From Oligoflexia bacterium (GTDB taxonomy: Bacteria > Bdellovibrionota > UBA1018): a stretch of 43,116 nt of DNA. The notes beneath the pieces are model-generated. The model was not told where the DNA came from. It saw only the letters and a list, made by a program, of their open reading frames with translations, and did not search any database. Location: positions 1 through 43,116 of the forward strand of contig CAIRTR010000048.1 in NCBI GenBank assembly GCA_903881565.1. The letters run 5' to 3'. Shown here piece after piece: positions 1 through 43,116 of the stretch (position 1 is the stretch's first letter; each line of letters starts with the position of its first letter). A program made the position numbers and the translations under genes.

Positions 1-282
1 GAGTTTAAAGAAGACCATATCTCCCGCATCGCCGGAGAGCGCCTTCGTGAAATGATCCTTTCAATATGGAGTTCGATAAATAGGCGCGATGAAAAAGTCG
101 AACTGGATTTCGGCGGCCTCATTATCGCAAGCACTTCCTTCTTTGACGAAGGTATTGCAAAACTTGCCTTAAACGAATGGACACTCGAAGATTTTCAAAA
201 GCGCATCATCATTACGAACCTCAACAAACGCGATTTCGCAGTCCTAAAACAAGTCTGCGAATATCGAGGTTGGCTCCTATGA
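1..282 (+). CDS. STAS-like DUF4325 domain protein (5' end outside window)
   Basis: The reading frame is open from the first base, so this is the C-terminal 93 residues of a longer protein. It contains a pattern like the DUF4325 STAS-like domain: a beta strand (VELDFGGLIIASTSFFDE), then a helix beginning GIAKL. Such domains resemble anti-sigma-factor antagonists and are often fused or adjacent to a histidine-kinase-type ATPase, so a role in partner-switching regulation is possible but not shown here. The frame stops at TGA 280-282. The +1 frame continues in a protein-like way for 43 codons (separate entry), so the true C-terminus is uncertain. The family call rests on pattern only. Confidence 0.6.
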   Translation, partial: EFKEDHISRIAGERLREMILSIWSSINRRDEKVELDFGGLIIASTSFFDEGIAKLALNEWTLEDFQKRIIITNLNKRDFAVLKQVCEYRGWLL

Positions 283-409
283 CTGGGTTGGGCCGCAAGA
301 ACTCGAACTTTGGCGCGATCTATTTGCGAGCATTGGTGAGCATCGCATTTCCAAAAAGCTAGGGAGTTTCGGCATTGCGAATTACTCAAGTATCGTAATT
401 ATAGGGTGA
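278..409 (+). other. Protein-like +1-frame continuation after the DUF4325 stop
   Basis: Frame 2 stays open from codon 248 to TGA 407-409. From 278 it reads YDWVGPQELELWRDLFASIG and continues to a C-terminus ending SIVIIG. Composition looks coding (amphipathic, Trp/Leu/Glu-rich), but no ATG, GTG or TTG precedes it in that frame after the TAA at 245-247. The upstream frame stops at CTA-TGA-C, and a +1 slip there would join the two frames. Alternatives are an ordinary frameshift mutation or the remnant of a second gene. An overlapping ATGA start at 279 opens only a 27-codon frame that looks non-coding. Confidence 0.35.
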
Positions 410-421
410 GCCTTAAATCCT

Positions 422-793
422 TCAATTATTCCTTGTTACGTTGCAGGAGTAGGACTTTATAGTACCAAAACCGAAAGCGGGTTTGCGAACGGTTTGATCG
501 ATACTTAAAACAACTTGACCAGACGGTACATCGCCTCCAACGAAGACCATGCCTCGCACTTGGTACTGGGTATGACCTGGAGCAATTTCTTGCATTGTAA
601 CGTCTGTGATTGTCGCGGCCTCTTGCTGAAATTCGTCGTTGCACTTAGCGATTTGTCGGTTCAAAAGAAGTCGAGCAATTGTTGTCGCTTCGTCGCCCAG
701 TTTTGTGACAGATCCAGCTTCTACTTGCAGACCCTCAGCGAGGACAGGAGATGAGGAAACTAACATGAGACCGATAAAGATATATTTTAACAT
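422..793 (-). CDS. Small secreted protein of unknown function
   Basis: A 123-residue protein with a clear signal peptide: MLK, a hydrophobic stretch (YIFIGLMLVSSSPVL) and an AEG cleavage region near residue 20. The mature part is about 100 residues and has two cysteines, one after ...RQIAK and one near the C-terminus, which could form one disulphide in the periplasm. I recognise no family. The start ATG at 793 is preceded by a purine-rich GAAG. It lies 87 bp downstream of another secreted-protein gene on the same strand and may share its transcript. The 3' end faces the DUF4325 gene across a short gap. Confidence 0.65.
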   Translation of the reverse strand: MLKYIFIGLMLVSSSPVLAEGLQVEAGSVTKLGDEATTIARLLLNRQIAKCNDEFQQEAATITDVTMQEIAPGHTQYQVRGMVFVGGDVPSGQVVLSIDQTVRKPAFGFGTIKSYSCNVTRNN

Positions 794-880
794 TGGTTTT
801 CTTCTTTCTAAATTAAGTTACAGGGGGTTTCAGGAAACTTTTCGAAACGTGGTCTTAGTAAATTGAATATATTTCCTTTC

Positions 881-2467
881 TTACTTAACTGTAAAATGAA
901 CGGTGTCTATAGGTTCTTCATCATTGAGATCGCGGATCACGATGACATAATGTCCTGGCAGAAGCGCAGCAATTTTCACTGACAAGTCATCATTTAGGAT
1001 GAACTTCTCTTCCCAATCGCGATTGATTTTGCCCTGGTCATCTCTTTTGAAAATGTGTGGCTGCATTTCTACATTGAACATCCGATGAGCATCGTCGGTG
1101 AAGATTACCATATCGTCAAATTTCGCCCTGCCATTTAGATAATCACCTAAATAGAATCCAAGATTTGGATCGAGCGGGAGCGTGTCTAAAAATTTTTGGG
1201 CATCTGGACTGATTTTTACGGTGTAAGTCCTTATAGTGTCGAACTTATCAGAAGGATCACAAACCAAAACCGACTTAGCTTGCAACAGATCGGTATAGCT
1301 AAGATCCCTTTGGCGACGATTCTTATCGCAAAATGCCGAGTATTGAGCCCTACCAGCCAGAAACTCGGCGTAGCGTTTTCGGTCATTGATCTCCAACTGC
1401 GATCGATAATCTGAAACACTGTAATCCAGACTTAGGGAGAATCGATAGCGATGAGATTCCTTAAAGTAGTACTTTGCGGCTGGGACGAACTTAATAATAT
1501 CGGCTGGGCTCACTGTAGTCATCTGAAGGGTGGTCACAGTTCCAGCTTTTATTTCGAACTTATTGTCGTAAAAAGGCAAACGTTCTTGCGAAGCGAAGTA
1601 GATTCCTGGCGGCAATGACTCTTCTTGATTGAGTCGGGTATAGTGGTATTCGTCAAAATTTATGCAACGTATTCCTGAAAAAGCGATACATCGAGCAACG
1701 TTTATAGAATCATATTCACTGGCATCCGTTACAGCTAGTGATGACTTAACAAACAAAAAACCATTCGACAATGACGGTGGAACAGGGTTTTGATTCGGCC
1801 TGACTGCCAATTTCTTTACAATCGTGTCGACGAGATATCCTGAAATTTGATTGGAAATGTCGTAATTGGAGTCGTCCTTTTTGGGAGCTTCGAAACCAGA
1901 GATTCCCGCGTACTCATGATGAACCAAGGTATATTGATCTGATTCATTCGTTGATTGAAACTTGCTAAAGTCGCAGCTAATTTGGCTTAAATTCTCCTGA
2001 CTATCAAATCGACAAACCTTCGGCGTGCCGTTTACAGTCACTGGAAACCCCTGATCACCGGGGCCCACGCATTTGATTCTCGCTTGATCGATACTTTTCA
2101 ACATGCTCTTTGAATACTGATCCACAGAAATACCCGCCGGCAGCGTGAGTCCCGAAGGACCGCCATCCGCGATCCAATTCTTCAGATCAGCACGTACGAT
2201 TTTAATGCGGTCCTCACAAAGATCGCCGCCACCACCGACGCCACTACTTCCGCCGCCTTCGGTGGAAACCTTTGACTGAATGGCATCTTTGGCTTGGATT
2301 ACAAAATCCTTATCGAGGGTGGGCATTTTTGGTTTCACATTGAAATCGATCGACCTATTTGATGGAAGTGCTCGCATAAGGGCATCCCTCTCACCCGCAA
2401 ACCCCAGAGAGGTCACGACGGACGCGACTCCAATAGCCCATAATCCATTCCTCACAATAGTTTTCAT
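881..2467 (-). CDS. Secreted protein with HHEYAG motif, partner of TIGR02147 regulator
   Basis: A 528-residue protein with an N-terminal signal peptide (MKTIVRNGLWAIGVASVVTS) and a Gly/Ser-rich linker near residues 72-82, followed by DLCEDRI. A motif LVHHEYAGISGFE near residues 183-195 is followed by a YDISNQISGYL segment. The His-His-Glu cluster could bind metal or be catalytic, but it is not a canonical HExxH. Several cysteines fit an exported protein. Its ATG overlaps the stop of the upstream regulator gene by 4 bp (ATGA), with GAGGAG about 9 nt before it, so the two are translationally coupled. Pairing of TIGR02147 regulators with secreted proteins is a pattern I associate with Bdellovibrio-like genomes. 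The function is unknown. Confidence 0.7.
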   Translation of the reverse strand: MKTIVRNGLWAIGVASVVTSLGFAGERDALMRALPSNRSIDFNVKPKMPTLDKDFVIQAKDAIQSKVSTEGGGSSGVGGGGDLCEDRIKIVRADLKNWIADGGPSGLTLPAGISVDQYSKSMLKSIDQARIKCVGPGDQGFPVTVNGTPKVCRFDSQENLSQISCDFSKFQSTNESDQYTLVHHEYAGISGFEAPKKDDSNYDISNQISGYLVDTIVKKLAVRPNQNPVPPSLSNGFLFVKSSLAVTDASEYDSINVARCIAFSGIRCINFDEYHYTRLNQEESLPPGIYFASQERLPFYDNKFEIKAGTVTTLQMTTVSPADIIKFVPAAKYYFKESHRYRFSLSLDYSVSDYRSQLEINDRKRYAEFLAGRAQYSAFCDKNRRQRDLSYTDLLQAKSVLVCDPSDKFDTIRTYTVKISPDAQKFLDTLPLDPNLGFYLGDYLNGRAKFDDMVIFTDDAHRMFNVEMQPHIFKRDDQGKINRDWEEKFILNDDLSVKIAALLPGHYVIVIRDLNDEEPIDTVHFTVK

Positions 2468-3351
2468 TTTCTACTCTCCTCTTTCTTAAATTCGTCCTGT
2501 TTCGTTAATGGAAACATTTGCACATTCAATTGATAGACTTCATCGCACTCCCCAGTACAGAGAAGTGCGGCTAGCTCTTGCTGAAACTTTTGAATTCGCT
2601 CCTTGGCGAGCGGGAGTGAACTTTTCGGGATCGCCATCGTCATGGACGATATGTGACGGGCATCAAACGAAGCGTCATCCGTCTTTTGCAATTGCTCAAG
2701 GGCCTTACCAATCATCTGTTGGTGAAAGCTGCGAACGGCCGTCTCGGAGCGCTTCGTGGCAAAATAGATCTGTTTAGACGACTTAGAAAACTTTCCAGCC
2801 TTTTGCTCGAGCAATCCCATATCTAAGAGTCGAGTCACAGCATCACGCGCTTCGAGCGCGCTGATTCCTAATCTTCGGGCAATCCAATCCATCTCACTTC
2901 GAAAATTTTTTGTAGTCGTAAGATCAAGAATCGCCAAATGGTACCATTGGCTAATGGCCTTGAAGCGCTCAAGCTCATAGTTTTTATATGCCGGAGTATG
3001 AGTCACACCCTTTAGCTTTGCCTGGCGGAGACGTTTCGCTATTTTGGCGTTGCTCGGTAATGCAAGCAGGGTGCTCTCAATAAAACTCTCAGCGCGGTCC
3101 TTCGAAAATCCGAGTAGTACGCTAATCTGCGTCGCATGCTTGATCGTCAACGGACGCTTGCCATTCATGACCAGACTGACGAGGGCTTGGCTCATCCCAA
3201 GGTCGCGGGCGAAAGCGCGGGTCGAATACAAAAGATTGCGCTCCTTACGATCCAGGAACAGCGCCCGCAAGAAGTCCGAGGGACTTTGGAGCGCACCTTC
3301 TCTTGAAGTGGATCCGAGGCTGATTTCTTGTGTTTCGAGTTCATTCTTCAT
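2464..3351 (-). CDS. TIGR02147-family transcriptional regulator
   Basis: A 295-residue protein from the ATG at 3351. The N-terminal helix-turn-helix (STRAFARDLGMSQALVSLVM, then NGKRPLT) is Cro/XRE-like and is followed by a long alpha-helical C-terminal domain of the DUF4423 type, including YELERFKAISQWYHLAILDL. This matches TIGR02147, a family found mainly in Fibrobacter and Bdellovibrio-like bacteria. The frame extends upstream to a TTG at 3405, which would add 18 atypical residues and run into the palindrome at 3407-3426. A promoter-like pair just before 3351 favours the ATG. It probably regulates itself and the coupled secreted-protein gene; this is inferred from gene order. Confidence 0.8.
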   Translation of the reverse strand: MKNELETQEISLGSTSREGALQSPSDFLRALFLDRKERNLLYSTRAFARDLGMSQALVSLVMNGKRPLTIKHATQISVLLGFSKDRAESFIESTLLALPSNAKIAKRLRQAKLKGVTHTPAYKNYELERFKAISQWYHLAILDLTTTKNFRSEMDWIARRLGISALEARDAVTRLLDMGLLEQKAGKFSKSSKQIYFATKRSETAVRSFHQQMIGKALEQLQKTDDASFDARHISSMTMAIPKSSLPLAKERIQKFQQELAALLCTGECDEVYQLNVQMFPLTKQDEFKKEESRK

Positions 3352-3361
3352 AACGAGCCGG

Positions 3362-3390
3362 GTTATAACTTGGGCTTTCGCTGTGCGCAA
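3362..3390 (-). promoter_or_regulatory. Candidate promoter of the TIGR02147 operon
   Basis: Read on the minus strand: -35 TTGCGC at 3390-3385, a 17-nt spacer, and -10 TATAAC at 3367-3362. The -10 box ends only 10 nt before the ATG at 3351, so the leader would be about 4 nt or less. No Shine-Dalgarno sequence is visible. The call rests on consensus match alone. Confidence 0.45.
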
Positions 3391-3406
3391 CGTCAATTTA
3401 ATCAAA

Positions 3407-3426
3407 CTGATTACAAATGTAATCAG
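3407..3426. promoter_or_regulatory. Perfect 8-4-8 palindrome, candidate operator
   Basis: CTGATTACAAATGTAATCAG: two 8-bp arms around a 4-bp centre. It lies 16 bp upstream of the candidate -35 box of the TIGR02147 gene. The half site GTAATCA/TGATTAC is the same as in the mazE operator at 4185-4207, but here the arms point the opposite way about the centre. It could bind the TIGR02147 regulator or the MazE antitoxin. Confidence 0.55.
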
Positions 3427-3609
3427 CGGAGAGCAAGCGTCTACCTAAAAAATGCGGGCCGAAGTGTAGTCAAATACATGATTTTATTTAGCTTTTAATG
3501 TATTGACGTGCATCAATGCGTAAGACCTCCTTATGGTTAGGGAGGTAAGGAATTATGAAGCAATACACATCTTAGCTAGGGTTTTAAGACGGCGATCTCC
3601 CCCTGCAGA
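3427..3609. other. Intergenic region with two small dyads and a six-codon frame
   Basis: No gene of normal size is seen. ATTGA-CGTGCA-TCAAT forms a small dyad near 3502-3517. ACCTCC at 3525-3530 pairs with GGAGGT at 3541-3546 around a 10-nt loop. The second arm also looks like a strong Shine-Dalgarno sequence (GGAGG) ahead of ATG 3555, which opens only MKQYTS before a stop. This could be a leader peptide or chance. GATCT/AGATC arms near 3592-3609, next to the mazF stop, form a weak hairpin. Confidence 0.3.
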
Positions 3610-3933
3610 TCAAGGAGCGAACAGCTCCGCAAGCCCGTGAAGAACACCTCGACGAGTGCGCTCATCAATACTTCCAAGCTTTTTTATGAGACGACCCCGA
3701 TCTACCGTGCGAAGCTGATCTAAGACAATTTCGCCGTCCTTGCCACCTACATGACAAGCAATCCGGGTCGGATACTCCCGACAACGCGAAGTCATCGGAG
3801 CGATAATGATTGTGCGCAAATACTGGTTAATCTCATCAGGAGAAATAACGAGACAAGGCCGCGTCTTCTGGATTTCAGAGCCTTGGGTTGGATCTAGATT
3901 AACTAAGAAAACATCAAACCGCTTTATTTCCAT
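3610..3933 (-). CDS. mazF: MazF/PemK-family toxin (endoribonuclease)
   Basis: A 107-residue protein starting MEIKRFDVFLVNLDPTQGSE, then IQKTRPCLVISPDEIN, with IIIAPMTS and GEIVLDQLRTVDRGRL further on. These are the hallmark strands of the MazF/PemK fold, including the conserved TRP segment and the D-Q-L-R-x-V-D element near the active site. MazF toxins cleave mRNA at short sequence motifs when their antitoxin is degraded. The ATG at 3933 lies inside the 3' end of mazE (10-nt overlap), with GAGTGGGA just upstream. An upstream in-frame TTG at 3954 is less likely. The length is normal and the gene looks intact. Confidence 0.93.
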   Translation of the reverse strand: MEIKRFDVFLVNLDPTQGSEIQKTRPCLVISPDEINQYLRTIIIAPMTSRCREYPTRIACHVGGKDGEIVLDQLRTVDRGRLIKKLGSIDERTRRGVLHGLAELFAP

Positions 3934-4178
3934 TCCCACTCGGCCTCGTCCCAAGCGGTTGCGGTGAGTGGATCCAATGGCACGTCATCACCTTGCTCCG
4001 CCATGGCCTTAAAGGCCTTATCCCAACCGATGCGGGGCTTTTTATGAACCGCTCGCAAAACAAGCGTATTTCCCTCTGCCTCGATCTCAACTTCCCGAGC
4101 AATTCCACATTGCTCAAGCAGTGGCTTTGGGATCCGAATACCCTTTGAATTGCCGATGGCAACGATCTTCAGCTTCAT
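3924..4178 (-). CDS. mazE: MazE-family antitoxin (AbrB/SpoVT fold)
   Basis: An 84-residue protein. Residues 1-47 form an AbrB/SpoVT swapped-hairpin DNA-binding domain (MKLKIVAIGNSKGIRIPK, then PLLEQCGI). The acidic C-terminal tail (DEAEWEWK) is the usual toxin-binding region. It should neutralise the MazF encoded just downstream and repress their shared promoter. The ATG at 4178 has AGG immediately before it, and the promoter is placed so that transcription would begin at or next to the ATG. A perfect dyad between the -35 and -10 boxes is the likely autoregulatory operator. Confidence 0.92.
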   Translation of the reverse strand: MKLKIVAIGNSKGIRIPKPLLEQCGIAREVEIEAEGNTLVLRAVHKKPRIGWDKAFKAMAEQGDDVPLDPLTATAWDEAEWEWK

Positions 4179-4184
4179 CCTAAT

Positions 4185-4213
4185 ATGTAATCACAAAGTG
4201 ATTACATTGTCAA
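4185..4213 (-). promoter_or_regulatory. mazEF promoter with embedded palindromic operator
   Basis: Minus strand: consensus -35 TTGACA at 4213-4208, then -10 TTACAT at 4190-4185 after 17 nt (or TACATA after 18). The spacer and -10 are occupied by a perfect dyad, arms ATGTAATCAC/GTGATTACAT around three bases (4185-4207). A protein bound here would block RNA polymerase, as expected for autorepression by a MazE-MazF complex. The predicted +1 falls at about the A of the mazE ATG, implying a leaderless transcript. Confidence 0.8.
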
Positions 4214-4230
4214 GCTGCAGCAAAAACCCC

Positions 4231-5763
4231 TTAGAAACTCACCCCTAAGCGAAAGCTCGACGCATAGACCATCGACGTCGCGTTATCCACGGCCGTGTTG
4301 GAGAACTTGTAATATCCGCCTGGTGAATAAACCCCCAAATCCCAGCTAAACTGAAACGCCTCATCCCACTGATACGAAGTCGTGTAGTCTGCTTCCCAGC
4401 CCAAACCATTTTCCTGATCCTTCACCGCAGGACCCACCATCTGCCTTAAGCGCGTGTTGTAGAAGTACTTGCCCGTTGAGGCCGTCTCAAGCGCCTTCGC
4501 ATAGGTCCAACCCAATTTAAAACCCCATTTATCAACGTGAGCAGCCGCGCCCACATTAATGAAGTTCGCATTCACGATTGGATTGTCATACGGAGAAGCC
4601 AAGCTCGGAGCACCCACGCCTGGGTTATTCTGCGTATTGATTCCGGCGAAATTTGCCAACTGATAGTTAAACATGATCATCGCTGGATGAATGTTTGGAT
4701 GAAAATAGAACGCTTTGAACTGAGTCAAGGCCGTCGTGTCACCATTAGGCTGGCCTGGAGCATGGCCGACTTTTACAAAGCTTTCCCAAGAATCAGACAT
4801 TTTCCAATCAAGGTTTCCAAACACCGCAAAGGTCGAATACTCAGGGCCATTGAGGTTTCCGCTAGTGATCGGAAACTCGCCGGAGAGCGTGAATTTGCCC
4901 AGGCGTTTTTTCCCGTAAATATCCCAGGTATTAAAATGCATGGCTCCCGCTGTATTCTCGGGACCTGCAAGTCCACTCACTCGATCCTGTTCAATGCCGG
5001 CAATTCTTCTCACCAAATTCACGCCACCATCAAAATCTTCGTCCTGATTCTCGTAACGAAAAGCCATGGTGTACTCTGAAACGCCGCTCGTCCCCTGTGC
5101 AGGAACACACACGCCGCCCACGATAGAGCAGGCGCCGCCAATGGTGTTGCCGGCAGAATAAGACACAAAACTCGGAATAAACGTAAACGCGCCGAACTTC
5201 GAGATCAGTCGGATCGTATCGCCGGTTGAAGCATAACGATCCCACATTCCGTCACCAGAATTCCACACCACTCCCAAACCCCAATTCAAAGGAGCACGCC
5301 CCACTTGAACCGTTCCAAATTCACTTAAGAATTCGCCCCAAAACCGCTGCGCCGTAATCGGTGCGCCGCGATTAAACGTCGAGTTCCAACGACGTTGATC
5401 CGTCGAATAGGGAACGCCGTTACCAAAAACACCGTAGATGGGATCGCCCACCCACCACTCGGATTTAATATAAACATTATCATTCACGACCAGCTTCGGA
5501 CGAAGCTTCATGAAAAGGGTCTGAAAGTGCGCCGTGCGCTGACCGCCGCTGGGGGTATAATATCCGTTTCCCGCCGCTCTCCCGGGATCAAAGGATTCAC
5601 CCGCGCCGGTGTTATCAAGCGAGTAGTTATGGACGACATTGAGTTCCGATCTAAACTGACCCGACCAATCCAACTCCATTGCGAGCGCCTGTGCACCCAC
5701 CCCGAACATCAAACCAAGCATTCCGACTTTTAACCCAGCTGAAACGACACGAAGTTTATTCAA
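4231..5763 (-). CDS. Outer-membrane beta-barrel (porin-like) protein
   Basis: A 510-residue protein with a signal peptide (hydrophobic residues ~12-28, cleavage near AQALAM) and a mature chain of alternating polar/aromatic strands typical of an outer-membrane barrel. Examples are FQTLFMKLRPKL, VYIKSEWWVGD and FQFSWDLGVYSPGG. It ends in Phe (FRLGVSF), the usual C-terminal signal for assembly by the BAM complex. The start is a TTG at 5763, supported by AGGAG six nt upstream; no ATG nearby has such a site. It probably forms a pore or a small-solute channel in the outer membrane; the substrate cannot be read from the sequence. It is transcribed divergently from the PBP1b gene. Confidence 0.75.
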   Translation of the reverse strand: MNKLRVVSAGLKVGMLGLMFGVGAQALAMELDWSGQFRSELNVVHNYSLDNTGAGESFDPGRAAGNGYYTPSGGQRTAHFQTLFMKLRPKLVVNDNVYIKSEWWVGDPIYGVFGNGVPYSTDQRRWNSTFNRGAPITAQRFWGEFLSEFGTVQVGRAPLNWGLGVVWNSGDGMWDRYASTGDTIRLISKFGAFTFIPSFVSYSAGNTIGGACSIVGGVCVPAQGTSGVSEYTMAFRYENQDEDFDGGVNLVRRIAGIEQDRVSGLAGPENTAGAMHFNTWDIYGKKRLGKFTLSGEFPITSGNLNGPEYSTFAVFGNLDWKMSDSWESFVKVGHAPGQPNGDTTALTQFKAFYFHPNIHPAMIMFNYQLANFAGINTQNNPGVGAPSLASPYDNPIVNANFINVGAAAHVDKWGFKLGWTYAKALETASTGKYFYNTRLRQMVGPAVKDQENGLGWEADYTTSYQWDEAFQFSWDLGVYSPGGYYKFSNTAVDNATSMVYASSFRLGVSF

Positions 5764-5805
5764 GCAATTCTCCTATAGCTATTCAGAACATACGGCCTAT
5801 CCAGT

Positions 5806-5834
5806 TTTCTATTGACCGGATAGAGTCCCGTCAA
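5806..5834 (-). promoter_or_regulatory. Candidate promoter of the barrel protein gene
   Basis: Minus strand: -35 TTGACG at 5834-5829, a 17-nt spacer, and -10 TAGAAA at 5811-5806. A short inverted repeat, CTATCC at 5797-5802 with GGATAG at 5818-5823, straddles the -10 and could be an operator. The 99-bp divergent gap also holds the PBP1b promoter, which is not obvious. Confidence 0.5.
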
Positions 5835-5862
5835 GGAGATTAAACAAAACAGGAATTTTGAT

Positions 5863-8292
5863 TTGACCCCCTTGCGACAAACCATGAAAACCAAAAAACC
5901 AACCAAAAGACAAAAAAGGCGCTCTCGGACATACCCATTTTGGAAGCCCCTAGCCCTACTCGCCGTGGCAGGAACCCTGGTTTTTGGGGTTTACTTGGGT
6001 TTTCTCTACGTCCAGCTCGGCCGAACCTTCGTGCAACAAAGCCAATTCATTCCGACTCGAATTTACTCAGACGTCCTGCGAATTACCCCTCCGCAGCCGC
6101 GGGGATTCATTATTGAGCAGCTTAAAAACCGCGGTTACGAGCCAAAACTCACTGCGGAATTGATTACGTTTGAGATGCATCAAGTCAAGTACCCCCTTTA
6201 TCTCGTTCCCGAAAACCACCCCACAATTGACGCGTACGGCAAGAAGATCACGCTGAAATTCGAAACCCCCGCTGCGATTGCCCCGCTGCAAACCATCGAA
6301 ATCTCCGGACACGCAACGCCGGACCTTTACCTTGAACCCGAACTGGTCGCGACCCTGTCACGCCCCGCACAAAGCGGCGAACAAAAAGCGGATCAAAACG
6401 AAGTCCGCGAAATCATCAAATTCGATGAAGTTCCGAACCAAGTCAAAACCGCGATTATCGCTATCGAAGACCAGCATTTTCTCGAACACAAGGGCTTCGA
6501 CCCTCGAGGAATTCTTCGCGCGATTTGGGTGAATCTCAAGACCCGCTCTTTCGCCCAAGGCGGGAGCACGATCACACAGCAGTTGGTGAAGAACCTGACC
6601 GCCAGACGCGGCAAGAATTTCTTTAAAAAGATAAACGAAGTGTTTCTCGCCATTCTTCTCGAATTGCGCTTCGACAAAGAACAAATTTTTGAACGCTATC
6701 TCAACGAGGTCTATCTAGGGCAAGTCGGGAACCTCGAGATTCACGGCGTCTCCGAAGGGGCTAAACACTTTTTTGGCAAACGGCTCGAGGAACTTAATTT
6801 AGGCGAAATCGCCATGATGTCGGGCTTTATCCGAGGTCCCGGCTTTTACTCCCCCTACACTCACCGTCCGCGAGCCGTGGAGCGGCAAAAACTCGTTTTG
6901 AAAAAAATGGTTGAGACGGGTCAACTCGCTGAAGGCGAAGCCAAAGAAGCGGTGAAAATGCCGATCCGCCTGGCCCCGGCGCAAACCGCCTCCAACAAAG
7001 CGCCCTATTTTACGGACTACGCGAAGGCCGAACTGATTCGACTCCTCAAAGATCGCGTCAGCGAGCAAGAGATTCCGCAATCGGGGTTTCATGTCTTCAC
7101 GACCCTGGATGTCTCGCTGAATTCGGCGGCCCAAAAGGCCGTGGCAGAAGGCGTGGCAAACCTGGACAAATCCGTCAAGCAGCTCCCCGCCGGCATGAGA
7201 CTCGAAGGCGCGCTTGCCTGCATGGACCAGCACACGGGATTTATCCGAGCCTTGGTCGGAGGACGAAGTTACGGGACCTCGACCTTTAACCGCATCTTAA
7301 ACATGAAACGCCAGGTCGGCTCGACCTTTAAACCGCTCGTTTATCTCGCGGCGCTTCGGAAAAAATTCGACAAGCAAGGGATCCCCTATACGCCGGGCTA
7401 CCCCATGGAAGACGCCCCCTGGACGATTGAATATGATCACGGCAAGCAAAGCTGGGCTCCAAAGAATTACGAAAAAGAATTCCTAGGCTGGATCCCTCTG
7501 CGGACTTCGCTCGCCCATTCGGTCAACACCGTGACTGCTCGGTTGGGCTACGAAGTGGGCCTGTCCAATATTGTTCAGCTCGCAAAAGAATTAGGAGTCG
7601 AATCAGAACTCCCCGCTTTTCCCTCGCTCTCCCTAGGCGTCGCAGAACTCTCTCCCATCGAATTGCTTCGCATCTATGGCACGATCGCCAATCACGGTGT
7701 GCAAGAGGAGCTCACGGTCATTCGTGGGATTACCCAAGACGACGGAACGGGCTATGCTCGTTTTGTCTTTCACCCCAAAAAAGTTTTGGAAACCTTTGAA
7801 GCGGATCTCATGACCGACATGCTCGAGTCTGTATTCACCGAAGGCACAGCACACATGGCGCGCGACTTAGGCTACAAGAACGCCGCCGCCGGAAAGACGG
7901 GCACGACCAGCCACCACCGGGACAGCTGGTTTGCAGGCTACTCCCCTCACCTCACCTCCGTGGTATGGGTGGGCCTGGACGAGGCCCCGCAGCTCGAGGA
8001 ACTTCAGGAAAAAGCGAAGAAAAAAGACAAACTTCTCCTCACCGGCGCGACCTCCGCCCTTCCCATCTGGGTCAAGTACATGAACGCCGCACTGATACGC
8101 CAAGCTCCCGAAGGGTTTCCGCCGAATCCCGAACTCATTGATGTGAAGCTTGATCGAAAAAGCGGAAAGCTCGCAGCCTCAGACTGCCCCATCTCCGAAG
8201 TGATCCCTGAAAAAGCGATTCGCGGAGTAGAAACCACATCGCCCGGCTGCCAAAAAGATTGGCCTCCATCTGTTCCTAAAACGATTGAGTAA
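5863..8292 (+). CDS. mrcB: Bifunctional penicillin-binding protein 1B
   Basis: An 809-residue class A PBP that polymerises lipid II and cross-links peptidoglycan at the inner membrane. A basic cytoplasmic tail leads to one TM segment (residues ~28-50). A region starting RIYSDVLRI resembles the UB2H domain typical of PBP1b. The GT51 domain follows (catalytic Glu202 in AIEDQHFLEHKGFDP; GGSTITQQLVKN). The transpeptidase has Ser487 in STFK, Ser553 in SVN and Lys678 in KTGT, so both activities look intact. The start may be TTG 5863 (AGGA 8 nt upstream) or ATG 5884, which lacks a Shine-Dalgarno sequence. In enterobacteria UB2H binds the lipoprotein LpoB; no LpoB-like gene is seen in this window. 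Confidence 0.93.
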   Translation: MTPLRQTMKTKKPTKRQKRRSRTYPFWKPLALLAVAGTLVFGVYLGFLYVQLGRTFVQQSQFIPTRIYSDVLRITPPQPRGFIIEQLKNRGYEPKLTAELITFEMHQVKYPLYLVPENHPTIDAYGKKITLKFETPAAIAPLQTIEISGHATPDLYLEPELVATLSRPAQSGEQKADQNEVREIIKFDEVPNQVKTAIIAIEDQHFLEHKGFDPRGILRAIWVNLKTRSFAQGGSTITQQLVKNLTARRGKNFFKKINEVFLAILLELRFDKEQIFERYLNEVYLGQVGNLEIHGVSEGAKHFFGKRLEELNLGEIAMMSGFIRGPGFYSPYTHRPRAVERQKLVLKKMVETGQLAEGEAKEAVKMPIRLAPAQTASNKAPYFTDYAKAELIRLLKDRVSEQEIPQSGFHVFTTLDVSLNSAAQKAVAEGVANLDKSVKQLPAGMRLEGALACMDQHTGFIRALVGGRSYGTSTFNRILNMKRQVGSTFKPLVYLAALRKKFDKQGIPYTPGYPMEDAPWTIEYDHGKQSWAPKNYEKEFLGWIPLRTSLAHSVNTVTARLGYEVGLSNIVQLAKELGVESELPAFPSLSLGVAELSPIELLRIYGTIANHGVQEELTVIRGITQDDGTGYARFVFHPKKVLETFEADLMTDMLESVFTEGTAHMARDLGYKNAAAGKTGTTSHHRDSWFAGYSPHLTSVVWVGLDEAPQLEELQEKAKKKDKLLLTGATSALPIWVKYMNAALIRQAPEGFPPNPELIDVKLDRKSGKLAASDCPISEVIPEKAIRGVETTSPGCQKDWPPSVPKTIE

Positions 8293-8316
8293 AGAGTCGG
8301 AGAGAGTAGAGAGATG

Positions 8317-8360
8317 AGGCAGGTGGCGACCCGTAGGGGGTTGGGTTCCACCACCTGCCT
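8317..8360. terminator. Hairpin downstream of the PBP1b gene
   Basis: AGGCAGGTGG at 8317-8326 pairs perfectly with CCACCTGCCT at 8351-8360. An inner GACCC/GGGTT pairing is possible. It lies 25 nt after the PBP1b stop and between convergent genes. The T-tract after it is short (TTC), so intrinsic termination is plausible but not certain. Confidence 0.5.
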
Positions 8361-8436
8361 TTCATGGGTGGGTTGTGCTGGGGTACTTTAAAACTTGGAT
8401 TGCGCCTCAACACCCTTAGGACAATATCGAAGGAGG

Positions 8437-8462
8437 GTTAAAGAGGGATTAATACCAAATTA
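8437..8462. repeat. 11-bp-phased TTA repeats at the 3' end of the kinase gene
   Basis: GTTA at 8437, ATTA at 8448 and ATTA at 8459 are exactly 11 bp apart, and the last overlaps the kinase stop codon. Over 30 bp this element matches the one at 10695-10724 at 21 positions in the same orientation. Direct repeats with an 11-bp period are the usual binding architecture of OmpR/PhoB-type regulators. Confidence 0.5.
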
Positions 8463-9938
8463 ATTCTTTTTAATCTTCACCGTGAATAACGCGCCAACCC
8501 CTAAGCCCGCGCGACCAGGATGCGCTTCACTGACTTCAATCGTTCCGTTATGAATTTCCACAATCCGCTTCGCAATGGGGAGCCCGAGTCCCACGCCTGA
8601 AACTGAATTTCGCGTATTTTCAGCCCTAAAAAAGCGACTAAAAATCTTCTCTCTGGCTTCAACGGCAATACCCGGACCGCAATCACTCACCTTCACCAGC
8701 ACAAATTCCGGTTCTTCTACAACATGAACGTCGACCGAACTGCCCTCAGGGGTAAACTTAATCGCATTCTCAACAAGGTTTCGCAGCATGACCTGCAAAA
8801 GATCCGAGTCCCCTAAAATCTCAAAGGGAACTGAAGACGTTTCCTCCAAGTTAAAGCGAATCTTCACCTTCTTCGTTTGCGCAAACCGCTCCAGTCTCGA
8901 TAGAGCCTCAAGGGCCAACTCATCGACTCGAACTTTCTTTATCGAAAGCGTTCCCACTCCCGCATCAACGCGGGCAAGAACAAGCAGGTCTTCCACCATT
9001 TTTGAGAGATATTCAACTTCTTGAGAGGCGCTCACCAAGAAGCTGCCGGTCTCCTCCACCGTCCGTGGACGACTTTTCAACACATCAAGCTCTCCGCGCA
9101 AAATCGCAAGCGGCGTTTTGAGCTGATGAGAAGCGTCTGCAATGAAACGTTCCTGGCTCTCAAAGGATTGCTGAAGGCGATCCAGCAAATGATTCAACGT
9201 GAGCGCAAGCTCGCGTAATTCGTCTTTTTCAGGAGGTACAGGAACTCGCTCAGAAAGCTGCGAAGGGCTCATTTCTTTTGCTTTATCAATGATCGCGCGC
9301 ACGGGATTCAGAGCGCGCCGTGAAAACAAAAGACCGCCGAAAGTCGCAAGGACCAAGATCAGCGGGATCGTAATCAGGAAAAACGCCACCAACCCGCGTT
9401 TCTGCCGCTCCAACAGATTGAGTGGCACGCCGATCTGCAAAATCAAACGCACGCCCGGCTGTCGCTCCACCAGATAGGATATCAACCGGTAAGAGGGCAA
9501 TCGATCTCCAGGCTCAAAGGTCTTGAACGTAACTCGCTGTCCAAATAAAAGCGCCTGATCTTCTTTGGTAAAGGGGAGTTGGCGATTACCCAGGCTGCTG
9601 GAGCGCATAAGGACTTCACCTTTTTGATCACGAATCTGAAGATAGGCCTTCCCCAGTGAAAAGGGAAAAACCTTGCCCTCCTCCGCCAGCTGATCCGAGT
9701 GAATGGAAAGGCGGCCAAAAAAGTCCACTTCAATGGTCTGAGACATGTCGACGGCGTGATTAAAAAGCGCGGCATCAAACTCCGCTTGCTGCGTACTGGA
9801 AAACTCAAAAAATAAGAGCGTACAAAACAAGACGAGGAGAACGCCAAAAGTGGCGACAAAAAGGACGGTCAAACGAAACTGAATGCTCCGCGAGAAGTTC
9901 CGCAGATATAAAAATGGTCTACTCCTGCCTGAGGACAT
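8460..9938 (-). CDS. Sensor histidine kinase (HAMP-HisKA-HATPase)
   Basis: A 492-residue membrane kinase. TM1 is near residues 18-45, a periplasmic sensor region of about 140 residues follows, TM2 is near 185-210 (VAFFLITIPLILVLATFGGL), then come HAMP, a HisKA box with phospho-acceptor His271 (DASHQLKTPLAILRGE) and an ATPase domain with NLVENAIKF, DCGPGIAVEARE and GVGLGLPIA. It should phosphorylate the OmpR-type regulator encoded just upstream; the ATG at 9938 overlaps that gene's end by 20 bp. A TTG at 9950 would add four residues. The closest general type is the CusS/QseC/PhoR-like group; the signal is unknown. Confidence 0.9.
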   Translation of the reverse strand: MSSGRSRPFLYLRNFSRSIQFRLTVLFVATFGVLLVLFCTLLFFEFSSTQQAEFDAALFNHAVDMSQTIEVDFFGRLSIHSDQLAEEGKVFPFSLGKAYLQIRDQKGEVLMRSSSLGNRQLPFTKEDQALLFGQRVTFKTFEPGDRLPSYRLISYLVERQPGVRLILQIGVPLNLLERQKRGLVAFFLITIPLILVLATFGGLLFSRRALNPVRAIIDKAKEMSPSQLSERVPVPPEKDELRELALTLNHLLDRLQQSFESQERFIADASHQLKTPLAILRGELDVLKSRPRTVEETGSFLVSASQEVEYLSKMVEDLLVLARVDAGVGTLSIKKVRVDELALEALSRLERFAQTKKVKIRFNLEETSSVPFEILGDSDLLQVMLRNLVENAIKFTPEGSSVDVHVVEEPEFVLVKVSDCGPGIAVEAREKIFSRFFRAENTRNSVSGVGLGLPIAKRIVEIHNGTIEVSEAHPGRAGLGVGALFTVKIKKN

Positions 9939-10590
9939 AACCCACGCCAACCATTGTATGAATCAGTTTTTTCTTGAAGGGCTGATCCACTTTCTTTCGA
10001 AGCATATTGATGTACACATCAATCACATTGCTATCGCTATCAAAATGCAAATCCCAGACGTGTTCACTGATTTCGGTACGCGAAAGCGGCCGGTTGGGAT
10101 TCCTCAGGAAAAACTCCAAAAGGGCAAACTCTTTGGCGGTGAGAAGAATCTCCTTGCCTGACCGACATACTTTTCGAGTCACCAGATCAACTTCCAAGTC
10201 TGAGAATTTTAGAACAGGTTGCCCTGTGGGGGTCCCTCGCCTCAAGAGCGCACGAACTCGTGCCAGCAGTTCTTCAAAGGCAAAGGGTTTCGTCAGATAG
10301 TCATCCGCGCCTGCATCCAATCCCTGCACCTTATCTTTTGTGCCCGCCAATGCCGTGAGCATGAGGATCGCGCCCGCAAAACCATCTCGCCTGAGATTGC
10401 GAGAAGTATCTAAGCCACTTTGGTCCGGGAGCATCACATCAAGTATGATAAGGTCATAAACGTTTTCAGCCGCTAGAGTCTCAGCGACCCCGCCCGTATC
10501 GGCGATGTCCACGGAGTAACCCGCTTCGGAGAGTCCCTTTTTTAAGAAACCCAACATCTTTTTTTGATCTTCAACAACAAGGAGTCTCAT
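9919..10590 (-). CDS. OmpR/PhoB-family response regulator
   Basis: A 223-residue protein. The receiver domain has the phospho-acceptor Asp51 (LIILDVMLPDQSG), acidic residues in VVED near the N-terminus and a Lys in LTKPF. The C-terminal winged helix (residues ~125-223) has the usual LTAKEFALLEFFLRNP, RTEISEHVWD and VDVYINMLRKKVD elements. It should bind DNA as a dimer on direct repeats when phosphorylated by the kinase encoded downstream. Direct repeats with 11-bp period lie about 105-140 bp upstream of its start and again beyond the kinase gene, which suggests autoregulation. The ATG at 10590 is clear; no strong promoter was identified. Confidence 0.92.
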   Translation of the reverse strand: MRLLVVEDQKKMLGFLKKGLSEAGYSVDIADTGGVAETLAAENVYDLIILDVMLPDQSGLDTSRNLRRDGFAGAILMLTALAGTKDKVQGLDAGADDYLTKPFAFEELLARVRALLRRGTPTGQPVLKFSDLEVDLVTRKVCRSGKEILLTAKEFALLEFFLRNPNRPLSRTEISEHVWDLHFDSDSNVIDVYINMLRKKVDQPFKKKLIHTMVGVGYVLRQE

Positions 10591-10934
10591 AGAGTATGTC
10601 CCTCACGCTATCATAGTCTTTGAATCAGCGCGAGAAGTGCTATCCACACAAATGCCGGATATAAGGTGTTCATAAAGTCACTCTAGGCGAGCGGGATTAG
10701 AGACGGATTAAAGTGAAATTAAAGTTTATTAATTACGGTTGTTTCGTTTTCGGTTGTCAAAAGATTAGACACTTAGGCGACACAGGCCCCTTTCGAATGG
10801 CACCCGCCTCCACCTGTGAATCTCAATTTTATCTCGTACTTTCATATGGTTATAATATTTTAAAAAGAGGGGCAAAAGGCCACCACTTGGTACGTGGATT
10901 GCTCTAATGCTGTGTAGTGGAAGTGAGCACAAGA
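10591..10934. other. Divergent intergenic region between two two-component loci
   Basis: This 344-bp gap holds the 11-bp-phased repeats (10694-10731) and a perfect -10 TATAAT at 10851-10856. That -10 would serve the CHASE2 kinase gene, with a weak -35 (TTTATC) 17 nt upstream, and would give a leader of about 70 nt. A 64-codon frame from GTG 10713 has no coding character. Nothing else is recognised. Confidence 0.5.
10694..10731. repeat. 11-bp-phased direct repeats, candidate response-regulator binding site
   Basis: ATTA cores begin at 10696, 10707 and 10718, with a fourth at 10728 (spacings 11, 11, 10). The first three sit in (G/A)ATTARAG-type units. The array lies in the divergent region upstream of the OmpR-type regulator gene and the CHASE2 kinase gene. 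The matching array at 8437-8462 strengthens the idea that this is a specific binding element. Confidence 0.55.
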
Positions 10935-12932
10935 ATGTCACATATTGAAAAACTACTTCAAAAATTTGAAAAGCCTCTCCTCATCACTGCCGGTGCACTC
11001 GCACTGAGCGCGGTGCTGGTGAACTTGGATTTCAATTTGTTTGAAGCCAGCCTCCTTGATTTTCGGATCTCAAAAGGATCCCAGAGGACTGCGGATTCTT
11101 CCATTGTCCTTATTAGCATCGATGACAAGACGACGGCTGAACTCGACGAGACGGCCCCTCTTTCGCTAGACCTTCATACCCGCTTCATGGAAGCCCTCGA
11201 AGCACACGAACCCAAAGCCGTGGGTTACCTCGTAAACCTTAACCTCGTTCATCAATCCAATCCCGAGCTGCTTCGAAAAGAATGGGGCACTCGTTTCGTA
11301 AAGGCCACGCAGCGCCTCGAAAGTCATGGCAGCGTCGTGCTGCTTGGAACTCCTTACGATCTCACCGCTCCGCCCTTTCCGCTTAATTCAATTCCTCATG
11401 CGGTGGCGGTTCTTCATAAGGACGGCAATGTATTCGCCGAAGATAAAGTCACCCGCCGCGCCCTCACCACCCTGAACGGACGCCCCACTTTTCATTTAGA
11501 CCTGGCCGAGCGATTGGGCTTTGTTCCCCACGGCACTCAAATTCCCGGGAGTTATGAAGTACCCGAGGCCGAAAGCCGGTACTTTTTTTTCCGTTACCAT
11601 GGATCCACAGCGATCGGGTACAGCGAAACTCAGCAGCCCTATTTGAGACTCTCATTTAGTGACATCATTAACGGGCGAGTTTCTCCAGACACTTTGCGCG
11701 GCAAGATTCTGCTCGTAGGCACACTCTCCAAGGACGATTCATCGGACTTTGCATCAACTCCTTATTCGAAGACCCAATTCAAAAACCCTAAACTCGTTGT
11801 TCACGCCAACATCCTGGATTCACTGATTCATCAAGAGTCCGTCGTCAGAGCACCCACCTGGGTCAACTGGCTCACGACCTTGGGAGTCACCAGTTTTGTT
11901 TTATGGGCCGTCTTAACGATGACGCCTTTATACGGCGTATTTTCCTCTCTTATCCTAGCCGGACTGGTGCTGGTCATCGGACAGCTTCTCCTTGATACGC
12001 AAGGGCTGTGGATCAGAGAGAGCCAACCCCTCATCGGCGTGTTCATCGCTTACTACTTAGCGGTGCCATACCGACTCATTCAAGAATACAAGCAACGTTG
12101 GGATTTTCAGCAAAAAAACGAAGTCCTTGTTCAGGTCGAAGAACTCAAAACGAACTTCCTCTCGCTAGTGACCCACGATCTGAAAACCCCAGTCGCACGC
12201 ATTCAGGGACTTGCCGAAGTGCTGATGGCCAAAGCTTCTTCCCGCCTCATTGAGCGCGACCAGGAGACCCTTCGCCACATTATTAGTTCGACTGAAGAGC
12301 TTAATCGGTTTATCTCCAGCATTCTTGAGCTCAACAAAGTCGAGTCCAAACTCTTAAGCATTCAACTCGAATCAAAAGACGTCAATCAACTCATTGAGCG
12401 CTGCCTCGAAGGCTTCAAAGCCCCAGCCCGCGCCAAAGGAATCAAAATTCAATCTGAGCTTGAGCCACTCTTTCCGATCAAGCTTGATCCGACTTTGATG
12501 TCAAAGGTCCTAAACAATCTCGTCGACAACGCGTTAAAATACTCCCCCCAGGGGTCTGTCGTATTTGTTTCTTCTAAAGAAACTGCCGATTGCGCCTGGG
12601 TTGAGATCTCGGTTAGAGATCAGGGCGCGGGCCTCACCGATGAGGAGCGCGATAACCTATTTACCCGGTTCTATCGAGCGAAGAATGATGCAACATCAAG
12701 GGTAAACGGAACCGGACTTGGCCTTTATCTTACGAAATATTTTGTGGAAGCCCACAACGGGCGAGTCGAGGTTCTAAGTGAACTCGGCGCAGGAAGCACA
12801 TTTAAGATTCTGCTGCCGATCGAGAACACGTCGATCGTAACTGGCGGAACTGGATTAACCCGGGCAATTGATACCGCCCAAAAAACTGGCAGTAATAGTC
12901 GAAGTAATAGTAAGGAGCAGAAGTATGTTTAA
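10935..12932 (+). CDS. CHASE2-domain sensor histidine kinase
   Basis: A 665-residue membrane kinase. TM1 is near residues 12-32. A long extracytoplasmic CHASE2 domain follows (LLDFRISKG, IVLISIDDKT, then AVGYLVNLN and GKILLVGT). Three closely spaced TM segments follow at about 300-375, as is usual after CHASE2. The kinase core has phospho-acceptor His414 (LSLVTHDLKTPVARIQGL), NLVDNALKYSP, DQGAGLTDEE and GTGLGLYL. The start may be ATG 10935 or GTG 10917; neither has a good Shine-Dalgarno sequence. Its 3' end overlaps the downstream NtrC-type gene by 8 bp, so that protein is its likely partner. The ligand is unknown. Confidence 0.88.
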   Translation: MSHIEKLLQKFEKPLLITAGALALSAVLVNLDFNLFEASLLDFRISKGSQRTADSSIVLISIDDKTTAELDETAPLSLDLHTRFMEALEAHEPKAVGYLVNLNLVHQSNPELLRKEWGTRFVKATQRLESHGSVVLLGTPYDLTAPPFPLNSIPHAVAVLHKDGNVFAEDKVTRRALTTLNGRPTFHLDLAERLGFVPHGTQIPGSYEVPEAESRYFFFRYHGSTAIGYSETQQPYLRLSFSDIINGRVSPDTLRGKILLVGTLSKDDSSDFASTPYSKTQFKNPKLVVHANILDSLIHQESVVRAPTWVNWLTTLGVTSFVLWAVLTMTPLYGVFSSLILAGLVLVIGQLLLDTQGLWIRESQPLIGVFIAYYLAVPYRLIQEYKQRWDFQQKNEVLVQVEELKTNFLSLVTHDLKTPVARIQGLAEVLMAKASSRLIERDQETLRHIISSTEELNRFISSILELNKVESKLLSIQLESKDVNQLIERCLEGFKAPARAKGIKIQSELEPLFPIKLDPTLMSKVLNNLVDNALKYSPQGSVVFVSSKETADCAWVEISVRDQGAGLTDEERDNLFTRFYRAKNDATSRVNGTGLGLYLTKYFVEAHNGRVEVLSELGAGSTFKILLPIENTSIVTGGTGLTRAIDTAQKTGSNSRSNSKEQKYV

Positions 12933-14415
12933 AGTACTCGTTGTTGATGATGATGCCGATTTGAGAATGTCCGTAGCCTCCGCGCTCTCGGAGAACCACT
13001 TTCACGTTGATCAGGCGAAAGACGGAGAAGAGGGCGTCAATCGCGTACGCGCCGGACATTACGACCTCGTACTGCTTGATGTAAACATGCCTCGCATGAG
13101 TGGCTTAGAAGCCCTTAAAGAAATCAAAGCCCACGACCCTTCGATCGTCGCCATCATCCTTACGGCATTTTCGAATATCCGTGATGCCATCGAAGCAACG
13201 AAGGAAGGCGCCTACAACTATCTAGAAAAGCCAATCAAGGCCGAAAACCTGGTCTATTTGCTTGAAAAAGCTCTTAAAGCCAAGCACATGGTCAAGAGCC
13301 TTTCGATGTCCGCTCCAACCATCAAGCTCCCCAATGGAACAGATTTCGTCGGCCAGAGTTCCGAAATGAAACGTGTGTTTAGCGTCATCGACAAGCTTGC
13401 GCGCGTTGAAACTGCGGTTCTGATCCGTGGCGAAAGCGGCACGGGTAAAGAACTTGTGGCTCAAGCCCTTCATTTTAACAGTCCCCGAAAAGACAATCGC
13501 TTCGTAACTGTGAACTGCTCGGCGATCCCAGAGAATCTGATCGAGAGTGAATTCTTCGGGCACGAAAAGGGTGCCTTCACCGGCGCGGACTCCCGCAAGA
13601 TCGGCAAGTTTCAGTATGCCGATGGCGGAACCCTTTTCCTAGACGAAATCGGCGACATCACCCCTGGCATGCAAGTCAAACTCCTGCGCGTTCTTCAAGA
13701 CAAACGTTTCACACCTGTGGGCTCGAATCGCGAAGTCGAAGTCAACGTCCGTATTGTGGCGGCCACCAACCGTAACCTCGAAGAGATGATCAAGAAGGGC
13801 GAGTTCCGCGAAGACCTGTTTTATCGCCTCAATGTTCTGCCGATTCAGCTTCCCCCACTACGTGAGCGACGTAATGACGTTCAAGTTCTGGCGACGTACT
13901 TCATCGAGAAGTTCAATCAGCAGTACAACAAGAAGATTGTGGACCTCAGTCCTGAAGCGATGGAACTTCTGAAAGCTCACGCTTGGCCCGGAAACATCCG
14001 TGAACTTGAAAACGTGATTGAGCATGCGTTTGTGATTGAAACCACCGAGCGCTTAACGGTAGAGAGTTTGCCGGATTCTTTGACCGGCGGCACTCGTCGT
14101 CCAGGCTTGAAGACGAGCTTTGGAAGCTCCGCTGAAGATTCAGACGAAGTGGATCTGGATGATGCGGAGATGGCTGTGGCCGTCGGCGCTGAAGGTGGTG
14201 TGTTGCCAAAGATTGATCCTGTGGGCTTTACGCTTGATATCAATCGCTTGGACTTTCAGGCCAATAAAGAAGAATTTGAAAAGCAATTCCTGATGAGTGC
14301 TCTGCGCGCGTTCAAGGGCCGGATCAATCAGACGGCGTTGCACGCGAATATCCCGAAGAAGACGCTGCTTCGCAAGTTGCAGAAGTATGGGATCACGGCG
14401 AGGGAATACATCTAA
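12925..14415 (+). CDS. NtrC-family sigma54-dependent response regulator
   Basis: A 496-residue protein. The receiver domain has Asp52 (LVLLDVNMPRMSG). The AAA+ domain has Walker A GESGTGKE, the sigma54-contact loop GAFTGA, Walker B GGTLFLDEIGD and arginine-finger-type motifs near PPLRERR. The C-terminus is a Fis-type helix-turn-helix (GRINQTALHANIPKKTLLRK). An acidic, low-complexity linker of about 60 residues (AEDSDEVDLDDAE) separates the AAA+ and DNA-binding domains and is longer than usual. The start ATG at 12925 has AAGGAG seven nt upstream. Phosphorylation by the CHASE2 kinase should activate transcription from -24/-12 promoters; I did not find one nearby. Confidence 0.94.
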   Translation: MFKVLVVDDDADLRMSVASALSENHFHVDQAKDGEEGVNRVRAGHYDLVLLDVNMPRMSGLEALKEIKAHDPSIVAIILTAFSNIRDAIEATKEGAYNYLEKPIKAENLVYLLEKALKAKHMVKSLSMSAPTIKLPNGTDFVGQSSEMKRVFSVIDKLARVETAVLIRGESGTGKELVAQALHFNSPRKDNRFVTVNCSAIPENLIESEFFGHEKGAFTGADSRKIGKFQYADGGTLFLDEIGDITPGMQVKLLRVLQDKRFTPVGSNREVEVNVRIVAATNRNLEEMIKKGEFREDLFYRLNVLPIQLPPLRERRNDVQVLATYFIEKFNQQYNKKIVDLSPEAMELLKAHAWPGNIRELENVIEHAFVIETTERLTVESLPDSLTGGTRRPGLKTSFGSSAEDSDEVDLDDAEMAVAVGAEGGVLPKIDPVGFTLDINRLDFQANKEEFEKQFLMSALRAFKGRINQTALHANIPKKTLLRKLQKYGITAREYI

Positions 14416-14429
14416 AGCGCGGAGGCCCT

Positions 14430-14912
14430 ATGACCAACAAGACTAAATTATCAGCTCTTCTCGGGACTCTAGTTATCTGTCTAAACTTAGGCACAGTCTG
14501 GGCTTCGATCGCCCATGCACAGGAGCAGGAATCAATTCCGCTGGCCGACGCCGCCGGAGAAACTGCCGATAGCTCAGCTGCAAAGCCAGAGCGGAAGCAA
14601 CCGCTACTTCATTGGTCTGGTTATGAAGGAGTTCACACATTCATGGCCGCGCGAGAACTCTGTATCTCTAAGGGCGGACGGCTTCCCACCGTTTCAGAAT
14701 TCAACAACGACGGTTTGCTTTTATACGCTGGAGATCCAACTTTCTTAAAGGGCTGGGACCTGCCTTATTGGATGGAAAGCGACTCACGCAGTTTTCGGGA
14801 CTCCGTGCCGGTTCTGAACAAGTTTCAAAACTACTGCAGCTTTAAGTCCGGAACTTGTGAACGCATTCATCAAGACTGGGGCGGCTATACGACCTGTATT
14901 TTACCGAATTAA
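14430..14912 (+). CDS. Secreted protein with Lcl/DUF1566-like motif
   Basis: A 160-residue protein with a signal peptide (LSALLGTLVICLNLGTVWAS, then IAHAQ). The mature region has FMAARELCISKGGRLPTVSEF, resembling the GWRLPT core of the Lcl/DUF1566 fold in secreted proteins, but the domain is short. Four cysteines could form two disulphides. GGAGG lies 5 nt before ATG 14430, and the gene starts 14 bp after the NtrC-type gene, so it may be cotranscribed. Its stop shares TTAA (14909-14912) with the stop of the convergent ppiC-type gene. The function is unknown. Confidence 0.65.
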   Translation: MTNKTKLSALLGTLVICLNLGTVWASIAHAQEQESIPLADAAGETADSSAAKPERKQPLLHWSGYEGVHTFMAARELCISKGGRLPTVSEFNNDGLLLYAGDPTFLKGWDLPYWMESDSRSFRDSVPVLNKFQNYCSFKSGTCERIHQDWGGYTTCILPN

Positions 14913-15727
14913 AGCTTATCAACCGCTTTATCATCCACAGAAACCTTAGCCTGCTGCTTGAGCTTGCCCACCATCTCCTGGATGAGTTCGTTACGAAGTT
15001 CCATGCGTACGCGGGCTTCGACATCGCTGTAAGGGAGAGCTTTGCCAGGCTTCAACTCAATGACCTTGATGATGTGATATCCGAAAGCGGTTTTCACAGG
15101 GCCCACGATCTCGCCTGCCTTACCCGCAAAGGCGGCCTCGGTGAACTCAGGAACCATACGATCACGACCGAAGAAACCAAGGTCACCCCGGTTATTTTTA
15201 GCCGATGGATCTTTTGAGTTCTTCTCGGCCAAAGCTTGAAAGTCTGCATTGGGTTCTTTGGCTTTTTTCATCAAATCTCGTGCTTGAGCTTCGTCAGACA
15301 CCAAAATGTGCTGTGCATGCACTTCATCGGTGCTGAAACGGGCTTTATGATTTTCGTAGTATTTTTTTACCGAGCTATCGGAAATCTTCGTCGCAAGCTT
15401 CTTGTTCAAAATCTTTCCGGTGAGGTACTGCTTACGAAAGGAGCTTAGCGCTTCTTTATATTCCGCATCCTGGTCCAGCTTGTCTTTTTCAGCTTCCTGA
15501 ACCAGAAGCTCCTGATCAATCATGCTCCCAAGAATTTGGCGGCGGGAACTGACGTCTTTCAAAAGATTTTCCCTTTGGCCTTCAGAAACCCCGGCAAGAG
15601 CCGTTTTCAAATCCTTGTCCGTAATCACCTTTCCATTAACCGTTGCCAGATCAACGGCCCAAGCTCCGGAACATGTGAAAACTAAACCAACTCCTAGAAC
15701 CCAAATCTGTTTTGAAAATTTAATCAT
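14909..15727 (-). CDS. Periplasmic PpiC-type peptidyl-prolyl isomerase
   Basis: A 272-residue protein with a signal peptide (IWVLGVGLVFTCSGAWA), a SurA-N-like helical region (VNGKVITDKDLKTAL ... MIDQELLVQEAEKD), and one parvulin domain at about residues 138-235. The parvulin hallmarks are VHAQHILVSDEAQA, NRGDLGFFGRDRMVPEF, EIVGPVKTAFGYHIIKVIE. It should help fold outer-membrane or secreted proteins in the periplasm, like SurA or PrsA/PpiD. It lacks a lipobox cysteine at the cleavage site, so it is probably soluble. It converges on the small secreted-protein gene, with overlapping stop codons. Confidence 0.9.
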   Translation of the reverse strand: MIKFSKQIWVLGVGLVFTCSGAWAVDLATVNGKVITDKDLKTALAGVSEGQRENLLKDVSSRRQILGSMIDQELLVQEAEKDKLDQDAEYKEALSSFRKQYLTGKILNKKLATKISDSSVKKYYENHKARFSTDEVHAQHILVSDEAQARDLMKKAKEPNADFQALAEKNSKDPSAKNNRGDLGFFGRDRMVPEFTEAAFAGKAGEIVGPVKTAFGYHIIKVIELKPGKALPYSDVEARVRMELRNELIQEMVGKLKQQAKVSVDDKAVDKL

Positions 15728-15779
15728 AATCCGTCGCGCTCCTTCGTCATTTCATTTGGCTCATTTCGCCACTTGATTT

Positions 15780-17072
15780 TCACAGGTGATCTCGGAACAA
15801 TTTATTATAATGTTCCTGGATCTTCTTTAAATCTACCATGTTCAAAAAGCTTGAAAAACTCATCCACACCGCCACACCGTTCATGTCCCTAAACTGCGGG
15901 GGGAGATAGCGCGGAGGATCAATAATGCCTTCTTTATACTTTTGATACAAGAGGGGCACATCATCAACATACAGTTTTCCTGCAAAAAGAAAAGGAATCA
16001 ACTGCGGACGCCCCGCCCGAATTGCCGACCGCATAAAGTTATAGTTCTCAATAAAGCCCCGGCAATAAGAGATGTCTTTGGTAAAAGGGGCACCGCCTTC
16101 GGGCATTCCCCCACGAAACACCCGCACAGCGTTGGTGACGCATTCGTCCTCGGAGTAACCTTCGGTCCTGAAAAATTCGATCACTTCAAGGATGTTTGCA
16201 CCATCTTCGGCTTTATCGATCGATAAGATTCGGTCGTTGATGTGGCGTGCCCTCTTCGGATAGGTCCGAAAAGTGAAAATTTCCATAATAACCGCCAAAC
16301 CCTCTTGGGTCGATGAAACCCGAGGGGGCCCTTTTGATAACCACTTGGCGACATGCTGATTATGGCCGTTTTGGGTTGTTCCGACGTGAACCCAGCCCTC
16401 ATGCACCTCTAAGATATCGACATCACGAGCAGAAAAAGTCGCGCCTTCTTTGATTTTGACCACGTCACCGCCCGCGGCGGCGTCGGCCAGGATCCCATCC
16501 GATATTTTTGCTTCAACCGCATTTTCGGTAAAATAGGTGTGAAATCTCTTATTGAGTATGTCCACCGTATCCTGAGCTGAAAGTGTCTCGGGATAATCGG
16601 CCCCGAGATCCTCCATTTTTAGACCATTTAGAATTTTGTAGAGCAGCTGCCCCAAATCGACGATCTTATTGGTGTCATCAAAAAAGGTGTCTTTAGGAGA
16701 TCCATAGAGTTTACGGCTCCACTCCCAGAATTGCTTTGTGCCGCGAGCGAGCAACATCTGAACAACGTCACGATACTGCTCCGCAGTAGCCTTTAGGAGG
16801 TGCCCAAGCTCATCCTCTGCTCCTAAGGTCACTTCGATGTCTCGAATAATGTCTTCAAGGTCGGCTGTTTTCTGAGCCGGGTCAAACCCAAGCGGCACCG
16901 ACTTATAATACTCTGCATCCACCTTAGGCATATGCTTGAAATGAGTGCGCCTAAGCTCCTTTTCAATCGAGGGGTCCCACTTAATTGCATCAAGAATTCG
17001 AATGGGCCGCTGCGCTTCAACAATACGTTGCGAAAGTCGCCTGAGCTTCTCTTTATAGGTGGTCCAAACCAT
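15780..17072 (-). CDS. DUF1704/TIGR02421 putative metallopeptidase
   Basis: A 430-residue protein of the family annotated as 'flavohemoglobin expression-modulating QEGLA motif protein'. It carries HEGWVH (His224, Glu225, His229), an HExxxH zinc-site motif, followed by the family TQEGLA motif about 25 residues on. Eukaryotic DUF1704 members (MATCAP, KIAA0895L) are tubulin tyrosine carboxypeptidases with the same HExxxH motif, so a carboxypeptidase-type activity is plausible; the bacterial substrate is unknown. There is no signal peptide, so it is cytoplasmic. The ATG at 17072 lies 8 nt after a good -10 box, with no Shine-Dalgarno sequence. Confidence 0.82.
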   Translation of the reverse strand: MVWTTYKEKLRRLSQRIVEAQRPIRILDAIKWDPSIEKELRRTHFKHMPKVDAEYYKSVPLGFDPAQKTADLEDIIRDIEVTLGAEDELGHLLKATAEQYRDVVQMLLARGTKQFWEWSRKLYGSPKDTFFDDTNKIVDLGQLLYKILNGLKMEDLGADYPETLSAQDTVDILNKRFHTYFTENAVEAKISDGILADAAAGGDVVKIKEGATFSARDVDILEVHEGWVHVGTTQNGHNQHVAKWLSKGPPRVSSTQEGLAVIMEIFTFRTYPKRARHINDRILSIDKAEDGANILEVIEFFRTEGYSEDECVTNAVRVFRGGMPEGGAPFTKDISYCRGFIENYNFMRSAIRAGRPQLIPFLFAGKLYVDDVPLLYQKYKEGIIDPPRYLPPQFRDMNGVAVWMSFSSFLNMVDLKKIQEHYNKLFRDHL

Positions 17073-17080
17073 GTAGCTAA

Positions 17081-17109
17081 ATTTTAGCGCCCCGGTACCC
17101 CGCTTGCAA
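17081..17109 (-). promoter_or_regulatory. Promoter of the DUF1704 gene, probably leaderless
   Basis: Minus strand: -35 TTGCAA at 17109-17104, exactly 17 nt of spacer, and -10 TAAAAT at 17086-17081. The ATG begins 8 nt after the -10, so the transcript would start within about 2 nt of the start codon. Confidence 0.6.
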
Positions 17110-17152
17110 CCTCTGTCTGATAATTACAACCCCAAAACCTGCGAGGTGCGCC

Positions 17153-17749
17153 ATGCCGACCCCTTTAACCCCCAGAATCCACCCCAAAACAGGGCCGGAA
17201 ACTTCAGAAAAGGAGCTCAAAAAAGCCTACAACTGCGTCATTGAATCCGGGGTCACTCATCAGTGGGAACGAAACCCCATATCAGGGGTTAATCCCGACG
17301 AAGTACCCGGTTTTTACCGAAGAGCCTACTCCGCGCAAGAAAAGGGCGACAGGCTCTCTGCCGAACGCTGGGCTCGAGTCGCAAAGCACCTGGCCTACGC
17401 CCTCTGGCATGAGGCGAAGATCGCTTACATGGAGCCCAGACTGCACGATTTGCCGTATCTTGCAGGCCCTGCCCCAGATGAAGCTAGGCTGCAGGAAGAA
17501 GAAAATACCGCAGCGGATCTCATCCTGGCTTTTTCAACCAAGATCCCGCCAGGGGAATCCTCCAAGCCAGAAACGATGCAGCGATACCTCATGCTGGCAA
17601 AACAGCACCTTCAAGCAATAAAGACCCCTGAAAGTGTCAATGGACTCCTGAAAGCCGAGCGTATCCGAGCAGCGCACGAGTATGGACGCACCCTAGAGTG
17701 CATGATGCTCGCGTACGAATCGGAAGCAAGCCAGCAAAAAGTGGCGTAA
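17153..17749 (+). CDS. Hypothetical soluble helical protein
   Basis: A 198-residue protein without signal peptide or TM segment. It is mostly helical with many Glu, Lys, Ala and Arg. Segments such as RAYSAQEKGDRLSAERWARVAKHLAYALWHEAKI and LMLAKQHLQAI look like helical repeats, possibly TPR- or SEL1-like, though no consensus is clear. I recognise no family. GAGGTG lies about 6 nt before the ATG. Its own promoter would be in the 80-bp gap shared with the divergent DUF1704 gene. A strong hairpin follows 11 nt after its stop. Confidence 0.65.
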   Translation: MPTPLTPRIHPKTGPETSEKELKKAYNCVIESGVTHQWERNPISGVNPDEVPGFYRRAYSAQEKGDRLSAERWARVAKHLAYALWHEAKIAYMEPRLHDLPYLAGPAPDEARLQEEENTAADLILAFSTKIPPGESSKPETMQRYLMLAKQHLQAIKTPESVNGLLKAERIRAAHEYGRTLECMMLAYESEASQQKVA

Positions 17750-17756
17750 TGAGTGG

Positions 17757-17785
17757 CGCAGGTATGCATAACTGCATACCCGCGC
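17757..17785. terminator. Bidirectional hairpin between convergent genes
   Basis: GGTATGCA at 17761-17768 and TGCATACC at 17773-17780 form a perfect 8-bp stem with loop TAAC, flanked by GCGC on both sides. It lies 11 nt after the 198-residue gene stop and 14 nt beyond the rpsI stop, between converging genes. The T-tracts are weak on both strands. Confidence 0.65.
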
Positions 17786-17794
17786 ACCGAAAAA

Positions 17795-18193
17795 TTAACG
17801 CTTCGAGTATTGGAAGCGACGACGAGCGCCGGCAAGGCCGTATTTTTTACGCTCAACTTCGCGGGCGTCACGGGTGATGAAACCAGCCTTCTTGAGGATA
17901 GGCCGATAAGCAGGATCTACAGTCAAAAGTGCGCGAGAGATGCCGTGCTTTACAGCGCCGGCTTGTCCCGAAGGTCCGCCACCCTGAACATTCACAAGAA
18001 TATCAAAACGACCTACGGTTGAGGTTAACTCGAGAGGTTGCATGATCAACATACGTGACGTCGGACGAGTGAAGTATGCTTCAAACGAACGATCGTTTAC
18101 GCGAATGACGCCTGCTTCGGCCGCACGCGGACGAAGATAGACTCTCGCTATGGCGTTTTTTCTTTTTCCTACCTTGTGAATCTGCTTCTCCAT
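17795..18193 (-). CDS. rpsI: 30S ribosomal protein S9
   Basis: A 132-residue protein with the S9 hallmarks [37 protein letters not shown] and the C-terminal [18 protein letters not shown], whose last Arg reaches the P-site tRNA in known ribosomes. The start is ATG 18193 with AAGGAG six nt upstream; an in-frame TTG directly before it is too close to the Shine-Dalgarno sequence. It follows rplM by 29 bp, the conserved L13-S9 operon. It is the last gene of the long minus-strand run. Confidence 0.98.
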
Positions 18194-18222
18194 CAAACTC
18201 TCCTTAAAAAATAAACCTAAAA

Positions 18223-18768
18223 TTACTTAGCAGCTGACTTTGCAGCGACTTTGGGGGCCTTCTTCGACTTCGGGGCAGCTCCGACAACAGTTCGACGGGT
18301 AGCAGCGAGGGGAAGCGTCTGAGGCACCTGAGAAATATGCGGATGCTCAGCGCCAGCATAAATTTTCAATTTCTTCATTTGGTGACGAGCAAGACTTGTC
18401 TTATTAGTCATGCCCCAAACAGCGCGACGGAGAATCTCTTCTGGATGACGAATGAGCATCTCTTTTGCTGTCTTGGTCTTGAGGCCACTGATGTAACCCG
18501 TGTGATCGCGATAGAGCTTTCCATCCCATTTATTGCGGGTGAAAACAACTTTATCGGCATTGATGACTACGAGAAAATCTCCCGAATCAGCATGACGAGT
18601 AAACGTGGTCTTGTGTTTTCCGATAATAACGCGCGCCAAAACTGTGGCAAGTCTTCCGACGACTTGGTCTTTTGCATCGACAATAAACCACTTGGGTGCG
18701 TTTGGCCCTTTCGTTTCAAAGAAATGGGGGCCTGACATCTTCGCCTGATAAGTCTTTCGTAGTAACAT
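18223..18768 (-). CDS. rplM: 50S ribosomal protein L13 with Lys/Ala-rich tail
   Basis: A 181-residue protein. The L13 core is KTYQAK at the N-terminus, [59 protein letters not shown] and [23 protein letters not shown]. Typical L13 is about 142 residues; this one has a basic C-terminal tail rich in Lys, Ala and Pro ([17 protein letters not shown]). The ATG at 18768 is chosen because KTYQAK aligns with the usual L13 N-terminus. There is no Shine-Dalgarno sequence, and the promoter -10 lies 9 nt upstream, so the mRNA may be leaderless. Confidence 0.97.
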
Positions 18769-18777
18769 AGGTTGTTG

Positions 18778-18806
18778 GAATTACAGGAGCCACAAATTTA
18801 AGTCAA
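18778..18806 (-). promoter_or_regulatory. Candidate rplM-rpsI promoter
   Basis: Minus strand: -35 TTGACT at 18806-18801, a 17-nt spacer, and -10 TAATTC at 18783-18778. It lies in the 77-bp gap after the Omp85 gene and ends 9 nt before the rplM ATG. A separate promoter would uncouple ribosomal protein synthesis from the long envelope operon upstream. Confidence 0.5.
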
Positions 18807-18845
18807 CCGGTTTTTTCCTAAATTACTCAGCATAAATGACCCTAC

Positions 18846-21608
18846 TCAAATAACCCCGATCGAAAAGTGAAACCGGTAAGCATCCTCACCCAGCTGCGGA
18901 TGCACTTTGAACCCCCACTCTGCATTCACAGGTCCGACAGGGGTCTGATAATGAAACCCAAAGCCGGTACTATAACGCAGAATTCCAAGGGGGATCTTAT
19001 CCACATAAATATTGCCCGCATCTATGAAAGGACCGAACCGAACTGCGCCAGAAAACGGAACCTCTAACTGGGTGCGGTAATTAACGTAAGATGTTGTTCC
19101 GACAATGAATTTATCAGATGTATTGATTTCCTGTTCAGCAAAACCGCGAAGGCTCCCCACTCCCCCAAGCGCAAACTGCTTGGCCACAGGAATGCTCCCG
19201 CTTTTGGGATCGTAAATCCCCGTGGCAGGATCAATGACTGGCGCTTCGTTGTTTCGAGCCCAACCAAAGCGGAAGGAAAAAAACCAAGTCACGGACCTGG
19301 ACACGGGTACGAAATAGTCGTTTCGTGACTGAATTCTCCAAAATCCGATAGGGTAAGACTCTCCGTGAGAATAGAGCCAAGGAGCCGAAAGCTCAGTTGT
19401 AAAAACAGAATAGAGCCCCGAGCTCGGACTCAGGGGATCATCTCGCATATCCAGTCTCAAAGAAGGCATTACCGATCCAATGGTCATGTCCCGATTATCA
19501 ATATCCGGGCGAACCTTGGTACGAGCATTGAATTGCTTGATTCGCTCTAGACTATAGGTGAATACGCCCGTCAAATTTGGTTTTCGAACCAGATTTCTCT
19601 CCCACGTCAGCGCCAGCGCGGTACTCAAGCTATCAAAGGTTCTAAATTGATCCTTACTCAGAGTCAGCGTAGGACGAAAAAGCACTTCAGGCAGAACGAA
19701 CCACGGCCAAAGATAAGCCAATTGAACTTGATACTCGGGAAACTCGTAATCAACAAAACGCCAATTTACGCGCCCATTTAACAGCAATGAATGATTATAG
19801 CCCCATAGGTTTGTATATCCAAGCTGACCAAACACACGTAACCCCAGATCGCTTCGAAGACCCGGGCCACCGGCAATAATCCCAGGGGTACCTTCTTGAA
19901 GTGAAATCAACACCGTCTTGCGATCTTTGCTCAGGGTATCCTCGAGCGCCCGAACACTGACGACCGAAAAAATCCCCAAGCGCTTTAATCGTGCGTCGGT
20001 TTCCTTCAACAGCGCATCTGAAAGCACGTCCCCTTCTTTGAAAACAATTTCGTGACGAACCACTTCTTCATGCGTGAGACTCAACCCTTCGATTTCAATT
20101 CGGCCCACGCGAAACTGAGGTCCCTCAGAAACCTCGAGGGCGATCGTTGCGCTTCGATTATCCTCAGAATACAGGACTAAACGATCAGTTCCTTCATTAA
20201 GAATCTGGACCCCTAGATACCCCAGAGCCCGATATTTTGACTTGAGAACGTCTAACCCCTCACTTAACGCATAAAGATTGAGGGGCTCCCCTACGCGAAG
20301 CTTCAGCATTTGATAAAGTTCTTCGTCCAAGAAGCGAGAAACCCCAGAAACCCGAACCTGCTCCACTCGTGTTTGCTCGCCTTCATAGAGGTAAACGACA
20401 AGTTTCACTTTGCTCCCCTGTAAAGAAGTTCTCTTTTGGGGCGGGAAAACCGCCGTAATCGTCACCAACTTTGCCGCAAGATAACCTTGCGACTTCATCC
20501 ATTCGATCACAAGTTCAGCTGTCGCCTGCACATCACGCTCAACATAATAATCATGATCCAAAAGGACGGACGCCTTCTGGGCCCGAGCCCAAAAAATAGA
20601 CTGAAGAGCTTCTTTTGAAAAAATGAGATTGCCATCGAAGTCCAGAGCCTCAATTTTGACCCGAGTGCCTTCTTGAATCAAATAAGTCACATGCCGTTCT
20701 TGAGTTTGGGGTTTTTCAAAGATATAGGGCGAGATTTTCACATGAGCATAGCCCGCAGAATGATATTCCTCCTCCAATCGTAACCGAATGGCTCCGATAT
20801 AGTCAGTCCCGAAGCCTACTTTCCGCTGGGCTTCGATGATTTCCGAAAGCTGAACCGCGGTGAAGGCGACATTTCCCCGAAATCCAAAGCGAACCCGATC
20901 CCCCAGATCCACATGAACAGTGACATCAACCCATCGGGCTGCTCGGTTCCCGATTTTTTCAACCACGGAAAGTACTGAACTTTTTACGCCGATTTCCTCA
21001 ACGCGAGCTCCGACAAACTCCTCTGAGGCAAGAAGATCCTGCACCGATCTTTTACTCGCATTCATGCGCACCTCATCGAAGATTGCTTCTCGCGTGAGGC
21101 CTAAACGCTGGGCCAGCTCCAATTGGATTTTCTCCCAAAAACCAAGAAAATCATCGCCCGTAAGTTTAGCCGCCGAACCCTCCAGGACGAACTCAAACTG
21201 ACGAATACGGGTGGGCAATCCCTCCTCTATTTGAAATTCAAGAACGGACTCAAATTTTCCGGTTTCTGACTTCTTGCGCGACAGTTTAGATTGAATTCTC
21301 ATCTGCTCGTAACCATGAGCCCGATAAAGAGCCTGCAAGTCTTCTGCGGTTCTCACGACTTTACTCCGAATGAGTTTTTCACCTGGGAAGATCTGTAACG
21401 CCGGCTCAATTTCGTTTTGTGCAAAGACGGTAAGCCCCGAGAATTCGAGACGATCGATCTCGACCTTTGAGTCGGGTGAATCGGGTGAGTCGGGTGACTC
21501 ACGAGAGCCTGGAGGTGCTGCAAAGGACAGGGGGGCCATTGATAGCCCGAGTGAAACCCCGAGTAAAACTTGAAAGAGGAAAATCAAGTTCCAAGCCATC
21601 CTCATCAT
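18846..21608 (-). CDS. Omp85/TamA-like outer-membrane assembly protein with about six POTRA repeats
   Basis: A 920-residue protein with a signal peptide (ILFLFQVLLGVS-like region, cleavage near SFAAP). Six POTRA-like segments begin near VEIDRLEFSG, TRIRQFEFV, VRFGFRGNVAF, VKIEALDFDGN, TRVEQVRVSG and FRVGRIEIEG. A C-terminal 16-strand-type barrel has the conserved lid-lock motif GVGSLRGFAEQEI. TamA usually has three POTRAs and BamA five, so this is an unusual form. It lies 3 bp after tamB and probably works with it in outer-membrane protein or lipid export. BamA function cannot be excluded, but the tamB partnership favours a TamA role. Confidence 0.85.
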   Translation of the reverse strand: MMRMAWNLIFLFQVLLGVSLGLSMAPLSFAAPPGSRESPDSPDSPDSKVEIDRLEFSGLTVFAQNEIEPALQIFPGEKLIRSKVVRTAEDLQALYRAHGYEQMRIQSKLSRKKSETGKFESVLEFQIEEGLPTRIRQFEFVLEGSAAKLTGDDFLGFWEKIQLELAQRLGLTREAIFDEVRMNASKRSVQDLLASEEFVGARVEEIGVKSSVLSVVEKIGNRAARWVDVTVHVDLGDRVRFGFRGNVAFTAVQLSEIIEAQRKVGFGTDYIGAIRLRLEEEYHSAGYAHVKISPYIFEKPQTQERHVTYLIQEGTRVKIEALDFDGNLIFSKEALQSIFWARAQKASVLLDHDYYVERDVQATAELVIEWMKSQGYLAAKLVTITAVFPPQKRTSLQGSKVKLVVYLYEGEQTRVEQVRVSGVSRFLDEELYQMLKLRVGEPLNLYALSEGLDVLKSKYRALGYLGVQILNEGTDRLVLYSEDNRSATIALEVSEGPQFRVGRIEIEGLSLTHEEVVRHEIVFKEGDVLSDALLKETDARLKRLGIFSVVSVRALEDTLSKDRKTVLISLQEGTPGIIAGGPGLRSDLGLRVFGQLGYTNLWGYNHSLLLNGRVNWRFVDYEFPEYQVQLAYLWPWFVLPEVLFRPTLTLSKDQFRTFDSLSTALALTWERNLVRKPNLTGVFTYSLERIKQFNARTKVRPDIDNRDMTIGSVMPSLRLDMRDDPLSPSSGLYSVFTTELSAPWLYSHGESYPIGFWRIQSRNDYFVPVSRSVTWFFSFRFGWARNNEAPVIDPATGIYDPKSGSIPVAKQFALGGVGSLRGFAEQEINTSDKFIVGTTSYVNYRTQLEVPFSGAVRFGPFIDAGNIYVDKIPLGILRYSTGFGFHYQTPVGPVNAEWGFKVHPQLGEDAYRFHFSIGVI
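21469..21501 (-). repeat. In-frame 9-bp tandem repeat encoding Ser-Pro-Asp
   Basis: Three full copies plus a partial copy of GAGTCGGGT-type units, encoding SPDSPDSPDS on the minus strand just after the signal peptide of the Omp85 protein. Units differ at one base. The 9-bp period means that slippage would change linker length without shifting the frame. Confidence 0.85.
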
Positions 21609-21611
21609 AGG

Positions 21612-24600
21612 TTACTTGAACCTCTTTTGAAGCTTTAAATCAAATCCGTAAGAAGGGATTGAAGTGGAGTCGTTGGTTTCAAATTGATCCCAAACTCCAA
21701 TAACGGAAACTCCAGGGGAAACCTTGTATTCGGCGTTAACTTCCCTTTGCCCGCCAGTCCCCACACCCACTGTACTTCCGGCCGAAACATCGAGGTTCTT
21801 AGTTAAGCTTTTTTTGATAACCACTTTTGGAGCCGCGCTTCCTTCCGTAGAAGATTGCGGCCTAAAAGCGCTCGTCGCCTGTTGCGGATTGACAGACTCA
21901 TTGAGTTGAATCTCGAAGCCTGTTTTGCTTTGAACCTCCCGATTGAAATCCAAAGAATGGAGCAGAAGTGAAGCCGCCTCGCCCTGCTCTATCAAGCTCC
22001 GATCAGAAGAACTGAGACGTTTTGATTCGCTCGAAGTCAATCCCATCGTCAGCAAAGAGATAATCTCAGACTCCGGCATCACCGGATTAGACGTAAGCTC
22101 AATTTTTGGAAGTGGATCCATTCTCCCGGACACATAGAGCTGAATCTTGTAAGGAGACAGCTCCGTATGTGCGAGCAAACTGAGCGTCGGATTAATCTCC
22201 ATCGGATTATCAAAGACCGCTGAAGCGGATTCAATCTGAAACATGCGATCCTTGAACACCATTTTGCCTTGAATCAGCTCTGCTTTTCCAACGATACGAG
22301 GAGTTTCAAGAGTATTCACGATCGTAACTGCACCTTTTGCCTCGGCTTGAAAAAGATCGTTTCGAATCATGATTCCTCGATCAGCCGAAGCCTGAATGTC
22401 TAAAACGAATTTAGGATAGCTGCCCTCGCGCTTTAAACTGGGGGGCGGCGTATATTGAAGTGCCTTGAGCCCGACCGCCTTTTGAGTCTGAAGAACTTTC
22501 ATCGTCGAAAGACCAGAATCTGAAACCACTTCGCCCTTCACTTTATAGGGGGGCTCATCCCCTTTCACTTCGAGCTTGCCATTGAGGGTTATGTAGTCAA
22601 ACGGGATAATCTTGAGTTTGGTCTGCGCAATACGCCCCAACAGACTCACTTTGGGATAATGATCAGCAAAAAGTTGTACAGAACCATCGCAATCAACACG
22701 CCCACCCGCGAGATCCCCTTTAAGATTCTGAACAGTAATCACATTCTGTCTCAGCTGAAAGGCTCCGCTAATATTCTCAAAAGGTGATTCTATTGCAGGA
22801 ATACGGACGCTGACCCCTTCGACATTGGCTCGCCCAAACACCAATGGATCCTTAAGCATTCCTCCAATGGTAAAATCCAAATCGGCTACGCCTCCTGCCT
22901 GCGAAACACTGGAGGTCAGGAACTCAACAACAGAAACATCCAAGTCTCCACTCACACGCCCCTCGATCTCGGAGTCATGCCCGCGAAGCTCCAAGCGCGC
23001 GCTCCCATTGTTTCCTTTAAGCACGAGGTCCCGAAGATCAAATGAACCGTCGGTCACCTTGAACGAAATGGGATGTGCCAGATGAAAACGGGCACCCTTT
23101 TTCGCGAGCAGGTAGTCTTGAATTTCAACTTTTCCACTGCCCTTCTCAAGTTGACCCGAACGAAATGAAAGCTGTGCCGAGGCCGAAACCGCTCCGGCAA
23201 GCTCAGGATCCTGCATCATACGGGGGTTAAGCAAAAGCAAGAGAGGCGAAAAATCCAAGCCCTTAAGCTCCGTCCTCAAAAAGCTCTGCCCCCCCAAATT
23301 GAAGTCATATGAAAAATCCAAAACTCCTTGCCCTCCCAAGGCTGATCCCTGAGCTCGCGTAACTCCTCGATCACTTCGAATGGTGAGGTCACTCGGCGGC
23401 AGGCCGACGCCTCTGACCACGACTTGATTTAGGGCAATCTGTGAATTGGATTGGATGACGCCCAGTTTACCCTTCCCTTCGCTCGACACTGAAAGAGCGC
23501 CTCGCATCGGAACGTCAAGTTGTGCCACGTGATCAAGATCACTCACCGAGAATCCCCGGGTCGCAAAGGACCAATCAAAATTGTCTTGAGGATCAACCGA
23601 GATTCGCCCTAGGATCTCTCCCGTTCTCTTTTTTGACTTCAACGAGGAGATGTAGACTCGACCCCGATCATAACCCCCTTGAAGAGCGACCGAACGAAAC
23701 CGTTCCCCCAGAAAATCCCAGCCCTCTCCATTAAAAGAAGCCGTCACATCCAGAAGATTCAAATCGAGTCCTCCGCCGACATGTACTTTTCCGGTGAAGG
23801 GGCCGCTTAGGCTATGAGGAAACCACCAATAGTCTTTGACGAGATTTCGAAATATTTGAATCAGATCCTGGACGTTGCCCTCTGAAATAGTAAAATCAAG
23901 TGCGGCGGTCTCGGCAGCTCCTAGATCCAAAACACCTTTACCCAGATAGTAAGTGCGCCCTTTTTTCACCTGAACATCCGAAAATATCAAATGCGAAGGA
24001 TCATCATCCCAAGTGATTCGGCCTTTCAAATCCCCCAAATACAAACCCAGATACGAGGCGTCGGTAAGCTCTGGATCAAAATCCAAAAATATTCTCGCCG
24101 TCGGTCCATGCACATGAATTTTTACTGGCCCTTTTCCGGCGATCGGCTTTTGCGCAAGCCCACCGATATCCGCTAAATTCATATGTCCTGAAGCCCGGAG
24201 ATCAAATCCGGCTTTGAAATTCACTTCGCCATCCACCTCCAGACGCGTTTCACCCAGACTTAATGAAACGCCAGAAGGGCCCTCCATTCGAACAGCATCA
24301 GAATCAATTGCAACTTCCCCGACGAGTTGAACACTTGGAATTTTCAAAATCCACCGCAAGGGCTTTGTTTTTCCCAGACGTTGATTGTCCAATTGAAGAT
24401 CAAGAACTGCCAAATCCAACTTTGCGTGAGCTGACCAGGAATCCTTTTGCTCCCGACGTTCTCGGACTTTCTGCAAAGACACCTTAACCGTCCCACTCAC
24501 TCGTACATCGAGAGGATAGAGTTCACGGACCACAGGACCTGCGACCCAATGCAAATGCGCTCTCGAGAGCTTCAAAGGTAATTCAATCGGATCATTTCCA

Positions 24601-25730
24601 AGATTGCTCAGGGACACCTTCATTGAACCGATTTCAATGCGACCCCCTCCGCCGGGCTGGCTCCCCCCAACTCTCGCACGCTCCGGACTTTCAATAACCC
24701 CTTTTTCAATCGTAAGTGTCCCACCGCCCTTTGCCCCCATCCAGGCAACATCGACGCTCGCCTGTTCGGCTTCCCAGCTCTTAAACCGGACCGCCTTGAA
24801 CAGAAAGGTCCCTCGCACTCGGCCCTGACGAACAAACTCGACCAAATTACCCTGGATTTTTCCGTTCCACGATAGCTCCCCCGCGAGAGGCGAAGTGCCC
24901 AGCCCAAGTGAAACGAGGGGCACTTCGAGGGCCAGAAGATTGGACCCTATCTTTGAATCTAGATCGACCGCTAAAGTTTTAGGCTCAAAAAGATTGCCAT
25001 TGATCCGCCCCTCAGCAGCAAGAGTAGTGCCCGCTGCGCGGACCTCCAATTTATTGATTTCAACTTGATCGGCCCCTACTTGCGCCGCAAGCTGCAAGGA
25101 GTCGAGCGGAACTGAAAAGCCTAAAGATTTGATTTTTTCGCTCTTGAGCGCCGAAAGATCCGCAAAAACGGAGAATCCTCTTTTCCCGTTTTTGCCCAGC
25201 TGCTGTTCCAGTTGAACTTTGTTGATCTGAAAATCCATCACACCCACCGTGTCCGGCAAAACTAAGCTCACATGTGTTTTTTCAATCGAAAGCGCGTCAA
25301 CCTGGAAATTAAGAAACTCATCCAGATGAATCCGTTTTTTTGCCTCCGACGACTCGCTGGGCTGAGTCAGATCCAGGTTAATTTCGGCACCCATGACTTC
25401 GACCGAGTGAATGCGAATACTCCCGGTCAACATTTGAAAGGGCAGGAAACCCAGGTCGACACTTTCGGCTTGCACCCGCGACCCCGCGGGAAGCCGTAGA
25501 ATATTTCGCTCCCTTAGAACAACTTTAGGCTTGAGGACTCGAATTCCGGGAGGGAAAATCCGGATCGCCAATCCGCCAAAATCCCCATCAATTCCCGAGT
25601 CCACGGGAAGAAAACGGGACACCACACTCTTGAAGAGAGGCGCAAAGGCGGCACTCTGAATGAAGAACAGCACCCCGACAATCGAGAAGACAACCCCAAG
25701 CAGAAAAAGGTAAACGGCATTCTTCTTCAT
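21612..25730 (-). CDS. tamB: TamB-like translocation/assembly protein
   Basis: A 1372-residue protein anchored by one N-terminal TM segment (VYLFLLGVVFSIVGVLFFI). AsmA-like repeated beta-strand segments follow, and the C-terminal DUF490/TamB domain (SGRMDPLPKIELTSNPVM, PESEIISLLTMGL, then the Ser/Arg-rich stretch and ...YGFDLKLQKRF) ends the protein. TamB proteins form a long hydrophobic groove across the periplasm and work with an Omp85 partner; recent work ties the family to phospholipid transport. The Omp85 gene lies 3 bp downstream. The start overlaps the TPR gene upstream by 4 bp, so the three genes are coupled. Confidence 0.9.
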   Translation of the reverse strand: MKKNAVYLFLLGVVFSIVGVLFFIQSAAFAPLFKSVVSRFLPVDSGIDGDFGGLAIRIFPPGIRVLKPKVVLRERNILRLPAGSRVQAESVDLGFLPFQMLTGSIRIHSVEVMGAEINLDLTQPSESSEAKKRIHLDEFLNFQVDALSIEKTHVSLVLPDTVGVMDFQINKVQLEQQLGKNGKRGFSVFADLSALKSEKIKSLGFSVPLDSLQLAAQVGADQVEINKLEVRAAGTTLAAEGRINGNLFEPKTLAVDLDSKIGSNLLALEVPLVSLGLGTSPLAGELSWNGKIQGNLVEFVRQGRVRGTFLFKAVRFKSWEAEQASVDVAWMGAKGGGTLTIEKGVIESPERARVGGSQPGGGGRIEIGSMKVSLSNLGNDPIELPLKLSRAHLHWVAGPVVRELYPLDVRVSGTVKVSLQKVRERREQKDSWSAHAKLDLAVLDLQLDNQRLGKTKPLRWILKIPSVQLVGEVAIDSDAVRMEGPSGVSLSLGETRLEVDGEVNFKAGFDLRASGHMNLADIGGLAQKPIAGKGPVKIHVHGPTARIFLDFDPELTDASYLGLYLGDLKGRITWDDDPSHLIFSDVQVKKGRTYYLGKGVLDLGAAETAALDFTISEGNVQDLIQIFRNLVKDYWWFPHSLSGPFTGKVHVGGGLDLNLLDVTASFNGEGWDFLGERFRSVALQGGYDRGRVYISSLKSKKRTGEILGRISVDPQDNFDWSFATRGFSVSDLDHVAQLDVPMRGALSVSSEGKGKLGVIQSNSQIALNQVVVRGVGLPPSDLTIRSDRGVTRAQGSALGGQGVLDFSYDFNLGGQSFLRTELKGLDFSPLLLLLNPRMMQDPELAGAVSASAQLSFRSGQLEKGSGKVEIQDYLLAKKGARFHLAHPISFKVTDGSFDLRDLVLKGNNGSARLELRGHDSEIEGRVSGDLDVSVVEFLTSSVSQAGGVADLDFTIGGMLKDPLVFGRANVEGVSVRIPAIESPFENISGAFQLRQNVITVQNLKGDLAGGRVDCDGSVQLFADHYPKVSLLGRIAQTKLKIIPFDYITLNGKLEVKGDEPPYKVKGEVVSDSGLSTMKVLQTQKAVGLKALQYTPPPSLKREGSYPKFVLDIQASADRGIMIRNDLFQAEAKGAVTIVNTLETPRIVGKAELIQGKMVFKDRMFQIESASAVFDNPMEINPTLSLLAHTELSPYKIQLYVSGRMDPLPKIELTSNPVMPESEIISLLTMGLTSSESKRLSSSDRSLIEQGEAASLLLHSLDFNREVQSKTGFEIQLNESVNPQQATSAFRPQSSTEGSAAPKVVIKKSLTKNLDVSAGSTVGVGTGGQREVNAEYKVSPGVSVIGVWDQFETNDSTSIPSYGFDLKLQKRFK

Positions 25731-26686
25731 CCCTTATCACCGAGTCGCGCTAAACGATCGAGGCGCTCTGTGATGTCTCGGTAATGAAAATCCATCTCCT
25801 GGATTTTCTGATACCAAAGAAATGCGACTTCCATTTTCTGAAGAGCCTCATGAGCTCGCCCCATCAGGTAGAAGAATTCAAGTTTTTCGTTTTCAGTCAG
25901 CTCGTCTTTGCCGAGATGAGGCTGTAAGACCCCAATGGCTTCGAAAGGCCTCTCCGCCAGAAGCCAAGCGTAGGACAAAAGCGCTAAAGCCGGCATCGAA
26001 GGGGGATCCGCCATCTTCACGGCAGTTTCAAATTGGCGCGCAGCGAGAACGAAGAGTCCCATTTCCAAAAAAGCGATCCCTACATCCAAGTGGTCCCGAG
26101 TCGAAGAAGTCTTAAGATCCCCCTCAATCTTCGAAGAAAACTGATCCATCGCTTCTTGCGAACCGAAAAGGGCAAAAGGGTGTGCCGACTGATCAGAGGC
26201 ACGATCGGGATAAAGGCCTAAATTAAAATCCTGATCGAGCTTCTTCATCAGAGTTTCAGAATCGACTTCTGAAAACACTTCCTTTTTCAGAGGACCCAGA
26301 CTTCGAAAGCGGGCTCGCAGTTGCCCGCTCCCGCGAATCAACTCATCGATTTCCGTTTTCTGAATTCGCTCCAACATCTGCCGGACAGCAACCGTGTTTC
26401 CTTTTTTTCCTGAAGCCGTGCGAAGAAGTTTGCGGAGAATTTTCTTCGCATCGTCTACAAGACCTTCACTGATGAGAATGCGCGCAGACTCGAGCTCGTC
26501 TTCTGTTTTTTCTTCCGCATTTTCTTCGGCCGAGACCTGCGGTTGTTCGACAAGACCGGAAACTTGCACGCCATGAATCTCTGGCATCTCTTGTGGCGCT
26601 GCGGACTCCTCCAGCAAATCTTCGCCGAGATCGATCCGCGTCCCATCCGAATTCAATGGAGGTTTAGAGGACTTAGAGTTTGTCAC
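25727..26686 (-). CDS. TPR-like protein upstream of tamB
   Basis: A 319-residue protein with an acidic, low-complexity N-terminal third (ENAEEKTEDELE). Helical repeats follow (residues ~65-110 and ~195-310), including DVGIAFLEMGLFVLAARQFETAV and EKLEFFYLMGRAHEALQKM. It has no signal peptide or TM segment, so it is cytoplasmic. It begins 12 bp after accC and overlaps tamB by 4 bp. The acidic N-terminus and helical repeats suggest a scaffold or adaptor. No specific family is recognised. Confidence 0.7.
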   Translation of the reverse strand: MTNSKSSKPPLNSDGTRIDLGEDLLEESAAPQEMPEIHGVQVSGLVEQPQVSAEENAEEKTEDELESARILISEGLVDDAKKILRKLLRTASGKKGNTVAVRQMLERIQKTEIDELIRGSGQLRARFRSLGPLKKEVFSEVDSETLMKKLDQDFNLGLYPDRASDQSAHPFALFGSQEAMDQFSSKIEGDLKTSSTRDHLDVGIAFLEMGLFVLAARQFETAVKMADPPSMPALALLSYAWLLAERPFEAIGVLQPHLGKDELTENEKLEFFYLMGRAHEALQKMEVAFLWYQKIQEMDFHYRDITERLDRLARLGDKG

Positions 26687-26698
26687 AACAGTTTAATT

Positions 26699-28054
26699 TT
26701 ACTCGTATTTTGGAAGAAAGGCTTCCAAGAAATGCGTATCGTAATCAGAGTCTTTAAATTTCTTTGAAGCGAGGATCTTTTTATAGAACGGAATGTTCGT
26801 TTTGATCCCTTCGACGACGAACTCGTCAAGTGCTTGACGCATTTTAAGGATCGCTTCGTCGCGGGTTGGTGCGTGAACGATGACCTTGGCAATCATCGAG
26901 TCGTAAAAGGGAACAACTTTGTATTGCGCAAAAACGAAAGAATCGACTCGAACCCCAAACCCGCCCGGCACATGCAGTGCCGTAATCGTGCCAGGGGATG
27001 GGAAAAAGCGTTCAGGATCCTCGGCATTAATCCGAAACTCCATGGCATGGGTACGAATGACAACGTCAGATTGCTTGATGGTTGTCGGCTGACCTGCAGC
27101 GATTCGAATCTGTTCTTTGATCAAATCAATTCCCGTCACCATTTCGGTCACGGCATGCTCAACCTGAATCCGAGTATTCATCTCCATGAAGTAGAAGTTT
27201 TTCTTCTCATCCACCAGAAACTCGACGGTCCCGACACTGTCATAGTTTACGGCGGCGCAGAGCTTTAAAGCTGCTTTAACCATCGCCTGTCGAAGTCCGG
27301 CATCGATAACAGGGCAGGGAGATTCTTCGATGAGCTTTTGATGTCGGCGTTGAATCGTGCAATCGCGTTCGCCCAATGCAATTCGATTACCGGCTCGATC
27401 ACAGAGGACTTGAATCTCGACATGGCGAGGATGTTCACAATACTTCTCGATATACATCGAGCGATCCCCAAATGCGGAAAGCGCTTCAAGCGAGGCCCGC
27501 TCAAATACTGCGCGCAATTGAGACGCGTTGTAAATCACATGAATTCCCCGGCCCCCGCCCCCTCCTGAGGCTTTGAGAATTACGGGATACCCAATCTCCT
27601 CGGCCGCTTCAATGGCCGCATCACAATCTGGAACCGCAGCAAGTGTCCCGGGTAGCAGAGGTACGCCTGCTTCTTTGGCAATCGCCCGGGCCCGCGTTTT
27701 CACACCCATCGCTTCGATATTCTCAGGACTTGGACCGATAAACGTGATGTCGCATTGCCCACAAAGGCGGGCAAATTCAGGGTTTTCAGACAAAAATCCG
27801 TAACCCGGATGAATCGCCTCTGCTCCGGTAATATCCGCAGCGGACAGAATGCTCGGCATATTCAAATAGCTGAATTTAGGATGAGGGGGACCAATACATA
27901 CCGCTTCATCTGCAAATTTAACAGGAAGAGAATCCGCATCCGCGGTTGAGTAGGCTGCGACGGTCGAAATCCCAAGCTCCCGGCACGCTCGAATAATCCG
28001 AAGAGCGATTTCCCCTCGATTTGCTATAAGGACTTTTCGAAAAGGAGGAGTCAT
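26699..28054 (-). CDS. accC: Acetyl-CoA carboxylase, biotin carboxylase subunit
   Basis: A 451-residue protein with the full biotin carboxylase fold. The N-terminal domain has VLIANRGEIALRIIRACREL and HPGYGFLSEN. The ATP-grasp domain has KASGGGGGRGIHV, EKYCEHPRHVEIQVLCDRAG, LGERDCTIQRRHQKLIEESP and MEMNTRIQVEHAVTEMVTG. It uses ATP and bicarbonate to carboxylate the biotin on AccB, the first step of fatty-acid synthesis. Length is normal. It lies 28 bp after accB, the common accB-accC order. Confidence 0.97.
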   Translation of the reverse strand: MTPPFRKVLIANRGEIALRIIRACRELGISTVAAYSTADADSLPVKFADEAVCIGPPHPKFSYLNMPSILSAADITGAEAIHPGYGFLSENPEFARLCGQCDITFIGPSPENIEAMGVKTRARAIAKEAGVPLLPGTLAAVPDCDAAIEAAEEIGYPVILKASGGGGGRGIHVIYNASQLRAVFERASLEALSAFGDRSMYIEKYCEHPRHVEIQVLCDRAGNRIALGERDCTIQRRHQKLIEESPCPVIDAGLRQAMVKAALKLCAAVNYDSVGTVEFLVDEKKNFYFMEMNTRIQVEHAVTEMVTGIDLIKEQIRIAAGQPTTIKQSDVVIRTHAMEFRINAEDPERFFPSPGTITALHVPGGFGVRVDSFVFAQYKVVPFYDSMIAKVIVHAPTRDEAILKMRQALDEFVVEGIKTNIPFYKKILASKKFKDSDYDTHFLEAFLPKYE

Positions 28055-28082
28055 TGAACCTTCATGAAGCTGTCATGGCCCC

Positions 28083-28574
28083 CTACAGAACCTCTAGAAT
28101 AAAAAGTGGCTCGCCGAATTCAACGGGTTGGCCATTTTCGACCAAAATAGAGATGATTTTGCCCGAAAACTCAGCTTCAATCTCGTTCATCAACTTCATC
28201 GCTTCAATGATACAAAGCACATCGCCTCGCTTGATCATTTTGCCTTCCCGCACATAAGTATCTGCCCCAGGAGAAGGTGCACGATAAAACGTTCCCACAA
28301 ACGGCGAAACAATCTGTTTTTGATTCGAAGAAAGCTGGGATGACTTTTGAGCAGGGGCGACCCCGGCAACGGGCGTCGACGGCGCGGTCGGCACGAGCGC
28401 ATACCCGACGGGTGCCGGTTTTTCCTCGGGAGAATTGAAACGCAAATGAACGCGAGCGCCCTCATATTCCCAATCGAGTTCCGCCAGGTCATGCTTCCGC
28501 ATCAGGGCGACGTAGCGCTCTACTTGCTCAAAACCTGAAGGAGATTTCGACGGCTTATTTGTTAGCTTTTTCAC
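28083..28574 (-). CDS. accB: Biotin carboxyl carrier protein of acetyl-CoA carboxylase
   Basis: A 163-residue protein. A short N-terminal helix pair ([20 protein letters not shown], then EGARVHLR) is followed by a Pro/Ala-rich flexible linker and a C-terminal biotinyl domain. Lys127 in EAMKLMNE is the expected biotin attachment site. The start is a GTG at 28574, inside the 3' end of efp (20-nt overlap). No Shine-Dalgarno sequence is seen, so translation is probably coupled to efp. An internal ATG (residue 25) would cut the conserved N-terminal helix. Confidence 0.95.
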
Positions 28575-29118
28575 TGTAGGAGTAGTCTCGAGTATCGACT
28601 TTAATCATATCCCCTTCCTTCAAATGGAAAGGAACCTGAACCACAGCGCCGGTTTCCAGCGTTGCAGGCTTACTGCCCCCCGTTACGGTATCACCCCGAA
28701 AAGAAGGCTCGGTTGTAACAATTTTGAGGACCACAAAGGTAGGGAGTTCAACGCCGATAGGCCGTTCATTGAAGTACATCACCTTGATCGTAAGGTTTTC
28801 CATCAGGAAATCCTTATCCTGACCCAGTTGTTCATCCGTCAAAACAACTTGCTCATAATTAGCGCTATTCATGAAATGATAGCCCTCAATATTCTTATAG
28901 AGGAACTGCATCTCTTTTTCTTCGGTGTTCGCACGATCGAGCTTATCGCCAGAGGTGATCGTACGTTCGATCACGTTTTGATTCAGCATATTCTTAAGCT
29001 TGGTACGAGTAAACGCGCGACCCTTACCTGGGCTGACGTGCTGAAAATCAATGATCTCAAAAGGGACACCCTCGAGTTCAACTTTTAAACCTTTTTTAAA
29101 CTGATTTGTTGCGTACAT
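28555..29118 (-). CDS. efp: Translation elongation factor P
   Basis: A 187-residue protein with three OB-like domains. The loop [15 protein letters not shown] carries Lys32, the position that is modified (for example beta-lysylated) in many species. EF-P relieves ribosomes stalled on polyproline stretches. No EpmA/EpmB-type modification gene is visible in the window. The gene lies 38 bp after a TPR gene and overlaps accB. Its own promoter-like sequence directly precedes it. Confidence 0.97.
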
Positions 29119-29127
29119 AGTGCGTAA

Positions 29128-29156
29128 GTCCTATCCAAATAAAGTAAGACTGTCAA
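29128..29156 (-). promoter_or_regulatory. Candidate internal promoter ahead of efp
   Basis: Minus strand: perfect -35 TTGACA at 29156-29151, a 17-nt spacer, and -10 TAGGAC at 29133-29128 (a weak match). It fills the gap between the TPR stop and efp. The -10 ends 9 nt before the efp ATG, the same geometry as at rplM. GGA in the -10 region might instead act as a weak Shine-Dalgarno sequence. Confidence 0.4.
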
Positions 29157-29771
29157 TTACCGCGTATAAGTTACGCGATACCCCTCAACCTTTTGCAAAA
29201 GATTCTGCAAAAGCTCAATCTGCGCAATCCACCGGGCTTTTTTGACGTCCGGATCCCCGTCAATGGCATCTCCGGCGCTTTTTACGGTGAAAGCGGGAAG
29301 GCTGGCCTTCTTCGCGTCGGTCCGAAGAACAAGCGCCCCACCCTCATAAGCTTTGACCTCAAGCTCCTGCACAATCTGGGCAGTTTCGAAGTCTTGGGGG
29401 GCAAAATACAACAGCATCTTGTAGGCCGATAGCGCCTCCATGAGACGCCCGAGCATCAAACAGGAATCCGCGAACAGGCGCTGGGCAACCAGGTTATCTG
29501 GCACATCTTGGACAACGGGGCCCATCTGTTCGGCGACTTCGGCATAGAGCTGCTTTTCAAACAGGGCACGAGAGAGAGCCACGCGCCCCCCGACGAAAGC
29601 CGGGTGCACGCGCAATCCTTCGCGGGCAATCTCAATGGCCTCATCGATAAGACCCGCCCGACGATATGCCTCGGCAAGTGGCGCAAAAACCCGAGAAGTC
29701 GGATCTTCCTGATACCTTTTAAGGTAGGAATAAATAAGCGGCTGAATCTCAGCTTTTTCGGACTTCACCAT
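29157..29771 (-). CDS. Cytoplasmic TPR protein downstream of pilQ
   Basis: A 204-residue protein with tandem TPR-like helices (FAPLAEAYRRAGLIDEAIEI, VALSRALFEKQLYAEVAEQM, LFADSCLMLGRLMEALSAYK). PilF/PilW pilotins, which assemble PilQ in other bacteria, are also TPR proteins, but they are lipoproteins; this one has no signal peptide or lipobox. It lies 15 bp after pilQ. It may serve pilus assembly or regulation, inferred from position only. Confidence 0.75.
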   Translation of the reverse strand: MVKSEKAEIQPLIYSYLKRYQEDPTSRVFAPLAEAYRRAGLIDEAIEIAREGLRVHPAFVGGRVALSRALFEKQLYAEVAEQMGPVVQDVPDNLVAQRLFADSCLMLGRLMEALSAYKMLLYFAPQDFETAQIVQELEVKAYEGGALVLRTDAKKASLPAFTVKSAGDAIDGDPDVKKARWIAQIELLQNLLQKVEGYRVTYTR

Positions 29772-29786
29772 TCTTTTTGTCTCAGG

Positions 29787-31646
29787 TTAGCTCGGGGTTG
29801 AAATGCCGGACTCTTTTACATTCAATATCCTTGGAGTGATGAAAAAGAAAAGCTCAGACTTTTCCAGCGAGGACTTTTCGGTCCCAAAGAGCCAGCCGAC
29901 AATTGGAATTTTTCTCAAGATGGGGATACCGGAGCTCGACGACTTGTTCGTCATCGTGTAGATTCCGCCAATCACAAGCGTTGTTCCGCTTTCAACCACT
30001 ACACTCGTTGTCATGTTGCGAGTGCCGATACCGCTTAATCCAGTAGAGGTGTCCTCAGGCACATCACGGGTGACGGTGAGCTCCATAAGAACGTTTCCAT
30101 CGTTAGTCACTGTAGGCTTCACTGACATACTCAGGTTGGCACTTTGAATGGAGGGTGCGATTACCGTACCCACCCCAGCGATGACGCTCGCTGTCTGCAC
30201 TGAAACGGGAGTCCCTTGTACGATCGAAGCACTTTGCTTATTAAGCACGACCGTTTTAGGCGAAGCAACGAGCCTGATTTGAGAATCCCCTTCAGCAAGA
30301 CTCAAAAGCGCATTAATACGAACGGAACCCGCCAATAAACTCATACCAAAAGTACCGCCGGGAGGCGTGGGACCGAGACCGGTAAAACCTCCGCCCGTGG
30401 GAGTGACCCCTGGGGTTCCGATCAGCACGTCCGTAGGGTTTCCACCTGCTATACTTGCCAAAAACTGAGGACCGTTCGCATCCGCTCGACCAATCCCTAA
30501 CGATCCGCCCAGATTCTTTGAAAACCCTTCAGACGCTTCAACCACTTTTGCCTCAATCATGACCTGCGGAGTCTGCGTATCCAGCAACTCCACTAACTTT
30601 TTCATCCGATCAATATTTTCAGGAATGTCCTGAACGACAATATTGTTCGTACGCTTATCAACCTGCACCGAGGGCCCTCCCCCGGAGGCATCAGCCGCCC
30701 CTCCCCCGCCCTGGGCCGAGCCAAACTTAATGAGGAGACTTTGAAGGTCATTCGGATCCGCGTAGCTTACCGGAAAGACGCGAGTCACGCGAGGCGCGCT
30801 GGCTTGCGCCGCCTTTTTAGCTTGAAGTTCTTGTTGTTTTTCAGTGGTCAGGTTCGAAAGGGTCACAATCCGGAGAAGGTTGTTGTTTCGCTCTGCCCCG
30901 AGTTTCATGGTTCGCAAAACGACATCGAGCGCCTGGTCCCAAGGCACACTCACCATCGAGAGCGTAATTTTGCCTTTTACGTCATCGCCCACGATCACGT
31001 TAAAACCGCTGGCATCGGCAATCAATCTCAACACGTCATTGATGTCGGCATCGCGAACCTGCAGGGTTACAGGTCGCCCTACAAATCGGCGGGTTGCTTG
31101 GCTCTCGGAAAAAGCGTCAAGATGGGTTTTGTCGGGAGCTTTCTCAGCTGAAGCTGCCGCGTCGGCCCCTGAGCTAGGGGGAGGAGCTAGGGGCTCCGAA
31201 GACTTAGCAGTCTCAGCCGAAGCCACATCGGTCCCATGCGGGAGCTTCACTCGCAGCACATTTCCATCCTGGGCAACCTCGGCGGTCCCCTCCTGCCGCA
31301 GTTGAATCACCACTCGCGCCGTGCCCTCCTGACCTTCAACCTGATAAGGGCTGACTAAACTCACGTTTCCTGGAAAAGAGGAGGTGTCGAGTTTTCGAGA
31401 AGCCCCCGGCAAAAGCTTCGCCCCTTTAATTTCAACAATGATCTGTTTTTCCGAGGCATTATCCTGTTTCTCAAAACTCAGCGGCCCGTCAGAGCGAATT
31501 TCAAGTATCCCCTCTTTTTCGCCGTTCTTAAAATCCACCGAGGTGATGTTGGCCGCTCCGAGGGCAAGGCCAACCCAAGCTAACCCGCCTATGAAAAGCG
31601 CGACTCCCAAGGGCCTCATGAAAACTTTTGCTTTTGTTGCTGACAT
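29787..31646 (-). CDS. pilQ: Type IV pilus secretin
   Basis: A 619-residue protein from the ATG at 31646. It has a signal peptide (PLGVALFIGGLAWVGLALGA), an AMIN domain, an STN/N0 domain (VTLQVRDADINDVLRLIADA), an N1 domain (TRVFPVSYADPNDLQSLLIK, then VQVDKRTNNIVVQDIPENID) and the secretin domain (VMIEAKVVEAS; ...SVVVESGTTLVIGGIYTM; LRKIPIVGWLFG). It forms the outer-membrane gate for the pilus. An upstream frame extends into pilP, but GGGGGA before this ATG and the signal peptide fix the start. Only one AMIN domain is seen, where many PilQ proteins have two. Confidence 0.95.
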   Translation of the reverse strand: MSATKAKVFMRPLGVALFIGGLAWVGLALGAANITSVDFKNGEKEGILEIRSDGPLSFEKQDNASEKQIIVEIKGAKLLPGASRKLDTSSFPGNVSLVSPYQVEGQEGTARVVIQLRQEGTAEVAQDGNVLRVKLPHGTDVASAETAKSSEPLAPPPSSGADAAASAEKAPDKTHLDAFSESQATRRFVGRPVTLQVRDADINDVLRLIADASGFNVIVGDDVKGKITLSMVSVPWDQALDVVLRTMKLGAERNNNLLRIVTLSNLTTEKQQELQAKKAAQASAPRVTRVFPVSYADPNDLQSLLIKFGSAQGGGGAADASGGGPSVQVDKRTNNIVVQDIPENIDRMKKLVELLDTQTPQVMIEAKVVEASEGFSKNLGGSLGIGRADANGPQFLASIAGGNPTDVLIGTPGVTPTGGGFTGLGPTPPGGTFGMSLLAGSVRINALLSLAEGDSQIRLVASPKTVVLNKQSASIVQGTPVSVQTASVIAGVGTVIAPSIQSANLSMSVKPTVTNDGNVLMELTVTRDVPEDTSTGLSGIGTRNMTTSVVVESGTTLVIGGIYTMTNKSSSSGIPILRKIPIVGWLFGTEKSSLEKSELFFFITPRILNVKESGISTPS

Positions 31647-31674
31647 CAATTCCCCCAATTCCATTTGGTACTGC

Positions 31675-32172
31675 TTATGGACTCCCCGCAGGCGCCGTTT
31701 GGCCTCGCCCTTCTGCTGGTAGTCGGATTTCCGTATCCACACTTTCTTCTTGCCCTAAGGCATTCACAATCTTTTCTCGAATCCGGACGGAGTCGGCGGT
31801 AATCTTTTTCACGATCCCTTTGCGCATCCCGATTTTTGAATTCTCCGCCAGGAAAAACGTTCGCCCATCTCCCGCCTGAATCATCGCACGATGAGCCCCG
31901 GGTCCCGTCATGATCCCGACAACTTTGATTTGATCCACACTCAGCGTTTCGAGTTCCGAAGTCGGCTTGACCTCTTCGCCACTCGCTGTAGTCGCCCCGC
32001 CTACCCGTGGTCTTTTAAAGGGGTCGCGAAGTTTCAAAAGTTCTGAAGAAGGATGAGCCGCATCTACCACTGGCACTGGTGGGATTGCCGCCGGCGTTTC
32101 AGCGCCAAAGACCGCCGTCAACCGGAGGGCGACACTCAGCAAAGCGAGAGCGATCAAGAAGCGTGCGTTCAC
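31675..32172 (-). CDS. pilP: Type IV pilus inner-membrane protein PilP
   Basis: A 165-residue protein with an N-terminal signal sequence (FLIALALLSVALRLTAVFGA), the LRDPFKRP motif and a C-terminal beta domain (VVGIMTGPGAHRAMIQAGD, ...FFLAENSKIG). PilP links the PilNO inner-membrane ring to PilQ. Most PilP proteins are lipoproteins; here there is no cysteine at the cleavage site, so it is either soluble or anchored by its uncleaved signal. It starts with GTG, overlapping the pilO stop by 4 bp (GTGA). Confidence 0.9.
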   Translation of the reverse strand: MNARFLIALALLSVALRLTAVFGAETPAAIPPVPVVDAAHPSSELLKLRDPFKRPRVGGATTASGEEVKPTSELETLSVDQIKVVGIMTGPGAHRAMIQAGDGRTFFLAENSKIGMRKGIVKKITADSVRIREKIVNALGQEESVDTEIRLPAEGRGQTAPAGSP

Positions 32173-32804
32173 TTTCCAGCTCCCTTCTTTGCCACGTCTT
32201 TGCCGACATCATCCGCCGAAGTTCCCAGATAACGGTATCCCTTGACTTGAATGCTACCCTCGAGTTCGACAAAACGCCCCACACTTGAACCCACGGGTTT
32301 GAGCTCGATCCGATCCACCCCGATCAACTCGGTCAGAGCGGCGATCCTTTGCAGAAAAACAAGAAGCTGCACATAGACCGTTCGAAAAGTTAAATCAAAC
32401 GGCTGTTCAACATAGTACTCCTTGGTTACGGGCGCCAGTGGCTTTACGCCTGAAACCCGGAGGCCGACTCGACTGGACTCAGCGATGAGAAGTCTCACGA
32501 CCGAAGGCACATCGACCTGGCTTTTCAAACTCGACTTCAAATCGGCAAGCTGTTGCGTGAGCGACCTGAGCTCGTTTCGTTTGGTTTCAAGATTCTTGAA
32601 AAACTCCTGAGCCTGATTGGCTTTGGTCTGCAACAGCACATTGTCCGCTTTCAGAGAGTCGTAAAGCGCCTTTTTTTGCTTCAAAGGCGAGCTTGCATCA
32701 TACTTGAACTCATAATAGCCATAACCGACAAACGCTACATAGGCGATGAACACCGCTTTAATCGGAATCCGATCTAACATTTCCTTAAGTCCAGCGCTGG
32801 CCAT
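32169..32804 (-). CDS. pilO: Type IV pilus assembly protein PilO
   Basis: A 211-residue bitopic protein: one TM near residues 14-32 (AVFIAYVAFVGYGYYEF), a coiled coil (LKQKKALYDSLKADNVLLQT ... ELRSLTQQLADLKSSL), then a ferredoxin-like periplasmic domain. It forms a heterodimer with PilN that aligns the pilus motor and secretin. ATG 32804 has AGG nearby. It lies 16 bp after pilN. Confidence 0.92.
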   Translation of the reverse strand: MASAGLKEMLDRIPIKAVFIAYVAFVGYGYYEFKYDASSPLKQKKALYDSLKADNVLLQTKANQAQEFFKNLETKRNELRSLTQQLADLKSSLKSQVDVPSVVRLLIAESSRVGLRVSGVKPLAPVTKEYYVEQPFDLTFRTVYVQLLVFLQRIAALTELIGVDRIELKPVGSSVGRFVELEGSIQVKGYRYLGTSADDVGKDVAKKGAGK

Positions 32805-32820
32805 TATACCTAACCCTCTT

Positions 32821-33426
32821 TTACCGTCTTTTGGCGGTCATTTCAAAACCCACCATGGGACCCGCATCGTCTTTCTCCTGCTGACTACTTGGCACCTGTA
32901 CCTCCGAAAAAAAGGCACTCTCATTCAAACCCTTCATGAAATCCGTCACCTGATTGAACCCCAAAGAACCGCCCCTGATCGCCAATTCATTTTGATCCAA
33001 CTTTAGCGTCCGAAACCAGACATCGGAGGGAACAACAGAGGCCAAAGTTTCCAAGATCTTGAATGACGCTTGTCGTTCACCCATAAGCTTTTGGATGGTC
33101 TCAATCTTTTTTCGAACCATCTGCTCATCGGCATCAATGGATTTCTTCATTTCTTCAAAACCCTGAGTTTTTTGAACCTCAGCTTGTAACTTCTGCTGAT
33201 CTTTTTGCATTTTTGCGATACGCGTATTGAATTCCTGAAGGTCTGAATCCTTCAGACCATCGACAAAAAAAGTGAACACGATCGCGACCAAAACAAAGGG
33301 CATGAATTTTCGAAGCGGCAAATCGCGGAGACCGTCCAGATTTACGCCCTTAAGACTCGGACCTCGGCTGCCAGCAGGAGCCGAACTGCCCATTTGTTTG
33401 CGAGAGGCTAAATTAATCTTGATCAC
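32821..33426 (-). CDS. pilN: Type IV pilus assembly protein PilN
   Basis: A 201-residue bitopic protein. The short cytoplasmic N-terminus (IKINLASRK) is the PilM-binding motif, usually INLLP. A TM segment (FMPFVLVAIVFTFFV), a coiled coil and a periplasmic ferredoxin-like domain follow. The N-terminal linker between INLASR and the TM is longer than usual and Ser/Gly-rich. It starts with GTG, overlapping pilM by 4 bp. Confidence 0.92.
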   Translation of the reverse strand: MIKINLASRKQMGSSAPAGSRGPSLKGVNLDGLRDLPLRKFMPFVLVAIVFTFFVDGLKDSDLQEFNTRIAKMQKDQQKLQAEVQKTQGFEEMKKSIDADEQMVRKKIETIQKLMGERQASFKILETLASVVPSDVWFRTLKLDQNELAIRGGSLGFNQVTDFMKGLNESAFFSEVQVPSSQQEKDDAGPMVGFEMTAKRR

Positions 33427-34526
33427 TTCGCACCTGCCCTGAGTGCCAGCCCAATTGGCACCGCAGCGATCGGACCGATGGCGGCCATGTAGTCCTGGGT
33501 AAACACAGAAGGGTCATAGGAAATCGAATTAAAGGGATTCATGACTTGAGCCGGCAGCCGCAGCGTTTCTTCGACGACTTGGGACAAGCCCGGGATTTTA
33601 GCTCCGCCACCCGTCAGCAGGACGTATGAGACAGGTGCGCCCACTGAAGAGGCCGCATAAAAATCCAAGGCCCGCTTAATCTCAGTCGCAAGATTCTCGC
33701 TCATCACGCGCATCAAATCGCTTACTTCTTGAGGAAGTTCTGTCGGAGGACTATTGGTTTTGAGAATCTCTGCATCCGAAAAAGAAAGATTCAGATTTTT
33801 TTGGATTTCCAAGGTGAGGTTGCGCCCGCCTAATGCCGAGTCCTTCGTGAAAACCGGAATGTCCTGCTGGATCACGATAATCTTTGTCGATGAAGCCCCG
33901 ATATCCACAACGGCCACGGCTTCAGAAGGATTTGCGGGGTAGTTCACTTCAAACAAATTCTGAAGCGCAAAAAAATCAACATCCACAATCTTGGGAACGA
34001 GTCCTGCGTCCTCGATGCACGCCATATACGTATCCAAAACCGTCCGTTTTACGGCGACTAACAACACATCTGTTTTAGTGTCTTTTCCCTTGGAAAGGAC
34101 CTGATAATCCATCACCACTTCAGAAACATCAAAGGGCAGATATTGTTCCGCTTCCCAAAAAACTTGATCTTGAAGTTCTCTCGGATTTGGAACTTCTAAC
34201 GACATTCGTTTGATGATGACTGAAGTTCCTGAAAGCGAAGTACAAACATTTTTCGTGGAAAGCTTAAGTTGGGCCACGAGAGTCTTGAGACTTTCAACGA
34301 CGGCGATTTGATTTACGATTTCACGATTCACAATCACTTCGTCGGGCAGCTGCACAATTCCGAAGTGAATCAGTTTCCAATTCTTCCCAGCTTTCTTGAG
34401 TTCAACAAGTTTGATTGAAGACGTTCCAATACTTAATCCCACGGCGGATCCCCCCCCACCAAAGGAGAGAAGACCTTGGAACTGCGATAAAATTCCACCT
34501 GCATTGGAGGACGAGAATAGACCCAT
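33423..34526 (-). CDS. pilM: Type IV pilus actin-like protein PilM
   Basis: A 367-residue cytoplasmic protein of the actin-like ATPase fold: nucleotide-binding motifs VGLSIGTSSIKLVEL, VAVVDIGASSTKIIVIQ and YVLLTGGGAKIPGL. It binds the N-terminus of PilN and couples the inner-membrane complex to the motor ATPases, which are not in this window. A glycine-rich N-terminal stretch (GLLSFGGGGSAV) precedes the first motif. ATG 34526 is the first gene of the pilMNOPQ block. Confidence 0.95.
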   Translation of the reverse strand: MGLFSSSNAGGILSQFQGLLSFGGGGSAVGLSIGTSSIKLVELKKAGKNWKLIHFGIVQLPDEVIVNREIVNQIAVVESLKTLVAQLKLSTKNVCTSLSGTSVIIKRMSLEVPNPRELQDQVFWEAEQYLPFDVSEVVMDYQVLSKGKDTKTDVLLVAVKRTVLDTYMACIEDAGLVPKIVDVDFFALQNLFEVNYPANPSEAVAVVDIGASSTKIIVIQQDIPVFTKDSALGGRNLTLEIQKNLNLSFSDAEILKTNSPPTELPQEVSDLMRVMSENLATEIKRALDFYAASSVGAPVSYVLLTGGGAKIPGLSQVVEETLRLPAQVMNPFNSISYDPSVFTQDYMAAIGPIAAVPIGLALRAGAK

Positions 34527-34563
34527 TCTATTGAAGTGTAATCATCCTGAAGAAAGCGGTCAA

Positions 34564-35199
34564 CTACTCGAAGGAAATTTCTGCCGATTGCCCCTGAAAA
34601 AGTAACAGGGCGACTCGATCATGATTAGTCAAATCTTGCCCAGCAGGGGTGATCGTCAAATCTTTGGCGGGTGCGATTGCAAACCCTGCAACCGGGTGAT
34701 CAGGCTTTAGGTACTCAGTTCCGGCAAGAGGATCATAACAAAACGTGCGAACCAGGTTCATTAAACCCGCCTTTTCGCCTTGTTCTTTGCTCAATAACAC
34801 GAAGTCTGAAAGTTTCGCTTCGCCCAAAAGCCGGCCTCGCCTGACGAGCTTTGGATTTTCGCCTTTGAGACAGGAGGACACGGTTTCAATTCCATATTGG
34901 AGAGATCCATCCGCATCAAAAATAATCCGATAGGGGGTGCGATCAAGGCCTGCTTGTCGCTTTACGCGACTCATTTCGTAAGCAAGTTTTCGAGCCGAAT
35001 TCAAGGCAACCCAACGCGGCGAGGACTCCCAGACCACAGGAACCGAAGACAAACCCAGGAACACCAGGATCGCAAGCACAACCCAAAGCTTCCGGCGCCG
35101 GCGAAACTGGGCCTCTAGCTTCTCCCAAAGCTCAAAGTGCCGCCACTCTTCACGCGCGTATCGTTCTTCGGCTAAATCGGTGTCGTAAATCGGAACCAT
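34564..35199 (-). CDS. GspH-like membrane protein without prepilin leader
   Basis: A 211-residue protein with a charged cytoplasmic N-terminus of about 35 residues, one TM segment (WVVLAILVFLGLSSVPVVW), and an outer domain beginning NSARKLAYEMSRVKRQAG, then YRIIFDADGSLQYGIE. This helix-then-strand layout recalls the GspH/FimT pseudopilins. The G-FTLIE prepilin cleavage motif is absent, so it should not be processed like a pilin. It overlaps the prepilin peptidase gene by 28 bp and precedes pilM by 37 bp, so a role in pilus assembly is likely by context. Assignment to GspH/FimT is tentative. Confidence 0.6.
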   Translation of the reverse strand: MVPIYDTDLAEERYAREEWRHFELWEKLEAQFRRRRKLWVVLAILVFLGLSSVPVVWESSPRWVALNSARKLAYEMSRVKRQAGLDRTPYRIIFDADGSLQYGIETVSSCLKGENPKLVRRGRLLGEAKLSDFVLLSKEQGEKAGLMNLVRTFCYDPLAGTEYLKPDHPVAGFAIAPAKDLTITPAGQDLTNHDRVALLLFQGQSAEISFE

Positions 35200-36029
35200 A
35201 TGAGATCACCCAAAAGATAATAATAGAGTCCCCCGAGCACCAGAAAAGGTCCATAGGGAACTGAGAGTTTCATCAGAGTCGGAACATTTTGCCCGTCACC
35301 GGGTTCTTGGGGTCCTTTGGGCCCCTTGTACTTGAGATAAGCCCCCCAGCCCAAGCCGATTAAACTCCCTAAGACGGAGCTGATCAAGATGGTGTGAAAA
35401 ACTCCCTCGGGACCTAAAAATGCGCCGAGCATTGCCAAAAACTTAATGTCTCCGCCCCCCAGCCCGCTTCGCCCCGTAAACCGCTCATAGAGCCAGGCGA
35501 AAGCATAAAAAACGCCAAACCCAAGTGCCGCTCCGGAAAACGCCGTAATCCAGCCTACCGAAGGAACCATCCAGCAAGTCAGCAAGCCCAAAACGAGCCC
35601 GCCAAGACTCAGCACATCCGGAATCAACCGATGCTCCAAATCAATAAAGGTCACTGCCACTAAAATCATCACAAATGGCCAATCCCGAAAAAAGAGCCAG
35701 GGGCCAAATCCAAATCGCGCCTGAACCGCAACAAAGAGCAGCGCCGTCAGAAGCTCAATGATGGGGTAGCGAACAGAAATTTCTGCTTTGCACGCGCGGC
35801 ATTTGCCCCGTAGCAGGAGGTAACTCAAGACGGGGATATTGTCATACCAGCGGACGGCCTTTTGGCAATGGGGACAGTGGCTGCCCGGGCGAATAATGGA
35901 CTGTTTATGCGGCAAGCGAGCCACCACGACGTTTAAGAAACTCCCAAGAGTCAGGCCCATGGCGATCGAAAACACCGAAAGCAGGGACGGCGGAATTTCC
36001 CGAAAATTTTGAAGAAAAATTTGAAGCAT
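35172..36029 (-). CDS. pilD: Prepilin peptidase / N-methyltransferase
   Basis: A 285-residue multi-pass membrane protein. The N-terminal methylase region has the four-cysteine metal site (CPHC and CRAC). The A24 aspartic protease motif is present, with one Asp in FIDLEHRLIPD and the second in GGGDIKFLAMLG. It cleaves the leader peptide of type IV pilins and methylates the new N-terminus. ATG 36029 shares one base with the permease stop (TGATG). No pilin gene lies in this window, so its substrates are elsewhere. Confidence 0.95.
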   Translation of the reverse strand: MLQIFLQNFREIPPSLLSVFSIAMGLTLGSFLNVVVARLPHKQSIIRPGSHCPHCQKAVRWYDNIPVLSYLLLRGKCRACKAEISVRYPIIELLTALLFVAVQARFGFGPWLFFRDWPFVMILVAVTFIDLEHRLIPDVLSLGGLVLGLLTCWMVPSVGWITAFSGAALGFGVFYAFAWLYERFTGRSGLGGGDIKFLAMLGAFLGPEGVFHTILISSVLGSLIGLGWGAYLKYKGPKGPQEPGDGQNVPTLMKLSVPYGPFLVLGGLYYYLLGDLIWFRFTTPI

Positions 36030-36829
36030 CAACTCTCTCTTTTCTGAATGAGAATACCAGAAAACAGGAGAAAAAAGCCACTCACAAGTAGTCCATAGCA
36101 GATCGCGCCCACTCCGGCGCTTACTTCAATAGGAATGCCATAGGTGACCCGCGCCCCCAATGAAAAATGCTCAAGGTTCGGAAGCACCTTCGAAACCGCG
36201 CGCAAAAGCGCCCGATAAAATGCCGACTCTTCTTTGGCCGCTATAAGTCTGATCCCCGAGATGTTGTTTCCGATGAGGTAAAACCCGCTGGTCATGATCA
36301 CCGATAGCGAGGTGGTCGAAAAGGTCGAAAAGAAGATTGAAACCGAGGCAAGCACGATGCTCTGAATGAAGGCGAGTCCCAAGGCCCAGTAAAGCGCGGG
36401 ATTTGCGAGCGCCTGAGTCGAAGAGGTGGCGAAGTAGAGGATGACCAACAAGACGGCACTCAAGAGCAGCGCGTTCACCGCGAGGACCGCAACGAGCCCC
36501 AGGTATTTACCTAGTATAAAGGAGAGGCGCGAAATGGGTCGGGAGAGCGCGACAAAGATGGTGCGCTTTTCAAATTCACGCCCCAAAAGGCTAGAGCCTG
36601 TAAAGATCGCAATGGCCGTCGAGGACACCCCCACCGCGCTTAGGCCAAAATCCAAAAGCAGGCGATCTTGATGCATGAACATCAAGCGCATTCCCAGGAC
36701 GCTTAAGGCGAAAAGCAGGAAGGCACAAAGCACGATGTTGTAGAGAATCTTGTCGCGCACGATTTCGGAAAAAGTGACGCGGCCGACGGCTCGAATTACG
36801 GTGAGAAAAGAAGGAAAGGAGGTTCTCAT
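36029..36829 (-). CDS. ABC-2 type transporter permease
   Basis: A 266-residue protein with about six TM segments in the ABC-2 pattern (VGRVTFSEIVRDKILYNIV, then ALSVLGMRLMF; SLLGREFEKRTIFVALSRPI before TM3). It pairs with the ATPase encoded just upstream (4-bp overlap). Related permeases lie next to gliding or copper/nitrous-oxide systems, but here the neighbours are pilus genes. The substrate is unknown. Confidence 0.88.
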   Translation of the reverse strand: MRTSFPSFLTVIRAVGRVTFSEIVRDKILYNIVLCAFLLFALSVLGMRLMFMHQDRLLLDFGLSAVGVSSTAIAIFTGSSLLGREFEKRTIFVALSRPISRLSFILGKYLGLVAVLAVNALLLSAVLLVILYFATSSTQALANPALYWALGLAFIQSIVLASVSIFFSTFSTTSLSVIMTSGFYLIGNNISGIRLIAAKEESAFYRALLRAVSKVLPNLEHFSLGARVTYGIPIEVSAGVGAICYGLLVSGFFLLFSGILIQKRES

Positions 36830-37692
36830 TTAAACATATCCTCCAAAGACCCACGCTCGGGTGTCACCGAGATAACTTGCCCCCCTTTTTCGAGCACTCG
36901 AGGTAGCAACTGATCGAGTGCCGCTTGCCCCGCGACCGTTGTATGAACAAGCCCCTCTTTTGGGGACTGGTAACAAAGTTCGATGCGGCCACTGCCGCCG
37001 GCCAAAAAGTCATTCAAACGCCCTGATCGGACGATGTGACCCTTTTGAATCAACGCCACCTGATCACAAATCGCTTCAACATCCGGAATCACATGCGAAC
37101 TGAAAAACACGGTATGGCCCTCGCGTGCAAGTTTCGCAATGAGCTCACGCACCTCTTTTCGCCCGACCGGATCAAGGCCACTCATGGGTTCATCTAAAAC
37201 CAAGAATTCTGGCTCATGCAAAATTGCCTGGGCGATCCCAATTCGTTGAAGCATCCCTTTGGAGTACTTGCGGAGTTCACGCCCCCCCGCCTCATTAAGC
37301 CCGACCAAATCCAGGACCACGGGAATTCTATCCCGAAGCCTTTGCGAATCCATCCCCGAAAGCGCCCCAAAATACTTCAGAATCCCCTCACCCGTCAGGT
37401 GCTCGTAAAAGTACGGGCGCTCGGGCAGATAACCCAAGCGGCTTTTGGCTTCGCGACTCATCGCTGGATAGCCTGCAACTTTTAAGCTGCCCGAAGTCGG
37501 AGCTCGGTGGCCGACGATGAGTTGAATCAAGGTCGTTTTCCCTGCGCCGTTTGGGCCTAAGAAACCAAATACGCTCCCGCGAGGCACTGTGAGACTCACG
37601 CCATGTAGCACCTCTGCGCGTTTGAGCCAAAAACCGGTGCGAAAGGATTGGGTGACGTTGGTGACCTCGAGAATGGGGGCGGAAAGGGACAT
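36826..37692 (-). CDS. ABC transporter ATP-binding protein
   Basis: A 288-residue ATPase: Walker A GPNGAGKTTLI, signature LRKYSKGMLQRIGIAQAI, Walker B EFLVLDEPMSGLDP, and H-loop FFSSHV. It belongs to the CcmA/NosF-like group that works with ABC-2 permeases. ATG 37692 is preceded by AGAGG; upstream in-frame starts at 37704 (ATG) and 37713 (TTG) are less favoured. It is the first gene of the long minus-strand run. Export of a substrate, or help in pilus function, are both possible. Confidence 0.93.
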   Translation of the reverse strand: MSLSAPILEVTNVTQSFRTGFWLKRAEVLHGVSLTVPRGSVFGFLGPNGAGKTTLIQLIVGHRAPTSGSLKVAGYPAMSREAKSRLGYLPERPYFYEHLTGEGILKYFGALSGMDSQRLRDRIPVVLDLVGLNEAGGRELRKYSKGMLQRIGIAQAILHEPEFLVLDEPMSGLDPVGRKEVRELIAKLAREGHTVFFSSHVIPDVEAICDQVALIQKGHIVRSGRLNDFLAGGSGRIELCYQSPKEGLVHTTVAGQAALDQLLPRVLEKGGQVISVTPERGSLEDMFK

Positions 37693-37783
37693 AAAACCTC
37701 TCATGATAACCAAGCATTAACCCAAATCAAGGAAAGGTCTAGAGGGAAATGATGACAGGAGCCGCCAAACTATTTCAGATTGA

Positions 37784-37829
37784 AATTTACAATTTACATA
37801 TTGTGTATTGTAAATTCTGGCGATAAAAT
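37784..37829 (+). promoter_or_regulatory. Promoter and 10-bp-arm operator of the HTH/nucleotidyltransferase pair
   Basis: -35 TTGTGT at 37801-37806, 17-nt spacer, -10 TAAAAT at 37824-37829. An inverted repeat, AATTTACAAT at 37784-37793 and ATTGTAAATT at 37807-37816, surrounds the -35 and enters the spacer, so a bound repressor would block the promoter. The -10 ends 8 nt before ATG 37838, which suggests a leaderless mRNA. Confidence 0.65.
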
Positions 37830-37837
37830 AGAGCAGT

Positions 37838-38377
37838 ATGGCTGACGCACGCAACACCCTTCGTCCACAAGACATCCTCATCGCACTAAAACTATCGATT
37901 CTCGAGCATTTAGACCACTGGACCCAAGCCCAAATGGCCCAAAGCCTGGGAATCAGCCCAGCTGAAGTTGCGTTTGCATTGCGGAGACTAAAGAAACATC
38001 ACCTGGTCAATCCCAACGAGCAGAAGATTCTGCCTGGGGCTATGTGCGAATTCTTAGTTCACGGCATAAAATATGTTTTTCCCGCGGAGATCGGTCGCAC
38101 GACCCGAGGAATGCCGACTGGATCTTCGCACGAGGTATTCAAACGCAAACTTCGTGTGCCTCCGGAATACGCACTCGTTTGGCCGACCGCGGACGGGAGC
38201 GTACGAGGCCAGTCCTTAGAGCCCCTGTACGAAACTGTCCCACTTGCGGCAAAACAGGACACGAAACTTTACGAATTGCTAAGCATCTTGGACGCCCTTC
38301 GCGTGGGTGGCGCTCGAGAGACTGCGATCGCGGCGCGGGAACTAGAGAGTCGGCTTTTAAGGAAGGAGGCGGCATGA
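37838..38377 (+). CDS. Winged-helix regulator, probable antitoxin of a nucleotidyltransferase pair
   Basis: A 179-residue protein. The N-terminal region (LKLSILEHLDHWTQAQMAQS, then LGISPAEVAFALRRLKKHHL) is a winged helix of MarR/AbiEi-like style. The middle and C-terminal parts have no clear family; a tail rich in Ala, Glu and Arg ends it. It overlaps the nucleotidyltransferase gene by 4 bp (ATGA). Together with the palindromic operator this is the layout of an autoregulated antitoxin-toxin operon. No Shine-Dalgarno sequence is seen. Confidence 0.65.
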   Translation: MADARNTLRPQDILIALKLSILEHLDHWTQAQMAQSLGISPAEVAFALRRLKKHHLVNPNEQKILPGAMCEFLVHGIKYVFPAEIGRTTRGMPTGSSHEVFKRKLRVPPEYALVWPTADGSVRGQSLEPLYETVPLAAKQDTKLYELLSILDALRVGGARETAIAARELESRLLRKEAA

Positions 38378-39075
38378 AGGCAGCACCGCTCCATCCCGAT
38401 ATCGAAATGATCCAGATCGTCGCAAATGCGCTAGGTCCACTCAAGGATCAAGTCGTTTTTGTGGGAGGCGCAACAACCACGTTGTACATCGATGATCCAG
38501 CGGCCCCGACCCCGGTGGCGACGCAAGATGTGGACTGCGTAGTCGAGCTCTCAAACCTGTTTTTGTTTACAGAGCTAGAAAAAAAACTGCGAAAACTTGG
38601 ATTCAAACAGCCTGTTGCTGAGCCCAATCCTCCTATTTGCCGATGGGGACTTGGCGAAATTGTTGTAGACATCATGCCCAGCGATCCGAAAATTCTCGGG
38701 TTTAGTAATCCTTGGTACCCCGAAGGAATTGCTCACAAAGAGGCCCGCGCCCTTCCCAATGGCTCCACTATTTTTATCTTTTCTCTCCCCTTCTTTGTAG
38801 GTACGAAGCTCGAAGCGGTCAAAAATCGAGCCGGAAACGACTTGAGATTTTCGCACGACTTAGAGGACATCGTGCTTGTCTTGTCGGGATCATCAAACGC
38901 GAGCAAGGATCTTTCGGCCGCTCCGCAGATACTGAAGAACTACCTCAAAAAAGAATTTGGCCGACTCCTCAAAGATCCCCTGTTTTCGGAGGCTGTCTCA
39001 GGAACCCTGGCTATTCGAAACGAAGACGCTAAGCGCGCCGACAATGTTATTGCGCTAATTCGACAACTCCCTTAA
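38374..39075 (+). CDS. Nucleotidyltransferase-fold protein, candidate type IV-like toxin
   Basis: A 233-residue protein with the nucleotidyltransferase signature VVFVGGATTTLYID (GG motif) followed by TQDVDCVVEL (D-x-D), then IVVDIMPSD, the likely third catalytic acid, and KLEAVKNRAGNDLRFSHDLEDI. This resembles AbiEii/DUF6036-type minimal nucleotidyltransferases, some of which are toxins that modify tRNA. AAGGAGG lies 5 nt before ATG 38374. Its stop (39073-39075) overlaps the end of a pseudogene on the other strand. The toxin role is inferred from context. Confidence 0.72.
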   Translation: MKAAPLHPDIEMIQIVANALGPLKDQVVFVGGATTTLYIDDPAAPTPVATQDVDCVVELSNLFLFTELEKKLRKLGFKQPVAEPNPPICRWGLGEIVVDIMPSDPKILGFSNPWYPEGIAHKEARALPNGSTIFIFSLPFFVGTKLEAVKNRAGNDLRFSHDLEDIVLVLSGSSNASKDLSAAPQILKNYLKKEFGRLLKDPLFSEAVSGTLAIRNEDAKRADNVIALIRQLP

Positions 39076-39151
39076 TAATCCAGCCCAAAAACCGCCACAG
39101 GCTAGGCCTTGGCGCGCGAGGTCTGCTTGGAGATAAATTGGCGATTCACGA
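39072..39151 (-). pseudogene. Decayed 3' fragment of a homologue of the right-edge gene
   Basis: On the minus strand the frame ending at TAA 39074-39072 reads VNRQFISKQTSRAKA, a stop, then PVAVFGLDY. The gene at 42906-43115 reads VNREYSKSKQFPARDPQGG and ends EHVAVFGLDY. The last 30 bases (39074-39103) match 42908-42937 at 27 positions. The internal stop, frameshift and a missing block of about 20 codons show that it is not functional. It lies exactly between the nucleotidyltransferase and ParE genes. The fragment's own family is unknown. Confidence 0.75.
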
Positions 39152-39448
39152 TCACTCATCACCTTTGCGAATTTTCTTGCGACCTTCAAACACTGCCACG
39201 ACCGTGATCGTTTTCTTTTTTGCATCGATTTCGTAAACGATCCGATAACTCCCCTCAATCAACTCGCGCAGATTCTCCTCTTGGTACTCTGGCACAATTC
39301 GGCCGGAGAGAGGAAACTGAGAACTTTGCTTTGCCCGATCAAGGAGAAGCTGAACAAATCGCCTTGCATTTTCAGGAGCGCTCTGGGCAATGAATTCACC
39401 AATCTCGATCAGATCATTCCAAGCGCGAGCCGACCAGATTAGTTTCAT
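39152..39448 (-). CDS. parE: ParE/RelE-family toxin
   Basis: A 98-residue protein: IWSARAWNDLIEIGEFIAQS, FPLSGRIVPEYQEENLRELI, YRIVYEIDAKKKTITVVAVF, EGRKKIRKG. This is the ParE/RelE fold of type II toxins. ParE members poison DNA gyrase and RelE members cut mRNA on the ribosome; LRELIEGSYRIVYEI looks more like ParE. Its start overlaps the antitoxin gene by 4 bp. The stop directly abuts the decayed gene fragment. Confidence 0.92.
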   Translation of the reverse strand: MKLIWSARAWNDLIEIGEFIAQSAPENARRFVQLLLDRAKQSSQFPLSGRIVPEYQEENLRELIEGSYRIVYEIDAKKKTITVVAVFEGRKKIRKGDE

Positions 39449-39747
39449 TTCACTTTTCCAAACCTCTTGTCCAACGCCTGCTCCAAAGCTTTCGTCCCCA
39501 TGACCCTGCCTGCTTTGGCATCAGCGCGGCCCTCATCGACAGCGGTCATGAAGTCTTCTCGTTCTCTTAGGCGATCAAACTCCTCAGGAGTAATCACCAC
39601 AGCAGACGGCTTGCCATTTTGGGTAATCACCACAGACCGTCCCGTTTCATGAAGGGCGTGAAGCACCTTAGACGCCTGCGTCTTAAATAGACTTAACGGA
39701 ATAATATCTTCCGTCACCTGAATATCTCTTCTCTTATACGCCTTCAT
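39445..39747 (-). CDS. Phd/YefM-family antitoxin
   Basis: A 100-residue protein. The N-terminal Phd/YefM DNA-binding domain is TEDIIPLSLFKTQASKVLHA, then RSVVITQNGKPSAVVITPEEFDRL. The C-terminal part (VMGTKALEQALDKRFGK) is the likely toxin-binding helix. It should bind and block the ParE-type toxin encoded downstream and repress their promoter. ATG 39747 has AGG about 10 nt upstream. An inverted repeat 45-75 nt upstream may be its operator or the abiE terminator. Confidence 0.9.
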   Translation of the reverse strand: MKAYKRRDIQVTEDIIPLSLFKTQASKVLHALHETGRSVVITQNGKPSAVVITPEEFDRLREREDFMTAVDEGRADAKAGRVMGTKALEQALDKRFGKVK

Positions 39748-39792
39748 ATACCGAACACCTCAGGTCTAAATATAGCTCTTTTTAAAGATCCT

Positions 39793-39820
39793 GTAAAGGG
39801 TCTGTTTGGTTACCCTCTAC
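39793..39820. promoter_or_regulatory. Inverted repeat between abiEii and the Phd-type antitoxin gene
   Basis: GTAAAGGGT at 39793-39801 and ACCCTCTAC at 39812-39820 pair at 8 of 9 positions around a 10-nt loop. It lies 10 bp after the abiEii stop and upstream of the antitoxin gene. It could be an operator for Phd or a weak terminator; no T-tract follows directly. Confidence 0.4.
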
Positions 39821-39829
39821 GACCTGCAC

Positions 39830-40669
39830 TTATATCTTCGACAGCTTCGCCAAAAAAAACTCACGGCTCCAAAGCGTTCTCAGTTCGGCCGATTTTTCAG
39901 CCTTTAAAAAAGGCGATACATCCTTAAAGGCCTCCGACCACTGCAGAGACGCTATTTTCTCCGACATTTGCTGAACCAACCAAGTGCGATCGACTTGAAT
40001 AGACTGGCCACTCCAAGGACCGTATTGGGCAAGCGCATGCCCCAGCAGAACATAATTTGGTGAAATTCGTTGCGAAATATACCAACTAAAATCATACCAA
40101 TCCCGCCCTTTGACAAACGGGCGACACAGGAGGGCATGAAGCTTGCCAGCAAAGAGAGATCCGAGATCATAAGTTGAAATTGAAAAGTCCGTTGGGAAGT
40201 CGAGAAACTTAACCTCCTGTGCTGCTCCGGCAGGTGGATTGGCATCCACTTCAATTTTGATATTGATCTTCTTTTTTAAGTCGCTCAAATGCCGGAGCGC
40301 AAGCAATCGCTTAATGCTCGAGTCTTTCAAGAACTGAGCTTTCACGTTGCGTTCAGGCTTTTCATTGCCGCCGACTTCAATTTCGTAACCATATACACGC
40401 ATAGCGTGTGCGACCGCTTCTAGATAAGACGTCAACATAAAGTCGGCATCAGGTGACACGAGTGTAAAATCTAAATCCTCAGAGAAGCGATCCAGGCCAT
40501 GCACGATTCGAAGACAGGTCCCACCTTGAAAAACTGCCTTTTCGAAAAATCCACACTTCGCTAGTGCGTAGAGGGCCACCTCTTGGGTGATCTCTTTTAT
40601 GGCGTTTTCCTCTTCTTGAGCATTTTGGGCGTGATAGGATTCTAACTTCTTTTGAATAAGATCCTTCAT
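39830..40669 (-). CDS. abiEii: AbiEii nucleotidyltransferase toxin
   Basis: A 279-residue protein with the AbiEii signature: FQGGTCLRIVHGLDRFSEDL, DF (GG-x-x-R and D-x-D motifs) and the downstream DLGSLFAGKLHALLCRP, then KGRDWYDFSWYI. Family members are type IV toxins that bind GTP or transfer nucleotides and give abortive infection against phages. It starts 10 bp after abiEi. All key motifs are present, so it looks functional. Confidence 0.93.
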   Translation of the reverse strand: MKDLIQKKLESYHAQNAQEEENAIKEITQEVALYALAKCGFFEKAVFQGGTCLRIVHGLDRFSEDLDFTLVSPDADFMLTSYLEAVAHAMRVYGYEIEVGGNEKPERNVKAQFLKDSSIKRLLALRHLSDLKKKINIKIEVDANPPAGAAQEVKFLDFPTDFSISTYDLGSLFAGKLHALLCRPFVKGRDWYDFSWYISQRISPNYVLLGHALAQYGPWSGQSIQVDRTWLVQQMSEKIASLQWSEAFKDVSPFLKAEKSAELRTLWSREFFLAKLSKI

Positions 40670-40679
40670 TTCAACCCTT

Positions 40680-41327
40680 TCATGTCAGTCCCCGCATCAA
40701 TACAACCCGTAAGCGCTCACAACTCTTTTTGCGATAAGCATTCGCCAGGGTTTCGAGTTCGAGATAACTAAATTCTTTCGCAAACCGCTGAAGTTCAGGC
40801 AGATCAATTCGGAGGTCGCTTTGGATTTCTTCAAGGTTCGCATAGACTCGCCTCTTCGCATAAGTGAGATCAAACAGCGCCTTGATCGGGTTTGACATCA
40901 AAAATGATCCACCCTTTGCCCTTATGCTTTCAATGCCTAATCGAAACGCGGCCTCGGGTACTGGGCGGTAAGTAAACTCTCCAAGCGGTGTCGTGTAGAT
41001 CTTGTTTTTCATTTGGGGACAGGTAGAGGTCACTGCATAGACCCCTTCAGGAATCAGTCCATGAAACGACAAAGCCGATTCAAATGAAACCGCGCTGGGA
41101 GAATACAATCGAGCAGCCACAGCATGAAGAGAGAGCGGTCCCTTGCGCATCTTCTCAGAAAAAACGTAGAGTCCACGCCGCACCTTCAACAAGCTCCCTT
41201 GCTTCAACAATCTACTGAGCGCACTGTAAATTGCGCTGGGGCTTAGGCCGCGAAGGACCAGATGCAGGTCGGCATCGTCAAAAACTTCGGCCGGAATTTT
41301 CTCTCGCAATATGGCTAGGTGGCTCAT
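40680..41327 (-). CDS. abiEi: AbiEi antitoxin / transcriptional repressor
   Basis: A 215-residue protein. The N-terminal winged helix (LSPSAIYSALSRLLKQGSLL, KVRRGLYVF) is the AbiEi pattern, followed by the antitoxin domain (AVSFESALSFHGLIPEGVYA, YRPVPEAAFRLGIESI, MSNPIKALFDLTYAKR). AbiEi proteins both neutralise AbiEii and repress the operon by binding inverted repeats. Here the first two bases of the ATG lie at the end of a 21-bp perfect inverted repeat. There is no visible Shine-Dalgarno sequence. Confidence 0.92.
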   Translation of the reverse strand: MSHLAILREKIPAEVFDDADLHLVLRGLSPSAIYSALSRLLKQGSLLKVRRGLYVFSEKMRKGPLSLHAVAARLYSPSAVSFESALSFHGLIPEGVYAVTSTCPQMKNKIYTTPLGEFTYRPVPEAAFRLGIESIRAKGGSFLMSNPIKALFDLTYAKRRVYANLEEIQSDLRIDLPELQRFAKEFSYLELETLANAYRKKSCERLRVVLMRGLT

Positions 41328-41374
41328 AGTTAATCCAGAAACAGTCGTTTTTAGACTGTTTCTGGATTAACTAT
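41326..41374. promoter_or_regulatory. Perfect inverted repeat with 21-bp arms at the abiEi start
   Basis: Arms 41326-41346 and 41354-41374 are perfectly complementary around the 7-base loop GTTTTTA. The inner arm sequence reads AACAGTC...GACTGTT and the outer ends read ATAGTTAATCC...GGATTAACTAT. The outer end includes the AT of the abiEi ATG. In characterised abiE systems AbiEi represses by binding inverted repeats of about 23 bp; this one may also form an mRNA hairpin that hides the start codon. Confidence 0.85.
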
Positions 41375-41434
41375 AACATAAAAATAGCCGGAAACTATTA
41401 AAATTAGACTATTTATGGCAACAACACCGCGTTA

Positions 41435-41463
41435 TTGCATATGAAACAAATACATACTATTCT
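41435..41463 (+). promoter_or_regulatory. Promoter of the Xre/RES pair
   Basis: -35 TTGCAT at 41435-41440, 17-nt spacer, -10 TATTCT at 41458-41463, then AGAGAGG and ATG 41487. It is divergent from abiEi. The arrangement is close to consensus. Confidence 0.6.
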
Positions 41464-41486
41464 TTCAAGTGAAAGAGAGGCTGTTT

Positions 41487-41873
41487 ATGGCACCCGCAAA
41501 AACGGTAACCAGCCCGGACCAGATTAAGAAAGAAGCGGTACTCACAAAAGCAGTGCTTCGTTCAGCCGATCTATTAGGCGTTTCAAGAAAGGAGCTTTCT
41601 CAAATCGTTGGCATCAGCGAGGCCACCCTCTCTCGAATCTACCAAGGCCGATCGGTGATCTCACTTGAAACCAAAGAAGGCGAGGCAGCCTCACAGCTGG
41701 TTCGTATCTACCGCAGCCTCGATACGTTGTTTGGAGGGAAGTCTGAGCTTTGCTCTCGATGGCTAAAGTCTTCAAATGATCATTTGGGCGGAATCCCACT
41801 CAATCTCACTAAAAACATTCAAGGGCTCATTCATGTCGCTGGATATTTGGACGCAATGCGCGCCAAAGTTTAA
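41487..41873 (+). CDS. Xre/MbcA/ParS-type antitoxin (DUF2384)
   Basis: A 128-residue protein. The N-terminal Xre-like helix-turn-helix is LLGVSRKELSQIVGISEATL, SRIYQG. The C-terminal DUF2384 toxin-binding domain is RWLKSSNDHLGGIPLNL, then HVAGYLDAMRAK. This is the antitoxin type that pairs with RES toxins. ATG 41487 has AGAGAGG six nt upstream, preferred over GTG 41469. Its 3' end overlaps the RES gene by 41 bp in another frame. Confidence 0.92.
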   Translation: MAPAKTVTSPDQIKKEAVLTKAVLRSADLLGVSRKELSQIVGISEATLSRIYQGRSVISLETKEGEAASQLVRIYRSLDTLFGGKSELCSRWLKSSNDHLGGIPLNLTKNIQGLIHVAGYLDAMRAKV

Positions 41874-42633
41874 ATTTACCGCATACCTTGGAAAACCTTG
41901 GCGAGTTGTTGAAGCGCAACACATCGTTGCAACGCGAAAGCTCGTCGATAGTGACGAGGAGCAGGCGATCCTCGAAGAGTTGATCGATAAAGCAAAACCT
42001 CCTCTGCCCTACCCGCGACCTCACGACGAAGAGTGCAAGCGCTACCACTATCTTCTTTGGACTCCTTTTCGATACCCCCCCCTAAAGCACGGATCGCGCC
42101 TTGGAAGTTCTGACCGGCGTGGACTTTGGTATGGATCAGAGAAAATTGAAACGGCTTTTGCCGAGAAGGCATACTACGCCTTTCTATTCCGTTCAGGTTC
42201 ACACGCTGATTTTGGCGTCTTCGAAACATCGATCACCGTATTTGCAGCCCAAGTCAAAACAAAGTCTTGCGCTGATTTAACTCGGGCTCCTTTCAATAAA
42301 TTTGAAAAAGACCTCGTGACGCCCAACTCATATACCGCCTCTCAGAGGATCGGCTCAGAACTTCGTGATCGCGGCGCAGAAGTGATTCGATTCAAATCAG
42401 CAAGATGTGCGGAGCACGGATTCAATATCGCGGTCACTAAAATCTCGGCATTTCAAGCTCGCAAACCGGTTGAAGACGGCTCATGGTTTTGCATAAGCAG
42501 CGCCGATACCGTGGAATTCAAACCCTTTGGTCTTCAGGCAATCCAAGTCCCGACCGAGCGCACCGTCTTTAGGTGCACAGATTTTGAACTAGGCGGAAAA
42601 ATTGATTTTCCCCGCTTGGCGCGCCCCCTTTAG
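41833..42633 (+). CDS. RES-domain toxin (NAD+-degrading)
   Basis: A 266-residue protein. The RES core is present with FRYPPLKHGSRLGSSDRRGL, WYGSEKIETAFAEKAYYAFL and a later catalytic-type Ser region (TPNSYTASQRIGSEL). Known RES toxins (MbcT, Res) deplete NAD+. The start ATG 41833 has AAGGG 7 nt upstream. The domain is preceded by about 60 extra residues, which is within the range of longer RES proteins. It ends just upstream of an unusual repeat region. Confidence 0.88.
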   Translation: MSLDIWTQCAPKFKFTAYLGKPWRVVEAQHIVATRKLVDSDEEQAILEELIDKAKPPLPYPRPHDEECKRYHYLLWTPFRYPPLKHGSRLGSSDRRGLWYGSEKIETAFAEKAYYAFLFRSGSHADFGVFETSITVFAAQVKTKSCADLTRAPFNKFEKDLVTPNSYTASQRIGSELRDRGAEVIRFKSARCAEHGFNIAVTKISAFQARKPVEDGSWFCISSADTVEFKPFGLQAIQVPTERTVFRCTDFELGGKIDFPRLARPL

Positions 42634-42701
42634 AATTAAGGGTTTTCTTCGAGTCGAGCGCTTCCATTTGCGCAGTTTTCCATAAAGACTCGCGCCATAA
42701 T

Positions 42702-42797
42702 CACGCTATTCGTTGGAATACCGTGATAATCAACACGTTATTCGTGCGAAAAACGTGAGAAGCGACACATTATTCGTCCCAGTTTCGTGATTGGTTG
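42702..42797 (+). repeat. Three contiguous 32-bp direct repeats
   Basis: Units at 42702-42733, 42734-42765 and 42766-42797 have no spacing between them. Each begins CAC, then TATTCGT at unit positions 6-12, A at 16, and CGTGA at 21-25; 16 of 32 positions are identical in all three. CACG...CGTG at the unit ends makes each unit a 24-bp imperfect dyad with an 8-bp linker. The pattern looks like an iterated protein-binding site; no known family fits. Confidence 0.85.
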
Positions 42798-42829
42798 CAT
42801 AAAACCTAAAACTCCCACCCACACCACCT

Positions 42830-42875
42830 CCCACCCAACTCGAAACTTGTCATGACAAAATTCAAGTAGGGTGGG
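42830..42875. repeat. 46-bp imperfect palindrome
   Basis: Outer arms CCCACCC (42830-42836) and GGGTGGG (42869-42875) share a centre with an inner perfect palindrome TTGTCATGACAA (42847-42858). Over all 23 base pairs, 19 match. It lies 30 nt beyond the stop of the convergent right-edge gene. It could be a bidirectional terminator, but there is no T-tract, so a protein-binding or structured-RNA element is also possible. Confidence 0.8.
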
Positions 42876-42905
42876 AAGAAATCAGGGCACTTAACGAAGC
42901 GGCGT

Positions 42906-43115
42906 TCAATAATCCAACCCAAACACCGCCACATGCTCCGTCTGTGTTCGAACCCGGCCCGCGGAATCCACATACAGCGCCCCGCCTTGCGGATCCCGCG
43001 CTGGGAACTGTTTGGACTTTGAGTACTCGCGATTTACCTGATCCAAGAATTGGCCGAGTTCCAGTGAACGAATCTGCTCCTGCAGCTGCGCTTTAACGCG
43101 ATCATCTTTTTCAGA
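42906..43115 (-). CDS. 3' end of an unknown gene (start outside window)
   Basis: The minus-strand frame is open from the right edge to TGA 42908-42906 and gives 69 residues: a charged helix (DDRVKAQLQEQIRSLEL), FLDQVNREYSKSKQFP, and a C-terminus with GGALYVDSAG and ending EHVAVFGLDY. I recognise no family. The last 30 bases are repeated, with three changes, at 39074-39103 as part of a decayed homologue. Coding is supported by the conserved reading frame between the two copies. Confidence 0.7.
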   Translation of the reverse strand, partial: SEKDDRVKAQLQEQIRSLELGQFLDQVNREYSKSKQFPARDPQGGALYVDSAGRVRTQTEHVAVFGLDY

Positions 43116-43116
43116 C

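Follow-up and report, generated by a model that had tools for sequence, protein, structure and literature searches.

The three tandem units that begin at position 42702 of the window (the whole stretch of Oligoflexia DNA that was analysed, 43,116 nucleotides) are very probably the orphaned control region of an AAA_14/DUF4143 ATPase gene that was cut after about 30 codons by an Xre-RES module. A remnant of the ATPase gene lies directly past the array on the minus strand and its remainder has been replaced by Xre-RES, which argues that the array is the upstream region left behind by the broken gene. Units that match those of the window are found before intact DUF4143 genes elsewhere, and direct repeats of the same or nearly the same pitch are common upstream of this gene family.

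The array and the gene remnant beside it

The features at this end of the window are the following, in order of position.

41433-42599, plus strand: Xre-RES module block, with 90% DNA identity to a second copy on contig C323
41469-41873, plus strand: open reading frame of an Xre/MbcA/ParS-type antitoxin
41776-42633, plus strand: open reading frame of a RES-domain toxin, likely start at 41833; the DUF4143 remnant is overlapped in antisense by its final ~11 codons, which differ from the C323 copy
42599-42601, no strand: junction of Xre-RES and the DUF4143 remnant; the match to the C323 copy stops at 42599, that to DUF4143 at 42601
42601-42698, minus strand: N-terminal remnant of an AAA_14/DUF4143 (PDC-S01) ATPase gene, found by tblastn and profile; it reads ...SLYGKLRKWKRSTRRKPLILKGARQAGK, then unrelated sequence and a stop
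42702-42726, minus strand: array unit 1, nearest the broken gene; plus-strand sequence CACGCTATTCGTTGGAATACCGTGA
42734-42758, minus strand: array unit 2, CACGTTATTCGTGCGAAAAACGTGA; 22/25 against the Legionellales site and 21/25 against the C7 and C305 sites
42766-42790, minus strand: array unit 3, CACATTATTCGTCCCAGTTTCGTGA
42829-42876, no strand: inverted repeat with 24-nt arms, 83% complementary, without a loop, between the array and the convergent next gene; possibly a terminator
42906-43115, minus strand: C-terminal end of a gene found in a few same-family relatives, the right-hand neighbour of the array, cut at the contig end

An earlier note on this DNA had described three exact 32-bp units that abut without spacers. 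Their starts at 42702, 42734 and 42766 do give a spacing of exactly 32 bp, and the shared motif, CAC-N2-TATTCGT-N8-CGTGA, was recovered by a pattern search with 0 mismatches in all three units. The units are not exact copies, however, since their pairwise identities are 24/32, 19/32 and 18/32, and only the period and the 15 motif positions are the same in all of them. Likewise, they abut at the 32-bp period, but the part that is repeated covers about 25 bp and the remaining 7 bp of each unit form a variable spacer, therefore the conserved end of the array lies at 42790. The array is the top-scoring tandem repeat of the whole window (score 89), and its self-match at offset 32, the highest at that offset, reaches 42 of 57 positions compared to a window mean of 14.3 (sd 3.5), which is 8 sd over the mean. 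It also passes the direct-repeat threshold used below (period 32, best window 16/20). In addition, the window carries an imperfect palindromic unit of ~24 bp with CAC...GTG edges (CACGTTATTCGTGCGAAAAACGTG), comparable to the units of loci L133, L162, L165 and L166, and unit 1 forms a 15-nt inverted repeat. An RNA element or a tRNA was rejected as the identity of the array, as Rfam gave 0 matches in the window and ARAGORN gave none. Elsewhere in the window, a nine-base tandem repeat of 3.3 copies (21468-21497) is found in a long open reading frame, where it encodes a repeated Pro-Asp-Ser near the N-terminus.

The gene remnant was detected when 67 DUF4143 proteins were compared to the window with tblastn, and the stretch from 42690 to 42601 on the minus strand was found to be 68% identical over 28 amino acids to a Legionellales DUF4143 protein (E=2.5e-7). 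Many other members of the family match the same stub, and a home-made DUF4143 profile recognizes it with an E value of 2.9e-8. The stub covers the family's N-terminal part as far as the Walker A lysine, beyond which unrelated residues lead to a stop; it holds neither a complete AAA nor a complete DUF4143 domain, and no further DUF4143 match that could represent the rest of the gene was found in the 43-kb window. An ATG at 42698-42696, 3 nt from unit 1, sits at the expected start site, but in another frame than the conserved stretch. The DUF4143 gene is thus broken by truncation, plus a frame shift near its start if that ATG was the start. The array occupies the position just 5' of the DUF4143 start site in the correct orientation, hence the earlier statement that it does not lie in an obvious promoter needs correction on the minus strand, where it directly precedes the truncated ATPase reading frame.

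On the other side of the stub, the similarity to the C323 copy is lost at 42599, which makes the junction sharp. The Xre-RES module abuts the stub, and the C-terminus of the C323 RES copy differs from that of the RES protein in the window. That second copy lies at 18796-19575 of contig C323 (L152), and a search of 357 other genomes from the phylum gave no match to it at E <= 1e-10. The array lies 3' of RES, the C323 homology stops before it, and the 3' end of the second Xre-RES copy carries no such array. The window array is no part of the Xre-RES module, and its association with the RES toxin, by which the earlier note had placed it, is an accident of position; its proper owner is another gene, broken and encoded on the other strand. 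The array helps to recognize a gene that was destroyed when a toxin-antitoxin module replaced the rest of its sequence. Three toxin-antitoxin-type pairs, Phd/ParE, AbiEi/AbiEii and Xre/RES, are clustered by the array at 39152-42633.

Matching sites and a 32/33-bp pitch upstream of DUF4143 genes

The earlier note had proposed a search for further copies, and had named a lack of other copies in the genome, together with a lack of array conservation in close relatives, as the outcome that would tell against a dedicated element. Further copies do exist. Matching sites were found on two more contigs of the same genome, C7 and C305, and at one Legionellales locus, in all cases before intact DUF4143 genes. 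At C7 and C305, a strong promoter directly before the ATPase gene is bracketed by two units that point towards each other, an inverted pair and not a direct array, and the promoters (TTGAAA-16-TATAAT at C7, TTGACA-16-TATAAT at C305) are overlapped and flanked by the sites. The C7 protein contains AAA_14 and DUF4143 domains, and the C305 protein is 83% identical to it. Array conservation, on the other hand, was not seen in relatives from the phylum, where single scattered matches of the motif, and no arrays, occur in 17 other genomes, compared to about nine with the reversed pattern; a site conserved across the phylum was rejected on these grounds. Single one-mismatch sites at contigs C25 and C206, with no DUF4143 match nearby, were taken as chance occurrences, and viral contigs contained no direct pair of the motif.

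When the two-unit pattern at 32-bp spacing was sought in 257 Gb of genome contigs, it occurred in only two places. One is a direct array in a Legionellales genome, immediately 5' of a DUF4143 gene (L133). The other, from a Chlamydiae MAG, has two units and precedes a gene that resembles an M24 peptidase, an identity that was read from the translation and not from a library match. The Chlamydiae array (L063, 1519-1577) is very like that of the window and lies a few tens of nucleotides 5' of the peptidase-like gene; no trace of DUF4143 was found near it, and it is a second orphan array.

The window units were also compared to 85 DUF4143 upstream regions. The Legionellales gene L133 gave the best match (22/25), followed by C305 and C7 (21/25 each) and then by L107, L105 and L106, while the maximum of the shuffled-unit null was 18. 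Since the stub, too, finds its best protein match in L133, the array and the stub point, at the level of sequence similarity, to the same gene by two measures.

To see the array in the context of the family, upstream regions of DUF4143 genes were taken from this genome, its phylum, the two pattern-scan genomes, plasmids of six phyla and viral contigs, and direct repeats were called at a self-match of at least 16 of 20 positions, a threshold that we set after seeing examples in the first set. Among the first 67 upstream regions, offset 32 was found in five and offset 33 in seven, with at most one at any other offset, and about zero shuffled regions passed. The two sets collected later form the fairer test, because the threshold postdates the examples in the first set, and they contained repeats in 11/18 and 12/17 upstream regions, fractions that describe regions gathered by protein similarity to one clade and not a sample of the whole family. 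Taken over all sets, 32- or 33-bp direct repeats are present in 34 of 102 non-redundant DUF4143 upstream regions, with the start codons of many of these genes assigned mechanically. Offset 32 passes in 13 of them and offset 33 in 22, harmonics appear at 64-66 and 99, and any one unrelated offset passes in at most 2 of the 102. Most passing regions have two units and nine have three or four by a simple count. Only three of 151 control upstream regions pass, and none of these is independent of DUF4143-type arrays, as two are such arrays reached from an adjacent gene, and the third is the Chlamydiae array that the pattern scan had retrieved. These comparisons of upstream sequences show that, in several phyla, the 32/33-bp direct-repeat pitch is both frequent before DUF4143 genes and specific to them.

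About two thirds of the DUF4143 upstream regions fall below the threshold; many of these have a single long palindrome at the promoter, and some have nothing. Many units are ~24-bp palindromes whose edges are A/T-rich or read CAC...GTG and whose centre varies, although palindromic units are absent from some DUF4143 arrays. The unit sequences are gene-specific and differ between genes even within one genome. Furthermore, array similarity tracks protein similarity (Mantel r 0.31, 0/999 permutations), as is partly expected from common descent.

The ATPase family and a possible mode of control

PADLOC assigns the C7 and Legionellales proteins to PDC-S01 with E values below 1e-160. PDC-S01 is a widespread defence candidate with a putative function in phage defence. 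In a 2026 survey it is the fourth most common defence across all prokaryotes and is described as an ATPase fused to a PD-(D/E)XK domain, and experimental validation is stated to be pending for most such candidates (PMC12988326). The main text of that survey is silent on repeats (direct or inverted), palindromes and operators (PMC12988326). The open-access papers that mention DUF4143 or COG1373 do not deal with upstream repeats, judged by their titles and abstracts, and no open-access paper was found to mention PF13635. The earlier remark that no element of this form had been described agrees with the open-access literature, in which no description of such arrays was found.

An AlphaFold2 model built with 17 sequences (pLDDT 89, pTM 0.89) supersedes a first model of pLDDT 47. 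Its best match among solved structures is the archaeal AAA+ protein SSO1545, and the weaker matches, which are partial (TM ~0.3), include Orc1/Cdc6 initiators bound to origin DNA; searches by sequence gave no convincing solved relatives. A winged helix is predicted from helices 231-249 and 266-278 and strands 282-288 and 299-308 of the model, together with the fold matches. In the nuclease-like part, E341, E365, E380 and K382 are invariant in alignments A3 and A4.

The likeliest mechanism is that the ATPase acts on its own array and controls its promoter. Each ATPase would bind its own gene-specific tandem array, probably via the winged-helix region, with one protomer or dimer per unit, and the oligomers would stack every three helical turns on one face of the DNA. 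The bound ATPase would then repress or gate its own promoter. The earlier note's general guess of protein-binding sites phased at three helical turns and possibly regulatory fits the evidence in this respect, except that the owner of the sites is the broken ATPase gene. The purpose of such control may be nuclease restraint, invader sensing or self-recognition.

A further-reaching reading is put forward tentatively, as a possibility. PDC-S01/DUF4143 genes could make up a very large family of single-gene elements, each an ATPase-nuclease with a private address of two to four palindromes at 32/33-bp pitch, read by their own winged helix, which would serve as an autorepressing switch or a self-identity mark. 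If so, the nuclease would stay off until look-alike sites on an invader, or the loss of the array, release it, and protein and array would co-evolve into many mutually blind pairs per genome. A tandem array predicts DNA binding by the ATPase, and also at which site it would bind and with what oligomer geometry, namely a unit for every three turns of the helix. A gene-specific array of fixed pitch before many members of the family offers a concrete handle on PDC-S01.

Alternative explanations and known systems

The array could still be a working control element, either bound by the intact C7 and C305 paralogues or regulating RES itself or antisense transcription that enters the RES gene at its 3' end. 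The agreement of window units with the C7 and C305 sites noted above, the intact motif positions in three of three units and the orientation of the array towards the RES 3' end are consistent with this. However, the gene that the array faces is cut and frame-shifted, no good sigma-70 promoter was called at the array, a terminator-like stem separates the array from the upstream RES gene and the second Xre-RES copy lacks such an array, which together make a working element unlikely. Most likely, the window array is a relic that no longer controls an intact gene, though it might still serve the C7 and C305 proteins as a binding site. It is likewise improbable that a separate widespread regulator, such as a CRP-like protein, binds the sites in place of the ATPase. 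The sequence GTGA-N6-TCAC, which the C7 and C305 sites have in their middle, speaks for such a regulator, but the units vary by gene within one genome and track ATPase divergence, which argues against it because a shared regulator would give one shared motif. In addition, the period is found in very different phyla, with DUF4143 as the common factor.

Direct repeats spaced by whole helical turns are typical of iterons, and the window array has this form; the earlier note had considered partition or recombination sites. All of these are very improbable, since no Rep, Par or recombinase was found among nine nearby window proteins scanned with Pfam, the matching units elsewhere precede ATPase genes, and the array is not kept in relatives. 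The draft state of the genome (323 contigs) and the distance of only ~320 bp from the array to the contig end would be compatible with an assembly artefact, yet an artefact or a chance repeat is scarcely credible given the strength of the self-match and an independent Legionellales genome with the same unit, spacing and gene association. Chance was rejected as the origin on the self-match statistic and the shuffled-unit null.

The preferred reading, an orphaned control region of a PDC-S01 gene, can be set beside several known systems. Like members of PDC-S01, the stub has the N-terminus of such a protein, and the matching units at C7, at C305 and in Legionellales precede DUF4143 genes; unlike them, the window retains the ~30 codons and the upstream array only. 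Plasmid iteron arrays, the sites of Rep proteins, are similar in that short direct repeats with a fixed whole-turn period lie beside the gene of the putative binder. They differ in that no Rep gene or origin was found near the window array, and where DUF4143 genes have repeats, these are particular to the individual gene and lie over its promoter or before it. The operators of autoregulated toxin-antitoxin systems likewise place palindromic sites across a defence-type gene's promoter, whereas DUF4143 is one gene and no antitoxin-toxin pair, with two to four tandem units at 32/33 bp, and the window array does not serve the neighbouring Xre-RES pair as operator. Orc1/Cdc6, which binds origin DNA, and SSO1545-type AAA+ proteins with a winged helix are among the best solved-structure matches of the predicted DUF4143 fold, but the identity is 12-14%, the fold match is partial and the DUF4143 protein has a nuclease-like C-terminal part.

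The 4.6-Mb genome studied here contains 49 DUF4143 matches, many of which have different upstream palindromes or repeats, so that cross-talk between self and non-self arrays is directly testable in this one genome. On contig C108, two divergent DUF4143 genes (L043 and L046) seem to share an intergenic region that contains a palindrome with arms of ~22 bp.
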